A stretch of DNA of 64,000 nucleotides, from the NCBI GenBank assembly GCA_945787885.1, contig CALZJF010000003.1, positions 1-64,000 on the forward strand, read 5' to 3'. Positions within the stretch are counted from its first letter, which is position 1. Every line of letters starts with the position of its first letter. The notes below the pieces were generated by a model, which saw only the letters and a list, made by a program, of their open reading frames with translations, was not told where the DNA came from and did no database searches. The DNA is from an uncultured Bacteroidales bacterium. GTDB taxonomy: Bacteria; Bacteroidota; Bacteroidia; Bacteroidales; Bacteroidaceae. Shown in pieces: positions 1-64,000 of the stretch. Both the position numbers and the translations under genes were made by a program.

Positions 1-217
1 TCATCTCGTAGATGCGTCCCTTCGTGCCTTCAAGGTCTGTGAGCGAATAGACCATAGCGCGTTTGGCGGAATCGGTGAGGCATTCTGCTTTATTGGTAGT
101 TGGGGTGGGCGAGGATATGGGCGTTTCATCGTCATTGCAAGACGCAAATGCAAACGGCAGGACCACTATGCTAGCAAACAATGCTAGCATAGAAAGGGGG
201 AATGTTGTTTTCTTCAT
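1..217 (-). CDS. Lipoprotein, C-terminus beyond window edge
   Basis: N-terminal 72 residues of a minus-strand gene that runs off the left edge. It begins MKKTTFPLSMLALFAS, and the hydrophobic stretch ends in FASC, a lipobox, so Cys27 should be lipidated after signal peptidase II cleavage. An Asp/Glu- and Pro/Thr-rich linker follows, typical of Bacteroidales surface lipoproteins. Too little remains to assign a family. The 5' flank on its right holds a candidate promoter, a 22-bp repeat array and two hairpin elements before the divergent cstA gene. Confidence 0.75.
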   Translation of the reverse strand, partial: MKKTTFPLSMLALFASIVVLPFAFASCNDDETPISSPTPTTNKAECLTDSAKRAMVYSLTDLEGTKGRIYEM

Positions 218-431
218 AGCATTAAAAAATTAGTGGGATTAAAAATGAGATTCGTATCTCGTTGAGCGAGTGAAGAGCAGATTTTAGGTAGGTTCGGGTA
301 GGTTCTATAACTTAACGTGAGTTCGACGAAATGCAAGTGCTTGAAAATTTGGTGATTAGCGAAAATTGTTGTAACTTTATAGTGTTGAAATACAAAGAAT
401 TACAAACAATAATCGCTATGATTACCGAGGA

Positions 432-439
432 CAAAGTTA
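432..439 (-). promoter_or_regulatory. Candidate -7 element for the partial lipoprotein
   Basis: Read on the minus strand this is TAACTTTG, matching the Bacteroides -7 consensus TAnnTTTG. It would give a leader of about 200 nt. No good -33 TTTG was found at the usual spacing, so it is tentative. The rest of 218-730 shows no gene; the short open frames there have no start context or recognisable protein features. Confidence 0.3.
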
Positions 440-730
440 CAGAATTATTTTGTATTGCAGATGACTTTTGCAAGTTTTTGATGCCATGATGGAAAAATAT
501 ACACTGAAAGCAGATAAGAAACGGCAATATCATCGCAACTCAACCATGTCAAAGGCAGAAGATTTGTTCTTCTGTATTTCTATCGCATGGTTTGTGATGA
601 CTGCAAAGCTGTAGGCGATATGTTGCGTTGCCCTGCGCTGTACGGCGTCGCCTGTGTGCTGCCTGCTGTTTCCGATGGCAGTATCAGATTTTCGCCATTA
701 TTTTCCCCTTTCAAGCAATCACTTAGAGGA

Positions 731-825
731 GAAAAGTGATGACTTTTGGGGGTGAAAATGAACACATTGAGGGCAGAAAATGGTTAGTTTTGAGGCGGAA
801 GCTCAGTGGAAGGGCAGCGAAGCTC
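731..825 (+). repeat. 22-bp phased repeat array, locus 1
   Basis: Degenerate tandem units built around GGGGCGAAAATGG. The GAAAATG cores start at 754 and 776, and the related core GAAGCTC at 798 and 819, so the period is 21-22 bp. The upstream unit reads GAAAAGTGATGAC. The same unit and the same GAAGCTC flank recur at 17845, 32889, 48197 and 57990. It lies between two divergent genes. The 22-bp period cannot keep a reading frame, so it is non-coding. Confidence 0.7.
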
Positions 826-855
826 AGGAATTTACCATGCATAAAAGTAAATTAA

Positions 856-1044
856 GGTAGGTTCTATCAATTAGCTTGCGATGTATTTGCGACTATCGTG
901 CCGTAGGTTTTTGTTTTTCACGAGGGAGCGTAGCGGGCTACGTGACTGAATGAAAGACAAAAAGATACGGTGCGAGAGGCGTGAAGACATCCAAGCAAGA
1001 CAGAAACACTGCCTTACATTGAAAACTAATTTATAGAACCTACC
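856..1044 (+). mobile_element. Family A hairpin element, copy 1
   Basis: 189 bp bounded by GGTAGGTTCTATCAATTAG and its near-perfect inverse CTAATTTATAGAACCTACC. It is flanked on both sides by TTAA (852-855 and 1045-1048), a perfect 4-bp target duplication. The interior folds on itself: CCGTAGGTTTTTG pairs with a near-inverse arm around the small hairpin GTAGCGGGCTAC. No open frame fills it, so it is MITE-like and would need a transposase from elsewhere. It directly adjoins the family B element at 1047. Confidence 0.85.
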
Positions 1045-1046
1045 TT

Positions 1047-1263
1047 AAGTAGGTAATGAAAATTAGTTTTATGTTTGAACGCTCTCTTTGGCGCATCTTT
1101 TAGCCTTGGAAATAGTCACGATTCACCTATATTTTGGGGCCAAAATATAAGCTCGCACCTTTATTTCAAGACTAAAACCTGCGCCAAAGAGAGCGTTCAA
1201 ACATACAAACCATAATCATTCCTACTATATACTTACTATAAAATAATTCTTATTACCTACTTA
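1047..1263. mobile_element. Family B hairpin element, copy 1
   Basis: About 217 bp with inverted ends: AAGTAGGTAATGAAAATTAG on the left and TTATTACCTACTTA on the right. Internal arms ATGTTTGAACGCTCTC and GAGAGCGTTCAAACAT are perfect inverses. The centre differs from other copies, carrying its own small palindrome ATATTTTGGGGCCAAAATAT. Its right end lies 15 bp upstream of the candidate cstA -7 element, so it forms the cstA upstream region. Confidence 0.8.
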
Positions 1264-1277
1264 TAAAAATAATATGG

Positions 1278-1285
1278 TAACTTTG
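1278..1285 (+). promoter_or_regulatory. Candidate cstA promoter -7 element
   Basis: TAACTTTG matches the Bacteroides TAnnTTTG consensus. It sits just right of the family B element and implies a leader of about 115 nt before the ATG at 1410. That argues against translation starting at the ATG codons at 1274 or 1299. No clear -33 TTTG is visible, so part of the promoter may lie in the element. Confidence 0.45.
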
Positions 1286-1409
1286 CAGCGCAAGCAGTAT
1301 GTCCCCCTTGCACTTTTTGTGGCTGCCAAGCGTCCGGAAGCATTCAGGCGCACGCTTGGTTGCTCCCTTCTTTTCAGCTTCTCGTCAGTATTTTGTCCTC
1401 CATCAGCTT

Positions 1410-2831
1410 ATGATAACGTTCAGTATCTCCCTCGTTCTCCTCCTGTTAGGCTATTTCATCTATGGCTATATTGTGGAAAAGGTGTTTCGCCCTGACAATA
1501 CTCGCAAGGCACCCTGCTATAGCCGCTCGGACGGCGTAGATTATATACCGATGCCGGGGTGGAAGGTCTATCTCATTCAGTTTCTCAACATCGCTGGCAC
1601 GGGTCCGATTTTCGGTGCCATCATGGGCATACTCTTCGGTCCTGCCGCCTATCTCTGGATAGTGCTTGGCAGCATCTTCGCAGGTGCAGTCCACGATTAT
1701 CTGTGCGGCATGGTCAGTATGCGCATGGGGGGAGCGACGTTGCCGGAAATAGCCGGGCATGAGTTGGGACACACGGCACGCGTCCTCACGCGTATCTTCA
1801 CCATCGTGCTGCTGGTGCTCGTGGCGGCAGTGTTCGTAGTCACTCCCGCCTCGCTGCTTGCATCGTTCACCCCCGGCTGGGGCATGTTCGGCACGCCGAA
1901 GGCATGGTGCGTCTTCATCTTCTGCTACTATATCCTCGCCACATTGCTGCCCATCAATCAGCTCATAGGGCGCATCTATCCCATCTTTGGCGCTGCGCTC
2001 CTCATCATGGCGGTTGGCGTGGGCTTCTGCATCTTCACCCGCGATGGATGGATGCCCGAACTGACGGACGGCCTGACGGGCTTTCACCCACAGGGGTTGC
2101 CCGTGTTCCCCATGCTCTGCGTGACGATTGCCTGCGGAGCCATCAGCGGTTTCCATGCCACTCAGAGTCCGCTCATGGCGCGATGCCTGAAGCACGAATC
2201 GCTGGGGCGCCCAATCTTCTATGGGGCGATGATCACGGAAGGCGTGGTGGCACTGATATGGGCAGCAGCCGCCATCAAGTTTGCCGGGAGCTACACTGCC
2301 CTCCATGAGATGGGAAATCCTGCCATCGTGGTCAATTCCGTCTGCACCAGCTGGTTAGGCACGCTGGGAGCCGTGTTAGCCATTCTGGGCGTAGTGGCAG
2401 CTCCCATCAGCAGTGGTGATACGGCACTGCGCAGCGCACGCCTGACGGCGGCAGAGACCATGGGCTTCGACCAGCAGCAACTGTGGCGGCGCCTGGCAGT
2501 GTCGGTGCCATTGTTCATTCTCTGCGCCATCGTGATGAGCATCGACTTCAATGTGCTCTGGCGTTATTTTGCCTGGTGCGACCAGTCGTTGGCATGCCTC
2601 ACGCTTTGGAGCGTCACGGTGTGGCTTGTGAGGCAGCGGCGCAATTTCTGGATAGCGTTCCTGCCCGCGGTCTTCATGACGCTCGTGGTTTCGAGCTATA
2701 TCCTGATAGCCCCTGAAGGCTTCGCTCTGCCGCAATGGCCATCGCTCCTCATCGGGCTGGGCGTGACCATCGCCCTCACCGCCGTCTTTATGCGCTGGAA
2801 GGGGAGTCATCGGCAGAATTTGCTGAGATAA
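1410..2831 (+). CDS. cstA: CstA-type carbon starvation / peptide transporter
   Basis: 473-residue polytopic inner-membrane protein of the carbon starvation CstA family, the shorter form common in Bacteroidetes. CstA proteins are linked to peptide or pyruvate uptake under carbon limitation. The N-terminus MITFSISLVLLLLGYFIYG, the early DGVDYIPMPGWKVYLIQFLNIAG block with GPIFGAIMG, and many hydrophobic segments fit the family. The frame is open upstream to 1299, but the 37 extra residues are not family-like and lie close to the promoter candidate, so ATG 1410 is preferred. It ends before a bidirectional hairpin shared with the convergent HAD gene. Substrate is not decidable from sequence. Confidence 0.88.
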   Translation: MITFSISLVLLLLGYFIYGYIVEKVFRPDNTRKAPCYSRSDGVDYIPMPGWKVYLIQFLNIAGTGPIFGAIMGILFGPAAYLWIVLGSIFAGAVHDYLCGMVSMRMGGATLPEIAGHELGHTARVLTRIFTIVLLVLVAAVFVVTPASLLASFTPGWGMFGTPKAWCVFIFCYYILATLLPINQLIGRIYPIFGAALLIMAVGVGFCIFTRDGWMPELTDGLTGFHPQGLPVFPMLCVTIACGAISGFHATQSPLMARCLKHESLGRPIFYGAMITEGVVALIWAAAAIKFAGSYTALHEMGNPAIVVNSVCTSWLGTLGAVLAILGVVAAPISSGDTALRSARLTAAETMGFDQQQLWRRLAVSVPLFILCAIVMSIDFNVLWRYFAWCDQSLACLTLWSVTVWLVRQRRNFWIAFLPAVFMTLVVSSYILIAPEGFALPQWPSLLIGLGVTIALTAVFMRWKGSHRQNLLR

Positions 2832-2872
2832 ACGCCCTTCGCTCTCTGCATCACAAAGCATTATGCGGCAAA

Positions 2873-2914
2873 AAGCGTCAGAAAGTCATGTAGTGGTTTG
2901 ACTTTCTGACGCTT
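2873..2914. terminator. Bidirectional terminator hairpin between cstA and HAD gene
   Basis: Perfect 16-bp stem AAGCGTCAGAAAGTCA / TGACTTTCTGACGCTT with a 10-nt loop, between two converging genes. Minus-strand transcripts meet a run of T after the stem; plus-strand transcripts meet ATTCTTTG. It likely serves both genes. Confidence 0.8.
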
Positions 2915-2957
2915 ATTCTTTGCGTGTGAAGCATGGCCGGTGGCCTGTGTCTGCGCT

Positions 2958-3575
2958 TCAGGCCAGCAGTTCGGCAAGGGCAGGCCGCCAGTCAGCATTT
3001 TGCTCAACGTGAAGTCCGCGTATGCCTACCGACTCGGCTGCACGGACATTCTTCAGACTATCGTCGATGAAGACGCATTCTTCAGCCTTCATGCCGTCGG
3101 TCGTCAGGGCAAAATGGAAGAAGTCCGGGTGGGGCTTATAGAGCTGCATCTCATGGCTGCAAAAAAGGGAGTCGAAATACTGCGCCACGGGTATGCCCGT
3201 CGTGCTGGACTCAGGGCTGCGCATATAGTCCATGATGAAGGGGTTGGTGTTCGTCAGCAGGCACAGATGGTAGCTCTTGCGGAGTTCAGCCAGACACTCC
3301 AGACGCTGCTGCTCCACGCTTCGGATGAAGCCGAGCCAGCAGTAGCGCGCTTCCTCGTAGCTGACGGAGTCGCGCCCCGTGGCTTCTGCCATGCGGCTGC
3401 AGAAGGCTGAGGCATCAATTTGCCCCGTCTCCACTTCGAGGAAAAATTCTTTCTGGCCATATTCGCCCATATATTTTTCGGGGTCGAGCCCAGCCTGGCG
3501 GAAGCGGCGCACGGCTTCAGGAGTGTCTTGCTGAAAGATGACGCCGCCCATATCGAATAGCAGGTTTTTTATCAT
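2958..3575 (-). CDS. HAD-superfamily phosphatase (YihX-like)
   Basis: 205 residues, a cytosolic haloacid dehalogenase-like hydrolase. Motif I is FDMGGV with nucleophile Asp8; Gly replaces the second Asp, as in the DxGxV subgroup that includes the glucose-1-phosphate phosphatase YihX. Motif II is LLTNTN, motif III the Lys in QLYKPHPDFF, and motif IV FIDDS. A small helical cap lies between motifs I and II. It is probably a sugar- or nucleotide-phosphate phosphatase, but the substrate is unknown. It follows the GH16 gene on the same strand after 91 bp that hold a shrunken family B element. Confidence 0.85.
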   Translation of the reverse strand: MIKNLLFDMGGVIFQQDTPEAVRRFRQAGLDPEKYMGEYGQKEFFLEVETGQIDASAFCSRMAEATGRDSVSYEEARYCWLGFIRSVEQQRLECLAELRKSYHLCLLTNTNPFIMDYMRSPESSTTGIPVAQYFDSLFCSHEMQLYKPHPDFFHFALTTDGMKAEECVFIDDSLKNVRAAESVGIRGLHVEQNADWRPALAELLA

Positions 3576-3601
3576 GAATTTGTGTGTAAGGTGTAGCAGG
3601 T

Positions 3602-3666
3602 AGGCAGGTGATGAAAATTATTCTATGATAAGTGGGTGATGAAAATTATTTCCGTTCGCCTACTTA
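3602..3666. repeat. Miniature family B remnant between HAD and GH16 genes
   Basis: Two left-type ends in tandem (GGCAGGTGATGAAAATTATT, then AAGTGGGTGATGAAAATTATT) followed by the right end CGCCTACTTA. The interior of the full element is missing. The right end abuts the TAA stop of the GH16 gene, which therefore reads TAATAAG across the junction. Confidence 0.6.
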
Positions 3667-6600
3667 TTAGTGTACGAGCACCTTGCAGCCATCGAGGAGA
3701 TAGACCCCGACGCTCAGGGGGATGCGCACTGCGCCATCGACTACAGAGGAAAAGACCGCGCGGCCGCTGGCATCATAGAGATTGACGAGGCGTTTCGCGG
3801 CCGTCTGTATGGTGAGCACACCCTGTTCCACCTTCCAGTCCACATCGGCAAGGCCGACGCCGGGCGCATGGATGCCCGTGAAGCAGCCCGTTTGCCCGTC
3901 CTTCTGATAGATGCGCACCCAGTCGAAGAGGGTTTCATAGACGAAGTCCACATCGGCGGCAGCAGCCCACGAGCCATCCCCTACGCTCTGATTGAGGATG
4001 AGATGGAAATCCTGGTCGAAGGGCCACTGGCCATCGCGCAGCGCAGCCGCATCGTCGAGCCGGGCATAGGAGAAGACGCGCTGCCCATCGACGTACCATG
4101 TCAATTCCTCGGGCGTCCACTCAAGGCCATATACATGATATTCGCCCACGGCAGAGGCGGCGGTGGCATACTTCGGAGGATTGTTCCCCTGCCCCTTGCA
4201 TTCGCTGCCATCGTCCGTGCCGTTCGCCCATTTTGAATGGATGGTGTGGTAGGAGACGTTGTCAGCGTCAATCTGTTCCCATATATCAATCTCGCCACAG
4301 TAGGGCCATTTCTCCTGCGGATGCTCAGGCATCATCCAGAGCGCGGGGAAGTTGCCCGCGTGGCCCGTAGTCTTCAGGCGACATTCCACCTTGCCGTATC
4401 TGAAAAACACATTCTGCGCCGACTCCACTGCACCGCTGATCATGTCCATCCGATGGCCGCTGCTGTCGGTTTCATCGTCGTAAGGGTTGGCCAGACAGCG
4501 CATCGTGAGTTTTCCGTCTTCTATGAATGCCGTAAGTTGTTGTCCGAGAGGCGTCTGTGCATTGAAGCGCTTGCAGGTGGTGGCATGATTCTGACAGCGC
4601 GTCCAATATGCGGCGTCGGGCAGGCTGCCATCGGGCAGGTCAAACTCATCGGCGAAGCGCAGCGTGTAAGTCTCTGTGCCGTCGGGCGTGAAGGCGAGCG
4701 TCAGGCGTACCTCGCCGTTCACACTGTCGGAGGGGAGGCTGAGGGCTTTGCCAGCCTCTGCCTTCACCGTATATTCGCTCCACTGGCGATTGCCGTGTAT
4801 ATACTGCTCGCCGTCGAGCCCATGACCGTGGCGAATGGTGAGGAGGCTGGGCTGATAGCCAGCATCGGGAGCCACGGGGAGCAGGCTGAGGGCTTTGCGA
4901 AACGCCGTCCGGGCAGGCAATCCCTTATGCCCCTCGCCTACGATGGCACCATTCTGCGTACGCACATCGAGGGGCGAAAGTTCGGGATGCACATTGAGCA
5001 GGAAGTCAACGACATAGCCGCCGTTGGCATCAATCTGATTGTCGCCCTGCCCGCCGCCGAGCTTCCACTGTCCGGCAGGGTCGATATTGTTCCAGTCAAT
5101 CTTCAGTCGTGCCCGATAGTTGCCCGCCGGCAACTCCGCAGGAAGGGTGAAGGCAGGCGGATTGTAGCCTCCCGTCGCTCCCGTCTTGCTCTCGCCGAGG
5201 CTGTTTTTGTCGCGATAAAAGCTGAAAGCCATGAGCTCGCTGCCCGCAGCAGGCAGACCGTCGTCGTCGAGTGCAGCATCAAACTGCCCGTCCTGATTCA
5301 TATCCACATAGAGATAGGCGTGCATGGCATTGCCCGTATAATTGACCGTGGTGGTCACCACATCGCCCGGCACCACGGAGACCTCGCTGTCCAGCATCTT
5401 GCGATACACCGTGTTCCGCCCCCCAGCGTTGAGCACCACTTGGCTCTCGCCGCCCTTCGTAGCCTTCATGGTGAAGCTGTTCAGATGACGGTCCGTACGG
5501 GTGATTTCGAGCGTAGGGTCGAAGTTGAGGGCATAGTCGTCGGCCTCTTCGCCATCGTCGCTGCTGAAATAGGGGATGACGATGACATCGCCGTCAATGT
5601 ATTTCGCCGGGATGGTGTAGGCGTTGTCTTTGAACTGGCTTGCGCTGATGCGCGTATCCACGTATTGCGGCGTGTCGAACACGAGGCTGTCGCCCTCAAG
5701 GTTAAAGCCGTGGCGCAGGATGAGGTGAGAGAACTTGAAATTGGGAGCCGGACTGACGCGGACCGTGTAGGGCTCGCCGAAGGGGATGACTTCCTGCGTG
5801 AAGGGCGAGCCGTCGGCTTTCAGGACATCGCCGTTCAGTCCGCCGCCGTTCGGGCGTGTTCCGCGCGAAATCGTGACGTTGTCTTCATGAATGATGAGGC
5901 GCGTATCTACGATGGCACCGCCGTTTGCCGCGATGCTCTGCGTGATGCTGCCGCCGGGATCAACATCGTCCCAGTCCACCTTATAGCGCATCCTGTAAAC
6001 GCCAGGCTTGAGGTCGGCGGGGAGAGTGAAGGCAGGCGGATTCACCCCAGGGTTGGCATTGCCCTGCGCCCCGTTCGTGTTGCGCCCTTTGAAGTAGGAA
6101 TACGTCATGAGGTCTTCTGGCTCGGTGATTTCAAACGCAGCGTTGTAGGCCACATTGAATTTGCCGTCGCGCTTCACATCGAGATAGACGTAGCCGTGCA
6201 TCCACGAGCCCGTCCACTGAAATTTCGGCGTGAGCGTCTGTCCGGCCTTGGCGGTGAACGATTGTTCCATGCGCTGCAGATAGAGGCGGCGCTCGTTGCC
6301 CTGATTGACGCTGATGCTCTGCTCGCCCTCGCCCTTCGGCGTGAGCGAGATGCTGCCCAGCATGCGGTCGTTGCGCGTCATGGGTTCGTCGAGACTATAG
6401 TTGATGGGGTAATAGTCGGTGGTGAAGCGTGGCGTAGATTGGTCGCTCAGCTCAATGTCGTCTATGTAGAAGAGGAAATCGTCCGTGCGGTGATGCGGCG
6501 ATTCGAGGTCGGGCACGAGGAGCAGCCGGTGAATGTTGATGCCGTCGGCGCCGCTGACGGGGAAAACAGCATCGAACCAATGGCCCGGCGTGACGCGTGT

Positions 6601-7071
6601 GGTCGTCGTAGCCCAAAACTGTTCAGTGCTGAGCGGCTGCCAGGGGCGGTCCGTGCGCTGCCCCATGCCGATGAGCATGACGCGGCTTTCCGTGGGCGTC
6701 CAAACCTTGATGTGGACATACTGCTTCCGGCGTTTCAGGGCGAAGGGCTCGCGGAGCTCCACGACGGCCCCAAACGTGTTGCTGCCGAAGCGTGACCGCT
6801 GCGCGCCGAGGACATACTCAGAAGCGTTGGGGGCAAAGCCCAGAACGGGGTCGTCCGCTTTGTCAGGGTTCGGGGTAATCATGGCGTTGCCCTTTCCATA
6901 GAGAGCTCCGCCCTCGCGGAAGGGCGAGTCAGCCCACGTGTCATACACCCCCACTGCGGCATAACTCTCGGGCGACTCGAAGTCGCATAACGTCTGTGCG
7001 GTTGCGCTCATGGCGAATGCTCCGAGGAACAGGCATACAGCCATACTGAGAAGGTTCTTATAGTATTTCAT
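3667..7071 (-). CDS. Secreted multidomain GH16 glycoside hydrolase with T9SS-like C-terminus
   Basis: 1134 residues from the chosen start, with signal peptide MKYYKNLLSMAVCLFLGAF...SATAQ. An N-terminal beta-sandwich region carries two repeats that each contain a HGYVYLD or HAYLYVD strand with DGKF/DGQF and later a GVYRMR / GNYRAR, DPGG/DPAG pattern, as in GEVED-like modules of Bacteroidales surface enzymes. The catalytic domain (about residues 830-1060) has the GH16 signature GEIDIWEQ near residue 926, giving the Glu nucleophile and acid/base pair. The C-terminal 65 residues (LYDASGRAVF...GVYLLDG) look like a T9SS sorting domain, so surface or extracellular location is expected. It probably cleaves a beta-1,3- or beta-1,4-linked polysaccharide. 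It starts 26 bp after the GH29 gene and is likely cotranscribed with it. Confidence 0.85.
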   Translation of the reverse strand: MKYYKNLLSMAVCLFLGAFAMSATAQTLCDFESPESYAAVGVYDTWADSPFREGGALYGKGNAMITPNPDKADDPVLGFAPNASEYVLGAQRSRFGSNTFGAVVELREPFALKRRKQYVHIKVWTPTESRVMLIGMGQRTDRPWQPLSTEQFWATTTTRVTPGHWFDAVFPVSGADGINIHRLLLVPDLESPHHRTDDFLFYIDDIELSDQSTPRFTTDYYPINYSLDEPMTRNDRMLGSISLTPKGEGEQSISVNQGNERRLYLQRMEQSFTAKAGQTLTPKFQWTGSWMHGYVYLDVKRDGKFNVAYNAAFEITEPEDLMTYSYFKGRNTNGAQGNANPGVNPPAFTLPADLKPGVYRMRYKVDWDDVDPGGSITQSIAANGGAIVDTRLIIHEDNVTISRGTRPNGGGLNGDVLKADGSPFTQEVIPFGEPYTVRVSPAPNFKFSHLILRHGFNLEGDSLVFDTPQYVDTRISASQFKDNAYTIPAKYIDGDVIVIPYFSSDDGEEADDYALNFDPTLEITRTDRHLNSFTMKATKGGESQVVLNAGGRNTVYRKMLDSEVSVVPGDVVTTTVNYTGNAMHAYLYVDMNQDGQFDAALDDDGLPAAGSELMAFSFYRDKNSLGESKTGATGGYNPPAFTLPAELPAGNYRARLKIDWNNIDPAGQWKLGGGQGDNQIDANGGYVVDFLLNVHPELSPLDVRTQNGAIVGEGHKGLPARTAFRKALSLLPVAPDAGYQPSLLTIRHGHGLDGEQYIHGNRQWSEYTVKAEAGKALSLPSDSVNGEVRLTLAFTPDGTETYTLRFADEFDLPDGSLPDAAYWTRCQNHATTCKRFNAQTPLGQQLTAFIEDGKLTMRCLANPYDDETDSSGHRMDMISGAVESAQNVFFRYGKVECRLKTTGHAGNFPALWMMPEHPQEKWPYCGEIDIWEQIDADNVSYHTIHSKWANGTDDGSECKGQGNNPPKYATAASAVGEYHVYGLEWTPEELTWYVDGQRVFSYARLDDAAALRDGQWPFDQDFHLILNQSVGDGSWAAAADVDFVYETLFDWVRIYQKDGQTGCFTGIHAPGVGLADVDWKVEQGVLTIQTAAKRLVNLYDASGRAVFSSVVDGAVRIPLSVGVYLLDGCKVLVH

Positions 7072-7097
7072 GGTGGAATCGTTTGATGATAAGACCT

Positions 7098-8630
7098 TTA
7101 GAATATAGATACCGTATGCAGCAGCGGACACGCCTTGCTGTCATTGATCGTGATGCGCAGGGCCTTTGCCTTGAATCCTGCCCCATAGCTGGAGGCGGTG
7201 CTGCCGTTCAGGGGCAGTATGCGCTTGTAGCCCACGGTGGTGGTGGCGATGCTGCCGCAGCGGCGTGTAAAGTTTTCGCCGTCCTCGCTGGTCTCGATGG
7301 TGAAACCTTTGATGCGCTGTCCGAGGCGGATGTATTCCATGAGTGCTACGTAGCGGACGGTCTGTGCCTCCTCCCATCTGAAGGTGATGGTGGCTGCGGT
7401 GGTGCCATCGTTCGTAGCCCAGTAGGTGTCTTTCTTTCCGTCCGTCAGGTTCGAAGCATCATAGTTCACGCTGCGCCCCTTAGTGCGCGTCTCCGAAACC
7501 TCAATGGTGGCGGCGGGGGCGAGGTCAGTGCCGAGGCGCTTCTGGAGCATTTTGCCCAACTCCTCCATCCGGCTGACGGTGGCGTTGGGGAGCGAGCCGC
7601 TTTTGTCGGGCGGAATGTTGAGGATGAGGGTGGCATTGCGCCCCACCGTCTCGAGATACATCTTAAATAGCGCATCGGCAGAGAGAATCGTCTCGCCGCT
7701 GTGCCAGAACCAACCCTTGCTCGTGGCTTTGGCATCGCTTTCGCCCGGCTGCCACTGCCATCCCGACTCGTTGCCATATTCTCCGCTGCCCATGGCCCAG
7801 TTGGTCTCGCCGGCCCATCCCTGCTCGTTGCCTATCCAGCGTGCCTCGCCGCCGACACCCCATAGGATGATGTCGGGGCAGACATTGTGGATAGAGTCGC
7901 GGAGATTCGGAATGTCGTAGTACGTCGAAGCGTTGTCGATGGTGCGATATTCGTTCGCGCCGCCGTAATAGCCCTTGTGGTCACCGCCCGTAGCCCCATC
8001 GAACCACATCTCAAACTGATCTTTTCCAAACTCTGCCAATTCGGCACACTGCTCGAAGAACACCTTCTTGGCATACTCGTCCGTATAGTTGCCCTGAGCA
8101 TCCTTTTTACCCCAATACGGGCTGTTGAGGTCCCAGGGCGAGACGTAGAAGCCATATTTCATGCCCAATTCTTCGGCAGCCTTGGCAAAGTCGCGCGGGA
8201 TATTGGTGGTCGCGCCATATTTCGTGCCCGAATTTCCCACATGGTGGTCAGTGGTCTTCGTAGGCCATAGGCAAAATCCATCGTGATGCTTCACGACGGC
8301 GATACCTCCCTTCATGCCAGCTGCCTGCGCAGCCGTCAGCCATTGCTTAGGATTGGGCGGCGCAGTGGGGTTGAAGCGCGAGTTGGCCTCGCTGCCATCG
8401 CCCCATTCAGCATCGGTATAAGTATTCATGCCATAGTGGAAGAAGGCGTAAAATTCCGTCTCGTTCCATTTCAACTGCCGCGCTGTCGGCACGGGAAAAA
8501 CGGGGCGCGGTGTGTTTTCAGGATTGTCAAACTGATATTCTTGCAGCTGAATCCCGTCCTGTGCGGCAGCCCTCAGTGGTGTGGCTGCCAGCAGCGTCGT
8601 GGCTGCCAAAGCGTAAAAAATGGTTTTCAT
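7098..8630 (-). CDS. Exported GH29 alpha-L-fucosidase with discoidin-like domain
   Basis: 510 residues. Signal peptide MKTIFYALAATTLLAATPLRAAAQ, then the GH29 barrel: FFHYGMNTYTDAEWG, VVKHHDGFCLW (about 113-122) and QFEMWFDGATG, where Asp211 is the expected nucleophile. The C-terminal 120 residues (SVNYDASNLTDGKKDTYWAT...) resemble an F5/8-type carbohydrate-binding module. It should release terminal fucose from host or plant glycans in the periplasm or at the surface. The general acid/base cannot be fixed by eye because it varies in GH29. The start is the ATG before the signal peptide, since upstream residues cover the luxS terminator. It lies between luxS and the GH16 gene. Confidence 0.9.
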   Translation of the reverse strand: MKTIFYALAATTLLAATPLRAAAQDGIQLQEYQFDNPENTPRPVFPVPTARQLKWNETEFYAFFHYGMNTYTDAEWGDGSEANSRFNPTAPPNPKQWLTAAQAAGMKGGIAVVKHHDGFCLWPTKTTDHHVGNSGTKYGATTNIPRDFAKAAEELGMKYGFYVSPWDLNSPYWGKKDAQGNYTDEYAKKVFFEQCAELAEFGKDQFEMWFDGATGGDHKGYYGGANEYRTIDNASTYYDIPNLRDSIHNVCPDIILWGVGGEARWIGNEQGWAGETNWAMGSGEYGNESGWQWQPGESDAKATSKGWFWHSGETILSADALFKMYLETVGRNATLILNIPPDKSGSLPNATVSRMEELGKMLQKRLGTDLAPAATIEVSETRTKGRSVNYDASNLTDGKKDTYWATNDGTTAATITFRWEEAQTVRYVALMEYIRLGQRIKGFTIETSEDGENFTRRCGSIATTTVGYKRILPLNGSTASSYGAGFKAKALRITINDSKACPLLHTVSIF

Positions 8631-8660
8631 GGTCTGGGGGTAGAGTAATAAAACTGCAAG

Positions 8661-8723
8661 AGCCTTTGCCCCTGCCCCCCTCTCCTCTATTATATATAGG
8701 AGAGGTGGGGCGGAGCAAAGGCT
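8661..8723 (-). terminator. Long terminator-like hairpin after luxS
   Basis: A 26-bp stem with three mismatches: AGCCTTTGCCCCTG.. pairs with ..GGCGGAGCAAAGGCT around an AT-rich loop CTATTATATAT. It starts at the luxS stop codon and ends 30 bp before the fucosidase start. On the minus strand it is followed by TTGCAGTTTTATT, a weak T-tract. It probably separates luxS from the glycosidase genes at least partly. Confidence 0.7.
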
Positions 8724-9199
8724 CATGCGGGATAATACAAGTTTTTGTCGGAGGCAGAGTCAAGCACCTTCAGGTAAAGCTCAGCCTCATAGCGCGCCAT
8801 GGGAAGGTCGTGGAGCAGGGCAGTGCCGCAGTCGGCAGGCGTTGCACCGGGAATCTCGCCGTCATAGTGGGCGATGAATCGGAATGTCTCGCGGAGGAGC
8901 GGCAGCACATCCCGGCTTTCGCAGGCCCCCTTCACGAGCAGATAGCACCCTGTGAGACACCCCATCGGCCCCCAATAGACGATGCGCTCCCCCCAGACGG
9001 GATGGTTGCGCAGGAAGGTGGCCGCCAAGTGCTCAATGGTGTGTATGGCTCCCTGCCCCAGTGTAGGCTCGCGGTTAGGGAGCTTCATGCGGACATCGAA
9101 GGTGGTGACGACATCGCCGCCCACTTCATCGCGGCGCGACACATAGACACCGTGCTCCAGCAGTAGATGGTTAATCGTGAACGAGGCTATTTTCTCCAT
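8723..9199 (-). CDS. luxS: S-ribosylhomocysteine lyase LuxS
   Basis: 158 residues, full length for LuxS. The enzyme cleaves S-ribosylhomocysteine to homocysteine and DPD, the autoinducer-2 precursor, in the activated methyl cycle. Metal ligands are visible: HTIEH (His53, His57) and Cys124 in PADCG. The WGPMGCLTGCY segment holds the conserved Cys81. The N-terminal helix IASFTINHLLLEHGVYV also fits. A TATTTTTG -7 candidate lies about 140 bp upstream. No other methyl-cycle gene (such as pfs) is adjacent. Confidence 0.96.
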   Translation of the reverse strand: MEKIASFTINHLLLEHGVYVSRRDEVGGDVVTTFDVRMKLPNREPTLGQGAIHTIEHLAATFLRNHPVWGERIVYWGPMGCLTGCYLLVKGACESRDVLPLLRETFRFIAHYDGEIPGATPADCGTALLHDLPMARYEAELYLKVLDSASDKNLYYPA

Positions 9200-9338
9200 A
9201 GTGAGTGCATATTTGCGTTGGGAATGTTTGTGTTTCGCCCTCCCTCCATCCGTCCTTCGCCCTCACCTCACTGTGCCGATAGGGCGCACGAGGAGAGGAA
9301 GAGAGAGGAGGAAGATGAGAAACAATGATTTTGTGCGG

Positions 9339-9346
9339 CAAAAATA
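9339..9346 (-). promoter_or_regulatory. Candidate luxS promoter -7 element
   Basis: Minus-strand TATTTTTG fits TAnnTTTG and would give a leader of about 130 nt for luxS. No convincing -33 element is seen. The remaining sequence between 9200 and 9465 shows no gene. Confidence 0.35.
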
Positions 9347-9465
9347 CAAAATCCCATTGATATTCTTGGCGAAAATCCCCAAATATTTCTCTTTTTGCCC
9401 CTTCTCAATACTTGTTTGGGCGATGATGCCGACTGCGAGGAGGGGGATGGGCAGGCGAACGGAGA

Positions 9466-10977
9466 TTAGAAATTCATGGTGCGCCACGTGTCGGCCATGT
9501 TAGAAGATGCAGTCGTAGAGGGCGTTTGCGGCTTGCGCATCTTGAGGGTTTCGGCGCGCGAGGAGACTTCACGCGCGAGGAAGCTGGCGAGATCGCCGAA
9601 GTAAACTTCTCCCCCCGTCATTTGCAGACCTTTTAAGAGGTAGTAGGTGAAAAGTCCGTGCCCCTCTTCTGGCAGACACTGCGCTGTCTCGTTGCCCTGA
9701 GCAGCGGAGAATACCACCATGTTTCCCTCTGAAATTACGCCCTCTTCAGCAGCAATCTCCACGCCGCGCAGACCTTCGTTGACGCTTTCGTTGTCGCGGT
9801 TTACGCCGCTGAAGCAAGCATCGAGGAAAACGGAGGTTTGCGAGAAGGCGAGTTGCCCGATGCGGCTATAGAAATCATCGAGCGAAATGCCATACTGCGG
9901 CTTTGTGCCGCGCACATCAGTGGGGAGAATGTACGCCTTGTTTTTATTCTGAACGTCAGGAACACCATGCCCTGCATAATAAACTATGAGGCGTTTGCCC
10001 TCGCGGTTGGGAATGTTTTCCAGCCATCCCAGCTCGTCCTCCAGAATCAGCTGCTTCGTAGCATCTTCGCAGATGTGGATATTCGTGGCAGGAATGCCAA
10101 GCGTACGCTCACAGTATTGGGCAAAGACGCGGGCATCATGGATGGCAAAGGGGACTTCGGAGACGAAACGATAGTTCTGATTGCCGATGACGAGGGCATA
10201 CATATTATGGCGCATACCATAGCTTTGGGGAATAATGCTATCGACCTCAGAAGTAAGGTAATCATAATCAACTACTAAAGCCTGATTAGCCCCTTCGCGA
10301 TAGCGCGTCAGTGCGTTTTTGCTCAGGCCGTAGGTGTGGCAATTGCCTGTGTTGATGAGGCTGGGGAGACGGCGAATCTCATAATCATAGAGCGAATGAC
10401 GCACGGAGCCATCTATCTTCACTTCTGAGGCAAAGACATAAGAGCCGAGGTTGGCTGTGGGACTCACCTCAATAGAGCGCAGACCAGAGCAGTTGATGAA
10501 GGCTTGGTCTTGCACAAGACACTGGTCTGGAATCTTCACTGATGTGATGGACCGACAGTTGGCAAAGGCGATGGTGCCTATCTTTCGGATGGAATTGGGC
10601 AGTGAGATACTGGTGAGGCGTTCGCAATTATAGAAAGCTCCCCACTCAATAGAATTGACGGAGAAATCTTCAAAGACGACTTCGCTAAGTTTCGACATAT
10701 TGGCAAAGGCACACGATCCAATGCTGCTAACACCTTCAGAAATGCGGACATTGCGAACATCGAGCCCCATTTTTATCCAGGGAGCTTTGTGTTTCTGTGT
10801 ATTGTAGTCCTCCATAGGAATTCGGTAAACATTCTTGGAGATATTGCTAATGACGAGCGTTTTTCCGTCAAAAGTCCATCGAAGGTCTTTTCCGCAAGTA
10901 CCCTCAATAATGCCTTGAGCCAGAGTGCTGATGCTGCAACAGCAAGCAATGATGAGAGCAAACAAATATCTTTTCAT
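9466..10977 (-). CDS. Exported leucine-rich-repeat caspase-like protease
   Basis: 503 residues. Signal peptide MKRYLFALIIACCCSISTLAQ. Residues about 25-200 hold BspA-type leucine-rich repeats (IGSCAFANMSKLSEVVFED, IEWGAFYNCERLTSISLP, IGTIAFANCRSITSVKIP). Residues about 260-500 form a caspase/metacaspase p20-like domain: the beta strand MYALVIGNQNY, catalytic His337 in YYAGHG and catalytic Cys388 in FLDACFSG. It is the last gene of a five-gene minus-strand run headed by the CHASE2 gene, 31 bp after the beta-barrel gene. Export is unusual for the caspase fold, which is mostly cytosolic. Its substrate is unknown; the repeats probably bind a protein or glycan partner. Confidence 0.85.
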   Translation of the reverse strand: MKRYLFALIIACCCSISTLAQGIIEGTCGKDLRWTFDGKTLVISNISKNVYRIPMEDYNTQKHKAPWIKMGLDVRNVRISEGVSSIGSCAFANMSKLSEVVFEDFSVNSIEWGAFYNCERLTSISLPNSIRKIGTIAFANCRSITSVKIPDQCLVQDQAFINCSGLRSIEVSPTANLGSYVFASEVKIDGSVRHSLYDYEIRRLPSLINTGNCHTYGLSKNALTRYREGANQALVVDYDYLTSEVDSIIPQSYGMRHNMYALVIGNQNYRFVSEVPFAIHDARVFAQYCERTLGIPATNIHICEDATKQLILEDELGWLENIPNREGKRLIVYYAGHGVPDVQNKNKAYILPTDVRGTKPQYGISLDDFYSRIGQLAFSQTSVFLDACFSGVNRDNESVNEGLRGVEIAAEEGVISEGNMVVFSAAQGNETAQCLPEEGHGLFTYYLLKGLQMTGGEVYFGDLASFLAREVSSRAETLKMRKPQTPSTTASSNMADTWRTMNF

Positions 10978-11008
10978 GACTTTTTTAGTTTCAGGTTACA
11001 AAAGTAGG

Positions 11009-11956
11009 CTACCAAATATAAGAAAGCGTCACGCGTTTAGAGGTCTCGCTGAATTTGAATTTCTCGTTTCCATATATTTTCTTCTCAGCAGACTTGATGG
11101 TGTAGTTGCCATGTATCACCTCATAGCCCAGACCGATGTTTCTCCAGCTGATGCGCAGTCCCCAATTAGTGGTTAATCCGTGGCCCCAAAGAATCTTGCT
11201 ACTTCCGCTCACACGCTCGAAATACGTTTCTTCGTAGCTGTTTTCAGCATTATTCTCGGTCTTTGCAAGCAGATTGAGGTCTTGCTGGTCGTTGCCTCGC
11301 ATCCAGAAGAGCCCTATACGGTAGCCGATGGTGAAATAGGCTTGCAAACGCAGGTGTGCAGCCTGCACATTTTCCAATGGTGTCAGAGGAGCTACCGTGA
11401 TAGCTGGACCTAAGTGCATGGCATAGGCGAAGCTGTACATTTCCGAACCCCAAGGGACGTATTGGTATTCATCGACGCTGTCTTCTACGCGGAAGGTATG
11501 ACGGCTGTCGTAGCGCATGAGGCTGTCCTCGCAGTAATGGTTGACGGAGAGATCGAGCCCCGTGAAGTAAAGGCCGAAGGATACAAGATTTGAAATTGGC
11601 TTCTTATGGAACGGGAAGATAGTGGAACGCTTCAGCGACAATCCCCAATTCGTGGTATATGTGGGCGATTGTTTTGTTTCGGTCTTTGTGGCAGGGTCAT
11701 ACATCATGAGCGATTTGCCTTTCAGACTCGTTGAAGCATAAGACAGCGTCAGGTAAGCTCTCGGTTTCCAAACACTACTGATGACCTCAGTACGATATTT
11801 TTTAGAGTAGGCCATCTCTTGCATTTGGAGGATTTCGCTGATGCTGACTACCTGAGTAGTATCTTCTTCGAAATCCAGATTTGTTGGGTTGTTCTGCGCC
11901 TGAAGTCCGAGCGACATCAGAAGCGCAGCCAGCAGAAATATTGTTTTTTTCATCAT
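11009..11956 (-). CDS. Putative outer-membrane beta-barrel protein in CHASE2-caspase operon
   Basis: 315 residues with signal peptide MMKKTIFLLAALLMSLGLQAQ. The rest alternates polar and hydrophobic/aromatic residues with recurring strand-like segments (RAYLTLSYAST, NWGLSLKRST, LRLQAYFTIGYRIGLFW, NWGLRISWRNIGLGYEVIHGNYTI) and ends in an aromatic residue (LSYIW). This suits an outer-membrane barrel of perhaps 10-12 strands. I do not recognise the family. It lies between the DUF4384-like gene (68 bp upstream) and the caspase gene (31 bp downstream), so a role as the membrane partner of the caspase is plausible but inferred. Two adjacent ATGs could each be the start. Confidence 0.7.
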   Translation of the reverse strand: MMKKTIFLLAALLMSLGLQAQNNPTNLDFEEDTTQVVSISEILQMQEMAYSKKYRTEVISSVWKPRAYLTLSYASTSLKGKSLMMYDPATKTETKQSPTYTTNWGLSLKRSTIFPFHKKPISNLVSFGLYFTGLDLSVNHYCEDSLMRYDSRHTFRVEDSVDEYQYVPWGSEMYSFAYAMHLGPAITVAPLTPLENVQAAHLRLQAYFTIGYRIGLFWMRGNDQQDLNLLAKTENNAENSYEETYFERVSGSSKILWGHGLTTNWGLRISWRNIGLGYEVIHGNYTIKSAEKKIYGNEKFKFSETSKRVTLSYIW

Positions 11957-12024
11957 AGGGGAGGGAGATTGTAAGTAAATTTTATCCGTAAAAGGAAATT
12001 CTTGTTAGCCGAAAGATTGCCGTG

Positions 12025-12903
12025 TCAGATGGCAGAGCCGACAATCTTCACCCATTTGCTGCGATCGACTACCATATCTCGGTCGCGGAGGCGGAGACGT
12101 TTGAGCCATGCTTCAAAGTCTTCGATGCTCAGACTATTGGGATGGCGATGGTCGCCCGTGATTTCATTGCACTTCGTAAAGGGATTCGGTGAGAAGATGA
12201 GCACCACCTGATCCATTTCCAATGGCTGCGTGGTGATGAGATTATAGGGAATGGCTTTCGGGTCTGCCTCTCTGTCGAAGAGAAGATAGTCTTTCCCAGC
12301 CTGCACATAGTGCTGTCCGCGGGGATTATGCTTATAGGGCAGCAGGCAACTGGCTTCTTTATGTGTGCTGTCAAGCAGATAGACAGCAACATAGCCCGCG
12401 ATGGGAGAGCGAAATTGGATGAAGATGCGTTGTTTGTTGTTGAAGACCAACTGCTCTTCAGTATCATTCTTATCACCACGGAGAATCTTCCATGAGAAAT
12501 CAATGTGAGCTTGCGGAATCTCGCGTGCAAGCCCCCACACCTCGGCAGTGTAAATGATATAATTCTCCTGTACCTCCATCTTTACCTTCGGCTCTCGGGT
12601 GTCTTCCACCCATTCGGCTTGTGCAGAGAGGTCAGTCTCTTCTACGAAGCGCGTCATCTCTTCGCCGTCGATTTGATAGTCGAGGATGTTGGAAGAAAAG
12701 GTGATGAGTTCGCCAAACTCTGCCCGTATGGCATCTACTCGTGCGCGATTGATACATTCGCGCCGAGCTTCCATAGGGGTGATATTGTCAGTTTCAGAAA
12801 TCGATAGTCGGGCTGTCCCATGCACTTTGACGGGCTTTTGCGCCCATCCCATCGTGAAAGAGAGTAATGATTGCAGGAGGACAAAGGCTATAAATTTTTT
12901 CAT
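12025..12903 (-). CDS. DUF4384/LPP20-like periplasmic protein
   Basis: 292 residues from the start chosen for the signal peptide MKKFIAFVLLQSLLSFTMGWAQ. Residues about 22-140 contain an LPP20-like pattern (VHGTARLSISETDNITPMEARRECINRARVDAIRAEFG...). The C-terminal half (KQRIFIQFRSPIAGYVAVYLLD...YKAGKDYLLF-type strands) resembles DUF4384, a beta-rich domain often found beside bacterial caspases. In-frame ATG at 12921 would overlap the upstream stop, but the later ATG gives the clean signal peptide. It probably acts as an envelope adaptor; no catalytic residues are seen. Family assignment by eye is moderate. Confidence 0.7.
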   Translation of the reverse strand: MKKFIAFVLLQSLLSFTMGWAQKPVKVHGTARLSISETDNITPMEARRECINRARVDAIRAEFGELITFSSNILDYQIDGEEMTRFVEETDLSAQAEWVEDTREPKVKMEVQENYIIYTAEVWGLAREIPQAHIDFSWKILRGDKNDTEEQLVFNNKQRIFIQFRSPIAGYVAVYLLDSTHKEASCLLPYKHNPRGQHYVQAGKDYLLFDREADPKAIPYNLITTQPLEMDQVVLIFSPNPFTKCNEITGDHRHPNSLSIEDFEAWLKRLRLRDRDMVVDRSKWVKIVGSAI

Positions 12904-12913
12904 ACACATTGTT

Positions 12914-14818
12914 TCAGTCATCGAGCGGAATAAGGATGGCTTTTTTGTTTTTCATCAGAGGCATCTCCATTCCCACGCAGGCATTGATATAGGTGGGGTC
13001 GCAGAGAGTGAAGTCCATGCCAGCGGCATTCGTATAGCAGACGCCGGAGGGCGTGCTGTCGAAATGTACGGCTGCGGCCAAATGTCCTGGGTAATAGACG
13101 AGGACGCAGGGAAGATGGAGGAGGTCGCGGACGAGACGCGTGAAGAGGATGGCTCGGTCTTCGCAGTCGGCATAAGGATAATGGAGGGTTTCTTCGGCAA
13201 AGAACGCTCGGTCGCCGCCCCAGACTTTATCATCGTATTCGTATTCAAAGCCCGTCTGCACCCAGTTCAGCAGGCGATTGACGGCAGCCAACTGCGAAAG
13301 TCCTGCCAACTGCTCCTGCAGTGTGGGGTAAAGCTGCTGCTGCACATCAGTGTCTAACGGTGTGTTAGCATAAATGGCCCAACGTGTGGTCATGTTGCTG
13401 CCAACGTAGGAACTGGGATAGGCTGCAAGGAAGTCAAGAAGATTGCGGTTCACCCGCACATCGACCGTCAGGTCAGCGTATTGGCTGGACCGTATGGTGC
13501 GTCCCTCGTCTGCTGCGTTCTGCAACGATGGCAACTGTTCAATGACCAGGGAGAGTTTCTGCTCTTGTGGGAAGGCTGCCTCGCAGATATCGAGCGAACC
13601 TTCTACGGGCTCCAGTAGATAATAGCGTTCATCGTCGATGACGAAGAATCCGCGGCCGAAGATAATATGGTCAGAAGCTACGAGGAGATGGAGGCATCCG
13701 TCCTGACTGCCGAATCTCACTTGATAGCCGCTCTGGCAGAAGAGGTAGCCAGCGAGCAAGGTCGCTTCGTCAGTGCCTTCACCGCAGAATTGGGCAGCAA
13801 GGGCTTGGAGCATTTGGAGATAGGCCCAGTCGCACAATTGATGCTTGGCCCGCAGGCGTAGGCAGTCAACGAGCAGATTGTCATAGGGTGCGGAGGCAAA
13901 ATGAATCCATGCGTCTGCCACACGGTCTGGGCTCGCCTCGCCAAGGCAGATGCGCCGGCCTTCGTCGAGGCGGACGGTGAGTTCTGTGCCATAGAAACGG
14001 AAGGGGAATTGCGTATATCGACGCTCGTCTTCCTCTTCATCCGTCTCCTCAATAGGGACGATGGGCTCTACTTCGGGTTGTGGCTGCGGCACTATCTCCA
14101 TTGCGGGCAGCTCCTCCGCTTCCTTGCGATTGTCGCGATTGTCGTCTGGCAGGGTCTCCACCATGTCGTCTTCTGGCACGACCTGAGGCTCCACCCGAGG
14201 CTCCACTGGTTTCTCCACGGGGCTATGCTGGGCATATTGTTTCCAAGCGTTCCTGACGAAGTCGGCATAGTGGGCATTGGCCTCCCTGCGGAACCGCTGA
14301 TATTTTTCGCGCTGCGTCTGGCTGAAGCGTTTGTAGCTTTCGCGCAGCGTAGCAGCATTGTCAGCAAAAGAGCCTGGCATCAAGGAGGTCTTTGCAGAGT
14401 CAGTCTCACGCGTGACGGTGGCAAAGTCGGCATAGCGTTGTTGCTGCACGAACTTCTTGTTGCTCATCTGCTTTTTTACATACGCCATATAGCGTGCCGT
14501 GACGGTATAGACGCTGTTGTCATTGCTTCTTGCCAAGGCATCCACAGTGCCGCGTCCGGGCTTTTTCAATACGATGCGTCGAGCGTTTGCTTCATCGAGC
14601 AGTTCCACCTTTCCGCCGTAGGGGATGTTAATCTCCGTTTGCGGCGTAAGAGCGGAATTCATGACCACGGGGCTGCTCTTGCCTTGACAGAACTGCTCAA
14701 CCTTGCCTACGACATGATACGCCACCATCTTCTGTGCTTCAGCCTGCAAAAAGCTGAGAGCGCAAAGCATGCAGAGCATCAAGCAGCGCAAGAGCAAACT
14801 TTTCAGAATTTGTTTCAT
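12914..14818 (-). CDS. FecR-like / transglutaminase-like exported protein
   Basis: 634 residues with signal peptide ending near QAEAQ (residue 29). Residues about 30-105 look FecR-like (VVGKVEQFCQG...INIPYGGKVELLDEANARRIVLKKPGRG). A Lys/Arg-rich coiled-coil-like segment and an acidic Pro-rich linker (about 200-265) follow. The C-terminal domain carries a transglutaminase/cysteine-protease-like triad: Cys552 in YADCEDRA, His585 in AAVHF and Asp607 in LCDPTY. It may act as a peptidase, a crosslinker or a binding domain. It starts 40 bp after the CHASE2 gene and ends 10 bp before the DUF4384-like gene, so it is in the same operon. Confidence 0.75.
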   Translation of the reverse strand: MKQILKSLLLRCLMLCMLCALSFLQAEAQKMVAYHVVGKVEQFCQGKSSPVVMNSALTPQTEINIPYGGKVELLDEANARRIVLKKPGRGTVDALARSNDNSVYTVTARYMAYVKKQMSNKKFVQQQRYADFATVTRETDSAKTSLMPGSFADNAATLRESYKRFSQTQREKYQRFRREANAHYADFVRNAWKQYAQHSPVEKPVEPRVEPQVVPEDDMVETLPDDNRDNRKEAEELPAMEIVPQPQPEVEPIVPIEETDEEEDERRYTQFPFRFYGTELTVRLDEGRRICLGEASPDRVADAWIHFASAPYDNLLVDCLRLRAKHQLCDWAYLQMLQALAAQFCGEGTDEATLLAGYLFCQSGYQVRFGSQDGCLHLLVASDHIIFGRGFFVIDDERYYLLEPVEGSLDICEAAFPQEQKLSLVIEQLPSLQNAADEGRTIRSSQYADLTVDVRVNRNLLDFLAAYPSSYVGSNMTTRWAIYANTPLDTDVQQQLYPTLQEQLAGLSQLAAVNRLLNWVQTGFEYEYDDKVWGGDRAFFAEETLHYPYADCEDRAILFTRLVRDLLHLPCVLVYYPGHLAAAVHFDSTPSGVCYTNAAGMDFTLCDPTYINACVGMEMPLMKNKKAILIPLDD

Positions 14819-14858
14819 AGGAAATAATGGAGTAGGGAAGTGGAAACGGACGGCATAA

Positions 14859-16052
14859 TCAGTCTGCCTGACGGGCTTCGATTCTCCGCTGCCGCCATGC
14901 CTTCAGATAATTTTCGATAGCAATGAAGAGATTGCGCGAAGTGCCGAGGAAGGTGATGACGGTGAGTGCCCAAGCCAGATTGACGCTCCACCCATATATA
15001 TTAAAGAGGAGGAAGCAGATGCCGAGTATGAGCGTAGAGAAGAAAATAGTCCAGATGCCCATCATATACGTTGAGCCCACGATGTAGCGGATGAAGATGC
15101 GCTTTGATGCTGCCGTGCGAGTCAGATAGTGGTGCTGGAGCACTTCTACGAGCAAGATGATGAGGAGGGAGATGAGGCATAGGGCAGGATAAGAAAGTGT
15201 CTTCACCTCATTGCTGTAGAGCACACTCTGCAAGCCGTAAGCCATTAGTTCTACGCCGGCAATCTTTCCGATTGGTGTCCAGTGCATGTCGGTGTCTTGG
15301 TTCATTGCTCCGATTAGCACGATTTGCCCCTCTATCATTTCCGGGTGCTGGCTGACCTCTTCAGGCGAAAGTACGCGAAAGACCGTGGGCGTGAAGTTGA
15401 TTCTCACGTCCTCGCGCCGATTCTTCACCAAGTCTGTCTCTGCATAACGGTTTGCTATCTGCGTGACGAACGATGGCTGCCATTGCCCCTTCAGCCGCTC
15501 GTAGAGGGGTATCTTTCGCTTCATGTTATCGAAGAGGGCGCGCGGGATGTTCGTGCTGCCCTCGCAGACATCGACGGCTTCGGTGAAGAAGGAATGAATG
15601 GCATTCGTCCATCCAATGCTATCGTTCCTCCAGTCTGTCAGTTTCATGGAGCAGACGATATTCTGATGCCGCTCCATCGTCTCTATCAGACTATAGTTGC
15701 CATCCATGTCGCAGCCCTCAAGGTCGAAGTTGACATCCAGTCCCACCACCTTGGGCGAATGGGTTTCCACGGCTTCAATCAGCTCGGCAATATCCTTCCG
15801 CTTGACGAGTTGCGTCATATCGACCAAGGTGATTACGTGCGACGTGTCGGGCTTGCCACTCTCCTGCTGGATTTCATAGTAGATGTCAGTGAAGGAGAAG
15901 TCCTTGACAACGCGTTTCACTGGGTCTAACGGCTTGGCGTAAATAGCTATCAAGGCGAACAGACTGGATATGGCGATAGAAATCAGTGTGATGGCACAAT
16001 GCCGATAGAAGTGCTGATAGAAGTGCCGCGGATGTTTCTTAAACCTGTTCAT
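14859..16052 (-). CDS. CHASE2-domain membrane sensor without output domain
   Basis: 397 residues. One N-terminal transmembrane segment (about 20-38), an extracytoplasmic CHASE2 domain (about 45-270, with VKDFSFTDIYYE, VVGLDVNFD, INFTPTVFRVLS and the terminal GQIVLIGAMNQDTDMHWTPIGKIAGVELMA), then three transmembrane segments to about residue 375 and a basic tail. CHASE2 is an extracellular sensing domain usually fused to kinases, cyclases or phosphatases; none is present here. It is first in a five-gene run, and a family A element begins 28 bp upstream, so the promoter must lie in or beyond it. Ligand unknown. Confidence 0.85.
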   Translation of the reverse strand: MNRFKKHPRHFYQHFYRHCAITLISIAISSLFALIAIYAKPLDPVKRVVKDFSFTDIYYEIQQESGKPDTSHVITLVDMTQLVKRKDIAELIEAVETHSPKVVGLDVNFDLEGCDMDGNYSLIETMERHQNIVCSMKLTDWRNDSIGWTNAIHSFFTEAVDVCEGSTNIPRALFDNMKRKIPLYERLKGQWQPSFVTQIANRYAETDLVKNRREDVRINFTPTVFRVLSPEEVSQHPEMIEGQIVLIGAMNQDTDMHWTPIGKIAGVELMAYGLQSVLYSNEVKTLSYPALCLISLLIILLVEVLQHHYLTRTAASKRIFIRYIVGSTYMMGIWTIFFSTLILGICFLLFNIYGWSVNLAWALTVITFLGTSRNLFIAIENYLKAWRQRRIEARQAD

Positions 16053-16079
16053 AGCGATTCTTGACCATAGAACTTATAA

Positions 16080-16275
16080 GGTAGGTTCTATAAATTAGCT
16101 TGCGATGTATTTGCGGCTATCGTGCCGTAGGTTTTTGTTTTTCATGAGGGAGCGTAGCGGGCTACGTGACTGAATGAAAGACAAAAAGATACGGTGCGAG
16201 AGGCGTGAAGACATCCAAGTAAAGCAGAAACACAGCCTTACTTTGAAAACTAATTTATAGATTATAGAACCTACC
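16080..16275 (+). mobile_element. Family A hairpin element, copy 2
   Basis: 196 bp with ends GGTAGGTTCTATAAATTAG and ATAGAACCTACC, flanked by a perfect ATAA duplication (16076-16079, 16276-16279). The right end carries a small internal duplication (TTATAGATTATAG), which explains the extra 7 bp over other copies. It occupies the upstream region of the CHASE2 gene. Confidence 0.85.
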
Positions 16276-16277
16276 AT

Positions 16278-16335
16278 AAGAGTAGGTGATGGAAATTATT
16301 CAATAGTAGGTGTCGTAAGAATTATTATGGTTTTT
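16278..16335. repeat. Family B end fragment between two family A copies
   Basis: AAGAGTAGGTGATGGAAATTATT followed by AATAGTAGGTGTCGTAAGAATTATTATGG matches the left ends of family B copies at 25291 and 29113; the element body is missing. It separates family A copies 2 and 3 and shows repeated insertion at this site. Confidence 0.55.
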
Positions 16336-16525
16336 GGTAGGTTCTATCAATTAGCTTGTGATGTGTTCGCAGCTATCATGTCGTAGGTTTTTGATATTCA
16401 TAAGGGAGCGTAGCGGGCTACGTGACCGAATGAAAGACAAAAACCTACGGTGGGAGAGGCGTGAAGACATCCAAGTACAAATAGAAACACTACCTTCCAT
16501 TGAAAACTAATTCATACAACCTACC
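16336..16525 (+). mobile_element. Family A hairpin element, copy 3 (degenerate)
   Basis: 190 bp, same layout as the other family A copies but with more substitutions (for example TTCATACAACCTACC at the right end) and no intact target duplication. Probably an older insertion. Confidence 0.75.
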
Positions 16526-16540
16526 CTTTATGTGTTAGCC

Positions 16541-16595
16541 CCTCTCTCTGTCGCTTCTTTTTGCCTTGAAGACAGTCACATGGCCTGTGCTATTC
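16541..16595 (+). repeat. Family B core fragment reaching into the LPP20-like gene end
   Basis: The stretch TTGCCTTGAAGACAGTCACATGGCCTG matches the centre of family B (for example 29200-29230). Both element ends are missing here. It covers the TAG stop of the LPP20-like gene, so that gene's 3' end appears to derive from, or be cut by, the element. Confidence 0.55.
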
Positions 16596-17273
16596 CCCCA
16601 TCAGTTTCGAGAGTTTTTCCTGCAGTTCGCCGCTTTCTTTCTCAAAGGCCTTCAATACGGTGGAGCGGGCCGACCTGCCGTCGCAGCTCACATTGACCAT
16701 CACTTCCGTCTTGCCGTCTTTTTCACGAAAAGCCTCAAAGACCACTTGTGTCCTGCCGAGCGACTGCTCCACGAACTGCCTGCTGGAGGTGAGCACTTTG
16801 CCTACGGTCTCTACGTCGGAATGGCTCAGCTCCACGTTGCTCTCCGATGCTTCGATGAGTTCCGTCACTTCCGTCTGAATACAGGCAGCCACGTCAGTGC
16901 GAGCGCGAGCCACGGCCTGTTTGCGGGCTGTGCCAAACGTACTGCCATAGCCGCTGCCACGTCCGATGATAAAGCGAGGAAAGGTGCCTTCCAGCTCATA
17001 CTGCGCCATCAGCGCATCGTTGAGCTGCTGTTCCAGACTGGGAGTGCCGGGGCTGGACTTCCAGCCTTCTTTCTTCCATGCTCTCACCTGCCTCTTGGTT
17101 TCCTTCCAAACGTTCGACTCCACTTGTTTGCGCGTCATTTTCGCCATGGTCTTACGCATTTTGATGACTTCCTTCTGCTGCTCTACCCATTGTTCCGTTT
17201 GCGACATGGCTGGCAAAGCGGCCATCATAAAGCCGCCGAGCACGAGAATGGCCAGATGATTTCTGAGTTTCAT
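16590..17273 (-). CDS. LPP20-like exported protein
   Basis: 227 residues from the ATG chosen for the signal peptide (MKLRNHLAILVLGGFMMAALPAMSQ). A basic, probably coiled-coil segment follows (about 25-70), then an LPP20-like region with GTARKQAVARARTDVAACIQTEVTELIEAS and VETVGKVLTSSRQFVEQSL, and a strand VEVMVNVSCDG-like end. There is no lipobox Cys, so it is periplasmic rather than lipidated. It precedes the CHASE2 operon on the same strand, but two family A copies lie between, so cotranscription is uncertain. The shared LPP20 pattern with the gene at 12025 suggests a functional link. Confidence 0.7.
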   Translation of the reverse strand: MKLRNHLAILVLGGFMMAALPAMSQTEQWVEQQKEVIKMRKTMAKMTRKQVESNVWKETKRQVRAWKKEGWKSSPGTPSLEQQLNDALMAQYELEGTFPRFIIGRGSGYGSTFGTARKQAVARARTDVAACIQTEVTELIEASESNVELSHSDVETVGKVLTSSRQFVEQSLGRTQVVFEAFREKDGKTEVMVNVSCDGRSARSTVLKAFEKESGELQEKLSKLMGE

Positions 17274-17340
17274 AGTCGTTAGCTGTTTTTTTGTTTCCTT
17301 CATCACTACATGGTGGTGCAACATCCCTCATTCTTTTTTG

Positions 17341-17348
17341 CAAATGTA
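17341..17348 (-). promoter_or_regulatory. Candidate promoter -7 element of the LPP20-like gene
   Basis: Minus-strand TACATTTG fits TAnnTTTG and lies about 70 bp upstream of the chosen start. It falls within or before the longer in-frame extension, supporting the later start. No -33 box at the expected spacing. Confidence 0.4.
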
Positions 17349-17834
17349 GGGTTTGTGTAGCAAAATGTGTTTACTCTTTGTGCTTTTTTACACATTTTAC
17401 GCTGTTATGGTGCTATTCCGCAAATCAATGTTGGCAAAACGAATGACAACTTCCTGCTGTAGTGTGTTGCTTGTGTGGTGCGATGGCGTGAAGCATAACG
17501 GTGACACTCCAGCAGGAGTCAGGCAAAACCATAGCTATGTTGCCCGTACGCTATTATACGCCATTCAGACACCACTTTCCGTGCAGAAAAGAAGCTGGCA
17601 CGGAGTTGAGAATGCGATGATTGCGGACGGAGGAATCGCGTCGGATTTGCTCGGAAGACATGAGAATCGGGGGAACATTCACAGGCAATTTCATAGAGCA
17701 CGAAGGGCGTTTCTGCAGGAAAGTGCGGAGAGTTTCCCCCATGTTTGACTTCAAAATTGGCATTTGCCATGGCTTTCACGATTCTCAGGATGGGGGTTTC
17801 AAATTTTCAACGGTGCATTTGCGCTCTGAGTCAT
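17349..17834. other. Intergenic stretch without supported gene
   Basis: No feature could be supported here. A plus-strand open frame (17353-17748) encodes a Cys/Arg/His-rich product without domain, plausible start context or neighbouring partner. No hairpin of note was seen. Confidence 0.5.
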
Positions 17835-17844
17835 CACTTTGAAG

Positions 17845-17920
17845 GGGAAAAGTGATGACTTTTGGAGGCGAAAATGATTATTTTGAGGGGCGAAAATGAT
17901 TACTTGGGCGGCAGAGACTC
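17845..17920 (+). repeat. 22-bp phased repeat array, locus 2
   Basis: GCGAAAATG units start at 17868 and 17890, exactly 22 bp apart, preceded by GGGAAAAGTGATGAC and followed by GGCGGCAGAGACTCTG, the degenerate GAAGCTC flank seen at other loci. It lies upstream of the AraC-type gene. Confidence 0.65.
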
Positions 17921-18027
17921 TGCAGAAACATGCGCGAGGCTCGGGGGAGGGGCTGTCGGTGCGATGGTCGTAAACGTTGAGGCTCAGCAGAAGCGTGCGC
18001 GAGGCTCGGGGCAGGGGCAGCTCGGCA
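17916..18027 (+). repeat. Direct repeat pair, 65-bp offset
   Basis: Two copies of a GC-rich block sharing TGCGCGAGGCTCGGGG (17931 and 17996) with related flanks (CTGCAGAAACA / CAGCAGAAGCG). It directly continues the 22-bp array and may be a diverged extension of it. No coding potential seen. Confidence 0.5.
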
Positions 18028-18198
18028 TCACGTTCGCCGCCGCAGAAATCAGGGCGGACGGAAGTTTCGGTGAGGTTTTCTTTTGCAGGTTCAGAAATGA
18101 TTCGTACTTTTGCTGCGCCGTAGGGGGAGGAGGGTGTATGCGTTTTATGCCCTCCTCTTCTTTTTCAGCAAAAATTCCCTCCATTACTTCGAAAATCT

Positions 18199-19317
18199 AT
18201 GATGCCCTCCACACTGTTTCTTCTGCAATTCGGCTGCCTGACGTTCTCCCTCGTCATGGCCCTCACGCTCATCCTGTCGAAATTTCACGTGGCGAGATGC
18301 TATAAGCGCTATGAGCGTTCGCGCTGGATGCTCACCTCCGCCATGGGACTGCTGTGCGCGCATTTCCTGCTACAGATGTTGTTCGACATTCGCGGCAGGG
18401 GCGAGGATGTGGGAGCTATGGTGAATATCCTGTTCTATACGCCCGTGACGTTCCTCATCTCCTATGCGGTGCTCAATCTGGAGTGTCGGCGGGCCATGCT
18501 GCGGCGGCATCTGCGTGTGGGGCTCGCAGGCTATGCGCTCATTTTGGGCATCTGCATAGCGAGCGTCATGGTGCGCCATAGTCTGCACATTGGCATAGCC
18601 CTCTACGCTGCCGATGCCCTCTTCCTGGCCTGTATGCTCTACTTCATCTTTATCCCTACGCGCGAAATCCGGAAGACATACGGTGTGGTGGAGGGGAACA
18701 CGGGCGGCGACATGCGCTCCTATCTGTTGTATGTGAAGACGGGATTTTCGCTCCTCTGCCTCTCTGCCGTCATCGTGCCCTTCTCGATAGTCTCCACCGC
18801 CGCGCTCTATCCCACGGCTCCGCTGATATTCGGATTGCTCTTGGCGTTTGTGGTCAATTTCGTCGCGTTGGGCTATCAGGCTCCCATGCTGCAGACCATC
18901 CAGGAGAACTATGAGGAGGGCGGGGCGGAAATGGCGGTGGCTGCGAAGCCCACCAAGAGGGAGGGCCTCCCTGCCCCCCGTGTGGCGCACATCAGGCAGC
19001 TGCTTGAGGGGTGGGTGGCTGCGAGCGGATTCTCGGAGACGGAGTTGTCGCTCTCCGCGTTGTCGCTGTCGTTGGGCGTCAGCAGGCGCGAGCTCAGCGC
19101 ATATTTCGAGGGCAGCGAGGGGGCTACCTTCCGCGTGTGGCTCTCGAACGTGAGGCTTTCGGCAGCGAAACGCCTGATGCTCGAGCATCCGGAATATAGC
19201 AACGACGCCATTTCAGCGGCCTGCGGCTTCGCCTCTCGGGCGCAGCTCTACAATATCTTTCGCGACAGGGAGGGCATGACGCCGAAGGAGTATCTGCAGA
19301 GGCAGCTGCAGGGGTAG
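18199..19317 (+). CDS. Membrane-anchored AraC-family regulator
   Basis: 372 residues. The N-terminal 230 residues contain about seven hydrophobic segments, a sensor-like membrane domain. The C-terminal 100 residues form an AraC-type double helix-turn-helix: LSLSALSLSLGVSRRELSAYF and the second motif YSNDAISAACGFASRAQLYNIFRDREGMTPKEYL. It probably senses a membrane or periplasmic cue and controls nearby genes, the two lipoprotein genes downstream being obvious candidates (inference). Start is one of two adjacent ATGs. A strong terminator follows, so it is transcribed separately from the lipoprotein genes. Confidence 0.88.
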   Translation: MMPSTLFLLQFGCLTFSLVMALTLILSKFHVARCYKRYERSRWMLTSAMGLLCAHFLLQMLFDIRGRGEDVGAMVNILFYTPVTFLISYAVLNLECRRAMLRRHLRVGLAGYALILGICIASVMVRHSLHIGIALYAADALFLACMLYFIFIPTREIRKTYGVVEGNTGGDMRSYLLYVKTGFSLLCLSAVIVPFSIVSTAALYPTAPLIFGLLLAFVVNFVALGYQAPMLQTIQENYEEGGAEMAVAAKPTKREGLPAPRVAHIRQLLEGWVAASGFSETELSLSALSLSLGVSRRELSAYFEGSEGATFRVWLSNVRLSAAKRLMLEHPEYSNDAISAACGFASRAQLYNIFRDREGMTPKEYLQRQLQG

Positions 19318-19411
19318 CAGCAGCAGTGTGGGTTGCCCGTCCGTGCTCTGACATCCTCCCTCCCTCCTCCTCCGAAAACGATGAATGGAGGGGGAAATGA
19401 ATCGGAAAAGT

Positions 19412-19463
19412 GTCTAATTCCTCTCAAATGTATGTCTGTTTGAGGGGAATTAGACTTTTTTTT
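19412..19463 (+). terminator. Intrinsic terminator after the AraC-type gene
   Basis: Stem GTCTAATTCCTCTCAAA / TTTGAGGGGAATTAGAC with one wobble, a 10-nt loop, followed by nine T. Strong rho-independent terminator. Confidence 0.9.
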
Positions 19464-19499
19464 GCTCCAGACGTGGATAGAGATTGCTGTTTCTGCCCG

Positions 19500-19507
19500 T
19501 ATCTTTG
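19500..19507 (+). promoter_or_regulatory. Candidate promoter -7 element for lipoprotein gene
   Basis: TATCTTTG fits TAnnTTTG, with a leader of about 95 nt to the ATG at 19611. No -33 TTTG at standard spacing. Confidence 0.4.
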
Positions 19508-19610
19508 CACCGCGGAACGAACACTGCGATGGGGCACGTGATGAGGGAGACGCTGGCCCCTGCGCAGATATTTATACATTTACGTGAAAAACTATCTAAA
19601 GCAAAAACAG

Positions 19611-20882
19611 ATGAATATCAGAAAAGCATTTTTTTCCCTGTTGTTCGCCATCCCCTTCATCGTGGGATGCAGCGACACCGACGAAAGTACGGCGGTGAAG
19701 AACCCCACGCCCAAGGAGCAGTGGGGGAAAACATTGGTGGGCAGCGATGGCACCATCTTTGCCTACCCCGACCTCTACGTGAACTATTGGGAATACACCT
19801 GGCGCACGCAGGAGGACGGCAACGACCACATTGCTCTCTGCATCAAGGGAGCCTTCCCCTCGGCCCGCTTCTTCAGCCTCAGCCTCTATGATGATGAGAA
19901 GGGCGAGGCCATCGGCGGCCTGGCTGATGGCGAGATTACGCCCGATGCAGGCTCCGTGAACCCCTTTGTGACGGCTTCGGCTGCCACGAACTATTTCACC
20001 GTGTTCATTGCGCCCGCTTCGGCCACGGAAGTGCAGATGGCTCTGCTCTGCTCGGCCAATGTCTGCAAGCTGAAGGCAGGCGTAAAGCAGGCCACCATCG
20101 TCATGCGGGAATATCTCGGAACGGACGAATATGGCGGTGTGGAACTGCCCGAAATCCGCGCCATCGATCTCCGCACGATGCAGGAGGTAGAGGCTCCGCT
20201 GCGCAGGAACTCGAATGTGACGAAATTCCCTGTCAGCTACAGCGAGCTATGGTCAGACCATAATCAGGACATGCCTTTCTTCCTGGCATCGCGGGGAGAC
20301 TATTATCCGAACAGTTCTACCGATTATCTCTTCGCCCGCACCATTCTCCCCGACGATCAGGTGCTGACGTTCAGCTTCCTGCCCGTGCCTATCCCCAAGC
20401 GTGTGGAAGAATATAAGGGCGCTGCTGCCCGATATTGGTCGATGTGCTTCGGCTCTGCGCGCGACACGCATTCCTACTATTCCGTCTATGACGAGCAGGC
20501 GGCTACACCTGATGGCAGGAAATGCAGCTTCGTGGTCTGCATGAAGCAAAACCCCAGGTTGGAGGCCATACGCCAGAAGGTGGAGAAAGAGCGGAGCGAA
20601 GGGAAGAGCGTGCAGCTGATAGAGTGGGACCGCGAGCGAAAGTCGGTGGAGGGCAAAGAGATTGGCAATTGCATCGTCACGCTCTATCGAAACATCCTGC
20701 CCAACAAGGCTTGGGAACACTCCATCTCAAACATGATTCCCACTCCCTATGGCGACCCCGTCAATGCCGCTCAAGCCGCTCCATCCCGCATGATAGCCCA
20801 TAAGGCTCTGGGCGACTATGGCCCCTACGGCATGAAATATCCGAACGAACAGTTCCTCAGCGATGAGGTGAGATTCCCCTGA
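19611..20882 (+). CDS. Lipoprotein of unknown function
   Basis: 423 residues. The signal peptide MNIRKAFFSLLFAIPFIVGC has a lipobox at IVGC. The segment DLYVNYWEYTW...ARFFSLSLYDDEKGEAIGGLADGEITPDAGSVNPF recalls DUF1254/DUF1214-type domains, which share a pattern of aromatic strand, Tyr-Asp and PDxGSxNPF; this similarity is from memory and weak. The rest is beta-rich. The start is ATG 19611 rather than GTG 19584 because only the former begins a clean signal peptide. It is followed by a family A element and a second lipoprotein gene on the same strand. Confidence 0.75.
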   Translation: MNIRKAFFSLLFAIPFIVGCSDTDESTAVKNPTPKEQWGKTLVGSDGTIFAYPDLYVNYWEYTWRTQEDGNDHIALCIKGAFPSARFFSLSLYDDEKGEAIGGLADGEITPDAGSVNPFVTASAATNYFTVFIAPASATEVQMALLCSANVCKLKAGVKQATIVMREYLGTDEYGGVELPEIRAIDLRTMQEVEAPLRRNSNVTKFPVSYSELWSDHNQDMPFFLASRGDYYPNSSTDYLFARTILPDDQVLTFSFLPVPIPKRVEEYKGAAARYWSMCFGSARDTHSYYSVYDEQAATPDGRKCSFVVCMKQNPRLEAIRQKVEKERSEGKSVQLIEWDRERKSVEGKEIGNCIVTLYRNILPNKAWEHSISNMIPTPYGDPVNAAQAAPSRMIAHKALGDYGPYGMKYPNEQFLSDEVRFP

Positions 20883-21061
20883 AATCGGACGGGGGGGTGT
20901 GCAAATTCTCTTTTCCGGGACAAGGTCCGAAGTGCGCCGGCCTAACGCAAACCGCGCATGGCCATGCCGCACAGCCACATCCCCCTCCGCCTCCCCCATC
21001 CTTATCTTTCTCCCCTATCCTTATCTACACACATACACAGAATTTTCCCCCTCACAGAATT
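20883..21061. other. Intergenic stretch, nothing recognised
   Basis: Pyrimidine-rich tail after the lipoprotein gene (ACACACATACACAG, CCCCCTC runs). No hairpin, promoter match or open frame worth reporting before the family A element. Confidence 0.4.
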
Positions 21062-21065
21062 TATA

Positions 21066-21254
21066 GGTAGGTTCTATAAATTAGCTTGCGATGTATTTGC
21101 GACTATCGTGCCGTAGGTTTTTGTTTTTCACGAGGGAGCGTAGCGGGCTACGTGACCGAATGAAAGACAAAGGGATATGGTGCGAGAGGCGTGAAGACAT
21201 CCAAGTAAAACCGAAACACGGCCTTACATTGAAAACTAATTTATTGAACCTACC
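21066..21254 (+). mobile_element. Family A hairpin element, copy 4
   Basis: 189 bp, ends GGTAGGTTCTATAAATTAG and TATTGAACCTACC-type, flanked by a perfect TATA duplication (21062-21065, 21255-21258). The downstream lipoprotein frame is open back through this element, but those residues are element-encoded and not a signal peptide. Confidence 0.85.
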
Positions 21255-21297
21255 TATAATAACCAGTCTTATAACCTCCAAATCATTCAGAAACACC

Positions 21298-22938
21298 ATG
21301 AAACCACTCTTCAAAATACTCTGCGCCATGGCAGTGCTGCCCATAGCCAGCTGTTCGGACGATGAAACATCGAAAGGTTGCGGCGAAGGCAATGGGCAGA
21401 CGTCGCTCTGCGATGCCCGCGGGCCGAAGCGCAACCCCTTCCTCGCCTCCGACCTTTATAGCATCACCCACTTCAACTCCGCACAGACGGACGCTTTCCC
21501 CTATGCCGTGGCAGACGGCACGTTCAGAGTCAGCCCCGAAGATCAGGAGGGTGGATGGAGCGGCCCCGTGAATCTTATGACGCTCGCAGCAGCCGTAGAT
21601 GGCTATATGTGGGGCATGAGTAGCGACCGTGTGTCGTACTATAAGACCAAGGATGGCGGCTTCACGAAGCTGGGCGAGGCGGGATTGCCAGGTTCCACGG
21701 TCAAGACGAAGGAGCAACTGCAGATTCTCTCGGGAAAATATGACAGCGTCGCCGATCTCTATAATGCCATCGTGCCTTTCCTGGGGAAAAACCCCATGTA
21801 TGCCATTTCGAGCGGCAACTATGTGTTGTGCGACAAGGACAACTATGCCTATACCAACGTCGGGACCACCATTGCCCGCTATAAACTCTCTGATGCCGCA
21901 CATCCGGAGAAGGGCATCGAGCTCGACCGCCAACTCGACATCAAGACGCATGTGGAGGGAGCTACACTGCTCGTGGGGGTGGTGATGACGTATGATGGAC
22001 ATCTCGTCGTGGCATACAATCGTGGCATCGTCATTGTTGACAGAGGTCTGTCGAAGGTGGTGGGCAGCTATGCCCTTCCCCCCGACCAAATCCTGACCAA
22101 CTCCATTGCCGTCGATGAGGCGGGCGGCATTTATCTGGCGAGCAACAACCGCACGGAGAACGGGCAGGGCCTGATGCAGAAGATAGTGTGGAAGGACGGA
22201 CGGCTGACCACTGATGCTGCCGATGGTGCTTGGCAGTCTCCATACGACGGCGGACCCAATCCGCCCTCCATCAAGATGGGCTATGGCACGGGCTCTACCC
22301 CTACGCTCATGGGCTTCGGCGAGGACGAAGATAAGCTCGTGGTCATCACCGATGGTGGGAAACGCATGAAGATCGTAGCCTTCTGGCGCGATGCCATCCC
22401 TGCTGACGCCAGGGAGACCGTGGCGGGCAATCCCCGCATTGCCGATGTTCGTGAGCTGACCTGCGGACTGCCCGCTTCCACGGAGTGGATACAGTCAGAG
22501 CAGTCGGTGGTGTGTGCTGGCTATGGTGCCTTTGTGGTAAACAATATCCTCAGCGGCGGCAGCACCACGGGCGACAAGGTCGTGGATGTGCTCGCCATCG
22601 GGCCGCTCATTGAGACCCCGCGGGGCGCGGAACGCCTGGAATGGGATACGAAGGAGAACCGCTGGCAGACGGTGTGGACGCGGGGCGATGTCAGTTCGCC
22701 CAGCATGATTCCTGCCGTGAGCACGCGCTCGGAGATGGTGTTCGTCAATGGCTATAGCAAGGCCGACGGATGGGAGGTGACGGGCCTCGACTGGCATACG
22801 GGCGCCACACGCCATCGCGTAATCTTCGGAGATACGAGCCGAGGCAATGGCACGTATGCCATTATCCAATATCTCGAAAATGGCGACTTGCTCTTCAACT
22901 CCGTAAGCGGGCCGTACCGCGTGAAGCTCAAGCGCTAA
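21298..22938 (+). CDS. Lipoprotein, probable beta-propeller
   Basis: 546 residues. Signal peptide MKPLFKILCAMAVLPIASC with a lipobox at IASC. The body contains recurring propeller-like strand pairs (LVGVVMTYDGHLVVAYNRGIVIVDRGLSKVVGSY, SIAVDEAGGIYLASNN, PSMIPAVSTRSEMVFVNGY), suggesting an NHL- or SMP-like propeller without obvious catalytic residues. The start is ATG 21298; the longer open frame is translated family A sequence. It probably pairs with the lipoprotein at 19611 and the regulator at 18199. Function unknown. Confidence 0.75.
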   Translation: MKPLFKILCAMAVLPIASCSDDETSKGCGEGNGQTSLCDARGPKRNPFLASDLYSITHFNSAQTDAFPYAVADGTFRVSPEDQEGGWSGPVNLMTLAAAVDGYMWGMSSDRVSYYKTKDGGFTKLGEAGLPGSTVKTKEQLQILSGKYDSVADLYNAIVPFLGKNPMYAISSGNYVLCDKDNYAYTNVGTTIARYKLSDAAHPEKGIELDRQLDIKTHVEGATLLVGVVMTYDGHLVVAYNRGIVIVDRGLSKVVGSYALPPDQILTNSIAVDEAGGIYLASNNRTENGQGLMQKIVWKDGRLTTDAADGAWQSPYDGGPNPPSIKMGYGTGSTPTLMGFGEDEDKLVVITDGGKRMKIVAFWRDAIPADARETVAGNPRIADVRELTCGLPASTEWIQSEQSVVCAGYGAFVVNNILSGGSTTGDKVVDVLAIGPLIETPRGAERLEWDTKENRWQTVWTRGDVSSPSMIPAVSTRSEMVFVNGYSKADGWEVTGLDWHTGATRHRVIFGDTSRGNGTYAIIQYLENGDLLFNSVSGPYRVKLKR

Positions 22939-22991
22939 GCGGAGGCATGATAATCTTAGGGATGCTGATGCAGGTGTAGCCTGTAATATAA

Positions 22992-23029
22992 GGGAGGGGC
23001 AGGAGTGAAACGACACTCCTGCCCCTCCC
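22992..23029. terminator. Terminator-like hairpin between convergent genes
   Basis: Perfect 16-bp GC-rich stem GGGAGGGGCAGGAGTG / CACTCCTGCCCCTCCC with loop AAACGA, between the propeller lipoprotein and the fructokinase gene, which converge. T-tracts on both sides are poor, but stem strength and position support a shared terminator. Confidence 0.7.
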
Positions 23030-23125
23030 GACTGTTATTGCCTGCTGGAAGCGTGCCGCAGGGCGATGCTTCCCAGCTTGTATGCGTGGTTAAGTATAGC
23101 CCCTGCAAAAAAAGGAGAGAGAGGG

Positions 23126-24013
23126 CTACATGGAAAGATTTTTCAGACGTTCGGGGAGCGCAGGCATGGCTCCGTTCTGCGTGCAGACGTAGGCGCTGAC
23201 CTCTACGGCGCGGCGGTGGGCCTCCGCGACGGGCAACCCCTTGAGCAGGGAAGCAATGAAGGAGCCCGTGAAGCTGTCGCCGGCTCCTACGGTGTCGGCC
23301 ACTGCCACCTTCGGCGTTTCGACGAACGAGATGCGGCCGCGATGGAAGACGTAGCTGCCATTGGCACCACAGGTGAGGATGAGCATCTTGAGGTTGTATT
23401 TCCCCAGGATGAGCCAGCATTTGTTTTCGAGGTCGAGGCCGGGATAGCCATACATCCGGGAGATTTCCACGAGTTCCTCATCGTTGATCTTCAGGATGTC
23501 GCAGCGGCGGAGCGATTCGCAGATGATGTTTTTGGAATAGAAATTCTGCCGGAGGTTGATGTCGAAGATGCGCAGACAGTCTTCGGGGACGGTGTCGAGG
23601 AATCGCTGTACGGTCTGGCGCGAGGCATCGCTGCGCTGCGAGAGGGAGCCGAAGCAGACGGCGCCGCAGCGTTCGGCGAGGGCCTGTATCTGCGGTGTGA
23701 AGGGGATGTTGTCCCAGGCAGAGCCGGCCTTGATGTCGTAGGTGGCCACGCCCTGCTCATCGAGCGCGACATCCACCATTCCTGTGGGGAAATCCACGTG
23801 CGGCATCTCTGTCCGCAGTCCGTTCTTCTCCAGGGCTGCCACGGTTTCTTCAGCCAGGGCATCGTTTCCAACGGCACTGACCACCCAGGCTTCATAGCCA
23901 AACTGGGAGGCATGATAGGCGAAGTTGGCGGGTGCGCCGCCGATTTTACGGCCTTCGGGGAGGCAGTCCCAGAGTGCTTCACCCAGACCTACGATGATGC
24001 GGTTATTTTCCAT
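23126..24013 (-). CDS. PfkB-family sugar kinase (fructokinase)
   Basis: 295 residues. PfkB/ribokinase-type kinase: the sugar-binding start GLGEALWDCLPEGRKIGGAPANFAYH and the anion-hole motif DTVGAGDSFTG with the catalytic Asp near residue 250. GGAPAN in place of ribokinase GGKGAN is typical of fructokinases. As the last gene of the fructan locus it would phosphorylate fructose after import. The start is set at MENNRIIVGLGE; longer frames add low-complexity Thr/His residues. It starts 75 bp after the permease gene. Confidence 0.9.
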   Translation of the reverse strand: MENNRIIVGLGEALWDCLPEGRKIGGAPANFAYHASQFGYEAWVVSAVGNDALAEETVAALEKNGLRTEMPHVDFPTGMVDVALDEQGVATYDIKAGSAWDNIPFTPQIQALAERCGAVCFGSLSQRSDASRQTVQRFLDTVPEDCLRIFDINLRQNFYSKNIICESLRRCDILKINDEELVEISRMYGYPGLDLENKCWLILGKYNLKMLILTCGANGSYVFHRGRISFVETPKVAVADTVGAGDSFTGSFIASLLKGLPVAEAHRRAVEVSAYVCTQNGAMPALPERLKNLSM

Positions 24014-24088
24014 GATGATGTGTGTGCGTGTGTGTGTTGATTGAGTGGTATGCGAAAAAAGGCGGTATGCGGAAATGCCCGATGGCAT

Positions 24089-25264
24089 TCATTTCCTGAT
24101 TCTGCGGATATACGTGAAGAGATAGACGACTCCGACGGCCATGACGCCTACGGCACCGATCTGCCCGACGGCATCGCTGGCAATACCCATGACGATGGGG
24201 AAGAGGGCGCCGCCTGCCAATCCCATAACCATCAGTCCGCTCACCTCGTTGCCGTGGTCGGCATCGCTGCGGAGCGCTTCGGCGAAAATCATGGGGAAGA
24301 TGTTGGAGTTGCCGTAGCCGACGAGGGCGATGGCGATGTAGAGGACGGCCGGCGTCTCGCCCCATGCCATACCGGCCATGGCGAGGAGCATCATGACGAC
24401 GCTGAGGGCGAAGAATGCGCGGCCGCTTACCATGCGGAGCAGGAGGGAGCCCGACAGGCATCCGAGCGTACGGAAGGCGAAATAGAGGGAGGTGGAGAAG
24501 GCAGCCTCGTCGAGGCCGATGCCGAGACGCTCCATGAGGAGTTTGGGTGCCGTGGCATTCGTGCCGACATCGATGCCCACATGGCAGATGATGCCGATGA
24601 AGGAGAGGGCGATGAGGGGACGGCGGAGTAGCCCCACACAGTCGAAGAACCCTGTGGCCTTCTGCTGCGGTGCTGAAGTCTCCTCGTCAATCGGCGTGGA
24701 ACCGAGGAGGAGGAGGGCTGCCAGTCCGACGGCGGCATAGATGGGGAAGAGGATTTTCCAGCCCAGTCCGAAGGTGGGGATTTGCGCGGTGGCTCCCCAT
24801 ACGGCGATGTAGGGGGCGAGGAATGAGGCGATGGCCTTGACGAACTGTCCGAAAGTGAGGGTGGAGGCGAGGTTGCCGCCCTTCACCACCGTTGCCACGA
24901 GCGGATTGAGAGAGGTCTGCATGAGCGCGTTGCCGATGCCGAGCAGGGAGAAGGCGCAGAGCATGAGGGGGAAACTGCCTCCGACGATGGAGAGCAGGAG
25001 CGAGAGCAGCGTGACGGCGATGGAGATGAGCACCGTGCGGCGGCGTCCGATGCGGTTCATGAGCATTCCCGTGGGGACGGCGAACACGAGGAACCAGAAG
25101 AAGACGAGCGAAGGCAGCGTGTTGGCAACGGCATCGCTGAGTGCCAGGTCGGCCTTGATGTAGTTGGAAGCGATTCCCACCAGGTCCACAAAACCCATGG
25201 TGAAGAATGCCAGCATGACGGATATGAGGGAAACTTTGCTGGTGGGCGACATATTGGAAGTCAT
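24089..25264 (-). CDS. MFS sugar permease of the fructan locus
   Basis: 391 residues with about 12 transmembrane segments. The GRRRTV loop after helix 2-3 (MNRIGRRRTVL) is the major facilitator A-motif region. The overall pattern resembles FucP/GlcP-type sugar:proton symporters of Bacteroidetes. Its place between GH32 and fructokinase makes fructose the likely substrate (inference). It is separated from GH32 by a family B element that probably stays within the transcript. Confidence 0.87.
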   Translation of the reverse strand: MTSNMSPTSKVSLISVMLAFFTMGFVDLVGIASNYIKADLALSDAVANTLPSLVFFWFLVFAVPTGMLMNRIGRRRTVLISIAVTLLSLLLSIVGGSFPLMLCAFSLLGIGNALMQTSLNPLVATVVKGGNLASTLTFGQFVKAIASFLAPYIAVWGATAQIPTFGLGWKILFPIYAAVGLAALLLLGSTPIDEETSAPQQKATGFFDCVGLLRRPLIALSFIGIICHVGIDVGTNATAPKLLMERLGIGLDEAAFSTSLYFAFRTLGCLSGSLLLRMVSGRAFFALSVVMMLLAMAGMAWGETPAVLYIAIALVGYGNSNIFPMIFAEALRSDADHGNEVSGLMVMGLAGGALFPIVMGIASDAVGQIGAVGVMAVGVVYLFTYIRRIRK

Positions 25265-25290
25265 AGGAACAACTGAAAAGGAATTAGTTT

Positions 25291-25485
25291 AAGTAGGTAA
25301 TAAAAATTATTTTATAGTAAGTATATAGTAGGAATTATTATGGTTTGTATGTTTGAAGGCTCTCTTTGGCGCATCTTTTAGCCTTGAAAACAGTCACATA
25401 GCAGGCTATGCTCCTTTATTTCAAGACTAAAACCTGCATCCAAATAGAGCATTCAAACATAAAACTAATTTTCATTACCTACTTA
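25291..25485. mobile_element. Family B hairpin element, copy 2
   Basis: 195 bp with ends AAGTAGGTAATAAAAATTAT and CTAATTTTCATTACCTACTTA. Inner arms TTGAAGGCTCTCTTTGG.. and ..AAATAGAGCATTCAAACAT pair imperfectly around GTCACATAGCAGGCTATG. Its right end contains the TAA stop of GH32, so the last codons (Ser-Arg-stop) are element sequence. It lies between two cotranscribed genes. Confidence 0.82.
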
Positions 25486-27175
25486 TCTGATAGATTTTTG
25501 CCTTCGCCTTGCCTTTGATTTGAATGCGATTGTAAGGCTCAGTGGGGAAGACGAGATTCGTCATGGCCATTTTGCCATCGGCATCGAAGGCTTCGATGCT
25601 GGAGTTGTCAACGAAGATGCGCAGCTGGCGCAGCTGACCGTTTGTGGGTGCGGTGGTGACGCAGGGGAAGGCATCGCTGAAGGCGACGTTGCCCGAGCGG
25701 CGGCGGTCCATATCGAAGGTGCCTTCAGCCTCATCGTATGTCAGTGTGACGCGTTCGCCCTTGGTATTGCGGAGCGTAATCTGCGCGTCGCCCTTCAGGG
25801 TGACCACGATTTCGCAGCGTGCAGAAGGATTGTCAATCTGTTTGCCGCGTGCAGCATCCATCTCCTTTGCAGGCTTTACGCTGCAATAGGTCTCACCGTT
25901 GTAGGAGTAGAGGCCGAGGTCGCGGGCGATGGAGTTGGCGGAGCGATACTGGAGCGTCGGGAGCTGGTTGGCATATTGCCAGTTGCTCATCCAGGCGATG
26001 GCCACATGGCGTCCGTCGGGAGCGTTGTCGAAGGTGACGGTGGCATAATGGTCTTTGCCATAGTCCATCCATTTCGTCACTTCGGGAGCCGACTCGCACT
26101 TGAACTCATGGCCATCGAAGGAGCCTACGAAATACTGTGTGGCAGAACCGCCGAAGGGGCCGCCGGGATTGATGTTGCAGATGAGCATCCATTTCTCCTC
26201 GTTGCTCCCCGCAACCTTCATCTTCATGAGGTCCGGGCATTCCCATACGCCGCCGTGATTGCCATAGGCGCGGCCGAAGGCACTCTCGTACCGCCAATCC
26301 TTCAGGTTGGAGGAGGAATAGATCCACATCTCCTGTCCGGAGGCGAGGATGAGATTCCAGCGCTGGATATCATCGTTCCAGAACACCTTGGGATCGCGGA
26401 AATCAGGGATGTCGGCTGTGAGTATGGGGTTCCCGGAGTATTTCTGGAATGTCTGTCCGCCGTCGGTGCTGTAAGCCAGCGACTGCGTCTGGCGTTCGCG
26501 TGCAGAGGTGTATAAGGCAATGATGGCATCCTTGCCGAAGCCCGCCGAATTGGTCTTGTCAACCACTGCCGAGCCGCTGAAGATAGTGCCCAGCGCATCG
26601 GGTGTAATAGCTGTGGGCTCCGGTGTCCAGTGTATGAGGTCGGCAGAAGAAGAGTGGCCCCACGAGAGATTTTCCCAGTACGAGGCGTAAGGATTCCACT
26701 GGAAGCAGAGGTGCCATCTGCCGTCTTTATAGTACATGCCGTTGGGGTCGTTCATCCAGCCGTAGGCCGGCGTATGGTGGTAGGCAGGGCGGTAGGCGTC
26801 AGCGACGGTTTCAGTGAAGGCATCGGCATAGTGCATCTTGCTCCAGCAGGTGAAACCCTTGATTGAGCCCGTGGCTCGCGGGTTGGCGGCAAAGGCTATG
26901 TCGAAAAGTTCGCCCTCGCTGGTCGCGTATGGCACGTAGTAGTCAACTTTGTCGATTGCCAAGCGGCAGTTGAGAGTCGTGATGAGCTGATTGTCTTTAA
27001 CCACACGTATGTGGGCGTTCTCCTGTTTTTCCTCTATGGGCAGGAGCAGCAGTTTCTTATCGTTCTCCACGCGCAGCATGGCATGGCGCTCGCTCAGGAA
27101 CTGGGGAGTGACCTGTGCCCCCGCGCTCAGCGAGAGCGTTGCAGCGGCGAGAAGTGTGATGGCATGAATTTTCAT
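25475..27175 (-). CDS. GH32 fructan hydrolase / invertase
   Basis: 566 residues, signal peptide MKIHAITLLAAATLSLSAGA. An N-terminal region of about 120 residues precedes the five-bladed GH32 propeller. Catalytic motifs are visible: WMNDPNG (nucleophile Asp143), FRDPKV (Asp261, transition-state stabiliser) and WECPD (acid/base Glu312). The C-terminal beta-sandwich has IFVDNSSIEAFDADGK. It releases fructose from levan, inulin or sucrose; linkage preference cannot be read. No lipobox, so periplasmic or surface via another route. The end of the frame falls in a family B inverted repeat. Confidence 0.93.
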   Translation of the reverse strand: MKIHAITLLAAATLSLSAGAQVTPQFLSERHAMLRVENDKKLLLLPIEEKQENAHIRVVKDNQLITTLNCRLAIDKVDYYVPYATSEGELFDIAFAANPRATGSIKGFTCWSKMHYADAFTETVADAYRPAYHHTPAYGWMNDPNGMYYKDGRWHLCFQWNPYASYWENLSWGHSSSADLIHWTPEPTAITPDALGTIFSGSAVVDKTNSAGFGKDAIIALYTSARERQTQSLAYSTDGGQTFQKYSGNPILTADIPDFRDPKVFWNDDIQRWNLILASGQEMWIYSSSNLKDWRYESAFGRAYGNHGGVWECPDLMKMKVAGSNEEKWMLICNINPGGPFGGSATQYFVGSFDGHEFKCESAPEVTKWMDYGKDHYATVTFDNAPDGRHVAIAWMSNWQYANQLPTLQYRSANSIARDLGLYSYNGETYCSVKPAKEMDAARGKQIDNPSARCEIVVTLKGDAQITLRNTKGERVTLTYDEAEGTFDMDRRRSGNVAFSDAFPCVTTAPTNGQLRQLRIFVDNSSIEAFDADGKMAMTNLVFPTEPYNRIQIKGKAKAKIYQISR

Positions 27176-27352
27176 GATATTTCAGAGAAATAGAGGGATG
27201 AAACGTTGGGTGAAGGGGAGGGGCTACCCCGTTTATGGGCATATATACTCCTATATTTATATATATGTGTGTATGGGGGCAGTGGTTATCCAAAATCTTT
27301 TTACCAAAAATGCTAATACCTGACGAAACCTTAACCGTGTCGTGTGTGCTTT

Positions 27353-29089
27353 CTATTCATACCCCTTGTTCTGGCTGTAAAGCCCGGGGATATAGTACAT
27401 CTGGTTGTAGGGGATGGGGTAGAATTCATTTTTCCCCGCCGTGTAGTGTGCATCTTTCAGATATTGCGCATAGGGCTGCCCGTCATAGACATCGTTCTGC
27501 TCGCTCTCGAAGTAAGCATTGAGCGTCTTCGAGGCAATGCCCCAGCGTCGCAGGTCGAAATATCGGCTGCTCTCCATCGCCATTTCCAGACGGCGTTCCC
27601 ACTGCACGCACTGTCGCGCCGTGGCCTTGTCGGCGAAGTAAGATTCGGGGTAGAGCTCGATTTCGCATTGGTCGGCAGCGTAGGCTATATGTTTCGCCAC
27701 AGAATTCTTGGCGCGCTGGCGAATATCATTGATGATGGTGCGCGCCTCGGCCAGTCCGCCCGTCTCTACCAATGCTTCTGCGCGCATGAGCATGACATCC
27801 GTAAAGCGGAACACATAGTCGTTCATGGCGAAGGCCTGCCAAGGCTGGCTGAAGGTTTCGCCCTTCGAGCGTTGCGGCACTTCCTTGAGCGAGGTGTAGT
27901 AGCCATACGTGTTCGGCGTGCGCGAGTTTGCCTTCGTCAGCGTATATTCCTCCTCATATTTGTAGGGGAATGTGGGCATTCCGACTGTGTGGAAGAGGCG
28001 CGGGTCCCATTTCTGCGCCGTCGGCACTCCATTGACGGGATAGTCTGCCACATCGTTATAGTGGATGAAGTCTGGCAGGCCGTCTTTCGTCTTGAAGGCA
28101 TTGACCAGATTCTGCGAAGGTTTGTGGAAATCCCATCCGCACGACCAAATTCCCCAGCAGCCGTTGAGCATATTGCTCCAGTTGGCACGTCCGAAGGTGG
28201 TGTTGTCATCCTTATAGTCAGAGCATTGCACGGCGAAGATGCTCTCCTTCGAGTTTTTGTGCTCTGGCAGGAAGATGTCGCCGAAGTCTTCGAGATAGCC
28301 GTATTGGGAATTCCTGACGACCTCCGTGTAGTCGAGCACACGCTGCATGTATTCCTGATTGATGTGCCCCACGCCATTTGAAGCCTCGTAGCCATCGCCC
28401 CATGCCAGCGTGAGCCAGCACTTGGCGAGATAGCTGGCAGCAGCCATTTTGCTTGCGCGTCCGTCGTCCTGCTGCGTTTCAGGCAGCACCTCGTACGCCA
28501 TTTCAAAGTCGCTGATGATTTTCCCGAAGAGCTGCTCATAGGTGAAGGCATCGTTGCGAGTCTGCTCCTCCTTCTTTTGGCGATACGCCTCCTCGTCAAT
28601 CCATGGAATCTGGCGGAACATGGTGAGGAGTTTGAAGTAGAAGTGTGCTCTGAGGAATCTCACTTCAGCCTCGCGTTGCCGTGCCAGTTCAGTTCCGAGC
28701 TTGCTTGCGCCATAGTCTTGCAGGGAGCAGAGGGCACGGTTGCAGCGCGAGATGGCACAATAGAGCCTATACCACAGTTCGTCCAGCTCCCCCGGCGTGG
28801 TGGTCAGCGTTGCCCATATCTCCATCGGGTGGTAGCCCGTGTCGGTCGTTCCCGAACCTCCCTTCAGGCAGTCGTCGCTCGCCGCGTCGCCATACGGCCA
28901 AAGGTTGAAGGGATAGGAGTACCAGCAGTCGCCGAGCATGGCATAGGCAGCGGTCACCATTTCCTCGGGGTTTTGGCGTGCCAATTCCTCATCGATGACT
29001 CCCTGCGGATTGACGTTGATAAAATCATCGCAGGCGGAGGCAGAAAGCAGCAGGGTGGCTGCCAGCATATATTTGAAGATTTTTTTCAT
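27353..29089 (-). CDS. SusD-like glycan-binding lipoprotein
   Basis: 578 residues. Signal peptide with lipobox SASAC (Cys20), then the SusD start DDFINVNPQGVIDEELARQNPEEMVTAAYAML and TPR-like helices such as RFTDVMLMRAEALVETGGLAEARTIINDIRQRA, with the family C-terminal QNKGY ending. It sits on the outer face of the outer membrane as the lid of the SusC transporter, and should bind fructan oligosaccharides here. Unusually, 216 bp with a family B element separate it from susC, where such pairs are usually tightly spaced. Confidence 0.93.
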   Translation of the reverse strand: MKKIFKYMLAATLLLSASACDDFINVNPQGVIDEELARQNPEEMVTAAYAMLGDCWYSYPFNLWPYGDAASDDCLKGGSGTTDTGYHPMEIWATLTTTPGELDELWYRLYCAISRCNRALCSLQDYGASKLGTELARQREAEVRFLRAHFYFKLLTMFRQIPWIDEEAYRQKKEEQTRNDAFTYEQLFGKIISDFEMAYEVLPETQQDDGRASKMAAASYLAKCWLTLAWGDGYEASNGVGHINQEYMQRVLDYTEVVRNSQYGYLEDFGDIFLPEHKNSKESIFAVQCSDYKDDNTTFGRANWSNMLNGCWGIWSCGWDFHKPSQNLVNAFKTKDGLPDFIHYNDVADYPVNGVPTAQKWDPRLFHTVGMPTFPYKYEEEYTLTKANSRTPNTYGYYTSLKEVPQRSKGETFSQPWQAFAMNDYVFRFTDVMLMRAEALVETGGLAEARTIINDIRQRAKNSVAKHIAYAADQCEIELYPESYFADKATARQCVQWERRLEMAMESSRYFDLRRWGIASKTLNAYFESEQNDVYDGQPYAQYLKDAHYTAGKNEFYPIPYNQMYYIPGLYSQNKGYE

Positions 29090-29112
29090 AGTAAGGTGTG
29101 CTTTTGAGTAGT

Positions 29113-29305
29113 AAGTAGGTAATAAAAATTATTTTACAGTATAATTTGTAAGAATGATTAAGGCTTGCATGTCTGAACGCTCTCCTTGGCGCATCCTTTA
29201 GCCTTGAAAACAGTCACATAGCCTGCCATGCCCTTTTGTTTCAAGCCTAAAACCTGCATCCAAATCAAGCATTCAAGCATAAAACTAATTTGCATTACCT
29301 GCTTA
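29113..29305. mobile_element. Family B hairpin element, copy 3
   Basis: 193 bp with ends AAGTAGGTAATAAAAATTAT and CTAATTTGCATTACCTGCTTA. Its right end abuts the susC stop codon (TAA, then TAAGCAGG). It fills the susC-susD gap and would form a long hairpin in the shared transcript. Confidence 0.82.
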
Positions 29306-32300
29306 TTAGAATCCCAGTTGCAGTCCGAAGCTGATGGAAGTGGCGTTAGGATAGGCCCAGTTGGGATTTTCGGGGTCTGCCACGGTGAAATCGTCAGATT
29401 TCAGTGTGAAGAGGTTCTGGCCAGAGACGTAGCAGCGTGCGCTGCTCATGCGGAGTTTCTCAAGGGCAGCCTGCGGAAGGTTATAGCCCAGCTGCAGCGT
29501 GCGGAGCTTCATCCACGAGCCGTGCTCTACGAAATAGCTCGAAGCCCGCCCTTCATCGCCCGTGTTGTTAGTAGTCAGGGCAGGAATCGTAGAGGAAGTG
29601 TTGTCCTTTGTCCAAGCATTGAGCAGGCGGTTGCCCTTGTTGCTCCCCGCATCCGTTATGCTCCAGAAGTCAGTTTGGAACTTTTGGTTGTTGTAGATGT
29701 CCACTCCGCATACACCTTGAAAGAAGAGCGTGAGGTCAAAGTTGCGATAGTTGAGCCCCACGTTCAGGCCCCAGGAGAAGTCGGGCACGGGGTTGTAGAT
29801 CCAAGTCTGGTCGTCGGCAGTGATTTTGCCGTCGCCCGTGATGTCAGCATATTTCAGTCCGCCCATCCGAGCATTGTCCTGCCCGCTTGTGCGGGCTTCC
29901 TCCTCCGTCTGGTATAATCCCTCCACCACGTAGCCCACGATGGAGCCATAAGGCACGCGCGCCTCCACGAGGTTTTCCCTCGTAGTGTGGGCATAGGAGC
30001 CCGTGGCGGAGAGCGGCAGATATGTCACGCGGTTGCGGAAGAAGTCGGCATTGGCCGTGATGTTGTAGGATAGTCCGTAGCGAGTAGTGTGTCGGTAGCC
30101 GAGGTTGAACTCCATGCCCCAATTTTGCAGCGAAGGCCCGTTGCTCCATGATGCTCCGCCCTCGCCCAGTGCCGCCAGATAAGCCGGCTGTATGAGCATG
30201 TCCTCCACCTTCTTCAGATAGATGTCAGCCGTTCCGTGGAGTTCATTGTTGAGGAAGGCGAAATCCACGCCCGCATTATACTGAATCGTCGTCTCCCATT
30301 TGAGGTCAGGATTTTCCGATTGAGTGGCGCGGAATCCAGAGGGGAATATGCCCGAGCCTTGCAGGCAGAGGTCGTAGGCAGTAGATGTGACGCGGTCAGA
30401 GCCATAGTCGGCGACGAAGAGTCCGTAGCGTGCCGAGTTGGCGATGGCCTGATTGCCCGTTTCGCCCCATGACAGTCGGATTTTCAAGTCGTTGAGCCAG
30501 TGCTGCTTCAAGTTCTGCGAGAGGCGGTATCCCAGCGTGGCAGCGGGGAAGGTGCCATAGCGGTTGTTGCGTCCGAAGCGCGAGCTGCCATCGCGCCTGA
30601 TGGTGAACGAGGCCAGCAAGAGGTCGTTCCAGTTGTAGTCGAGCTTGCCGAAGAAGGAAGCCAGGTTGTAGCCCGAAGCAATACCCGTGGCGCGCTCCGT
30701 CCCCGTAGCAGCGTCGGGCCACATATAGTCATAGTTCTCCAGGGCGAACATCTCGGCGTAGCCCGAATAGTCATCACGATTCTGGTGGTGAAGCTCCATG
30801 CCCAGGAGAATGCCGAAGTGATGCTGGTCGAAAAGGGTGAAATTGTAGTTGGCAGTGTTCGCCCACGTCCATTTCGCATCGTTCGCACCGCTGAGGGTAA
30901 CGCTCGGCGTGGCATTGTTGACGATGTCAGAATGGAAGGAATAGTTCACGCTGTGAATGAAGCTCTGGTCGTAGTCGAGTCCGAAGTTCGAGCGCAGCAA
31001 CAGTCCGTCGGTGGGCTTGATGTCGATATAGGCATTTCCGAAAATGCGCCACGTCTTCAGGCGGTTGTCGCGATTCATGTAGAGTTCGCGCAGGGGATTA
31101 TGGCGGTCGCTCATGCCCCCGACGGGTCCGCCGAAGGTTTCGCCGTCTTCTTCATACACAGGCACCGTGGGCGACATCTTCAGCGCGTTCTCCATCGGGT
31201 AGGAATTGACCTGAGTGGAATACGTCACGCTGAGGTTTTCCCCAAGACTGACGTAGCAGTTCACATTGTAGCTCGTGTTCACGCGCGCTGAAAAACTCTC
31301 GAAATCCGTGTGTTTCAGGATGCCATTGTTCTTTTTATATCCCAGTGAGAAGAGCGTGGAAGCCTTCTCCGTGGCGTTTGAAACGCTGAGGTCGTAGGCC
31401 TGCCGGAATCCCGTTTGCGAAATGGCATTCAGCCAGTCGGTGTCGCTGAAGCGCATCGTGCGGGCAGCATTGATGTAGCCATCATAGCGCCCATTGACGG
31501 TGTAGCTGTTGTACTGCCCCGTCTGCGGGTCGTACGCCCGGATGCCCACGCCCGAAGCCGCCCGGAGGTCGAGGCCGTAATTGCTGGCATACGCCACGGG
31601 GTCAAGCCCATCGTTCAGGGCAGCCTGCGCCATGGCGGTGGCATATTCCTCCGTGTTGCAGAGGCTCATCATCGCCTGCGGTGTGTAGAACTGCGCGGTG
31701 AAGTTCGCTCCGAAGTCCACCTTCACCTTGTCGCCCTTCTTCCCCTTGCGCGTGGTGATGATGATGACGCCGTTGGCAGCCCTCGATCCATAGATAGAGG
31801 CAGAGGCAGCATCTTTCAGCACCTGCATCGACTCGATGTCGTTCATGTTGAGCGAATTGAGCGAAGTGGTCGTCGGGACGCCATCAATGACGAAGAGCGG
31901 GTCTTGCGAGGAGTTGAAGCTGCCGATACCGCGTATGCGCACGGTGCCCGTTCCTGCGGGCGAGCCATCGGCAGTAATCGTCATGCCCGCCACCTTTCCC
32001 TGCAGTGCGCGCATGGGGTCCGTGTCGGAAGTCTTTCTGAGGTCCTTGGCAGCTACCACTGATACCGCGCCCGTCAGGTCAGCCTTGCGCTGAGTGGTAT
32101 ATCCCGTGACGACCACCTCCTGCAGGTTGAGCTCGTCTTCTTTCAGCACGATGGTCATGTCGGTCATGGCAGGCAGCTCCTGCTTATCGTAGCCGATATA
32201 CGAAATGACAAGGACAGCCCCCTCCCTGACGCTGATTTTGAAATGGCCGTCTTCATCCGTGATGCAGGTGTTCGTCGTTCCCTTCTCCATGATGGCAGCT

Positions 32301-32425
32301 CCGATGAGCGTTTCGCCAGAGGGGTCTGTCACGATGCCCGTCGCCTCCAGTTTTTCTTGGGCGAAGGCCGCGGTGCTCCCCAGGGCCATTAGCAGCATGG
32401 CTACAGATTGCTTGAATTGTTGCAT
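29306..32425 (-). CDS. SusC-like TonB-dependent outer-membrane transporter
   Basis: 1039 residues. Signal peptide MQQFKQSVAMLLMALGSTAAFAQ, then a carboxypeptidase-D-like domain (GIVTDPSGETLIGAAIMEKGTTNTCITDEDGHFKI), the EVVVTGY TonB-box-like segment, a plug domain (VSVVAAKDLRK ... VRIRGIGSFNSSQDPLFVIDGVP) and a 22-strand barrel ending in FGLQLGF. With SusD it imports fructo-oligosaccharides through the outer membrane. It is the first structural gene of the locus, just downstream of the regulator, with a TAAATTTG promoter candidate. Confidence 0.95.
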   Translation of the reverse strand: MQQFKQSVAMLLMALGSTAAFAQEKLEATGIVTDPSGETLIGAAIMEKGTTNTCITDEDGHFKISVREGAVLVISYIGYDKQELPAMTDMTIVLKEDELNLQEVVVTGYTTQRKADLTGAVSVVAAKDLRKTSDTDPMRALQGKVAGMTITADGSPAGTGTVRIRGIGSFNSSQDPLFVIDGVPTTTSLNSLNMNDIESMQVLKDAASASIYGSRAANGVIIITTRKGKKGDKVKVDFGANFTAQFYTPQAMMSLCNTEEYATAMAQAALNDGLDPVAYASNYGLDLRAASGVGIRAYDPQTGQYNSYTVNGRYDGYINAARTMRFSDTDWLNAISQTGFRQAYDLSVSNATEKASTLFSLGYKKNNGILKHTDFESFSARVNTSYNVNCYVSLGENLSVTYSTQVNSYPMENALKMSPTVPVYEEDGETFGGPVGGMSDRHNPLRELYMNRDNRLKTWRIFGNAYIDIKPTDGLLLRSNFGLDYDQSFIHSVNYSFHSDIVNNATPSVTLSGANDAKWTWANTANYNFTLFDQHHFGILLGMELHHQNRDDYSGYAEMFALENYDYMWPDAATGTERATGIASGYNLASFFGKLDYNWNDLLLASFTIRRDGSSRFGRNNRYGTFPAATLGYRLSQNLKQHWLNDLKIRLSWGETGNQAIANSARYGLFVADYGSDRVTSTAYDLCLQGSGIFPSGFRATQSENPDLKWETTIQYNAGVDFAFLNNELHGTADIYLKKVEDMLIQPAYLAALGEGGASWSNGPSLQNWGMEFNLGYRHTTRYGLSYNITANADFFRNRVTYLPLSATGSYAHTTRENLVEARVPYGSIVGYVVEGLYQTEEEARTSGQDNARMGGLKYADITGDGKITADDQTWIYNPVPDFSWGLNVGLNYRNFDLTLFFQGVCGVDIYNNQKFQTDFWSITDAGSNKGNRLLNAWTKDNTSSTIPALTTNNTGDEGRASSYFVEHGSWMKLRTLQLGYNLPQAALEKLRMSSARCYVSGQNLFTLKSDDFTVADPENPNWAYPNATSISFGLQLGF

Positions 32426-32566
32426 GTGTGTGTAGAATGAAAATGTGTGTGTTTTTCTGAAACTGTGTTTTTCTGAGACAGCGTTTCTCTGAAATTCCGC
32501 TTTCAGAGGGCTGTGACAATCAGTCGCGAGAGGAGTGAGTCATGCCTCCGTGGCTGTTTCACGGTG

Positions 32567-32574
32567 CAAATTTA
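32567..32574 (-). promoter_or_regulatory. Candidate susC promoter -7 element
   Basis: Minus-strand TAAATTTG fits TAnnTTTG and predicts a leader of about 135 nt for susC. No strong -33 box; a weak -33 would fit a promoter activated by the hybrid regulator. Confidence 0.4.
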
Positions 32575-32888
32575 CGGTTGTATTTGCTACATGGAGGTGT
32601 AAAAATCGTTCAGATACTGCCAAAATTGTTACAATGTAACATAAGTTTCATGAAAAGTTCGTTTTGTGGTAGCGAAGGGCATGGGAGGGAGGAAGATACT
32701 TCGAGGGGCGAAAAAAAATTGGGGCAGGCACGCGCGTATGCCGACCCCAATGTCTTGTCAGTGAGTATATGGTAAGGTGCTCAAATGCTGTGTGGATTTT
32801 CATAAATCTTCGCGCGCACAATCCCGAACAGATAGGTGTCGAAAAAAACTTTTATAGTCTGATTCAATATTCCGACTGCACATTTCGT

Positions 32889-33010
32889 CTCAAAGAGGTC
32901 ATTTTGATGGGCGAAAATGGTCACAATGAGGGGCGAAAATGGTCAATTCGAGGGGTGAAGATGGTCACTTTTGAGGCAGAAGCTCTGAGGCAGGGGCGCG
33001 AAGCCCAGCT
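32889..33010 (+). repeat. 22-bp phased repeat array, locus 3
   Basis: Best copy of the array. GCGAAAATGG starts at 32911 and 32933 and GTGAAGATGG at 32955, exactly 22 bp apart. GAAGCTC/GAAGCCC units follow at 32979 and 33000. Unit consensus about TGAGGGGCGAAAATGGTCA. It lies upstream of susC and downstream of the regulator gene. Confidence 0.75.
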
Positions 33011-33102
33011 TTCCAGCCTCAGCTTCGCGCTTGATGCTTGCAGAAAGACAGTGGATTTCGGCGGATTGGAATGGGCGACACGGAAATTTCCGGAGTCATG
33101 AG

Positions 33103-33165
33103 TAGGCAATGAAAATTAGTTCAAACCTACAAGCCATGATTATTCCTACTATAGAACCTACCTAA
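33103..33165. repeat. Family B left part interrupted by family A
   Basis: GTAGGCAATGAAAATTAGTTCAAA, then CCATGATTATTCCTACTATAGAACCTACC, a shortened family B left part with a stray family A right end. The matching family B right end (AAAATAATTTTTATCGCCTAC, 33356-33381) lies on the far side of family A copy 5, so A appears nested inside B. Confidence 0.6.
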
Positions 33166-33166
33166 T

Positions 33167-33355
33167 GGTAGGTTCTATAAATTAGTTTTCAATGTAAGGC
33201 AGTGTTTCTGTTTTACTTGGATGTCTTCACGCCTCTCGCACCGTATCTTTTTGTCTTTCATTCAGTCACGTAGCCCGCTACGCTCCCTCGTGAAAAACAA
33301 AAACCTACGGCACGATAGTCGCAAATACATCGCAAGCTAATTTATAGAACCTACC
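33167..33355 (-). mobile_element. Family A hairpin element, copy 5 (inverted)
   Basis: 189 bp, reverse orientation relative to copies 1-4. Ends GGTAGGTTCTATAAATTAG and CTAATTTATAGAACCTACC are perfect inverses. Flanks TAAT and TAAA differ by one base. It lies between the regulator stop and the susC upstream region, inside family B end sequences. Confidence 0.85.
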
Positions 33356-33384
33356 TAAAATAATTTTTATCGCCTACATAATCC

Positions 33385-35778
33385 TCACGAATTAGGGCGG
33401 AGTTCGCCCGGCGTCAGGCCGTAGGCATCCTTGAAGCACTTGTTGAAATAAGAGGGAGCATTGAAGCCGCAGGCATAGGCTATTTCCGAAATGCTTTTGT
33501 CAGAGGTGAGGAGCATTTCGCGTGCCCGCTCCACGCGCGTCTGGCGCAGAATCTCCACGGGCGTCTTTCCCGTCAGCGCCTTCACCTTGCGGTAGAGCTG
33601 CACCCTGCTCATCGCCATCTCGCCGCAGGCATCCTCCACGCCAAATTCTGCATCGGAAAGATGCGATTGGATGATGCTGGCAAAGCGTTTCATGAACTGC
33701 TCGTCGCGCGGCGAAGGCTGTAGCGGCTGCGCATCAGGCTTGGTCTCCTCAGTCCTTGTCTCCGCAGGCAGGGCGTGGGCAGGCTGGCTGACAGGCGCGG
33801 GCTGCTGCCCTGCGCCGGCTGCCAACGCCTGAGCCTCGCCACTGCGGGCAACACTGAAGGTGGCGAGGAGCGTGCGGCGCGTCTGCAGCAGATTGGCAAT
33901 GCGCGCGGTGAGGATGGCAGGCGAGAAGGGCTTCGTCAGGTAGGCGTCAGCCCCATTGTGATAGCCCTCCACCCGATGCGCGTCGAGCGTGCGCGCAGTG
34001 AGCATGATGAGCGGGATATGGCAGGGGACGCCATCCCCCTTCACGCGCCGGCACATCTCCAGCCCATCCATGACGGGCATCATCACATCGCTCACGATGA
34101 GGTCAGGGACGATGGTGCGTGCAGCATCGTAGCCCTCCTTGCCGTCAGCAGCCAGGTGTACCTCATAGCCCGCCTCCTCCAATATGCGGCGCAGGAGAGT
34201 CCGAACGTCAGCATTGTCATCGACGGCGAGGATGATTCTCCGTTCGCCGTGCTGCTGCGCGCCCCCGCTTGCCGACTCCGACGGCGAGGCAGAGGCAGGC
34301 ACAATCGGCAGCTGCGCCCCTTGTTCCGCAGCGTCTGCCATCAGCGCAGAGGCATCCTCCTCCTGAAGGTCAGGCTGCGCGCTGGCATTCATGTCCTCGC
34401 GCCTGAGCATGCTGTCCACCAATGCGGAGAGTTGGCGCAGATTCCGCTCCATCATGGCGAGCATCTCATGTGCGGGCTTCGGCAGGGAGCGGTCGGTCAG
34501 CAGCGATTCCAGTGGAGCGACGAGCATGGTGAGCGGTGTGCGCAGGCGGTGGCCAACGTTGGTGAAGAAGACGAGGCGCGCATCGGCCATGTCTTCCAGT
34601 TGGCGGTAGAGCTTCGAGAGTTCGGCGTGCTGGCGCGAGAGTTCGGCGTGCAGGCGCGCCTTGCTCAGCAGTGAGCGGTAGAGCAGCAGGGCGAGCAGGA
34701 GAATGATGAGCGTCACCACGATGATGGCCGCGAGCAGGCACCGCTGCAGATGCAGACGCGAGAAATACGTATCGACGCGCTGGTTGAGCTTCTCCAAATC
34801 CGCACTTGCGCGCTCCATTTCCTGATATTGCAATGCCATCAGCTGCGCGTTGTTCTCATCGACGATGGCCGACTCCAGCACGTTCACGCGTTCGAAGGGC
34901 TGATGGTTCAGGATGCTGCGGGCGAGGCTGATCATTTCCAGTCCCTGCGTGGGATAAATGTATGTGGCCACCATCTTTCCGCTTGCCACAGCCTCTATGC
35001 CCCCATCAGGCGTGGGCAGCCCGTCGATGCCGAAGTATCTTATGCGCGTGAGGCCCTTCGGCATTCCCACATGTCGGGCGCCGAGCGCCAGGCGGTCGTT
35101 GTGTCCGAAGACGCAGTCAATCTCTCGTCCGCCCTGCGCCGACTGCTGCAGGATTTCCATCATCGCCTTCTCGCCATGACGCATTGTCCAGCCGCCCGTC
35201 TGACTGCTGACGATGCGTATCTGAGGGTAGGCTCTGAGGGCATCGCAGAAACCGCGGTGGCGCTCAGTGGCAGCCGATGAGCTCTGAAGCCCCATCAGCT
35301 CGGCCACTACGCCGCGGCCGCCCATGCTCTGCGCCACATACTGCCCCATGGAGTAGCCGATGGTGTAGTTGTCTGCCCCGATGTAGGCAGTATATTTGTC
35401 GCTGTCCGTATGGCGGTCAAAGAGTACGACGGGTATGCCCGCATCGTACGCTGCATCAATGGCATGGCGCAGCGAGTCGGAGGAGTTGGGCGAGATGAAG
35501 AGGAGGTCAGCGCCGTCGGCAATGAGGCCTTCTATCTGCTTCGCCTGCAGCGCACTGTTGTCGTTGGCGCAGACGATGTCGAGCCTGATGTCATCGTTGG
35601 CATATCCTGCGATGGCGAGCTCCCGGTTGAGCTTGGCGCGCCAAGCGTCGTTGCTGCATTGCGAGACACCGATGTGCCACGCGGGGGCAGGCTCCGTGCA
35701 AGCGCACAGCGCCCACACTGCTGTCAGCAGGGCGAGCGCACGGAGGAGGGAGAGATAATGGCGAAGGGTGGGTTTCAT
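33385..35778 (-). CDS. Hybrid two-component regulator lacking the kinase ATPase domain
   Basis: 797 residues. Signal sequence (to about 27), a periplasmic LacI/ribose-binding-type sensor (about 33-320, IGVSQCSNDAWRAKLNRELA, DLLFISPNSS, VVLFDRHTD, VFGHNDRLALGA), a transmembrane helix (347-369), a coiled coil, then a DHp helix pair with His410 in FFTNVGHRLRTPLT. The usual Glu after the His is Arg. The HATPase domain is absent: about 50 linker residues lead to a receiver domain (514-635; Asp564 in VSDVMMP, Lys616 in KPF) and a C-terminal AraC helix-turn-helix (about 700-797). A sensor of this type binds fructose in the B. thetaiotaomicron fructan regulator BT1754. It likely controls the susC operon, but signalling without ATPase needs another mechanism. 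Confidence 0.88.
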   Translation of the reverse strand: MKPTLRHYLSLLRALALLTAVWALCACTEPAPAWHIGVSQCSNDAWRAKLNRELAIAGYANDDIRLDIVCANDNSALQAKQIEGLIADGADLLFISPNSSDSLRHAIDAAYDAGIPVVLFDRHTDSDKYTAYIGADNYTIGYSMGQYVAQSMGGRGVVAELMGLQSSSAATERHRGFCDALRAYPQIRIVSSQTGGWTMRHGEKAMMEILQQSAQGGREIDCVFGHNDRLALGARHVGMPKGLTRIRYFGIDGLPTPDGGIEAVASGKMVATYIYPTQGLEMISLARSILNHQPFERVNVLESAIVDENNAQLMALQYQEMERASADLEKLNQRVDTYFSRLHLQRCLLAAIIVVTLIILLLALLLYRSLLSKARLHAELSRQHAELSKLYRQLEDMADARLVFFTNVGHRLRTPLTMLVAPLESLLTDRSLPKPAHEMLAMMERNLRQLSALVDSMLRREDMNASAQPDLQEEDASALMADAAEQGAQLPIVPASASPSESASGGAQQHGERRIILAVDDNADVRTLLRRILEEAGYEVHLAADGKEGYDAARTIVPDLIVSDVMMPVMDGLEMCRRVKGDGVPCHIPLIMLTARTLDAHRVEGYHNGADAYLTKPFSPAILTARIANLLQTRRTLLATFSVARSGEAQALAAGAGQQPAPVSQPAHALPAETRTEETKPDAQPLQPSPRDEQFMKRFASIIQSHLSDAEFGVEDACGEMAMSRVQLYRKVKALTGKTPVEILRQTRVERAREMLLTSDKSISEIAYACGFNAPSYFNKCFKDAYGLTPGELRPNS

Positions 35779-35839
35779 AGTGAAGAAGAGGGTGGTTCCT
35801 CCTGTAGAATCCGTAGTCAGAAGGAAAGGTTGTGCGGGG

Positions 35840-35847
35840 CAAAGATA
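35840..35847 (-). promoter_or_regulatory. Candidate promoter -7 element of the hybrid regulator
   Basis: Minus-strand TATCTTTG fits TAnnTTTG, about 62 bp upstream of the start codon. No clear -33 box. Between here and the terminator at 36029 no gene is seen. Confidence 0.45.
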
Positions 35848-36021
35848 GCCAAAAACTGGAATAGAACGCTAAAAAGTGATTGCTTTCCTCTTCAAAAACT
35901 GCCATGCTCGGCTTAAAAACGATGATTTCACGGGCGTTTTATCTTCTTTGGCTCGGGGGGCAGGCAGGGAAGGAAGGGCAGCGCGCCGCAGTGGGTAGGC
36001 AGCGCGCAGGCGGGGAAAGGC

Positions 36022-36083
36022 AAAAAAAAGGCAGGACACAAGGTTTCCGCAAAGGTGGCGGGGGAGAACCTTGTGTCCTGCCT
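36022..36083 (-). terminator. Intrinsic terminator after the serine palmitoyltransferase gene
   Basis: Perfect 17-bp stem AGGCAGGACACAAGGTT / AACCTTGTGTCCTGCCT with a 21-nt loop. On the minus strand it is followed by a run of T (plus-strand CAAAAAAAAG at 36021-36030). It starts 42 bp after the stop codon. Confidence 0.88.
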
Positions 36084-36125
36084 TGAGTCAGGAGACTGAG
36101 AAGCCCGAGGGGCGGCAGCCATGGC

Positions 36126-37316
36126 CTATTCGATGATGCCCAACTGCTGGAAGACGCCCTTCAGGGCGGTTACGGCGCGGTCAATCTGTGCCGGCGTGTG
36201 GTCTGCCATGAGTGCCACGCGTACGAGCGTGTCAGTGGGGTGGCAGGCGGGGGGAATGACGGGATTGATGAATACGCCTGCTTCAAATGCCATGGCAGTG
36301 GCGGCAAACGTCTTTTCAATGTCGCGCACGTAGAGGGGAATGATGGGGCTCTGGGTATCGCCAATCTCGAAACCCTCCTCCCTGAAGCGTTGCAGGGCAT
36401 AGCGCGTGATGTCCCACAGGCGTTCGATGCGCTCCGGCTCGCTCTGCAAGATGTGGAGCGCCTCAAGGGCAGAGGCGGTGGCGGCAGGCGTGCAGCTGGC
36501 GCTGAAGATATACGTGCGGCAGGTGTGGCGGAGGAAGTCGATGATGGCATTGTCGGCAGCGATGAAGCCACCAATCGAGGCGAGACTCTTCGAGAAAGTG
36601 CCCATGATGAGATCGACATCCTTGGTGCAGCCGAAATGATCGCAGACGCCGCGGCCGTTGCGTCCGAAGACGCCGATGCCGTGGGCTTCATCGACCATGA
36701 GCACCGTATTGGCATACTTCTTTTTGAGAGCGATGATGTCGGGCAGCGGAGCGAGGTCGCCCTCCATGGAGAAGACGCCATCTACGACGATGAGCTTCAC
36801 GGAGTCTTCTTCGCATTTCTGGAGTTTGCGCTCCAGGTCATCCATGTCGTTGTGCTTGTAGCGAATCTGCTTCGCCATCGACAGCCGTCGGCCATCGACG
36901 ATGGAGGCGTGGTCGCGGTCGTCGCAGATAATATAGTCGTGAGGGCCGAGCAGTGCGGGAATCACGCCGCTATTGACGGTGAAACCCGTGGAGATGCAGA
37001 GGGCATCGTCTTTACCGACGAAGTCAGCCAACTCGCGTTCCAGCTGCACGTGAAGGTCGAGCGTGCCGTTGAGAAACCGGCTTCCGGCGCATCCGCTGCC
37101 ATATTTCCGCATGGCGCGCACGCCGGCCTCTATGATGCGGTCGTCGCCCGTCAGCGAAGTGTAGGCGTTTGAGCCCAGCATGATGACATGGTGGCCTGCC
37201 ATCTCTACCTCCGTGCCCTGCTTGCCCTCGATGGCGCGGAAATAAGGGTAGAGGCCCTTGGCGCGTACTTCGGCAGGCTGGGTATATTTTGCGATTTTTT
37301 CGTGAAGAAGGTCCAT
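36126..37316 (-). CDS. spt: Serine palmitoyltransferase (alpha-oxoamine synthase)
   Basis: 396 residues, PLP enzyme of the alpha-oxoamine synthase family. PLP lysine Lys243 in GTFSKSLASIGGF; Asp209 and His212 in VDEAHGIG. The active-site GSN/GCAGSRFLNGT and HASIVDGRRLS segments agree. Family relatives are KBL, BioF and SPT; the Bacteroidetes context and the N-terminus MDLLHEKIAKYTQPAEVRAKGLYPYFRAIE favour SPT, which condenses serine with palmitoyl-CoA to start sphingolipid synthesis. No biotin genes are nearby. Start chosen at MDLLHEKI; the upstream 72 residues of open frame are Pro/His-rich and not family-like. Divergent from a lipid kinase gene. Confidence 0.85.
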   Translation of the reverse strand: MDLLHEKIAKYTQPAEVRAKGLYPYFRAIEGKQGTEVEMAGHHVIMLGSNAYTSLTGDDRIIEAGVRAMRKYGSGCAGSRFLNGTLDLHVQLERELADFVGKDDALCISTGFTVNSGVIPALLGPHDYIICDDRDHASIVDGRRLSMAKQIRYKHNDMDDLERKLQKCEEDSVKLIVVDGVFSMEGDLAPLPDIIALKKKYANTVLMVDEAHGIGVFGRNGRGVCDHFGCTKDVDLIMGTFSKSLASIGGFIAADNAIIDFLRHTCRTYIFSASCTPAATASALEALHILQSEPERIERLWDITRYALQRFREEGFEIGDTQSPIIPLYVRDIEKTFAATAMAFEAGVFINPVIPPACHPTDTLVRVALMADHTPAQIDRAVTALKGVFQQLGIIE

Positions 37317-37529
37317 AATATATATATAGATGTGTGTGTGAAAAAAGTTCTTTTCGTAGTGGGCAGAACCGCGCGGCCTGTCCTCGCGGCATTTTTGAGG
37401 GGGAGACCGATGGGGGCTGCCTGCGGGGGCTGGGCTTGCTGCTGGCTCATCCGGAAAAGCCTCCGGCCTCGGGGGCAAAGCCATATGCGGGATGGGAACT
37501 TTGCAGTGCGCGCAGGTTTTTGTGCTGCG

Positions 37530-37537
37530 CAAAATTA
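37530..37537 (-). promoter_or_regulatory. Candidate spt promoter -7 element
   Basis: Minus-strand TAATTTTG fits TAnnTTTG; leader about 205 nt. Nothing else is recognised in 37317-37529. Confidence 0.35.
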
Positions 37538-37633
37538 CACATTACGCCCTGAAGTTGTGCAGAAGCCTCCTGCTTTTTTGAGGAATAGAGGAGAAATTAC
37601 CGTTTTTTGTTTCCTCGGTTAAAAAAAACGTGC

Positions 37634-37641
37634 TACATTTG
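37634..37641 (+). promoter_or_regulatory. Candidate lipid-kinase promoter -7 element
   Basis: TACATTTG fits TAnnTTTG, with a TTTG at 37606, slightly too far upstream (24 bp). A near-palindrome GAAAAGTGACCACTTTT follows at the expected transcription start and may be a single diverged unit of the 22-bp repeat. Confidence 0.45.
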
Positions 37642-37766
37642 CTGCTGAAAAGTGACCACTTTTTTTGACGGGCGCAGGGGAATCGGCGGCATTTGCCCCT
37701 CCTCACCTCCTCCTGCACAGGCTGCGGCAGTGGCACGGACATACACACACGACTGATTCCCCCTCC

Positions 37767-38825
37767 ATGCACAAGACGCTATTCATCATCAACCCCAAAG
37801 CGGGAACCGCACGCAAGGATATGGTGGAGAACGCCATACAAGAGCATATAGACCGCACGCGCCATGAGGCCAGCATCGAATATACCACTCATGCAGGCCA
37901 TGCCGCAGAGATAGCCCGCGAGCATGCCGGGAAGGTGGACATCATCGTTGCCGTCGGGGGCGATGGCACGGTGAACGAGGTGGCGCGCTCCCTCGTGCAT
38001 GCCGGCACGGCCCTCGGCATCATTCCATGCGGCAGCGGAAATGGGCTGGCGCGGCATCTGCGCATACCGATGGACGTGGCAGAGGCCGTGGAACTCATCA
38101 ACGAGGCTGTCACGGACGACCTCGACTATGGGCGCATCAACGGCGAGGCCTTCTTCTGCACGTGCGGCGTGGGCTTCGATGCCTTCATCAGCATGAAATT
38201 TGCCGAGGCGGGTAAGCGCGGGCTCGCTACGTATATCGAAAAGACTCTTCAGGATGGGCTTTCCTATAAGCCCGAAGTCTATCAGATAGAGCTGGACGGG
38301 GAGAACGAGACCTACGAGGCCTTCCTCATTGCCTGCGCCAATGCTTCGCAGTATGGCAACAATGCCTACATTGCTCCCGATGCTTCCACGCGCGACGGAC
38401 TCCTTGATGTGACTGTGCTGACGCCCTTCTCTGCGCTCGAAGCTCCGCAAATCGTCGTGCAACTCTTCAATCGTCAGCTCACGAAGAACAGCCACGTCAG
38501 GGTGTTCCGCACGAAGCATGTGCGCATCACGCGTAAGAGCGCCGGGCCGGCACACATTGACGGCGACCCCGTGGAAATGGGCGAGCGGCTCGATGTGGAA
38601 CTCATTCCACGCGGTCTGCGAGCTGTCGTCAATAGTCATCCGGGACATCGCCCCCTCATGTTCCCCAAGGTGCAGGCCATGGGACGCGACATTGAGACTT
38701 TCAACCATGAGCTGGAGGAGACGTTCTTTAGAAATGTCATCGAGCCTTTCCAGAAGATGGAGAACCTCAGGGTGAGCGACCTGCGGATGTTCAGGCAGTT
38801 GATGGAGCGTCTTAGAAAACAGTAG
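37767..38825 (+). CDS. Diacylglycerol-kinase-family lipid kinase
   Basis: 352 residues. N-terminal kinase catalytic domain: FIINPKAGTARKD and the nucleotide-binding VAVGGDGTVNEVARSL, then IIPCGSGNGLARHLRIP, all typical of DagK/YegS/sphingosine-kinase-like proteins. The central region has the family beta-sandwich with DGLLDVTVLTPFS and HIDGDPVEMG. The last 45 residues form a helical extension beyond the usual family end. Its neighbour, divergent SPT, suggests phosphorylation of a sphingoid base or ceramide, though diacylglycerol is equally possible. Start at MHKTLFIINPK by homology and because it follows the promoter. Confidence 0.87.
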   Translation: MHKTLFIINPKAGTARKDMVENAIQEHIDRTRHEASIEYTTHAGHAAEIAREHAGKVDIIVAVGGDGTVNEVARSLVHAGTALGIIPCGSGNGLARHLRIPMDVAEAVELINEAVTDDLDYGRINGEAFFCTCGVGFDAFISMKFAEAGKRGLATYIEKTLQDGLSYKPEVYQIELDGENETYEAFLIACANASQYGNNAYIAPDASTRDGLLDVTVLTPFSALEAPQIVVQLFNRQLTKNSHVRVFRTKHVRITRKSAGPAHIDGDPVEMGERLDVELIPRGLRAVVNSHPGHRPLMFPKVQAMGRDIETFNHELEETFFRNVIEPFQKMENLRVSDLRMFRQLMERLRKQ

Positions 38826-38904
38826 TGGCTGCGCCCTGCCACGCACCGCCAAGTGAATACTTTATATATCCTACATCCCCCAAAAATCAAAAATAACATA
38901 TAGC

Positions 38905-40104
38905 ATGGACGAAACGAAATACCTGAACGCCTGCTTGGACCAGAGCATGAGCGAACTGACAGAGAATATCCTCCCCTTCTGGATGGAGCACGGCCTCGAT
39001 CGCGAGCACGGCGGCGTCTATACCTGCCTTGACCGCGATGGGCGGCTCATGGACACTACGAAGAGCGTATGGTTTCAGGGGCGGTTCGGCTTCATCGCTG
39101 CCTTCGCCTACAATCAGATAGAGCCGAGGCAGGAATGGCTGGAAGCCTCGAAGAGTTGTCTGGACTTCATCGAAGCCCATTGTTTCGACACTGACGGACA
39201 CATGTTCTTTGAAGTCATGGCGGATGGCACGCCGCTCCGCAAGCGTCGCTACGTCTTCTCTGAAGGATTTGCCGCCATCGCCCACAGCGAATATGCTTTG
39301 GCATCGGGCGATGCGAGCCATGCAGCGCGCGCATTGGAAATCTTTGACAGCATCGTCAGGATGCTGGGCACACCGGGGTTCCTCGAGCCCAAATATCTCC
39401 CTGCGCAGGAAAGCCGCGGCCACAGCATCACGATGATTCTCGTCAATACGGCTGCCCGAATCCGCGAAGCCGTAGAGCACTTCGGCCTGCCCGGGGCTGA
39501 CCGCCTGACGGCAGAGATTGACAAGAGCATCCACGCCCTACGCACGTATTTCATGCACCCTGAGTTTGAGGCGCTGCTCGAATGCGTGGGGCCCAATGGT
39601 GAGTTTATTGACAATATCAACGGGCGACTCATCAATCCGGGCCACTGCATCGAGACGAGCTGGTTCATACTCGAAGAGGCGAAATATCGCGGCTGGGACC
39701 CTGAACTGACTGAGATGGCGCTCACCATCCTCAAATGGTCGTGGCGATGGGGATGGGACGATGCCTACGGCGGCATCATCAATTTCCGCGACTGCAAGGG
39801 ATTCCCGCAGCAGGACTATAGTCAGGACATGAAGTTCTGGTGGCCGCAGACGGAGGCCATGATTGCCACTCTCTACGCCTACGAGGCTACCCGCGATGAG
39901 GAGTATCTGCAGATGCACCGTCAGATTTCTGAATGGACATATGGTCACTTCCCCGACCGCCAGTGGGGAGAATGGTACGGCTATCTGCATCGCGATGGCA
40001 CCGTGGCACAGCCTGCCAAGGGCAATATCTTCAAAGGCCCCTTCCATATTCCCCGTATGCTCATCAAGAGCGTGATGCTCTGCCGCGAAATCTTGGCTGA
40101 ATAA
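38905..40104 (+). CDS. N-acylglucosamine 2-epimerase family enzyme
   Basis: 399 residues, full length for the AGE / cellobiose 2-epimerase / mannose isomerase (alpha/alpha)6-barrel family. Typical features are NILPFWMEHGLDREHGGVYTCLDRDG near the N-terminus, ESRGHSITMILVN, INPGHCIETSWFILEEA and FWWPQTEAMIA, which supply the conserved His, Glu and Trp residues of the pocket. No signal peptide, so cytosolic. It interconverts C2 epimers, perhaps N-acetylglucosamine and N-acetylmannosamine; the exact substrate is open. It follows the lipid kinase by 79 bp and may be cotranscribed. Confidence 0.88.
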   Translation: MDETKYLNACLDQSMSELTENILPFWMEHGLDREHGGVYTCLDRDGRLMDTTKSVWFQGRFGFIAAFAYNQIEPRQEWLEASKSCLDFIEAHCFDTDGHMFFEVMADGTPLRKRRYVFSEGFAAIAHSEYALASGDASHAARALEIFDSIVRMLGTPGFLEPKYLPAQESRGHSITMILVNTAARIREAVEHFGLPGADRLTAEIDKSIHALRTYFMHPEFEALLECVGPNGEFIDNINGRLINPGHCIETSWFILEEAKYRGWDPELTEMALTILKWSWRWGWDDAYGGIINFRDCKGFPQQDYSQDMKFWWPQTEAMIATLYAYEATRDEEYLQMHRQISEWTYGHFPDRQWGEWYGYLHRDGTVAQPAKGNIFKGPFHIPRMLIKSVMLCREILAE

Positions 40105-40125
40105 GTCTGCATCCTCGCGCGCGCG

Positions 40126-40203
40126 TTCCTTATATATATAGATATATACAAGGATTATATATAGACTTACAAGGTTTATATATACACAAGGTATATACAA
40201 GGG
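40126..40203 (+). repeat. AT-rich short repeat (TATATACAAGG)
   Basis: About four imperfect copies of ACAAGG spaced by TATATATA runs after the epimerase stop codon. Low complexity; no function evident. Confidence 0.5.
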
Positions 40204-40251
40204 GGGCGACCTTACATTTTTAGCCGTGAAAGTCATGATAAGGTCGCTCCC
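40204..40251 (+). terminator. Hairpin after the epimerase gene
   Basis: Stem GGGCGACCTTA / TAAGGTCGCTCCC with a loop of about 24 nt, followed by only a short pyrimidine stretch. Probable terminator. Confidence 0.55.
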
Positions 40252-40326
40252 TTCTCGTTAGTTTATAGATGCTTTAGTGCTGTAACCCCCTTTTTTTACC
40301 TACCAACCCTTAAATCTTTTTATGCT

Positions 40327-42156
40327 ATGAAACGAATTTTTACGCTAATTCTTGCCTGTCTCGCCCTCGCCGTTGAAGCGGCGACGGTGAAAGTGGGCTA
40401 CACCAAGAGCGAAGGTGATGAATTTTGGGCTTACGATGGCTTTGGAAATACTGCCGTCGATATGCGTTTCGGCGCTGCCATACGTATTACACCAGAGATG
40501 TATGCCAACTATATCGGTGCAAAGATAGTCGGACTCCGCGTCGGATGGTCAAATCCAGACTATTCCACGCCTTGCACCATCTTTATGCGCAGCGAACTCA
40601 ACGGGAAGGACAATATTCTTTCCGGCAGCGGCACGCTCTCCTTTGTCAGTGCGGGCAGCTATCGCGGTAAGTATAAGCAGATAAACTTCGATGATGCCGA
40701 AGGCATGACGCTCACTGAAGACCTCGGCACCTTCTATGTGGGCTACTATGCAGAGCAGGTGAAGGCGCAGACTTACTGCATCGCCACGAGTTACCCGTCT
40801 GGTCAGGCCGGCTCGGCCTATGTCTTCGGAGACATCGAGAGCAACTACGACAGCGAAGGCCGTGAAATCTGGGATGATGAGAGCAAACAGGCGGCCCTCT
40901 GTATCGACCTCCTCGTCGAAGGCACCTTCACCAATAAGGTGGAGTTGCGCAGCATCATCAATCTCCCCACCACGTGGGAAGGGAAGGCAAGCGATGCCCT
41001 CGTGGATATCAAGAACTGCGGTACGAACGATGTCAACCGCCTGACGTTCGAATACGGCTTCGGCGATACGAAGAAGACGGAGAGCATCACGCTGAGCGAG
41101 ACCCTCGTCTCCGGCGGCATCAAGCGCGTGTCCATTCCCTGCTGGGGCTTTGGCGATGGCGAACATACGCTTCGGCTGACCAAGGTGGGCGGCATGAAAA
41201 ACAATATCGCCGACACCCTCCGCTATCAGACCACCATGGTGCCCGATGAGGTGGCGGGCCAGTATGAGCGCACCTCGCTCGTGGAGTTCTATCAGAGCGA
41301 AGGTGTCTATTATGTGCCGCGCTATTACGATGAATATTTCAAGCCCGGCTTCGACCAGTATGCCAAGCGTCTGAATATCGTCGCACAGCATCTTGACGAC
41401 CAGTGGATGATGGGCGATGACGATGAGACGCGCCTGATGCTCGATATGTGCGACAACGACTCGATGGCCGTCATCCTCCCCGCCGTCAGTCTGGACCGCA
41501 CGGGCAATCTTGCCCTCATCGCCATGGGTCTGGAGAGTGCCGCACCCTACCACAGCATCATTCTCCCCGATTTTGCCTATCTGATGTATGAGCCGCAACT
41601 CGAACGCCCCACGTTTGCCCGCATCGATGCGAAGTGCAAGGTGGTGGGCGATAAGGCCGTCGTCACGCTGAGCGGCAACATCGCGCCGGGCGTATTGGCC
41701 GACGGCAAGCGGCTGCATCTTTCTGCCTATCTGCTGGAAGACGATGTCTATACCGATTCGCAGGAGCAGGATGAACTCGGCAAGGGCGACTACTATCACG
41801 ACAATCTCCAGCGCGCCCGCCTGACATCGCTCTGGGGCGATGCGCTTGATGTGGAGAGTGGCGAGTTCAGTGTGGAATATACCACCGACTTCTATCCTGA
41901 AGAGTGGAATGCCGGGAAGATGCGCGTCGTGGCTTTCCTGAACCGTACCCCCGAAGACGGCGGACGCTGGAACCGCGATATCATCAATTCCACCTCCTGC
42001 CCCGTGGAAGTGTCTGGAGAAGACGGCATACAGTCCGTGCAGGCCGAAGCCGGCTCCCTGCCTTCCGCCATCTACGACCTGCAGGGCCGCCGCGTGGCCA
42101 ATGCCGCACGCAGTGGCTTCTATATCGTCAATGGCAGAAAAGCCATCAAAAAATAA
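40327..42156 (+). CDS. Omp28-like exported protein without CxxC, T9SS-like C-terminus
   Basis: 609 residues. Signal peptide MKRIFTLILACLALAVEA. An N-terminal beta-sandwich (AAIRITPEMYANYIGAKIVGLRVGW...) and a middle region align in order with the next gene. Where that paralogue has EEFTSQYCINCPFM, this one reads VEFYQSEGVYYVPRYY, so the thioredoxin-like redox cysteines are missing. It ends IYDLQGRRVANAARSGFYIVNGRKAIKK, a short T9SS-type sorting signal. Probably surface located. It forms a tandem pair with the gene 30 bp downstream. Function unknown. Confidence 0.78.
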   Translation: MKRIFTLILACLALAVEAATVKVGYTKSEGDEFWAYDGFGNTAVDMRFGAAIRITPEMYANYIGAKIVGLRVGWSNPDYSTPCTIFMRSELNGKDNILSGSGTLSFVSAGSYRGKYKQINFDDAEGMTLTEDLGTFYVGYYAEQVKAQTYCIATSYPSGQAGSAYVFGDIESNYDSEGREIWDDESKQAALCIDLLVEGTFTNKVELRSIINLPTTWEGKASDALVDIKNCGTNDVNRLTFEYGFGDTKKTESITLSETLVSGGIKRVSIPCWGFGDGEHTLRLTKVGGMKNNIADTLRYQTTMVPDEVAGQYERTSLVEFYQSEGVYYVPRYYDEYFKPGFDQYAKRLNIVAQHLDDQWMMGDDDETRLMLDMCDNDSMAVILPAVSLDRTGNLALIAMGLESAAPYHSIILPDFAYLMYEPQLERPTFARIDAKCKVVGDKAVVTLSGNIAPGVLADGKRLHLSAYLLEDDVYTDSQEQDELGKGDYYHDNLQRARLTSLWGDALDVESGEFSVEYTTDFYPEEWNAGKMRVVAFLNRTPEDGGRWNRDIINSTSCPVEVSGEDGIQSVQAEAGSLPSAIYDLQGRRVANAARSGFYIVNGRKAIKK

Positions 42157-42186
42157 GTTTTCCCCTCTCCCAAAAATTCCAAGTCT

Positions 42187-44052
42187 ATGAAACGTCTGCT
42201 GACAGGTCTGCTCTGCCTATTCGCCATTGCCATAGCGCGAGCAGAAGATACGAAAGTCTATTACGGATATTGCCCCCAGACGCTCGATACGCAGTATCTT
42301 TCGGCTGTGGGTACGGGCGACAATGGGCAGTTGCAGGTGGGCATCTGCCTCGACCCCTCTGCCGATCCCGCCGTCCGCCGTCTCGAAGGTCAGAAAATTC
42401 TCGGTGTCCGCCTCTTCATGCGTGCCGCCTACACCGGCTCGCAGCGAGCCTCAGACCGCTATGTGTTCAGCGCGGAAGGGACAATTGATGGCGAGATGAC
42501 CAAGACTTCCTGCAAATTCCAGGAGGGATGGAACGAAGTGCTCTTCCCCACGCCCCTCACCATCGGTTCCGACCCCATCTTCCTCGGAGCCTCCGTCTAT
42601 GAAACCTTCGGCACGCCCTATCCCTTCGGAGTCTATAACTCCGCCGAGGCCACCGGCACCTATTGGGTCAATGTGAAGAAGGGAGGCTGGAGCCTGCGTC
42701 AGGGCAGTGTGGTGCTCCTCGAAGCCATCCTCGATGCTGCCGACGGCCGGCTCTCCGCCCCCGACGGCCCCCTCGCTGCCACCGCCCACGTCAGTTTCAA
42801 AGGCTCGGCCCTCACCGTCCAGCCTTCCCAGTTGACTGACGGACTTCTCTATGTCCATAATCAGAGTGCGCAGCCCCTCTCCGCCCTGAGTTTCACCACG
42901 ACCGATGAGGCAGGGCTTTCCCACACACAGCGTGTGGATTTCGCCGATGCTCCCATCCCCGCCTTCGATGCCCGCGTTGTCCCCTTCCAAGTTGTTTCCC
43001 CCTCTCTCAACGGCACGGAGCAGCCCCTCCATTTCGCTGTCCATGAGGTGGAGACGGCCGAGGGCATAACCGATGCTGCCGGGCGTGGACGTTCCTACAC
43101 CACGACATTCTACGTCATGGACGATGCCTTCACCCGTGTGCCCCTCGTTGAGGAGTTCACCAGCCAGTATTGCATCAACTGCCCCTTCATGATTTACTAT
43201 CTGGACCGCGCCATGGAGGCGTGGCGCGAAGCCGGCAACCCCGTGCTCTACGTTGCCCACCATGCCGGATTCCAGAACGATATGTTCACGCAGCCTGCCG
43301 ACCAGAGCCTGACCTACCTCTTCGGTCCCGGCGAGACGACGTACAACCCCGCCGTGATGTACGACCGCCGCATCTTCCTCGGCAACACTTCGCCCGTAGT
43401 CAGTGCGAAGGTGGCGGAGACCACACCCTATACCGAGAGCATTGCCGCCGTCAGCCAGGTGCCGGCCATGGCAGAAGTCAATGTCCGCCGCAGCGATGAT
43501 GGCGCGACGCTCACCGTCGAGGGGCGCATCAACCGCAACTTTGTGGCCGAAGGCATCCCCGTCTATCTCACCTGCTATCTCATTGAAGACGGTATCCCCA
43601 CGACGCCCTATTTCCAGAAAGGTCTGACGGAATTTGAGGATGCTCCCGACGATTTGGCAGAGACCTTCCGCCATAATGGTGTCATCCGCCACGTCTTCAC
43701 GAAAGATGCCTTGGGCGATGCCATCACCATCGAGCGCGATGGCGAAAAATGCCTCTACAGCATGACCTTCCCCTGGCCCGAGAAACTCTCGCCCCTCCCC
43801 ATCCTCGACGAGTCGCGTACGGATGTCGTAGCCTTTGTACATCTGACAGACACGAAGGCCATGGCTTCCAACTATATCCTGAATGCCGGCAGTCTGCGGC
43901 TGACGGCGAAGACCGACGGCATCAGTCTCCCCGTGTCAGCCCCCTCTGCTCCAGCGTCCGGGTGCTACGACCTTCAGGGTCGTCGTGTAGATGCTGCCCG
44001 TCTTGAGAGCGGCATTTATATCCGGAACGGTCAGCGCATTCTGAAGCGATAG
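42187..44052 (+). CDS. Omp28-like exported protein with CxxC, T9SS-like C-terminus
   Basis: 621 residues. Signal peptide MKRLLTGLLCLFAIAIARA. Beta-rich N-terminal half, then an Omp28-like thioredoxin-fold segment VPLVEEFTSQYCINCPFMIYYLDRAMEAW with the CINC pair, and VLYVAHHAGFQNDMF. It ends CYDLQGRRVDAARLESGIYIRNGQRILKR, a T9SS-type sorting domain. Omp28-type proteins are surface lipoproteins or exported proteins of Bacteroidetes with unclear roles. It is a paralogue of the upstream gene and closes the operon before a strong terminator. Confidence 0.82.
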   Translation: MKRLLTGLLCLFAIAIARAEDTKVYYGYCPQTLDTQYLSAVGTGDNGQLQVGICLDPSADPAVRRLEGQKILGVRLFMRAAYTGSQRASDRYVFSAEGTIDGEMTKTSCKFQEGWNEVLFPTPLTIGSDPIFLGASVYETFGTPYPFGVYNSAEATGTYWVNVKKGGWSLRQGSVVLLEAILDAADGRLSAPDGPLAATAHVSFKGSALTVQPSQLTDGLLYVHNQSAQPLSALSFTTTDEAGLSHTQRVDFADAPIPAFDARVVPFQVVSPSLNGTEQPLHFAVHEVETAEGITDAAGRGRSYTTTFYVMDDAFTRVPLVEEFTSQYCINCPFMIYYLDRAMEAWREAGNPVLYVAHHAGFQNDMFTQPADQSLTYLFGPGETTYNPAVMYDRRIFLGNTSPVVSAKVAETTPYTESIAAVSQVPAMAEVNVRRSDDGATLTVEGRINRNFVAEGIPVYLTCYLIEDGIPTTPYFQKGLTEFEDAPDDLAETFRHNGVIRHVFTKDALGDAITIERDGEKCLYSMTFPWPEKLSPLPILDESRTDVVAFVHLTDTKAMASNYILNAGSLRLTAKTDGISLPVSAPSAPASGCYDLQGRRVDAARLESGIYIRNGQRILKR

Positions 44053-44090
44053 ACGCTCCCCGATAGCGAAGCATTATTTCCATTTCCAGC

Positions 44091-44123
44091 AAAAAAGCCT
44101 TCCCGCGTGTGGAAGGCTTTTTT
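44091..44123 (+). terminator. Intrinsic terminator after the Omp28-like pair
   Basis: Perfect stem AAAAAAGCCTTCC / GGAAGGCTTTTTT with loop CGCGTGT, ending in T. It may also act in reverse for the convergent glutamine synthetase-like gene. Confidence 0.9.
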
Positions 44124-44165
44124 GTTGTATCTGGGGGCGCAGGATGAGATGCTGCCCTATGCGGT

Positions 44166-45674
44166 TCACCCGTTATCCATACATTCGTTGACGAAGCGTT
44201 TCAGCGTTTCCGGATCCTTGTCCATACGCTCTCGCAGAGAGGCATCGTCGAAGGCTTTCAGGAAACGGATGGTGTAGTCGATGATGCTGTCGGAGAACAC
44301 GCCCCCGGCGGTATAGATGGCGCGGTCTTTCTCCAGTTCGGCGGCAGCCTCCACACAGTTGGCCGGCAGCTGTTCCAGCGCCTCCTGCACCATCCGATTC
44401 GAACGGTCGTGGATGTTCACGCCCAGTTCCACATACGTCCGTTCTGCCACTTGCAGCGCATCATCGTGCTCCAAGCCATGGCGTGCGGCACAGCAGAGGG
44501 CCGCCATGAGAAGATACGTGTCGGCAAAGGCATCGCTGGCGCGCCATTCGAAGGTCTGTTTGTGGCTGAAGTCGCGTGCGGAAGCCGGTTCCTGCGGATT
44601 GGCGGCATGCGCCATATCCAAGGGGCACTGCCATCCCAGCGGCACGCGGACGAGCGCCGAGCGGTTGCTCAGCGACCAGCAGAGCGATGTCGGTGCCTCC
44701 TGATGCGGCACGAGGCGCATGAAACTCAGCGGATGCGGATTGCCGAAGGCCGGGAGCGATGTGCCGGCCATCATCCATCCCGCTATGGCGCGGCGGGCCT
44801 CGTCGGTCAGGCTGCCGTGGTCGAGCATCCTGCTCTCGCCGTCGCGCGTCAGACGGCAGTGCACGTGCATGCCACTGCCAGCCTTGCCCACCGTAATCTT
44901 CGGGGCGAACGTCACCTCCACACCGTATTTGTAAGCCAACTGCCGCATCACCCATTTGGCAATCACCAACTGGTCGGCAGCGTCCTCGATGTTCGTGGGC
45001 AGAAATTCTATCTCGTTCTGCTCGTAAATCTTCCCGTCGGCGGTGAAATTCCCCACCTCCGAGTGGCCGTATTTTATCAGTGCGCCGCAGCGTGCCAGCA
45101 TATTCATCGCCTCCACACGGTAGTGGGCGAACTTGTTGAACGGTGCCGACTCATGATAGCCCTTTTGATCCGCTGTCTGGTAGAGTCCGTCGGCAGGAGC
45201 CACGACATAATATTCCAGTTCGCCCATGGTCTCCATGTCCAGTCCTGTGCGCTCGCGGAATGCCGTGATGGCTTTGTGGAGGATGTGCTGCGGCGAACTT
45301 TCAAACGGCTGTCCGTCGCGGTCGAAGAAGGCACAGAGGAGGTCAATTGTCGGCACCTCCGTGAAGGGGTTGACGAAGGCCGTATGATAGCGCGGAATGA
45401 CATAGAGGTCTGAGCGGCCCGCCTGCACGAAGGGGAAGAGGCTCGAACCGTCCACGCGTTCGCCCGCTTCCAGGATGGTGCGCAGGTGCTCCTCATTGAG
45501 GACGACGAAATTCAGCGTCTTCAGCCTTCCGCCCCATCCGCAATAATGGAAGTTGATGTTGCGAACGCCCGTCTCGCGGCAATAGCTTACGAGGTCTTCG
45601 CGTGTGAAATCATGGGGAGGCTTTTGCAGAAACTGCACGAGCGGATTGGGGCTCATTGAAAATGTAGCATTCAT
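44166..45674 (-). CDS. Glutamine synthetase-like (type I fold) enzyme
   Basis: 502 residues. Glutamine synthetase catalytic features are visible: GELEYYV, YEQNEIEF, the GSGMHVH ATP/metal block, NPHPLSFMRLVPHQEAPTSLCW and NRSALVRVP with its catalytic Arg, in the usual order. The adenylylation-loop Tyr (NLYDLPPE in enteric enzymes) is replaced by VNIHDRSNR, so PII/GlnE-type control is not expected. It could be a true glutamine synthetase or a gamma-glutamyl-ligase relative; the usual Bacteroidales enzyme is the longer GSIII. Family A copy 6 lies just upstream. Confidence 0.8.
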   Translation of the reverse strand: MNATFSMSPNPLVQFLQKPPHDFTREDLVSYCRETGVRNINFHYCGWGGRLKTLNFVVLNEEHLRTILEAGERVDGSSLFPFVQAGRSDLYVIPRYHTAFVNPFTEVPTIDLLCAFFDRDGQPFESSPQHILHKAITAFRERTGLDMETMGELEYYVVAPADGLYQTADQKGYHESAPFNKFAHYRVEAMNMLARCGALIKYGHSEVGNFTADGKIYEQNEIEFLPTNIEDAADQLVIAKWVMRQLAYKYGVEVTFAPKITVGKAGSGMHVHCRLTRDGESRMLDHGSLTDEARRAIAGWMMAGTSLPAFGNPHPLSFMRLVPHQEAPTSLCWSLSNRSALVRVPLGWQCPLDMAHAANPQEPASARDFSHKQTFEWRASDAFADTYLLMAALCCAARHGLEHDDALQVAERTYVELGVNIHDRSNRMVQEALEQLPANCVEAAAELEKDRAIYTAGGVFSDSIIDYTIRFLKAFDDASLRERMDKDPETLKRFVNECMDNG

Positions 45675-45691
45675 AGCAATAGGTTTTGGTT

Positions 45692-45717
45692 AGTATGTAG
45701 GTAATAAAAATTATTTT
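45692..45717. repeat. Family B left-end fragment
   Basis: GTATGTAGGTAATAAAAATTATTTTA matches the family B left end at 25291 and 29113. It is joined directly to family A copy 6; no family B right end is seen beyond. Confidence 0.55.
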
Positions 45718-45718
45718 A

Positions 45719-45907
45719 GGTAGGTTCTATCAATTAGTTTTCAATGTAAGGCAGTGTTTCTGTCTTGCTTGGATGTCTTCACGCCTCTCGCACCGTATCT
45801 TTTTGTCTTTCATTCAGTCACGTAGCCCGCTACGCTCCCTCGTGAAAGACAAAAACCTACGTCACGATAGTCGCAAATACATCGCAAGCTAATTTATAGA
45901 ACCTACC
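45719..45907 (-). mobile_element. Family A hairpin element, copy 6 (inverted)
   Basis: 189 bp, reverse orientation, ends GGTAGGTTCTATCAATTAG and CTAATTTATAGAACCTACC. Flanks TTTA and TTAA differ by one base. Lies in the divergent region between the glutamine synthetase-like gene and pyrF. Confidence 0.85.
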
Positions 45908-45999
45908 TTAAATAAAGTGACAACTTAGAAACGGTCAAATTCCAAGGCAAATATAGCAATTTGTAGCAGTGCTGTGGCAACTTTAACGCATCTTTTTCT

Positions 46000-46007
46000 T
46001 AATTTTG
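46000..46007 (+). promoter_or_regulatory. Candidate pyrF promoter -7 element
   Basis: TAATTTTG fits TAnnTTTG; the leader would be about 80 nt. No clear -33 TTTG at 19-21 bp. Confidence 0.5.
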
Positions 46008-46096
46008 CAGCCATAAGTGCTGAAATTTCATTTTCAATGGCGTCCATGAGGCTGCTATTCTGAGAAAAACAATCACTAATTTATTCCCCTTATACC

Positions 46097-46930
46097 ATGA
46101 CAAAGAAAGAACTCATCTCCAACATTTTCCGCAAGCAGTCGTTCCTCTGCGTGGGTCTTGACACTGATTTGAAGAAGATTCCCCAGCATCTGCTCCAAGA
46201 GCCCGACCCTCTCTTCGCCTTCAACAAGGCCATCATCGATGCCACTGCCCCCTACTGTGTCGCCTATAAGCCCAACCTGGCTTTCTATGAATGCTTCGGC
46301 GTGAAAGGCTGGATGGCATTTGAAAAGACCGTGGAATACATCAAGACGAACTACCCCGACCAGTTCATCATCGCTGATGCCAAGCGTGGCGACATTGGCA
46401 ACACCAGTGCCATGTATGCCCGCTGCTTCTTCGAGGAGGGCAAAGTAGATTCACTCACTGTCGCACCCTATATGGGCGAAGACAGCGTGACCCCCTTCCT
46501 CACTTACGAAGGCAAATGGGTCATTCTCCTCGCCCTCACCAGCAACAAGGGCAGCCACGACTTCCAGCTCACCGAGAGCGCGGAAGGCGGCGAACGGCTT
46601 TTTGAAAAAGTGCTCCGCGTCAGCCAGCAGTGGGCCGACGATGAGCGCATGATGTACGTGGTCGGAGCCACGCAGGGCAAACTCTTTGCGGACATTCGCA
46701 AAATCGTCCCCCAGCATTTCCTTCTCGTCCCCGGCGTAGGCGCGCAGGGCGGAAGCCTCGAAGAAGTGTGCCGTTATGGCATGACCGACGATTGCGGTCT
46801 CCTTGTCAATTCCTCGCGCGGCATTATCTATGCCGACACCACGGAGCGTTTTGCCGAGGTGGCTGCCGAGAAGGCCCGCGAGCTCCAGCAGCAGATGGCA
46901 GCCGAACTCGCTAAGAAGAAGGGATGCTGA
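46097..46930 (+). CDS. pyrF: Orotidine 5'-phosphate decarboxylase
   Basis: 277 residues, the longer group-2 form. It decarboxylates OMP to UMP, the last step of de novo pyrimidine synthesis. Motifs: [14 protein letters not shown] at the N-terminus, KPNLAFYE and the catalytic [12 protein letters not shown]-terminal [11 protein letters not shown] and [13 protein letters not shown] bind the phosphate. Its stop overlaps the start of the secreted endonuclease gene. Confidence 0.95.
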
Positions 46931-47967
46931 TGGGAGTCTTGAGAAGCATTCCCCATCTTGCCTCCGCCTCACGCTGGGCGCGCAGCGTGCGCTCCGTGGC
47001 GCTGGCGGCGTGCATGGCCCTGCCTGCCGCCCCTGCCGCTGCACAGAGCGTCGCCGACTACTACACTCCTGCCGACGGCACCAAAGGCGAAGCGCTGAAG
47101 ACGGCGCTTTCTGCCATCATTGCCGACCACACCGTGCGCTCCTACGGCGACCTCTGGAAAGACTTCCAGACCACCGACCGCCGCAGTGATGGCTGCGTCT
47201 GGGATATGTATAGCAACATCACGAACTACGTCTTCGTCGCCGATCAGGCGGGGTCATTCAGCAAGGAGGGGCAGAAATACAATCGCGAGCACTCCTTTCC
47301 AAAAAGCTGGTGGGGCGGGAGTTCGAGCCTTCCCTCCTACACTGACCTTTTCCACCTCTATCCCACCGATGGCTACGTGAACGGCATGCGCGCAAACTAT
47401 CCCTTCGGCGAGGTCAAGACCGTGCAGAAACAGAGCGCCGGCGGCTTCAGCAAGTTGGGTTCCTGCTCCGTAGCGGGCTATCCCGGTTCCGCCCCCGTCT
47501 TTGAGCCTGCTGATGAATACAAGGGCGACTTTGCCCGCACCTACTTCTATATGGCCACTGCCTACGAGCCTTACTTTGCCGAATGGGCAACCACTGAGGG
47601 CGGCATCATGCTCGACGGCACTTCTTATCCCGGCTTCCGCACGTGGGCGATAGATATGCTGCTGAAGTGGGCTGCCGACGATCCCGTCAGCGAGAAGGAG
47701 ACGGCGCGCAATGAGGCAGTCTTCAGCATTCAGCACAATCGCAACCCCTTCATCGACTTCCCCGGCCTTGAGCAATACGTCTGGGGCGAGTTGCAGGATG
47801 TGGCGTTCAATGCCGCAGCCTATCGTCGCCCTACGTCGCTCATCGCTGCCCCTGCCCCCGGCGTGCAAGCTCCTGCCCCCGTGCTCTACGACCTCAGTGG
47901 GCGGCGCATCCAGCGTGGGCAGCAGCACGGAGTCGGCATAGCCAACGGTCAAAAGGTTATATGGTGA
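46924..47967 (+). CDS. Secreted endonuclease I family nuclease, T9SS-like C-terminus
   Basis: 347 residues. Its N-terminus ([13 protein letters not shown]...[16 protein letters not shown]) is a signal peptide. The body matches the endonuclease I / EndA-like family: [12 protein letters not shown] with the catalytic His, [24 protein letters not shown] and [17 protein letters not shown]. The end [28 protein letters not shown] resembles a short T9SS signal. It should degrade extracellular DNA, for nutrients or biofilm release. ATG 46924 overlaps the pyrF stop by 7 bp; ATG 46930 is an alternative, giving an ATGA overlap. Confidence 0.88.
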
Positions 47968-48004
47968 GAAGCGGTCAGCCATGCTCCCTGCATACGCCGT
48001 GGCG

Positions 48005-48060
48005 GACGTTTACGATAAAGCACGCACGTTTACGATAAAGCTCACTCACGTTTACGGTAA
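48005..48060 (+). repeat. Three tandem ACGTTTACGATAAAG units
   Basis: Units start at 48006, 48026 and 48048 (20 and 22 bp apart), between the nuclease stop codon and its terminator. Function unknown. Confidence 0.6.
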
Positions 48061-48079
48061 AAGCGTATGTTTCTTATAA

Positions 48080-48127
48080 AAACGGACGATGCTCCCCATT
48101 TCCGGGAGGCATCGTCCGTTTGTTTTT
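48080..48127 (+). terminator. Intrinsic terminator after the nuclease gene
   Basis: Stem AAACGGACGATGC / GCATCGTCCGTTT with a partly paired loop (CTCCCC/GGGAG), followed by TGTTTTT. Confidence 0.9.
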
Positions 48128-48196
48128 GCAAGCCCATATTGAGAATTTCTATTGTCGAAGTTCGCTCCTATAATAGTGCTGCCACGTAAAATCTCC

Positions 48197-48290
48197 CTTC
48201 TTCTGCTTCCCAATTGACCATTTTCCGCCCTCAGAATGACCATTTTCCGCCCCCAAATTCATCATTTTCACCCCTTAAAGTAATCACCTG
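48197..48290 (-). repeat. 22-bp phased repeat array, locus 4 (inverted)
   Basis: CATTTTC cores start at 48219, 48241 and 48263, exactly 22 bp apart; the flank TTCTGCTTCC at 48201 is the inverse of the GAAGC module. It lies between two convergent genes. Confidence 0.7.
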
Positions 48291-48337
48291 CTGACGAAAC
48301 GTGATGTCGAAATTTTGAATTTGCCATTCATTCCCAT

Positions 48338-48412
48338 TCGTGCCATTCGTGAAATTCGTGTCCAACACATACCGCGCGAAAATTTTTATTGACCACGAAT
48401 TTCACGAATCGC
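48338..48412. repeat. Inverted TTCGTG repeat
   Basis: CCATTCGTGAAATTCGTG and CACGAATTTCACGAATC form an inverted pair about 35 bp apart, followed by further degenerate ATTCGTGTAATCCGTG at 48451. Imperfect copies of this TTCGTG pattern are common between genes of Bacteroidetes (general knowledge); role unknown. Confidence 0.5.
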
Positions 48413-48576
48413 CCGAATCCATTGCAAACGCCATTCAAACGCATTCATGCTATTCGTGTAATCCGTGTTCAACGATATGAATTATAATGCGTGGTCAAGC
48501 CCAGAAGGGCGTGCGCCTGCGCGAATATCTGTCTGAACAGGATTCCCTTCATGGGGGCACAACGTCTGGGGCAGTT

Positions 48577-51500
48577 TCAGTCGAGCATGATGAATGGTGC
48601 CCAGCAGTAAGGGTCGGGATAGCGTTGGCGGATGTAGGACTTTGCTTCGCTGAAAGCTGCATGTTTGTCCCAGGCATTGCGAGAATCGGCAAGCGACTGG
48701 CAGAACTTCACGATGAATTCACGTGTGACGACATCGCTGACGTTCCATAGCGTCATGACGATTGTCTTTGCCCCAGCCTTTTTGAAGCCGCGCTGTAGGC
48801 CGTAGATTCCCTCGCGTGTGGATTGTCCGGCACCCGTGCGGCACGCCGAGAGCATCACGAGTTGCAGACCATCGAGATTCATCTTCGCTATGTCGTTGGC
48901 AGTGAGGATTCCGCCCATGACGCCATCAGGGAGCGTCTTTCCCTGCCATGTGTTGTTGCCTCCGGCAAGGACGATGCCCGAGAGCGACATGGCATCTTTG
49001 TAGCCCTTGAGGTAATCGTAGTTGGCAGCCTCCTGCGGCGTATAGTAGAAGCCGTGGGTGGCCACGAGCAACAGGTCGGGAGCATTGCCGCTCATGCTGA
49101 CGAACGATTCCGACGTGCCCAACGGCCCCATAAACCGCTCCACACTGACCTCCTGACGTTGCAACACCTGCTCCACCTCTAAGACTTCCTGCCGCGTGCC
49201 AGGCAATTCGGCAAACCCACGGCTGCCGCGAAGCCCATTCTCACCGCGGGCGGCAAAGACGGGAGGAATGTTGGGCCGATGGCGCTCATGGTCAGCCAGC
49301 ATCTCCTCGGGAGAGAGGTCATACTGCAGTCCGCCGTAGAGCACTGCCCGCGGAGCCACCCCCTTCTGCGCGATGGAGGAGGAATGGCGCAGCAGTTCGC
49401 GCGCTGAAGAGAGGCGTACGAAATGATAGTGGTCGCCCAGGATGGAGCCATCCTTCAGCGGAATGTTCTCCAATGCTATCTGGAAGAGGAACTGCGAGGG
49501 CACATAGTAGATGGTGGAGCCGCGTTTCACCTGCTTCGACAGCGGTTTCCAGAGCAGGCTGCGGAGCATTTCGGCAGCCGCCCCCTCATAGTATTCCTGC
49601 GGTGCTGTGACGCCGAGCGAACTGATGGCGCGCTCATCGAAGAGCGGGAGGAGGAGCGGATTTTCCTGCTGCTGCCGGACGATGTAAGCCGCATATTTCC
49701 TGCCCTCGCTCTCAGTGGAATAGTCGGTGAAGTCTATCAGCACCTCCTTGCGCCCCAGTGCGAGCTTCACGTCCTCGTAGTCCGTCTCCATGAACGCCGT
49801 GATGTCGCCAAAGGCTTGGCATCGGGCGGCAAGATGCTGCGAATGAGTGGCGATGTGTGCTGCCAGCGCCGTGATGCTGTCGGCATTCAGGCGATAGTCT
49901 TTCTCCAGCTTCTCCATCTTCAGCTGCAGCGATGCTATCTCCAGATATTCGTTGATGGCCGCCTCGTCGCCCTGCCGGCTGATGATTTCAAATGCCGTGC
50001 GCTCCTTCTCCAAGAGGAAGGCCTTGGAGAGCAGGAGGGCATCGTAGCAGAGCCGCGTGAAGTCAGTCTGCACCTTGCCAGCCTTGATGGCAAAGGGCGT
50101 CATGTCGGTCATGAGTTTCGATATGCGCTCCCAGGCAGCGTCGCGGTCTTTTATCCCCTTGTGCGGGAGCTGCTTCTTGATTAGCTCCGTCATCTTCTCC
50201 GTTGCCAGTGTCAGATGTCGGCAGGCTGCATCAAGATTGCCGGCAAATCCCTCGGCATTTGCCATATAGTTGATGGCCTCAATGTGGTTTTGGCAATATT
50301 CGCCGTAGGTCTCAGCCGTCAGCCGGGCATGGCGCTTATAGCGTTGCTCCGCCTCCTCATAGCGTTTGAGCTTGATGCAGACCCCTCCGGTGAGGGCTTG
50401 AAGTTGAATGCGGGACGGGTCGGTAGCATCAACCTCCGTAGCCAGAAGACTATCGATGGTGCAGTAGTCAGCATAGGCCGCCTCATACTCTTGAAATGCC
50501 GAGTGAGCCAGTCCGCGCATGACGTAGTGAGGGAAGAGTTCGCGCGGAGTAGCAGTGGCATCGAGTCCGAGGAAGAGGGAATCAATGTGCGCCATGCACC
50601 GCTCCCGGTCGCCCATGCGCTGATAGATGTTGGCAGTGGTGCTGTGGGTGAGGCGAGTGGCAGTGTGTTCTGGCCCGAAGTGCTTCTCGTAGAGGCGCGT
50701 GCAGCGTTGGGCATAGAGGAGTGCCTCCTCATAGCGTTGCGCCGCGATGTAGAGTTCGCGGAGATCAGAGAGATATAAGCTGGCGTAAGGCATCTGTTCG
50801 GGGGCGTTGCGCTGCACGATGTCAGCATTCTTCTTAAACCAAAGCTCGGCCAAGTCATAGTTGCCCTGCTCCAGTGCTTCGTGACCCTTGTCTTCATGGA
50901 AGAAGAAGGTGGCCTCGTCGCTGTTCATGCAGCGCACGAGAGAGTCCATCTGCATCGAAATCTTCGCCTCATCGTGGCTGTCGCCTAAGATACGATAGAG
51001 CTTCTTCTTCTCCTTGAGCAGCTCCATCATCTTCCCGCCGTTGTTTGCGCTTTTTGCTGCAGCCCAAGCCTTTTCGTATGCTTCGAGGGCAGGCTGGAGC
51101 TCGCAAAGTTCGCGCGAGGCATCGCCGACGGCCTTTGCCGAGAGATACGCTCCCGTGGAGTGTCCGATTTGGCAAAAGAGCGGATAGGCTTCCGTCATGC
51201 AGCGTCGGCCCGCTCCTTCCTCTTGCACCACGAGGTGAAGATGGCCTTCGACGTACCAGGCAAAGGCCAAGCATTTCCGCAGGGCATGAAGATCGTCGCC
51301 CGAAGCCAGGGGCAGCACCTCATAGAGCAGACTCTGCGCCTGCTGAAGTTGCTGCGGGCATTCGCGCGTGTTGATCAGAAGCGTCGCCCAATCGTAGGCA
51401 CAGAGTATCAGCATCTCTGTCGTTTCCGCCTTCTCCTCCTCGGTCAGTGGGAGTTGCATCAGGCGTTTGGCTATGGGGTAAGCCGCATCGGGCTGGTCGG

Positions 51501-51795
51501 TGGCGTCGTAGCACTCTGCCAGCATGAGCATACATCTGACGCGTTCAGCATGGCGGCCCGCCTCTTCCCCCATGCTCTCCATTTGCTCAGCCAAAGGCTG
51601 GAGGAGGACGATGGCATCAGCGTGGCTGCCCGCATCCATGAGCGTCTGCGCCTTGGCAATTACATCGGCTGATGAGGCAGCTGCCACATCCGTCGGGCTC
51701 ACTGGGAGAGGCAGAGCCGCCGCAGCGAGGGAGGAGAGAAGCAGAAAGAGCAGACTGGCAGACAGTCTGCGCAGTGTGATAGTCAGAAGGAGCAT
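48577..51795 (-). CDS. Exported TPR-CHAT (caspase-like) protein
   Basis: 1072 residues. Signal peptide MLLLTITLRRLSASLLFLLLSSLAAAA. Residues about 40-560 form tetratricopeptide-like helical repeats (for example ALEAYEKAWAAAKSANNGGKMMELLKEKKKLYRILG). Residues about 700-1072 form a CHAT domain with catalytic His914 (LLVATHGFY) and Cys985 (VMLSACRTGAG), plus GIYGLQRGFKKAGAKTIVMTLW typical of the family. CHAT proteases are caspase relatives, mostly cytosolic; this one is probably periplasmic. It follows the cation efflux gene by 19 bp. Confidence 0.87.
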   Translation of the reverse strand: MLLLTITLRRLSASLLFLLLSSLAAAALPLPVSPTDVAAASSADVIAKAQTLMDAGSHADAIVLLQPLAEQMESMGEEAGRHAERVRCMLMLAECYDATDQPDAAYPIAKRLMQLPLTEEEKAETTEMLILCAYDWATLLINTRECPQQLQQAQSLLYEVLPLASGDDLHALRKCLAFAWYVEGHLHLVVQEEGAGRRCMTEAYPLFCQIGHSTGAYLSAKAVGDASRELCELQPALEAYEKAWAAAKSANNGGKMMELLKEKKKLYRILGDSHDEAKISMQMDSLVRCMNSDEATFFFHEDKGHEALEQGNYDLAELWFKKNADIVQRNAPEQMPYASLYLSDLRELYIAAQRYEEALLYAQRCTRLYEKHFGPEHTATRLTHSTTANIYQRMGDRERCMAHIDSLFLGLDATATPRELFPHYVMRGLAHSAFQEYEAAYADYCTIDSLLATEVDATDPSRIQLQALTGGVCIKLKRYEEAEQRYKRHARLTAETYGEYCQNHIEAINYMANAEGFAGNLDAACRHLTLATEKMTELIKKQLPHKGIKDRDAAWERISKLMTDMTPFAIKAGKVQTDFTRLCYDALLLSKAFLLEKERTAFEIISRQGDEAAINEYLEIASLQLKMEKLEKDYRLNADSITALAAHIATHSQHLAARCQAFGDITAFMETDYEDVKLALGRKEVLIDFTDYSTESEGRKYAAYIVRQQQENPLLLPLFDERAISSLGVTAPQEYYEGAAAEMLRSLLWKPLSKQVKRGSTIYYVPSQFLFQIALENIPLKDGSILGDHYHFVRLSSARELLRHSSSIAQKGVAPRAVLYGGLQYDLSPEEMLADHERHRPNIPPVFAARGENGLRGSRGFAELPGTRQEVLEVEQVLQRQEVSVERFMGPLGTSESFVSMSGNAPDLLLVATHGFYYTPQEAANYDYLKGYKDAMSLSGIVLAGGNNTWQGKTLPDGVMGGILTANDIAKMNLDGLQLVMLSACRTGAGQSTREGIYGLQRGFKKAGAKTIVMTLWNVSDVVTREFIVKFCQSLADSRNAWDKHAAFSEAKSYIRQRYPDPYCWAPFIMLD

Positions 51796-51814
51796 GAGGA
51801 GGAAGGTGAAGGAT

Positions 51815-52720
51815 TTAATTGTCAGAGGATTTTTTCAGCGGTTCGATGTGAAGATTGATGTGAGTGGCCTCGCCGAAGGCATCGCGAAGGCGGTGTTCAA
51901 GGAGGCAGGCATGGCGGTGGGCCTCGTAGAGAGAGACGTTGCCGTTCATTCGTATGTGCATCTCAATGGCATACGTGCTTCCGACGGCGCGCGTGCGGAG
52001 ATTGTGGAGCCCCTGGAACTCCGTGTCCTCCTCGACGATGCGCCGAATTTCCTCCTCAACGGCAGGGGGCAGACTCTTTTCGAGGAGTTCGTTCAGCGCG
52101 CCGCCCATGATTTTCACTGCGGTGAAGAGGATGAGGATGCTGACGACTGCTGCCGCAATGGGGTCGAGCACAGCCCATGAGGGGCCGAGAATCAGTGCGC
52201 CGCCGATGCCCAAGCCCGTGCCGATGGAAGAAAGTGCGTCGGTGCGGTGGTGCCAGGCATTGGCGATGACGGCATCCGAGCGCACCCGCCGCCCCACGCG
52301 CACTGTGGCCTGATAGACTGCCTCCTTGAAGAGGATGCTGACGATGGCGGCAGCCAGGGCTATCCAGCCCGGCGTGGAGAGCTGCGAGCCATGAATGGCA
52401 GCGAGAATCTTGAGGATGCTGTCGCGGAGCAGGATGCCGCCCACGAGGAGGAGGCTTCCGCCGACGAGCAGAGTAGCCAAAGTTTCGTATTTGCCATGGC
52501 CATAGTGGTGGTCGCTGTCGGCAGGCTTGCTGCTGATGCGCACGAAGAAGATGACGATGAAGTCAGTTAGGAGGTCGCTCAACGAATGGACGGCATCGGC
52601 AATCATGGCGGCTGAATGACCCAATATGCCTGCTACGAATTTTAAGGCTACAAGGACGAAATTCACGCCCGCTCCCCAAAGCGTGATGCGATAGATGGAG
52701 CGACTGCGGTCTGCATTCAT
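51815..52720 (-). CDS. Cation diffusion facilitator transporter
   Basis: 301 residues from MNADRSRSIYRITL. Six-helix CDF fold: DAVHSLSDLLTD in helix 2 and HHRTDALSS in helix 5 provide the Zn-site Asp/His residues; a His-rich DSDHHYGHGKYE loop precedes helix 3. The C-terminal cytosolic domain (AIEMHIRMNGNVSLYEAHRHACLLE...INLHIEP) is the family metal-binding dimer domain. It likely exports Zn, Fe or Mn. The 23 upstream in-frame residues overlap a TATTTTTG promoter candidate (52735-52742, minus strand) and are not needed for the fold. Confidence 0.9.
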   Translation of the reverse strand: MNADRSRSIYRITLWGAGVNFVLVALKFVAGILGHSAAMIADAVHSLSDLLTDFIVIFFVRISSKPADSDHHYGHGKYETLATLLVGGSLLLVGGILLRDSILKILAAIHGSQLSTPGWIALAAAIVSILFKEAVYQATVRVGRRVRSDAVIANAWHHRTDALSSIGTGLGIGGALILGPSWAVLDPIAAAVVSILILFTAVKIMGGALNELLEKSLPPAVEEEIRRIVEEDTEFQGLHNLRTRAVGSTYAIEMHIRMNGNVSLYEAHRHACLLEHRLRDAFGEATHINLHIEPLKKSSDN

Positions 52721-52970
52721 AATATAGATTTTTACAAAAATAAACAGAAGAATTCCAAAGAGAGAGGCTCTGAAAAGAAGGGAAATCAACGGGAATCAAC
52801 GTTGAAACATGGGCAAAGGAACGCTTTTTTTCTGAGACCGCCAAGGCTCTTCGGCAGAAAGTGATCACTTTTTTGCCGCAAAAAGGCTTCTCCGAGCAAG
52901 CTCGAAGACTGGCAGGAAGGAGAGAAAAGGCTGGAATCGGGCGGCGGCGAGGCAAAAACCGTGTCGCTTT

Positions 52971-53002
52971 TTTGCGAGAGTGGGGGAAATGGCGTAATTT
53001 TG
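52971..53002 (+). promoter_or_regulatory. Promoter of the SDR-GNAT-FabK-like operon
   Basis: TTTG (52971-52974), 20 bp spacer, TAATTTTG (52995-53002): a full match to the Bacteroides TTTG-N19-21-TAnnTTTG consensus. Leader about 80 nt. A palindrome AGTGATCACT lies further upstream at 52859. Confidence 0.7.
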
Positions 53003-53087
53003 CCTCGTAGAAAATCTGAAAAGCAGGTGTGCGCTTGATGTGTTCGTTGCGCTGCCTGCTGCATCACAATTATTGTAAAAGAAAATT

Positions 53088-53828
53088 ATGCACACCTCTA
53101 TAAATAAGCGTGCCGTCGTGATGGGGGCTACCTCGGGGATGGGACGTTTGGTGGCGTTGGGGCTTCTTGGCAGAGGCTGGACCATCGGCATCGCCGGACG
53201 GCGGACGGACGAACTGCTGGCTCTGCAGCAGACCGCTCCGGAGAGAGTGTACGTGCGGACCATTGATGTGACGCACGACGATGCTCCGCAGTTGCTTCGC
53301 CAGCTCATTGATGAGATGGGAGGCATGGACCTCTATTTCCACAGTTCGGGCTTCGGACGTCAGAACACGGAGCTGGACAGCGCGATAGAAAACAGCACGG
53401 TGATGACGAATGCCTTTGGCTTCACGCAGATGGTGGACGCTGCCTTTCAGTATTTCCGCCAAACGCGGCGGCGAGGCAGGATAGCCGTCATCAGCAGCAT
53501 AGCAGGCACGAAAGGTCTGGGAGCAGCGCCGGCGTATTCTGCCACGAAGCGTTTTCAGTGGACCTACATCGAAGCCTTGGCACAGCTGGCACGCATGGAG
53601 GGACTCGACATTCGCTTTACTGACCTTCGCCCAGGATTCGTGCGCACGGATTTCATTGTCGGCAAAAATTATCCCATGCAGCTCACTCCGGGCAGTGTGG
53701 TGGGGCATATTCTCAGTGACATCGAGAAGGGACGGCGCGTGCGGACCATCGACTGGCGCTATCGGATGCTCTGCTTCTTCTGGCGACTGCTGCCGCAGTG
53801 GGCTTGGGAGCGGATGAAGATTCGATGA
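53088..53828 (+). CDS. Short-chain dehydrogenase/reductase
   Basis: 246 residues, classical SDR fold. NAD(P) motif VVMGATSGMG near residues 10-19, catalytic Ser in VISSIAG, and YSATK with the catalytic Tyr and Lys. The late helical extension (YRMLCFFWRLLPQWAWERMK) could be a membrane-associating tail. Substrate unknown. It is first in a three-gene run with the acetyltransferase (30 bp) and FabK-like gene (37 bp). Confidence 0.9.
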   Translation: MHTSINKRAVVMGATSGMGRLVALGLLGRGWTIGIAGRRTDELLALQQTAPERVYVRTIDVTHDDAPQLLRQLIDEMGGMDLYFHSSGFGRQNTELDSAIENSTVMTNAFGFTQMVDAAFQYFRQTRRRGRIAVISSIAGTKGLGAAPAYSATKRFQWTYIEALAQLARMEGLDIRFTDLRPGFVRTDFIVGKNYPMQLTPGSVVGHILSDIEKGRRVRTIDWRYRMLCFFWRLLPQWAWERMKIR

Positions 53829-53858
53829 TTTGAAGGACTTCATATAACACTCTCCCCA

Positions 53859-54374
53859 ATGAATTATACATTCCGCACTGCTACCACTGAAGATGCCGCT
53901 GCGCTGAGTGAGATTTACGCTCCCTATGTGGAGGAAACGGCAGTCTCGTTTGAATACGTGGCCCCGACGGCAGAAGAATTTGCCCGACGCATCAGCGACA
54001 TCACGCGCCACTATCCCTACATCGTGGCGCTCGATGCTATGGGAACGCCCGTGGGCTATATCTATGCCCATGCCCTTCATGAGCGCGCCGCCTTTGCCTA
54101 TTGCGCGGAAGCCTCCGTCTATATACATCGCGACCATCACGGACGAGGCTTGGCACGCAGCCTCTATGGGCAACTCGAAGCGGCACTGCGCCAGCAGGGC
54201 ATACGCCAGCTCTATGTGAGCATTGCTGCCGCCGACCGCACCGACCCGCAGCTGACGACTGCCAGTCTGGAGGCGCACCGCCGGCTGGGCTTTGAGGAGG
54301 TGGGGCGATTTGATGCCTGCGGCTGGAAGTTCGGACGTTGGTATGACTTGGTGTGGATGAGGAAAAGGCTCTGA
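53859..54374 (+). CDS. GNAT N-acetyltransferase (phosphinothricin acetyltransferase-like)
   Basis: 171 residues. RTATTEDAAALSEIYAPYVEETAVSFEY and the acetyl-CoA loop RDHHGRGLARSLYGQLE (Q/RxxGxG/A motif) fit GNAT enzymes of the PAT/MnaT group, which acetylate the amine of amino-acid-like substrates such as methionine sulfone or phosphinothricin. Ends FGRWYDLVWMRKRL, also family-like. Cytosolic; physiological substrate unknown. Confidence 0.88.
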   Translation: MNYTFRTATTEDAAALSEIYAPYVEETAVSFEYVAPTAEEFARRISDITRHYPYIVALDAMGTPVGYIYAHALHERAAFAYCAEASVYIHRDHHGRGLARSLYGQLEAALRQQGIRQLYVSIAAADRTDPQLTTASLEAHRRLGFEEVGRFDACGWKFGRWYDLVWMRKRL

Positions 54375-54411
54375 TGCAGCCCGCTCCTATTTAATATATA
54401 TTTAAATTACT

Positions 54412-55359
54412 ATGAAAACACGCATTACAGAATTGTTTGGCATACGCCTCCCCATCATTGCAGGCGGCATGGCATGGTGCAGCGGCTGGCGATTGGCATC
54501 GGCAGTGAGCAATGCCGGAGGCTTGGGACTGTTGGGAGCTGGCAGTATGCACCTCGAAACGTTAGACTACCATATTCAGCAGATGAAGGCCTCCACGCAA
54601 CTGCCGTGGGGTGTGAATCTGCCCCTGATGTATCCTCAGACGGATGAACTCGTCGCACTGCTGATTCGCCACGAAGTGCCCATCGTTTTCACTTCGGCAG
54701 GGAGCCCGAAGAAGTTTACGCAGCGTTTCCACGATGCCGGAATGAAGGTGGCACACGTGGTGTCAAGCAGCCGATTCGCTGTTAAGTGTGAAGAGGCAGG
54801 CGTGGATGCCGTGGTGGCAGAAGGTTTTGAGGCAGGCGGACACAACGGACGCGAGGAACTGACGACGATGACTCTCATTCCGCAGGTGCGCCGTGCCACA
54901 TCGTTGCCACTCATTGCTGCCGGCGGTATCTGCAGCGGCGAAAGTATGCTGGCAGCATTGGCGTTGGGAGCTGAGGCAGTGCAGATGGGCACTGTCTTTG
55001 CCCTTGCCACGGAAAGTTCTGCTCACGATGCTTTCAAGCAATATTGCATCAGTCTGCCGGAAGACGCGACGATGCTGGCACTGAAGGCATTGTCGCCCAC
55101 GCGTATGGCAAAGAATGCGCTCTTTGCGCGTATAGCTGCGGCAGAAAGTCAGGGAGCAAGCGCGGAGATGCTGCGCGAGATGCTCGGACAGAAGCCTGCA
55201 AAGCGCGCCATCTTCGAGGGAGAAGTGGAAGAGGGAGAAGTGGAGATTGGACAGGTGGTGGCGCAGATTGACAAAGTGGAGAGTGCAGCAGAAATCGTCG
55301 GGCGCATCGTCAATGACTATGAGACTGTCCGCCAGCGAATGGCGGGGCTAAAGATTTAG
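54412..55359 (+). CDS. FabK-like / nitronate monooxygenase family flavoenzyme
   Basis: 315 residues, FMN-dependent TIM barrel. ITELFGIRLPIIAGGMAWCSGWRLASAVSNAGGLGLLGAGS is the family start; EGFEAGGHNGRE and LPLIAAGGICSGESMLAALALGAEAVQMGTVFALATESSAHDAFKQ are the FMN-phosphate and helix motifs. Members are enoyl-ACP reductases (FabK) or nitronate monooxygenases; the catalytic His in AGGHNG is present in both. FabK would place it in fatty-acid synthesis, but the neighbours do not decide. Confidence 0.85.
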   Translation: MKTRITELFGIRLPIIAGGMAWCSGWRLASAVSNAGGLGLLGAGSMHLETLDYHIQQMKASTQLPWGVNLPLMYPQTDELVALLIRHEVPIVFTSAGSPKKFTQRFHDAGMKVAHVVSSSRFAVKCEEAGVDAVVAEGFEAGGHNGREELTTMTLIPQVRRATSLPLIAAGGICSGESMLAALALGAEAVQMGTVFALATESSAHDAFKQYCISLPEDATMLALKALSPTRMAKNALFARIAAAESQGASAEMLREMLGQKPAKRAIFEGEVEEGEVEIGQVVAQIDKVESAAEIVGRIVNDYETVRQRMAGLKI

Positions 55360-55408
55360 CTGAAAGGTGGGGTGGGGAGAGCTTTTTCTTCCCATCCCTA
55401 TGATTTAT

Positions 55409-55601
55409 AAGTAGGCAATGAACATTCGTTCTGTGTTAGAATGCCCTAATGGGGTGCAGGTTTTGGTCTTGAAACAATGGTGAATGGCGGGCTATGTGAC
55501 TGTTTTCAAAACTAAAAGATGCGCCAAGGAGAGCGTTCAAACATACAAACCATAATTATTCCTACTATATTTATTACAATCTAATTTTTATTACCTACTT
55601 A
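55409..55601. mobile_element. Family B hairpin element, copy 4
   Basis: 193 bp with ends AAGTAGGCAATGAACATTCG and CTAATTTTTATTACCTACTTA. Its right half (GGGCTATGTGACTG..AAAAGATGCGCC..GCGTTCAAACAT) aligns with the family A centre and right arm, the clearest sign that A and B share ancestry. It fills the space before folA. Confidence 0.8.
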
Positions 55602-55614
55602 ATAGTAAGAAAAT

Positions 55615-56112
55615 ATGGAATTGAGCATTATTTGCGCGCTGGCCGCCAACCGTGCTATCGGACTTCGGGGCGAGTTGCTCTATTATCTTCCTGCCGACCT
55701 GCGGCATTTCAAACAACTTACGACGGGGCATACCATCGTGATGGGACGAAAGACATTTGAATCGCTTCCGAAGGGAGCATTGCCAAACCGACGAAACATC
55801 GTCATTACCCGTCAGGCTGACTATGAACGGCAGGGAATAGAGGTGTTTCACTCCTTTGAAGAAGCCCTGGAGGCATGCTCCAACGATGGGGAAGTCTATA
55901 TCATCGGCGGCGAGAGCGTGTATGCTGCCGCGTTGCCTCATGCCGATCGTCTCTGCCTGACGCATATCCACGCTATTCCAGCAGAGGCAGACACCTTCTT
56001 TCCGCCCTTCGATGCCGCAGACTGGGAGGTGGAGCAGGAGGAAAATTTCGAGCCAGACGAGAAAAATCAGCAACCGTTCTCCTTCGTAACCTATCGGCGC
56101 AAGTCATGTTGA
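55615..56112 (+). CDS. folA: Dihydrofolate reductase
   Basis: 165 residues, standard length. ICALAANRAIGLRGELLYYLPADLRHFKQLT and HTIVMGRKTFESLPKGALPNRRNIVITR are the substrate and NADPH motifs; VYIIGGESVYAAALPHADRLCLTHI follows. It reduces dihydrofolate to tetrahydrofolate. The catalytic acidic residue aligns with Asp27 in PADLRHFK. No thyA gene is adjacent. Its stop overlaps the downstream gene by 7 bp, implying translational coupling. Confidence 0.95.
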   Translation: MELSIICALAANRAIGLRGELLYYLPADLRHFKQLTTGHTIVMGRKTFESLPKGALPNRRNIVITRQADYERQGIEVFHSFEEALEACSNDGEVYIIGGESVYAAALPHADRLCLTHIHAIPAEADTFFPPFDAADWEVEQEENFEPDEKNQQPFSFVTYRRKSC

Positions 56113-57851
56113 AAAAGCATTCTTTACCCTTTATCCTTTCCCTCCTCGCTATGCTGTTCGGAACTTCTGCTGCCGGACGTGAGGTGCATCTGACGCTGTT
56201 GGAGACCTCTGACGTTCATGGCAATTTCTTCCCCATTGATTTTCTGCGCGGGGGCGTTGACGGCAGTGGCAGTCTCGCCCGCGTGGCGACGTATGTGGAG
56301 CAACTGCGTGCAGCGCAGGGCGAGGAGGCAGTCGTATTGCTTGACAATGGCGATATACTGCAAGGACAACCTTCAGCGTACTACTATAACGTGGTAAACA
56401 CGGACGATCGGCATCTCTGTGCCGACATTTTTAATTTCATGCGCTATGATGCTGTGACGATGGGTAACCATGACGTGGAAGCAGGCCATGAGGTCTATGA
56501 CCGCTGGACACAGCAGTGCGAGATGCCCGTGCTGGGAGCCAATGTGGTGCGAACGGACACGGGCGAACCGTATCTGCCGCCTTATGTCGTGCTGGAGCGG
56601 CAGGGCGTTCGGATAGCTGTGCTTGGACTCGTCACGCCTGGGATTCCGCTGTGGTTGCCAGAGAATCTGTGGAGCGGTCTGCGCTTTGACGACATGGAAG
56701 CAACGGCGCGGAAGTATATGCCAGAGATGCGGCAGAAGGCTGACATCGTCGTCGGGCTGTTTCATTCAGGCGTAGGGCGTTCTGCGGGGTATGCGCCTTT
56801 GACGGAAAATGCTTCGGCAGAGGTGGCGCAGCGAGTGGCGGGATTTGATATCGTGTTTTGCGGACACGACCATCGCCGTGCTAACCAGATGCTACGGACG
56901 GCAGAGGGCGGGGCAGTGTTGCTGCTCAATCCAGCTGCTGATGCCCACGCCGTGGCGAAGGCGGAGGTGACGCTCCGCATGACGGACGATGGGATGAAGC
57001 TGATGGAAGTCAGGGGCGACATTGTGGAAGTGGACGCTCTGGAGCCTTCTCCTGTGTTTGTCAAAGCCTTCAAACGTCAGTGTAAGGCGGTGAAAGCCTT
57101 TACGGCGGAGGCCGTCGGACGCTGTGCGGCAGATATGACGACGCTCCCAGCCTTCTTCGGGCCTTCGGCTTTCGTAGATTTCATACATGAAATGCAGTTG
57201 GAAATATCGGGGGCCGACATATCTTTTGCTGCACCCTTGGCTTTTGATGCCTCAATTCCTCACGGAACAATCCGTGTGAGCGACCTCTTCAACCTCTATC
57301 GTTATGAGAATATGCTATACGTCATGGAGCTTTCAGGCCGCGAGGTGAAGGATTATCTGGAGTTTTCGTATGCAGGATGGGTGCAGACCATGTCGTCGGC
57401 TGCTGACCATCTGCTGCTTTTCCGCGAAAATGCGGCGCAGTTGCCAGATGCGTGGCAGCGGCTGAAGACTCCGAATTTCAATTTTGATTCTGCGGCGGGC
57501 ATTCGCTACACGGTGGATGTGGCGCGTCCTGCGGGCAGCCGTGTCAAAATTCTTTCGATGGCGGACGGCAGTCCCTTTGATGAGGCCGCTACTTACCGCT
57601 GCGCACTCAATTCTTACAGAGGCAATGGCGGTGGACGCCATTTGACGGAGGGAGCGGGCATTGCGCCAGAGCAACTGAAGCACCGCATTGTCTGGGCAAC
57701 GGACAAGGATCTGCGGTATTATATGATGCAGCGCATCCGTAGTCTGAAGAAAATTCACCCTCGCCCCTTGAACCTCTGGAAGTTTATCCCAGAGGATTGG
57801 GCCGAGGAGGCCAAAGAGCGCGACGCAGAGTTGCTGAAGAGCCAGAAATAA
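56106..57851 (+). CDS. Exported 5'-nucleotidase / UshA-like metallophosphatase
   Basis: 581 residues. Signal peptide MLKKHSLPFILSLLAMLFGTSAAG. The N-terminal metallophosphoesterase domain has all di-metal motifs: SDVHGN, DNGDILQG, MGNHDVE, GLFHSG and CGHDHRRAN. The C-terminal 5'-nucleotidase domain (about 330-540) includes FFGPSAFVDFIHEMQLEISGADISFAAPLAFDA and YRYENMLYVMELSGREVKDYLEFS. It hydrolyses nucleotides or related phosphates in the periplasm. Start ATG 56106, overlapping the folA stop. Confidence 0.9.
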   Translation: MLKKHSLPFILSLLAMLFGTSAAGREVHLTLLETSDVHGNFFPIDFLRGGVDGSGSLARVATYVEQLRAAQGEEAVVLLDNGDILQGQPSAYYYNVVNTDDRHLCADIFNFMRYDAVTMGNHDVEAGHEVYDRWTQQCEMPVLGANVVRTDTGEPYLPPYVVLERQGVRIAVLGLVTPGIPLWLPENLWSGLRFDDMEATARKYMPEMRQKADIVVGLFHSGVGRSAGYAPLTENASAEVAQRVAGFDIVFCGHDHRRANQMLRTAEGGAVLLLNPAADAHAVAKAEVTLRMTDDGMKLMEVRGDIVEVDALEPSPVFVKAFKRQCKAVKAFTAEAVGRCAADMTTLPAFFGPSAFVDFIHEMQLEISGADISFAAPLAFDASIPHGTIRVSDLFNLYRYENMLYVMELSGREVKDYLEFSYAGWVQTMSSAADHLLLFRENAAQLPDAWQRLKTPNFNFDSAAGIRYTVDVARPAGSRVKILSMADGSPFDEAATYRCALNSYRGNGGGRHLTEGAGIAPEQLKHRIVWATDKDLRYYMMQRIRSLKKIHPRPLNLWKFIPEDWAEEAKERDAELLKSQK

Positions 57852-57854
57852 CGT

Positions 57855-57895
57855 AAAACAGGGACAACCGATTCATTTCGCTTGTCCCTGTTTTT
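57855..57895 (+). terminator. Intrinsic terminator after the 5'-nucleotidase gene
   Basis: Stem AAAACAGGGACAA / TTGTCCCTGTTTT with a 14-nt loop, followed by T. A near-copy lies at 58234-58274 with matching downstream flank, so this block of about 70 bp is duplicated. Confidence 0.9.
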
Positions 57896-57989
57896 CGTTT
57901 GAGTGTGATAGAATCAGGATTGATTGAGTAAGTTGCAAGAATCAGTTTATGGCTGTGGTGAAAACGGCGGGCTTTTCTGTCCTTCTACT

Positions 57990-58085
57990 GAGCTTCCGCT
58001 TCCCAAGTAATCATTTTCACCCCTCGAAATGATTATTTTGACCCCCAAAATGGCCATTTTTCCCTTCAAAATGGTCACCCTGAGA
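57990..58085 (-). repeat. 22-bp phased repeat array, locus 5 (inverted)
   Basis: Cores start at 58012 (CATTTTC), 58034 (TATTTTG) and about 58055 (CATTTTT), 22 bp apart; GAGCTTCCGCTTCCC at 57990 is the inverse of the GAAGCTC flank. Lies between the duplicated terminators. Confidence 0.7.
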
Positions 58086-58138
58086 CAAAATTTGCCGTGG
58101 AAGTAAGGCATCCTTACTGTAAATTGCTTTTTTCTTAC

Positions 58139-58226
58139 CTACGTAGCCCGTTACGCTCCCTCATGCAAACCAAAAAACTACGGCGATGGCCGCGAATACA
58201 TCACAAGCTAATTGATAGAACCTACC
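58139..58226 (-). mobile_element. Family A element, copy 7, truncated
   Basis: About 88 bp, from the central GTAGCCCGTTACGCTCCCTC region to the end CTAATTGATAGAACCTACC. The other half is lost. TTAA follows the end. Lies between the 22-bp array and the second terminator copy. Confidence 0.75.
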
Positions 58227-58233
58227 TTAAATG

Positions 58234-58274
58234 AAAACAGGGACAACCGAAATAAATCGATTGTCCCTGTTTTT
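58234..58274. terminator. Duplicate terminator hairpin
   Basis: Same stem as at 57855 (AAAACAGGGACAA / TTGTCCCTGTTTT) with a different loop (CCGAAATAAATCGA). No plus-strand gene precedes it directly; it could end minus-strand transcripts from the surface-protein gene. Confidence 0.8.
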
Positions 58275-58304
58275 CGTTGGAGCGCGATAGGCTCAGGATA
58301 TATT

Positions 58305-58340
58305 AAGTAGGTAATAAAACTAATTTTCTTTGCCTGCTTA
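58305..58340. repeat. Minimal family B element (ends only)
   Basis: AAGTAGGTAATAAAACTAATTTTCTTTGCCTGCTTA-type sequence, only the two ends back to back (36 bp). Its last three bases are the TAA stop of the minus-strand surface-protein gene. Confidence 0.6.
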
Positions 58341-60707
58341 TCGTTCAAACTTTACCGTGGCATCGCCCGTCTTAAGCAGATAGATGCCGTGGGGCAGGCC
58401 TTCAAGGCGAACGTTAGTGGCGGCATCCAAAGCTCGGAGGCTGCGCACGAGGCGACCATCGGCTGTATAGATGTTCAAGGCCGCGCCGGCAGTCGTGCCA
58501 GAGACGGTCAGTTCGTTGGCGTTGCGGCTGACGGAAAGATTGTTAGCCGTGGGGATGGGATGAATAGCCACTTCCTTCGCATTGTTGAAATCTACCCAAA
58601 GAATGAGGTAAAAGCCCACACCCTTCATATCTTCGCGCACTTCATCAACGCGACACCATTCGCCGACCTTCGCCGTAGAGCCTTGTGGCAACATGCGAGG
58701 CTTGCAATAGAGCGTGGCAACCTCGGTCTTATGGAGCGATGCACTCAGGCCTAAGAAGGAGCGTCCCACCTGCGGGTCTTCGATGACAACGGTGATATCT
58801 GAGGGGAACTCGAAGGCTACGTAGAATGTACCCGTGGCTGTGATGGGAGTTTCGAGCTGAATGCCCAGCATATCGCCACCGCCAGAACCACTCACGGTGC
58901 GGTTGCCAAAGACTTCGCCTACCGTAGAGTCATAGCGGCCCCAAACCTTTGTCTCATCGAGCTTTCCATCAGTCTCGCCATAAACCACCATGCTGAAGGG
59001 TTTGTACATGTCGCTGTTGCTCTGCGAGGGGCAGAGGCGATAGTAGGCTTCGGTGAAGAGGAGCGATTTGATGGTAGTCTTCGTCTCGTCGTCCATTTCA
59101 TAGCGTTCGGCGAAGACGGTGTAGTAGCGGTTGAAGCCCGTGGCATAGTCGCGTTCGGTGTCGTTCGGTGCGCCTGCTGTTTCGAAGGCGGGCACGCCGG
59201 AGAGGCGGTCGTAGAGCTTATCTTCGTTGGGATTCCAGGTGGTGACGCTGAAATCATTGTAGGAGCCGTCGATGTTCAGCACGTTGTAGGTGTGTGTGGT
59301 GCTGCGTTCGCCGCGAGCATTGGTAGCTTTCAGCGTAACATTGTAGGTGCCCCACTGGTCGAAGTCGAAATAAGGTTCGTAGGCTTCCGATTCTACGGTA
59401 GTGCCGTCGGGGCGTTCCACAGTCCAATGGCAGAGGTCGGCATTCGTCGAGAGATTGCTCGCTTGCACGGTCTTGGTGCCGTATGTCAGCATACTGCTCG
59501 CTTCCAGTTCAAATGTGCCAGGAATGGAGAAGGTAGGCCGCGGATAAGGCTGGATATGGGGAGCGGTGATACTGAAGTCTTCAAAAGCCACGCGTCCGGC
59601 ATAGCCCGACTCCGAGGTCAGTTGCAGGGCGAAGCAGTGGAGGCCGCTCTTCTTCGGCACGAAAGTCACCTCCTGTTTTTCCCAGTTCGTGATAGAACGT
59701 TCTGTGATTTCCTGCAAGGTGTATGGCTGGAAGTCGGCATCCTGCTCGTAGCCCGCCGTCAGACGGAGGTTGCTATAGGTCATATAGCCGGGCATATATA
59801 TATAATAGGAGATATGATACTCGCGTCCTGCCTCCAAATCGAAGAAGGGAGTGTAGAGACGCTCATCGCGAGGCATATCAGTCTGCTCGGTGACGAGATA
59901 CCAGTCGCCCGTCACGGCACTGAGGTCGGCGATGGCACCCGTGATGAAGGGCATCGTACCAGTGGATTGCCAGTTGCGAGGCAGATAGCTCGTGCCGTCG
60001 TAGTCATTGTCGAGATTGTCGAAGGTGTTTGAATACGGCAGTTCCTCAGCATATTCCGCATTGTCGGGGTTTGGCTCGAAGTCGTCATCGACTACAGGAG
60101 GTTCGCTCTCGCCTGTCCATCCCGTGATGCTCACATCGTCAATCATGAAGTTGCCTTTCATATTGAACTGAGGGTTAGTCGTGGCATCAATGGCGAAGGA
60201 GATGGAGTATTCGCCGTCAGTCTCCGGGGTAAAGGTGAATTGAAATTCTGTCCATTCTGCATAGGCCGCAGCGGGAACGACGCCAACCTCTATGGTCTGT
60301 GCCTCCAGGTTCTGCCCCTTGCCAGCCCGCACGTTGAGTCCGAGGTTCTTCACTTCAGAATAGTTGGCGGCTTTCCCCCAGACGAAGAAGGATACGGTGC
60401 AGGGTTTTCCGCCCGTAAGTTGCATGAGTGGAGAGTAGAGGACATCGTTGCGAGTATATTCCGTGCTGTTGTCTGCTACGATGGCATAGTCGCCGCTAAG
60501 TCCTGCCACGCCGTAGTCGCGCGTTTTTTGTCGTTTGAAGGGGAGTGTTCCCTCGCTCAGCCAACCGTCGGGAACCGTGGCAGAGAGCGTGAAGTGGGAA
60601 GCGTCGTCGAAGTTTTCAAAAAACTCGAAGGTTTCTGGTTCGCCTGCCCATGCCGTTTGTGCAAAGGCAAGGAGGACTAACAGATGGTACAGAATTCCTT
60701 TTGTCAT
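58338..60707 (-). CDS. Large T9SS surface protein with jelly-roll and PKD-like domains
   Basis: 789 residues from MTKGILYHLLVLLAFAQTAWA (signal peptide). Two adjacent choice-of-anchor/jelly-roll-like modules (FFENFDDASHFTLSATVPDGW... and SNTFDNLDNDYDGTSYLPRNWQS...) share an FDN/FDD..W layout. A PKD-like segment follows (TKTVQASNLSTNADLCHWTVERPDGTTVES...FDFDQWGTYNVTLKATNARGE). The final 70 residues (NNLSVSRNANELTVSGTTAG...IYTADGRLVRSL...GIYLLKTG) are a T9SS type-A-like sorting domain. Probably adhesin or glycan-binding; no catalytic motif found. Stop falls in a minimal family B element. Confidence 0.82.
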   Translation of the reverse strand: MTKGILYHLLVLLAFAQTAWAGEPETFEFFENFDDASHFTLSATVPDGWLSEGTLPFKRQKTRDYGVAGLSGDYAIVADNSTEYTRNDVLYSPLMQLTGGKPCTVSFFVWGKAANYSEVKNLGLNVRAGKGQNLEAQTIEVGVVPAAAYAEWTEFQFTFTPETDGEYSISFAIDATTNPQFNMKGNFMIDDVSITGWTGESEPPVVDDDFEPNPDNAEYAEELPYSNTFDNLDNDYDGTSYLPRNWQSTGTMPFITGAIADLSAVTGDWYLVTEQTDMPRDERLYTPFFDLEAGREYHISYYIYMPGYMTYSNLRLTAGYEQDADFQPYTLQEITERSITNWEKQEVTFVPKKSGLHCFALQLTSESGYAGRVAFEDFSITAPHIQPYPRPTFSIPGTFELEASSMLTYGTKTVQASNLSTNADLCHWTVERPDGTTVESEAYEPYFDFDQWGTYNVTLKATNARGERSTTHTYNVLNIDGSYNDFSVTTWNPNEDKLYDRLSGVPAFETAGAPNDTERDYATGFNRYYTVFAERYEMDDETKTTIKSLLFTEAYYRLCPSQSNSDMYKPFSMVVYGETDGKLDETKVWGRYDSTVGEVFGNRTVSGSGGGDMLGIQLETPITATGTFYVAFEFPSDITVVIEDPQVGRSFLGLSASLHKTEVATLYCKPRMLPQGSTAKVGEWCRVDEVREDMKGVGFYLILWVDFNNAKEVAIHPIPTANNLSVSRNANELTVSGTTAGAALNIYTADGRLVRSLRALDAATNVRLEGLPHGIYLLKTGDATVKFER

Positions 60708-60797
60708 GTTGTTGCGAGTGCTTGTTTGTTTTGCGTTGTGAAGTAGATAGGGCGTATGGGGGAATAATCCCATACGGGGTTATCTCATATCGGTGTC

Positions 60798-62894
60798 TTA
60801 TGAAATATCGGAATAGTTGGTCAGGTCTTCTTTCAGTTGTCGGAGGCGTTGCCAGACGATGCGGTACAGTGGTAGCGATTCGTCGGGGTCAGCCTCAATG
60901 ATTCTTGCCGCAGCCTCGCGCGTCTCACTCATCAGAGTGCTGTCGCCCACGAGCGAGGCAATCTGAAGTTGGAAGGGTAAGCCTGATTGTGCCGTGCCCT
61001 CAATGTCGCCAGGCCCTCGGAATTTCAAATCTGCCTCGGCTATGCGAAAACCATCAGTCGTCTCGACCATGATTTGCATACGTTCGCGGGTAGTTTCTTG
61101 CAGTTGGTCTTTCGTGACGAGTATGCAGTAGCTATGTTCTGCCCCTCGTCCAACGCGTCCGCGTAGCTGGTGGAGCTGTGCCAAGCCGAATCGTTCGGCG
61201 TTTTCGATAATCATTACAGAGGCATTCGGCACGTTCACCCCCACCTCAATGACCGTAGTCGATACGAGAATGTGCGTCTTGCCCTCGGAAAAGTCGCGCA
61301 TGGCAGCCTCCTTCTCCGCAGGTTTCATCTTGCCGTGTATTTTCCCCACGCGCCATTCAGAGTAGTCTCTGATGGTATTTTCATAGCCCTCTTCAAGTGC
61401 GAGAAGGTCGAGGCGTTCGTTTTCTTCGATAAGGGGATAGACGATATAGACCTGTCGTCCGCGTCGCAGTTCGGAAATGACGCCTTCGCGGATGCGGTGG
61501 CGGCTGTACTGCGAATAGTGGCGCGTGGTGATGGGCTTGCGCCCCGGGGGAAGTTCGTCGATGATGCTGACATCGAGGTCGCCATAGACCGTCATCGCCA
61601 AGGTTCGTGGAATGGGCGTAGCAGTCATGACGAGTACGTGCGGTGGTCGCAGGTTTTTCTGCCACAGTTTTGCCCGCTGCTTTACTCCGAAACGGTGCTG
61701 CTCATCGATAATGGCGAGTCCAAGGTTTTGAAATTCCACGGTCGGCTCTATCAGGGCGTGAGTGCCAACAAGGACGTGTACCGCTCCGAGGCGCAAATCT
61801 TCCAGCACTTCCCGACGGCGTTTGCCCTTGACATTGCCAGTCAGGAGTTCAACGCGTACGCCGATGCTCTCCAATTGTTCCGAAAGTCCGTGGTAGTGTT
61901 GCTCGGCGAGGATTTCTGTGGGGGCCATGATGCAGGCTTGGAAACCATTGTCGATGGCGAGGAGTGCGATAAGTGCTGCCACGATAGTCTTTCCGGAGCC
62001 GACGTCGCCTTGCAGGAGGCGGTTCATCTGGCGTCCTGACTGCAGGTCAGCATGTATTTCCTTGACCACGCGTTTCTGCGCCCCCGTCAGTTGGAAGGGC
62101 AAGGCCTCCTGATAGAACTTCAGGAATTTCTCTCCGACTCTGGGGAACGCCCAACCCTCGGTTTCGGTGCGCCGATTGCGGGCATACTGCAAGATGGAGA
62201 GTTGCAGGAAGAAAAGTTCTTCAAACTTCAGGCGGCGGCGTGCTCGGCTGACAGCTTCTGCGCTCTGGCTGAAATGGATGTCGCGGATAGCCTGTTCGTG
62301 GCTGACGAGCTGGTGAGCACTGACTATGTCGGGCGAGAGCGTTTCGGGGAGTTGCTGAATCTTGTCAAGGGCATTCGCTACAATTTGATTGATGAGTTTC
62401 GACGAAATGCCCTTCGCCGTGAGCTTCTCCGTCAGATGATAGACGGGTTGCATACGCAGCAGCGGCCGGTTGCGCACGGTTTCCATCTCCTCCATCTCAG
62501 GATGAGCTATGTTGAAGCCATGCTGAAAAATCTTTGGCTCTCCAAACACCTGATAATCCACCCCCATGCGATACATACGTTCGATGTTTCGCAGGTTTCT
62601 GAACCAGACGAGGGTGATGAACCCAGTGCCATCGGTAAAGGTGGCCATGAGTCTGCGTTTTGCGCCCTCCCCAAGTTTTGAAAAATCAATGATGCGTCCT
62701 CGGAGCTGTATGTTCTGCATCCCCTCGTGGATGTCGCAGATGTGATAGACCTTCGTGCGGTCTTCGTGGCGGAAGGGGAAGTAGTGGAGTATATCGCCCA
62801 CCGTTCGTATCTTCAGTTCTGACGCCAAGAGCTGGGCGCGAGTCTGGCCCACGCCTTTCACATACATGATGTCTTGATTGAGATAGCTGCTCAC
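60798..62894 (-). CDS. recG: ATP-dependent DNA helicase RecG
   Basis: 698 residues, full length. The N-terminal wedge/OB domain (about 1-200; GVGQTRAQLLASELKIRTVGDILHYFPFRHEDR) contacts branched DNA. Helicase motifs: Walker A LLQGDVGSGKT, motif II IIDEQHRFGV (DEQH), MTATPIPRT and the C-terminal VSTTVIEVGVNVPNAS, HQLRGRVGRG. It remodels stalled replication forks and Holliday junctions. It follows the OPT gene by 39 bp on the same strand and likely shares its transcript. Confidence 0.96.
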   Translation of the reverse strand: MSSYLNQDIMYVKGVGQTRAQLLASELKIRTVGDILHYFPFRHEDRTKVYHICDIHEGMQNIQLRGRIIDFSKLGEGAKRRLMATFTDGTGFITLVWFRNLRNIERMYRMGVDYQVFGEPKIFQHGFNIAHPEMEEMETVRNRPLLRMQPVYHLTEKLTAKGISSKLINQIVANALDKIQQLPETLSPDIVSAHQLVSHEQAIRDIHFSQSAEAVSRARRRLKFEELFFLQLSILQYARNRRTETEGWAFPRVGEKFLKFYQEALPFQLTGAQKRVVKEIHADLQSGRQMNRLLQGDVGSGKTIVAALIALLAIDNGFQACIMAPTEILAEQHYHGLSEQLESIGVRVELLTGNVKGKRRREVLEDLRLGAVHVLVGTHALIEPTVEFQNLGLAIIDEQHRFGVKQRAKLWQKNLRPPHVLVMTATPIPRTLAMTVYGDLDVSIIDELPPGRKPITTRHYSQYSRHRIREGVISELRRGRQVYIVYPLIEENERLDLLALEEGYENTIRDYSEWRVGKIHGKMKPAEKEAAMRDFSEGKTHILVSTTVIEVGVNVPNASVMIIENAERFGLAQLHQLRGRVGRGAEHSYCILVTKDQLQETTRERMQIMVETTDGFRIAEADLKFRGPGDIEGTAQSGLPFQLQIASLVGDSTLMSETREAAARIIEADPDESLPLYRIVWQRLRQLKEDLTNYSDIS

Positions 62895-62933
62895 GGGAGG
62901 AAGAAGGAAAAGGAGGGACGATGCAAGGGCTGT

Positions 62934-64000
62934 TTATGCCTTCATGCTGGATTTATACAAATAAACCATGAGGAGGATGTAGGCAGCGAGGCTGAGAATC
63001 TGGCCTGCCGTGCTGGTCATCCATGCGCCTTGGGCAATCTGCCAATCCACGCCCGCGAAGGTGAGGCTGGCAGACACTACGCCCATCAGTGCACCGCCAG
63101 CGATGAAGCCCGATGCAAGAAGCGTGCCGCGCTCGCCGCGTGCTGCGTTCAGCGCAGCGTCCTTCGAGCGGGAGGTGATGTACCAGTTGAGCGCACCGCC
63201 GACAATGAGCGGGAGATTCAGATGTAGCGGAATGAACATGCCGAGGGCAAAGGCCAAGGCACTGATGCCGCAGGCGTTCATGATAAGACTGATGATGCCT
63301 CCGATGCCGTAGAGCAGCCAGGGAGCACCTTCGCCCATCATGAGCGGTTCAATGACGGCCGCCATGGCGCGAGCCTGCGGTGCAGCCATGACGTCAGAGT
63401 TGTCGGGTGTGAAGCCATAAGCCTCATTGAGAATCATGATGACGCCCGCCGCCGTAGCAGCACTGACGAGAATGCCGAGGAATTTGAAAGTCTGCTGCTT
63501 GGCAGGCGTGCTGCCCAGCCAGTAGCCAATCTTGAGGTCGGTGACGAAAGCTCCCGCACTGGAAAGAGCCGTGCAGACCACGCCACCCATAATCAGAGCT
63601 GCCACCATGCCGTCCGTGCCTTTCAGTCCCACAGTCACCATGATGAGGCTGGCAAGGATGAGGGTCATCAGCGTCATGCCGCTCACAGGATTACTGCCGA
63701 CGATGGCAATGGCGTTGGCTGCCACCGTGGTGAAGAGGAAGGAGATGAAGAAGACAATGAGGAGGGCCACCGTGGAAAAGAGGAGATTTCCGCCCATGAC
63801 ATCAAGTTGGAAGAAGAGGAACGTGGCAAGGAAGGCGACGATAAGTCCCATGAAGACGATTTTCATCGATATGTCGCGCTGCGTGCGAGGCTCCGCTGCC
63901 ACGTCGCCCTGCTGAGATTTGTTGCCGAAGGCGGCCCGGATGAGAGCAAAACTGCCAATGATGACGGAGCGGCTGTTCCAGACACCAATGATGCCGGCCA
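62934..64000 (-). CDS. OPT-family oligopeptide transporter, N-terminus beyond window edge
   Basis: C-terminal 355 or so residues of a polytopic protein that continues past the right edge: the frame stays open through GIIGVWNSRSVIIGSFALIRAAFGNKSQQGD to position 64000. GSNPVSGMT is the conserved OPT-family block; about nine hydrophobic segments follow, including LKIGYWLGSTPAKQQTFKFLG and PLHLNLPLIVGGALNW. OPT transporters import oligopeptides or metal chelates by proton symport. An internal GTG or ATG near 63902 or 63866 is not the start. Confidence 0.9.
   Translation of the reverse strand, partial: AGIIGVWNSRSVIIGSFALIRAAFGNKSQQGDVAAEPRTQRDISMKIVFMGLIVAFLATFLFFQLDVMGGNLLFSTVALLIVFFISFLFTTVAANAIAIVGSNPVSGMTLMTLILASLIMVTVGLKGTDGMVAALIMGGVVCTALSSAGAFVTDLKIGYWLGSTPAKQQTFKFLGILVSAATAAGVIMILNEAYGFTPDNSDVMAAPQARAMAAVIEPLMMGEGAPWLLYGIGGIISLIMNACGISALAFALGMFIPLHLNLPLIVGGALNWYITSRSKDAALNAARGERGTLLASGFIAGGALMGVVSASLTFAGVDWQIAQGAWMTSTAGQILSLAAYILLMVYLYKSSMKA

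Follow-up and report, generated by a model that had tools for sequence, protein, structure and literature searches.

A CHASE2 receptor and FecR-like protein encoded with exported cysteine proteases: a possible sensor-protease system of the Bacteroidales cell envelope

The ligands of CHASE2 receptors are mostly unknown, and in the literature examined their outputs are cytoplasmic. What, then, is the role of a CHASE2 receptor with no output domain, encoded in the same operon as an exported caspase? The question is raised by a 64,000-nucleotide stretch of DNA from an uncultured Bacteroidales bacterium, here called the window. An initial annotation interpreted the locus as an envelope sensor that acts through FecR and DUF4384 proteins on a protease.

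The operon is real and conserved, and its gene set is conserved in gut and rumen Bacteroidales; Prevotella sp. 885 (locus L155) is one carrier of the complete operon. As first annotated, five genes follow one another on one strand (Table 1), and a further LPP20-like gene does lie upstream of CHASE2, starting at 17273 and separated from it by 537 bp, a gap that includes repeats. The gaps had been given as 10–68 bp. This holds for CHASE2 to FecR/transglutaminase (40 bp), DUF4384-like to barrel (68 bp) and barrel to caspase (31 bp), but is not exact, because the FecR/transglutaminase and DUF4384-like reading frames overlap by 8 bp (or are 7 bp apart if the latter starts at 12906).

Table 1. Genes of the locus and features of their products.
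Gene	Coordinates	Strand	Features
LPP20-like	16590..17273	minus	Opens the unit in many relatives
CHASE2 receptor	14859..16052	minus	ORF
FecR/transglutaminase (FecR/TGase)	12914..14818	minus	ORF; FecR-like or retention-module-like beta domain (about residues 30-105) and predicted transglutaminase-like cysteine-protease domain
DUF4384-like	12025..12921	minus	ORF; alternative start 12906
Barrel	11009..11956	minus	ORF; predicted 8-stranded outer-membrane beta-barrel with N-terminal helix
LRR-caspase	9466..10977	minus	ORF; BspA-type LRR and Peptidase_C14; dyad H337/C388; export judged by eye

The description of the first protein as a CHASE2 sensor without an output domain is upheld. The CHASE2 domain is clear (Pfam, 1.6e-18; 67.6 bits against a cut-off of 26.3), and domain profile scans found no convincing second domain or cytoplasmic output domain in the 397 residues. 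Hydropathy analysis gives one N-terminal and two clear C-terminal hydrophobic stretches (residues 17-42, 282-311 and 328-360, the last being long), and by eye there is an additional C-terminal helix with a short basic tail. The CHASE2 profile gave nothing convincing against PDB sequences, and a genome contig scan with the CHASE2 protein alone as query found no relatives.

The caspase assignment is also confirmed. LRR_5 (5.9e-24) and Peptidase_C14 (9.4e-14; 52.1 bits against a cut-off of 21.4) both exceed the Pfam cut-offs, and the two dyad residues are invariant in 16/16 sequences. The match to the EACC1-associated caspase family NF047832 (55 bits) is below its curated cut-off of 140. Export of the LPP20-like, FecR/TGase, DUF4384-like and caspase proteins is predicted from signal peptides judged by eye.

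In the FecR/TGase protein the Transglut_core match is just under the Pfam cut-off (2.3e-4; 21.9 bits against 23), and is found at E≤1 in 21/36 relatives (best 1.4e-4). C552, H579 and D607 are invariant in 36/36, and the sequence pattern suggests that they form a Cys-His-Asp triad. With this triad intact, the domain is more likely to act as a further cysteine protease than as part of a relay, and relay through FecR and DUF4384, as originally proposed, is not supported in that form. The protein was modelled by AlphaFold2 with a pLDDT of 83.4; its profile found nothing convincing among PDB sequences. In two loci (L166, L186) the FecR-like and TGase parts are separate genes.

The name FecR reflects only a distant resemblance. 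No Pfam match to the FecR family is present in the window, PF04773 has 0 matches in the window's own genome, and it is neither listed for 16 relatives nor among the 25 most-matched families for 24 and 36 relatives. Profile-profile comparison was negative as well, with an hhalign probability of 0.08% against 19 Bacteroidota FecR domains, a reference consisting of Bacteroidota anti-sigma FecR only. True PF04773 genes occur near CHASE2 only where CHASE2 is larger (720-940 aa), with none beside it in 10 genomes with the other CHASE2 type; the resulting 12/22 is not an unbiased rate, because the 22 genomes were hand-picked, 17 of them for a match to NF033682 (retention_LapA) near CHASE2. An unexpected hhalign match of the FecR-like to the DUF4384 set (67.7% probability, 158 columns) carries no weight, because signal peptides were included.

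DUF4384 (PF14326) was recovered at 8.1e-5, just under its cut-off (23.1 bits against 27), so that of the profile assignments first made CHASE2 and the caspase are recovered in full and DUF4384 only below threshold; its profile gave nothing convincing against PDB sequences. No LPP20 (PF02169) Pfam match is present in the window, and the ortholog in locus L121 matches at 0.038. The barrel stands as a prediction: the AlphaFold2 model has 8 long strands (pLDDT 80.4), and Foldseek matched it to 49 structures at E≤0.001, the leading ones being outer-membrane barrels, among them OmpT, OprG and Ail.

Gene linkage was analysed in 80 Bacteroidales loci, the best 80 of at least 479 fetched by TGase similarity; TGase is thus present in all 80 by construction. 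(Two of them, L022 and L152, are on the same contig; L152 was kept in the 80 and left out of the hhalign profiles.) Among these best 80, CHASE2 is found in 39, with a FecR-like domain near it in 36 and a C14 caspase in 22. In 24 of the 39 a DUF4384-like gene lies no more than 9 kb from CHASE2, and in 21 the LPP20-like ortholog is immediately upstream of CHASE2, at a distance of 1 bp in L022. The other 41 loci have TGase without CHASE2, together with LPP20 (28), DUF4384 (16) or C14 (19), showing that these genes do not need CHASE2; three loci with FecR/TGase also have no CHASE2. The DUF4384, barrel and caspase genes travel as a block, placed before or after the CHASE2-FecR/transglutaminase genes, and within the same best 80 the LRR-caspase and barrel co-occur in 15/15 loci and are adjacent in 14/15 under the distance rule used. 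This last observation could suggest a housekeeping unit for the maturation or display of the barrel and of surface proteins, with CHASE2 and the FecR-like protein as a scaffold that senses nothing, but that is improbable, since the CHASE2-FecR pair occurs with other effectors and without such a barrel, and the literature examined treats CHASE2 as a sensor domain.

The wider sample consists of 56 fetched loci, which include 11 of 12 non-own hits in the order and 24 of 72 non-own genomes in the phylum (25 loci). With our own profile, built from 16 of the 56, a FecR-like gene is found on the CHASE2 strand and no more than 3.3 kb away in 40/56, window included. The two genes overlap by 4 bp in 11 of those 40 and are fused in L098. 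Neighbourhood linkage is thus conserved in both samples (39/80 of the best 80 of at least 479 with CHASE2, and 40/56 with the FecR-like gene).

What varies is the protease. In the window's family there are 20 CHASE2 matches in 17/151 genomes, window included, and at these 20 loci an exported CHAT protease stands with the CHASE2/FecR-like pair in 11, a C14 caspase in 3 and neither in 6. The last group consists of L035, truncated by a contig edge, four loci from a single genus, of which L038 is on a contig of 5.3 kb, and L023, with nothing but a TGase. C14 genes stand beside the pair in L083, L085, L086, L087 and L094, and a C10 protease in L127; many loci across the phylum have CHASE2-FecR without a recognised protease. 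As for catalytic motifs, the CHAT proteins have the His motif in 10/10, with the Cys seen in the window's copy, and the other C14 proteins have the His motif in 9/9 and the Cys motif in 8/9 (missing in L086). Counts from the PF00656 genome search are lower bounds, because it missed the window's own caspase.

Chance co-location was rejected on two excesses over Poisson expectations that are rough, as positions are taken as uniform and contig breaks ignored: of 59 CHAT domains in the 151 same-family genomes, 11 are no more than 6 kb from one of the 20 CHASE2 hits (0.13 expected), and of 97 matches to NF033682 (retention_LapA) in 247 genomes of the phylum, 19 have CHASE2 at no more than that distance (0.17 expected). 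The constant core is therefore an output-less CHASE2 receptor and a FecR-like protein predicted to be periplasmic, with interchangeable exported cysteine proteases, since CHAT, C14 or C10 accompany the pair in relatives; DUF4384-barrel-caspase is a separable block. The initial annotation had not made this distinction.

The window also carries an exported CHAT gene (48577-51795), which was considered as a displaced CHASE2 partner. A tree was calculated from 9/11 linked and 20/47 other unlinked CHAT hits together with the window's own. The window's domain groups with an unlinked domain (100/99), outside the main CHASE2-linked clade, and the candidate was rejected. The CHASE2-linked CHAT domains do not form a single clade: 6/9 group together (99/98), and the starred branches force at least two changes, whether gains or losses. 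The L040 domain has a long branch and an odd composition.

On the basis of these observations, we propose that the cell envelope has a modular sensor-protease system, in which the receptor gates envelope proteolysis, and give this reading a probability of roughly 0.47. An output-less sensor beside exported caspase-like proteases points to a signal that would be converted into protein cleavage within the envelope. The CHASE2 protein would be anchored in the inner membrane, exposing its sensor domain to the periplasm and having no cytoplasmic signalling part. Its state would most likely be read by the periplasmic FecR-like protein, which would hold or release cysteine proteases acting in the periplasm. 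In the window these would be the LRR-targeted caspase and the protease of transglutaminase fold that shares a protein with the FecR-like domain; in relatives the same slot is filled by CHAT, other C14 or C10 proteases. The barrel, DUF4384 and LPP20 proteins may serve at the outer membrane as docking components or as substrates. The composition is well supported by gene content, linkage, the CHASE2 and caspase assignments, the conserved catalytic residues and the varied protease families in the slot. The periplasmic location, the contact between CHASE2 and FecR, the gating of the proteases, the targets and the ligand are inferred. Also in favour of this reading is the weak fold match to LapG, a periplasmic protease held by the receptor LapD. 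Against it stand the six family loci with neither CHAT nor C14, the many phylum loci where the pair has no recognised protease, the 41 loci with TGase but no CHASE2, the restriction of true PF04773 genes near CHASE2 to its larger form, the weakness of the LapG match and the spread of CHASE2-linked CHAT over more than one clade, though this last could reflect either gains or losses. The checks that the initial annotation set for itself did not refute it, and its coupling of an envelope sensor to proteolysis is strengthened, because different exported proteases share this neighbourhood in relatives; its FecR label and its FecR/DUF4384 relay are not supported as first put.

A different arrangement would resemble Lap-type release: the TGase would be a LapG-like protease sequestered by CHASE2, whose main task would be to cleave an anchor in the outer membrane or at the surface, with a secondary role for the caspase. 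Among the fold matches of the FecR/TGase model LapG ranks first, albeit weakly (Foldseek, E 3.4e-3, with none at ≤0.001). The model also resembles 5ix9, a domain that anchors to the cell surface (E 0.066 over 75 columns; TM 0.72, taken by target length), presumably through its N-terminal domain; 5ix9 is absent among the matches listed for two FecR-like alignments against PDB sequences (3/3 and 60 of 76), and the literature searched held nothing on 5IX9. NF033682 is the most frequent NCBIfam match in both sets of relatives (4/24, best 2.3e-4; 7/36, best 0.0049), and shows the excess near CHASE2 noted above. However, these matches are weak, no LapA-type retention module in either set being above cut-off; all 19 matches near CHASE2 are also below the family cut-off, 14 of them having a larger CHASE2 protein at about 3.2–4.6 kb, and NF033682 matches nothing in the window's genome. 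The LapG family is absent from the Pfam matches listed for the window and from the 25 most-matched families of 36 relatives, NF045674 (LapG) matches 1/36 at 0.089, the operon has neither a GGDEF/EAL receptor nor a large adhesin, and many relatives have CHAT without TGase. Lap-like release is on balance unlikely.

Caspase and CHAT proteases are frequent in bacterial conflict systems. Envelope defence or stress-induced self-destruction, in which CHASE2 would detect envelope damage or the presence of an attacker, whereupon the exported caspase would destroy the cell's own envelope proteins, would fit the patchy distribution in the family and the match of the caspase to PADLOC profile PDLC02987 (7.9e-16). 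CHASE2 also occurs as a variable part of TRADD-N conflict systems, in the sections describing them (PMC8195603). Against this, the generic caspase profile is the only convincing PADLOC match among the six proteins scanned, the others being weak (SIR2, 0.0038, on the LPP20-like protein; PDC-M02A, 0.024, on the DUF4384-like protein), no full PADLOC defence gene set was found among the six, and the effectors look exported. We regard this explanation as quite unlikely.

Returning to the modular sensor-protease reading, no described system of this composition was found in the literature searched (open-licence PMC), nor was CHASE2 or FecR found there together with a CHAT domain. Partial likenesses exist, as far as the relevant sections of the sources describe them, and those in Burkholderia and Sinorhizobium serve as precedents for this reading. 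In the Burkholderia BiofilmReg operon a FecR-domain protein, predicted to be outside the cytoplasm, adjoins a CHASE2 histidine kinase (PMC5192318). The likeness is a FecR or FecR-like protein, predicted to be extracytoplasmic, encoded beside a CHASE2 receptor, but that system has a cytoplasmic histidine kinase and a response regulator as its output, and those sections name no caspase, CHAT or transglutaminase. In LapD-LapG-LapA a transmembrane receptor controls a periplasmic cysteine protease, as is proposed here, and the fold match and weak retention-module matches add to the resemblance, but LapD senses cytoplasmic c-di-GMP (PMC4359373, PMC3032545), whereas here there are a predicted periplasmic sensor domain and extra caspase-type proteases. 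The Sinorhizobium CHASE2 cyclases with NsrA combine a CHASE2 receptor with an outer-membrane barrel; their output is a cytoplasmic cyclase, and the sections mention no exported protease (PMC13001267, PMC5498481). A Trichodesmium metacaspase-CHASE2 fusion combines a caspase-type domain with CHASE2, but as one protein whose caspase is predicted to be cytoplasmic (PMC3501461, PMC2853523), while here the caspase is exported and separate. In TRADD-N systems, which belong to a conflict or apoptosis-like setting, CHASE2 serves as a sensor component, but the constant component is different; a FecR-like partner or exported caspase is not mentioned in the sections concerned (PMC8195603).

It may be, and we put this forward tentatively, that CHASE2-FecR is a general envelope switch into which C14, CHAT, C10 or LapG-like TGase proteases are plugged, that is, a receptor class that signals wholly outside the cytoplasm, forming an extracytoplasmic caspase pathway. 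If true, this would be a new route from envelope signal to action, and would provide a physiological setting for exported bacterial caspases and CHAT proteases, testable in culturable Prevotella.

In the window the gene set is read from the minus strand in the order LPP20-like, CHASE2, FecR-like/transglutaminase-like (FecR/TGase), DUF4384-like, barrel and LRR-caspase. The CHASE2, LRR_5 and Peptidase_C14 domains all score above their Pfam cut-offs, DUF4384 and Transglut_core fall slightly below them, and FecR and LPP20, as labelled in the initial annotation, are not detected by Pfam. The CHASE2 protein has one N-terminal and two C-terminal hydrophobic stretches in its hydropathy profile, to which inspection by eye adds another C-terminal helix and a short tail of basic residues, and domain profile searches including Pfam found no second convincing domain in it. 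In the alignment, a short motif resembling K/R-S-I/L-Y recurs in the presumed cytoplasmic C-terminal tail of several CHASE2 proteins; that of the window lacks it. The remaining products have N-termini that by eye resemble signal peptides. Since the caspase matches no sorting domain in Pfam or other profile searches, the simplest inference is that it would be periplasmic. The repeat between LPP20 and CHASE2 has at least 41 near-full-length copies in the genome, at 87-90% identity to the query copy, in a search that scored 40 of 253 candidates.

Coordinates of features in the window and in neighbourhood loci of relatives (L-numbers)
Location	Positions	Strand	Feature
Window	17273-9466	-	Six-gene set, LPP20-like to LRR-caspase
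Window	16084-16259, 16340-16540		Neighbouring copies of ~190-bp repeat with inner inverted repeats, between LPP20 and CHASE2
Window	33164-33351		Further copy of the repeat
Window	48577-51795	-	Exported TPR-CHAT protease (CHAT 1.2e-46), no CHASE2 neighbour
L127	11921-14635		C10 (streptopain-type) protease with Spi inhibitor prodomain (1.3e-54, 4.8e-22), immediately downstream of FecR/TGase in an operon with CHASE2
L022	12158-13909		Additional exported ~585 aa protein within the operon, no clear family
L133	11983-13740		Additional exported ~585 aa protein within the operon

CHASE2 relatives gave 20 matches in 17 of the 151 same-family genomes, window included, and the window was compared with the fetched surroundings of the other 19. 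A FecR-like gene lies near CHASE2 on the same strand in 19 of the 20 loci, the exception (L035) ending at a contig edge. The FecR-like gene of most relatives is a short one of about 150-190 aa, followed by one for an exported protein of 762-1190 aa. All nine of these proteins that were scanned carry a CHAT domain (Pfam, 5e-47 to 1e-55), eight of them with TPR repeats; two more, found via PF12770 and our own profile, bring CHAT to 11 of the 20 loci, in one of which (L030) an LRR gene intervenes. C14 caspases occur in three: the window, L022, which has the window's gene set in the same order plus one additional internal gene, and L033, whose caspase gene separates CHASE2 from the FecR-like gene. 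Six family loci yielded neither CHAT nor C14, namely the contig-cut L035, L023 (TGase only) and four of one genus.

A profile scan with the TGase part gave at least 479 relatives, of which the best 80 were analysed, all named as Bacteroidales and mainly as Prevotella and Prevotellaceae. CHASE2 is present in 39 of these best 80 loci, and within 9 kb of it lie genes for FecR-like (36), LPP20 (33), DUF4384 (24), C14 (22) and barrel (14) proteins; CHAT was found within this distance in none. The gene directly downstream of CHASE2 is FecR/TGase, FecR or TGase in 38 of the 39; in the remaining locus, L137, the overlap with CHASE2 is larger than the adjacency rule allowed. Two loci (L166, L186) encode FecR-like and TGase separately.

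Fifteen loci contain the LRR-caspase type, and all of them have a barrel, which by the distance rule is adjacent in 14 and has DUF4384 beside it in 13. CHASE2 precedes this DUF4384-barrel-caspase block in eight loci, follows it in six and is absent from one, a variability indicating that CHASE2-FecR/TGase and DUF4384-barrel-caspase are two blocks shuffled as units. The 41 loci without CHASE2 hold LPP20 in 28, DUF4384 in 16, C14 in 19 and a FecR/TGase gene in three (L125, L143, L171), and these parts therefore occur without CHASE2 too.

Beyond the family, CHASE2 was found in 13 of 247 genomes of the order and 73 of 247 of the phylum (own genome included in both), the latter with many weak matches to CHASE2 proteins of 720-940 aa. 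A FecR-like gene is present in 21 of 36 fetched order and phylum loci (own profile, E 1e-3 to 1e-16) and, window included, accompanies CHASE2 in 40 of 56 loci, 16 of the family loci in this count having supplied the profile. Eleven of the 40 show a 4-bp overlap between the FecR-like and CHASE2 genes, and a single 750-aa protein of L098 unites the FecR-like domain with CHASE2. C14 caspases with Sel1, WG, Glucodextran_B, TPR or WD40 parts occur in L083, L087, L094, L101 and L100 (Pfam), and further C14 matches in L085 and L086 (Pfam) and in L084 (own profile only). Many other phylum loci have CHASE2-FecR and no recognised protease, which confines the protease link to part of the phylum. The larger CHASE2 proteins of L111-L118 (716-920 aa) in several cases adjoin an exported ORF of ~790-910 aa, a type for which the L114 example gave no convincing relative among PDB sequences. 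NfeD- and SPFH-type-looking genes (by eye) follow CHASE2-FecR in L095, L096, L105 and L106.

Within 6 kb of CHASE2, 11 of the 59 CHAT matches in the 151 family genomes were observed, against 0.13 expected (rough Poisson estimate, positions taken as uniform). In a tree of nine of these, 20 of 47 other unlinked CHAT matches and the window's own, the CHASE2-linked domains cluster but do not form one clade: six of the nine group together (99/98), the others lie elsewhere, and supported branches require at least two changes, either gains or losses. That C14, CHAT and C10, which are different protease families, share one neighbourhood argues for a functional tie. The window's own CHAT protease pairs with an unlinked CHAT on the tree. 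CHAT and short (~300 aa) C14 matches also lie no more than a few kb apart in several family genomes (for example genome:contig G132:C25, G022:C1, G064:C16, G118:C6), which may represent a second pairing of CHAT and caspase, one that lacks CHASE2.

FecR is absent from the Pfam families listed for relatives of the FecR-like protein, and hhalign against Bacteroidota FecR gave no support for that identity. The commonest weak match in the partner sets is the NCBIfam LapA retention module (4/24 and 7/36). In the genome search 19 of its 97 matches lie within 6 kb of CHASE2, against 0.17 expected (rough Poisson), and three of its best four family matches, all below cut-off, are CHASE2 partners. Among 22 genomes hand-chosen, mostly for a nearby retention-module match, 12 have a true PF04773 gene no more than about 4.5 kb from CHASE2, and in each of these the CHASE2 protein is the larger one; the ten others have the CHASE2 type that mostly lacks an output domain, and none of them shows a PF04773 match beside it. 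Our reading of the FecR-like domain is a diverged beta domain of the FecR/retention-module type.

AlphaFold gave a good model of the window's FecR/TGase protein (36 rows, pLDDT 83.4). Foldseek returned nothing at E <=0.001 for it; LapG came top (E 3.4e-3), with other TGase-fold proteins including PNGase and TglA. The TGase residues C552, H579 and D607 are invariant in 36/36. The barrel protein (16 rows, pLDDT 80.4) is predicted to have eight long strands, and its model matches 49 solved structures at E <=0.001, headed by outer-membrane barrels.

Alongside the observed composition, linkage, conserved catalytic residues and different proteases in one slot, we propose that CHASE2 would sense in the periplasm and, having no cytoplasmic output, would work via membrane or periplasmic partners, with the FecR-like protein as the constant one. 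Cysteine proteases might then be held or freed. The parts of the literature consulted describe a periplasmic protease that can be held by its receptor in LapD-LapG (PMC4359373), CHASE2 together with FecR in Burkholderia (PMC5192318) and CHASE2 functioning with a barrel in Sinorhizobium (PMC13001267).

In the portions seen, CHASE2-caspase precedents are cyanobacterial fusions with the caspase placed in the cytoplasm (PMC3501461, PMC2853523), which reviews also cover, and a TRADD-N conflict system (PMC8195603); where the metacaspase survey (PMC3501461) treats operons, it does not describe the window's gene set. No paper in the open-licence PMC literature combines "CHAT domain" with CHASE2, or with FecR, and the full system is undescribed there. 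As the CHASE2-FecR pair itself is already known, we class the system as a variant of CHASE2-FecR signalling, in which the signal would run from outside to envelope.
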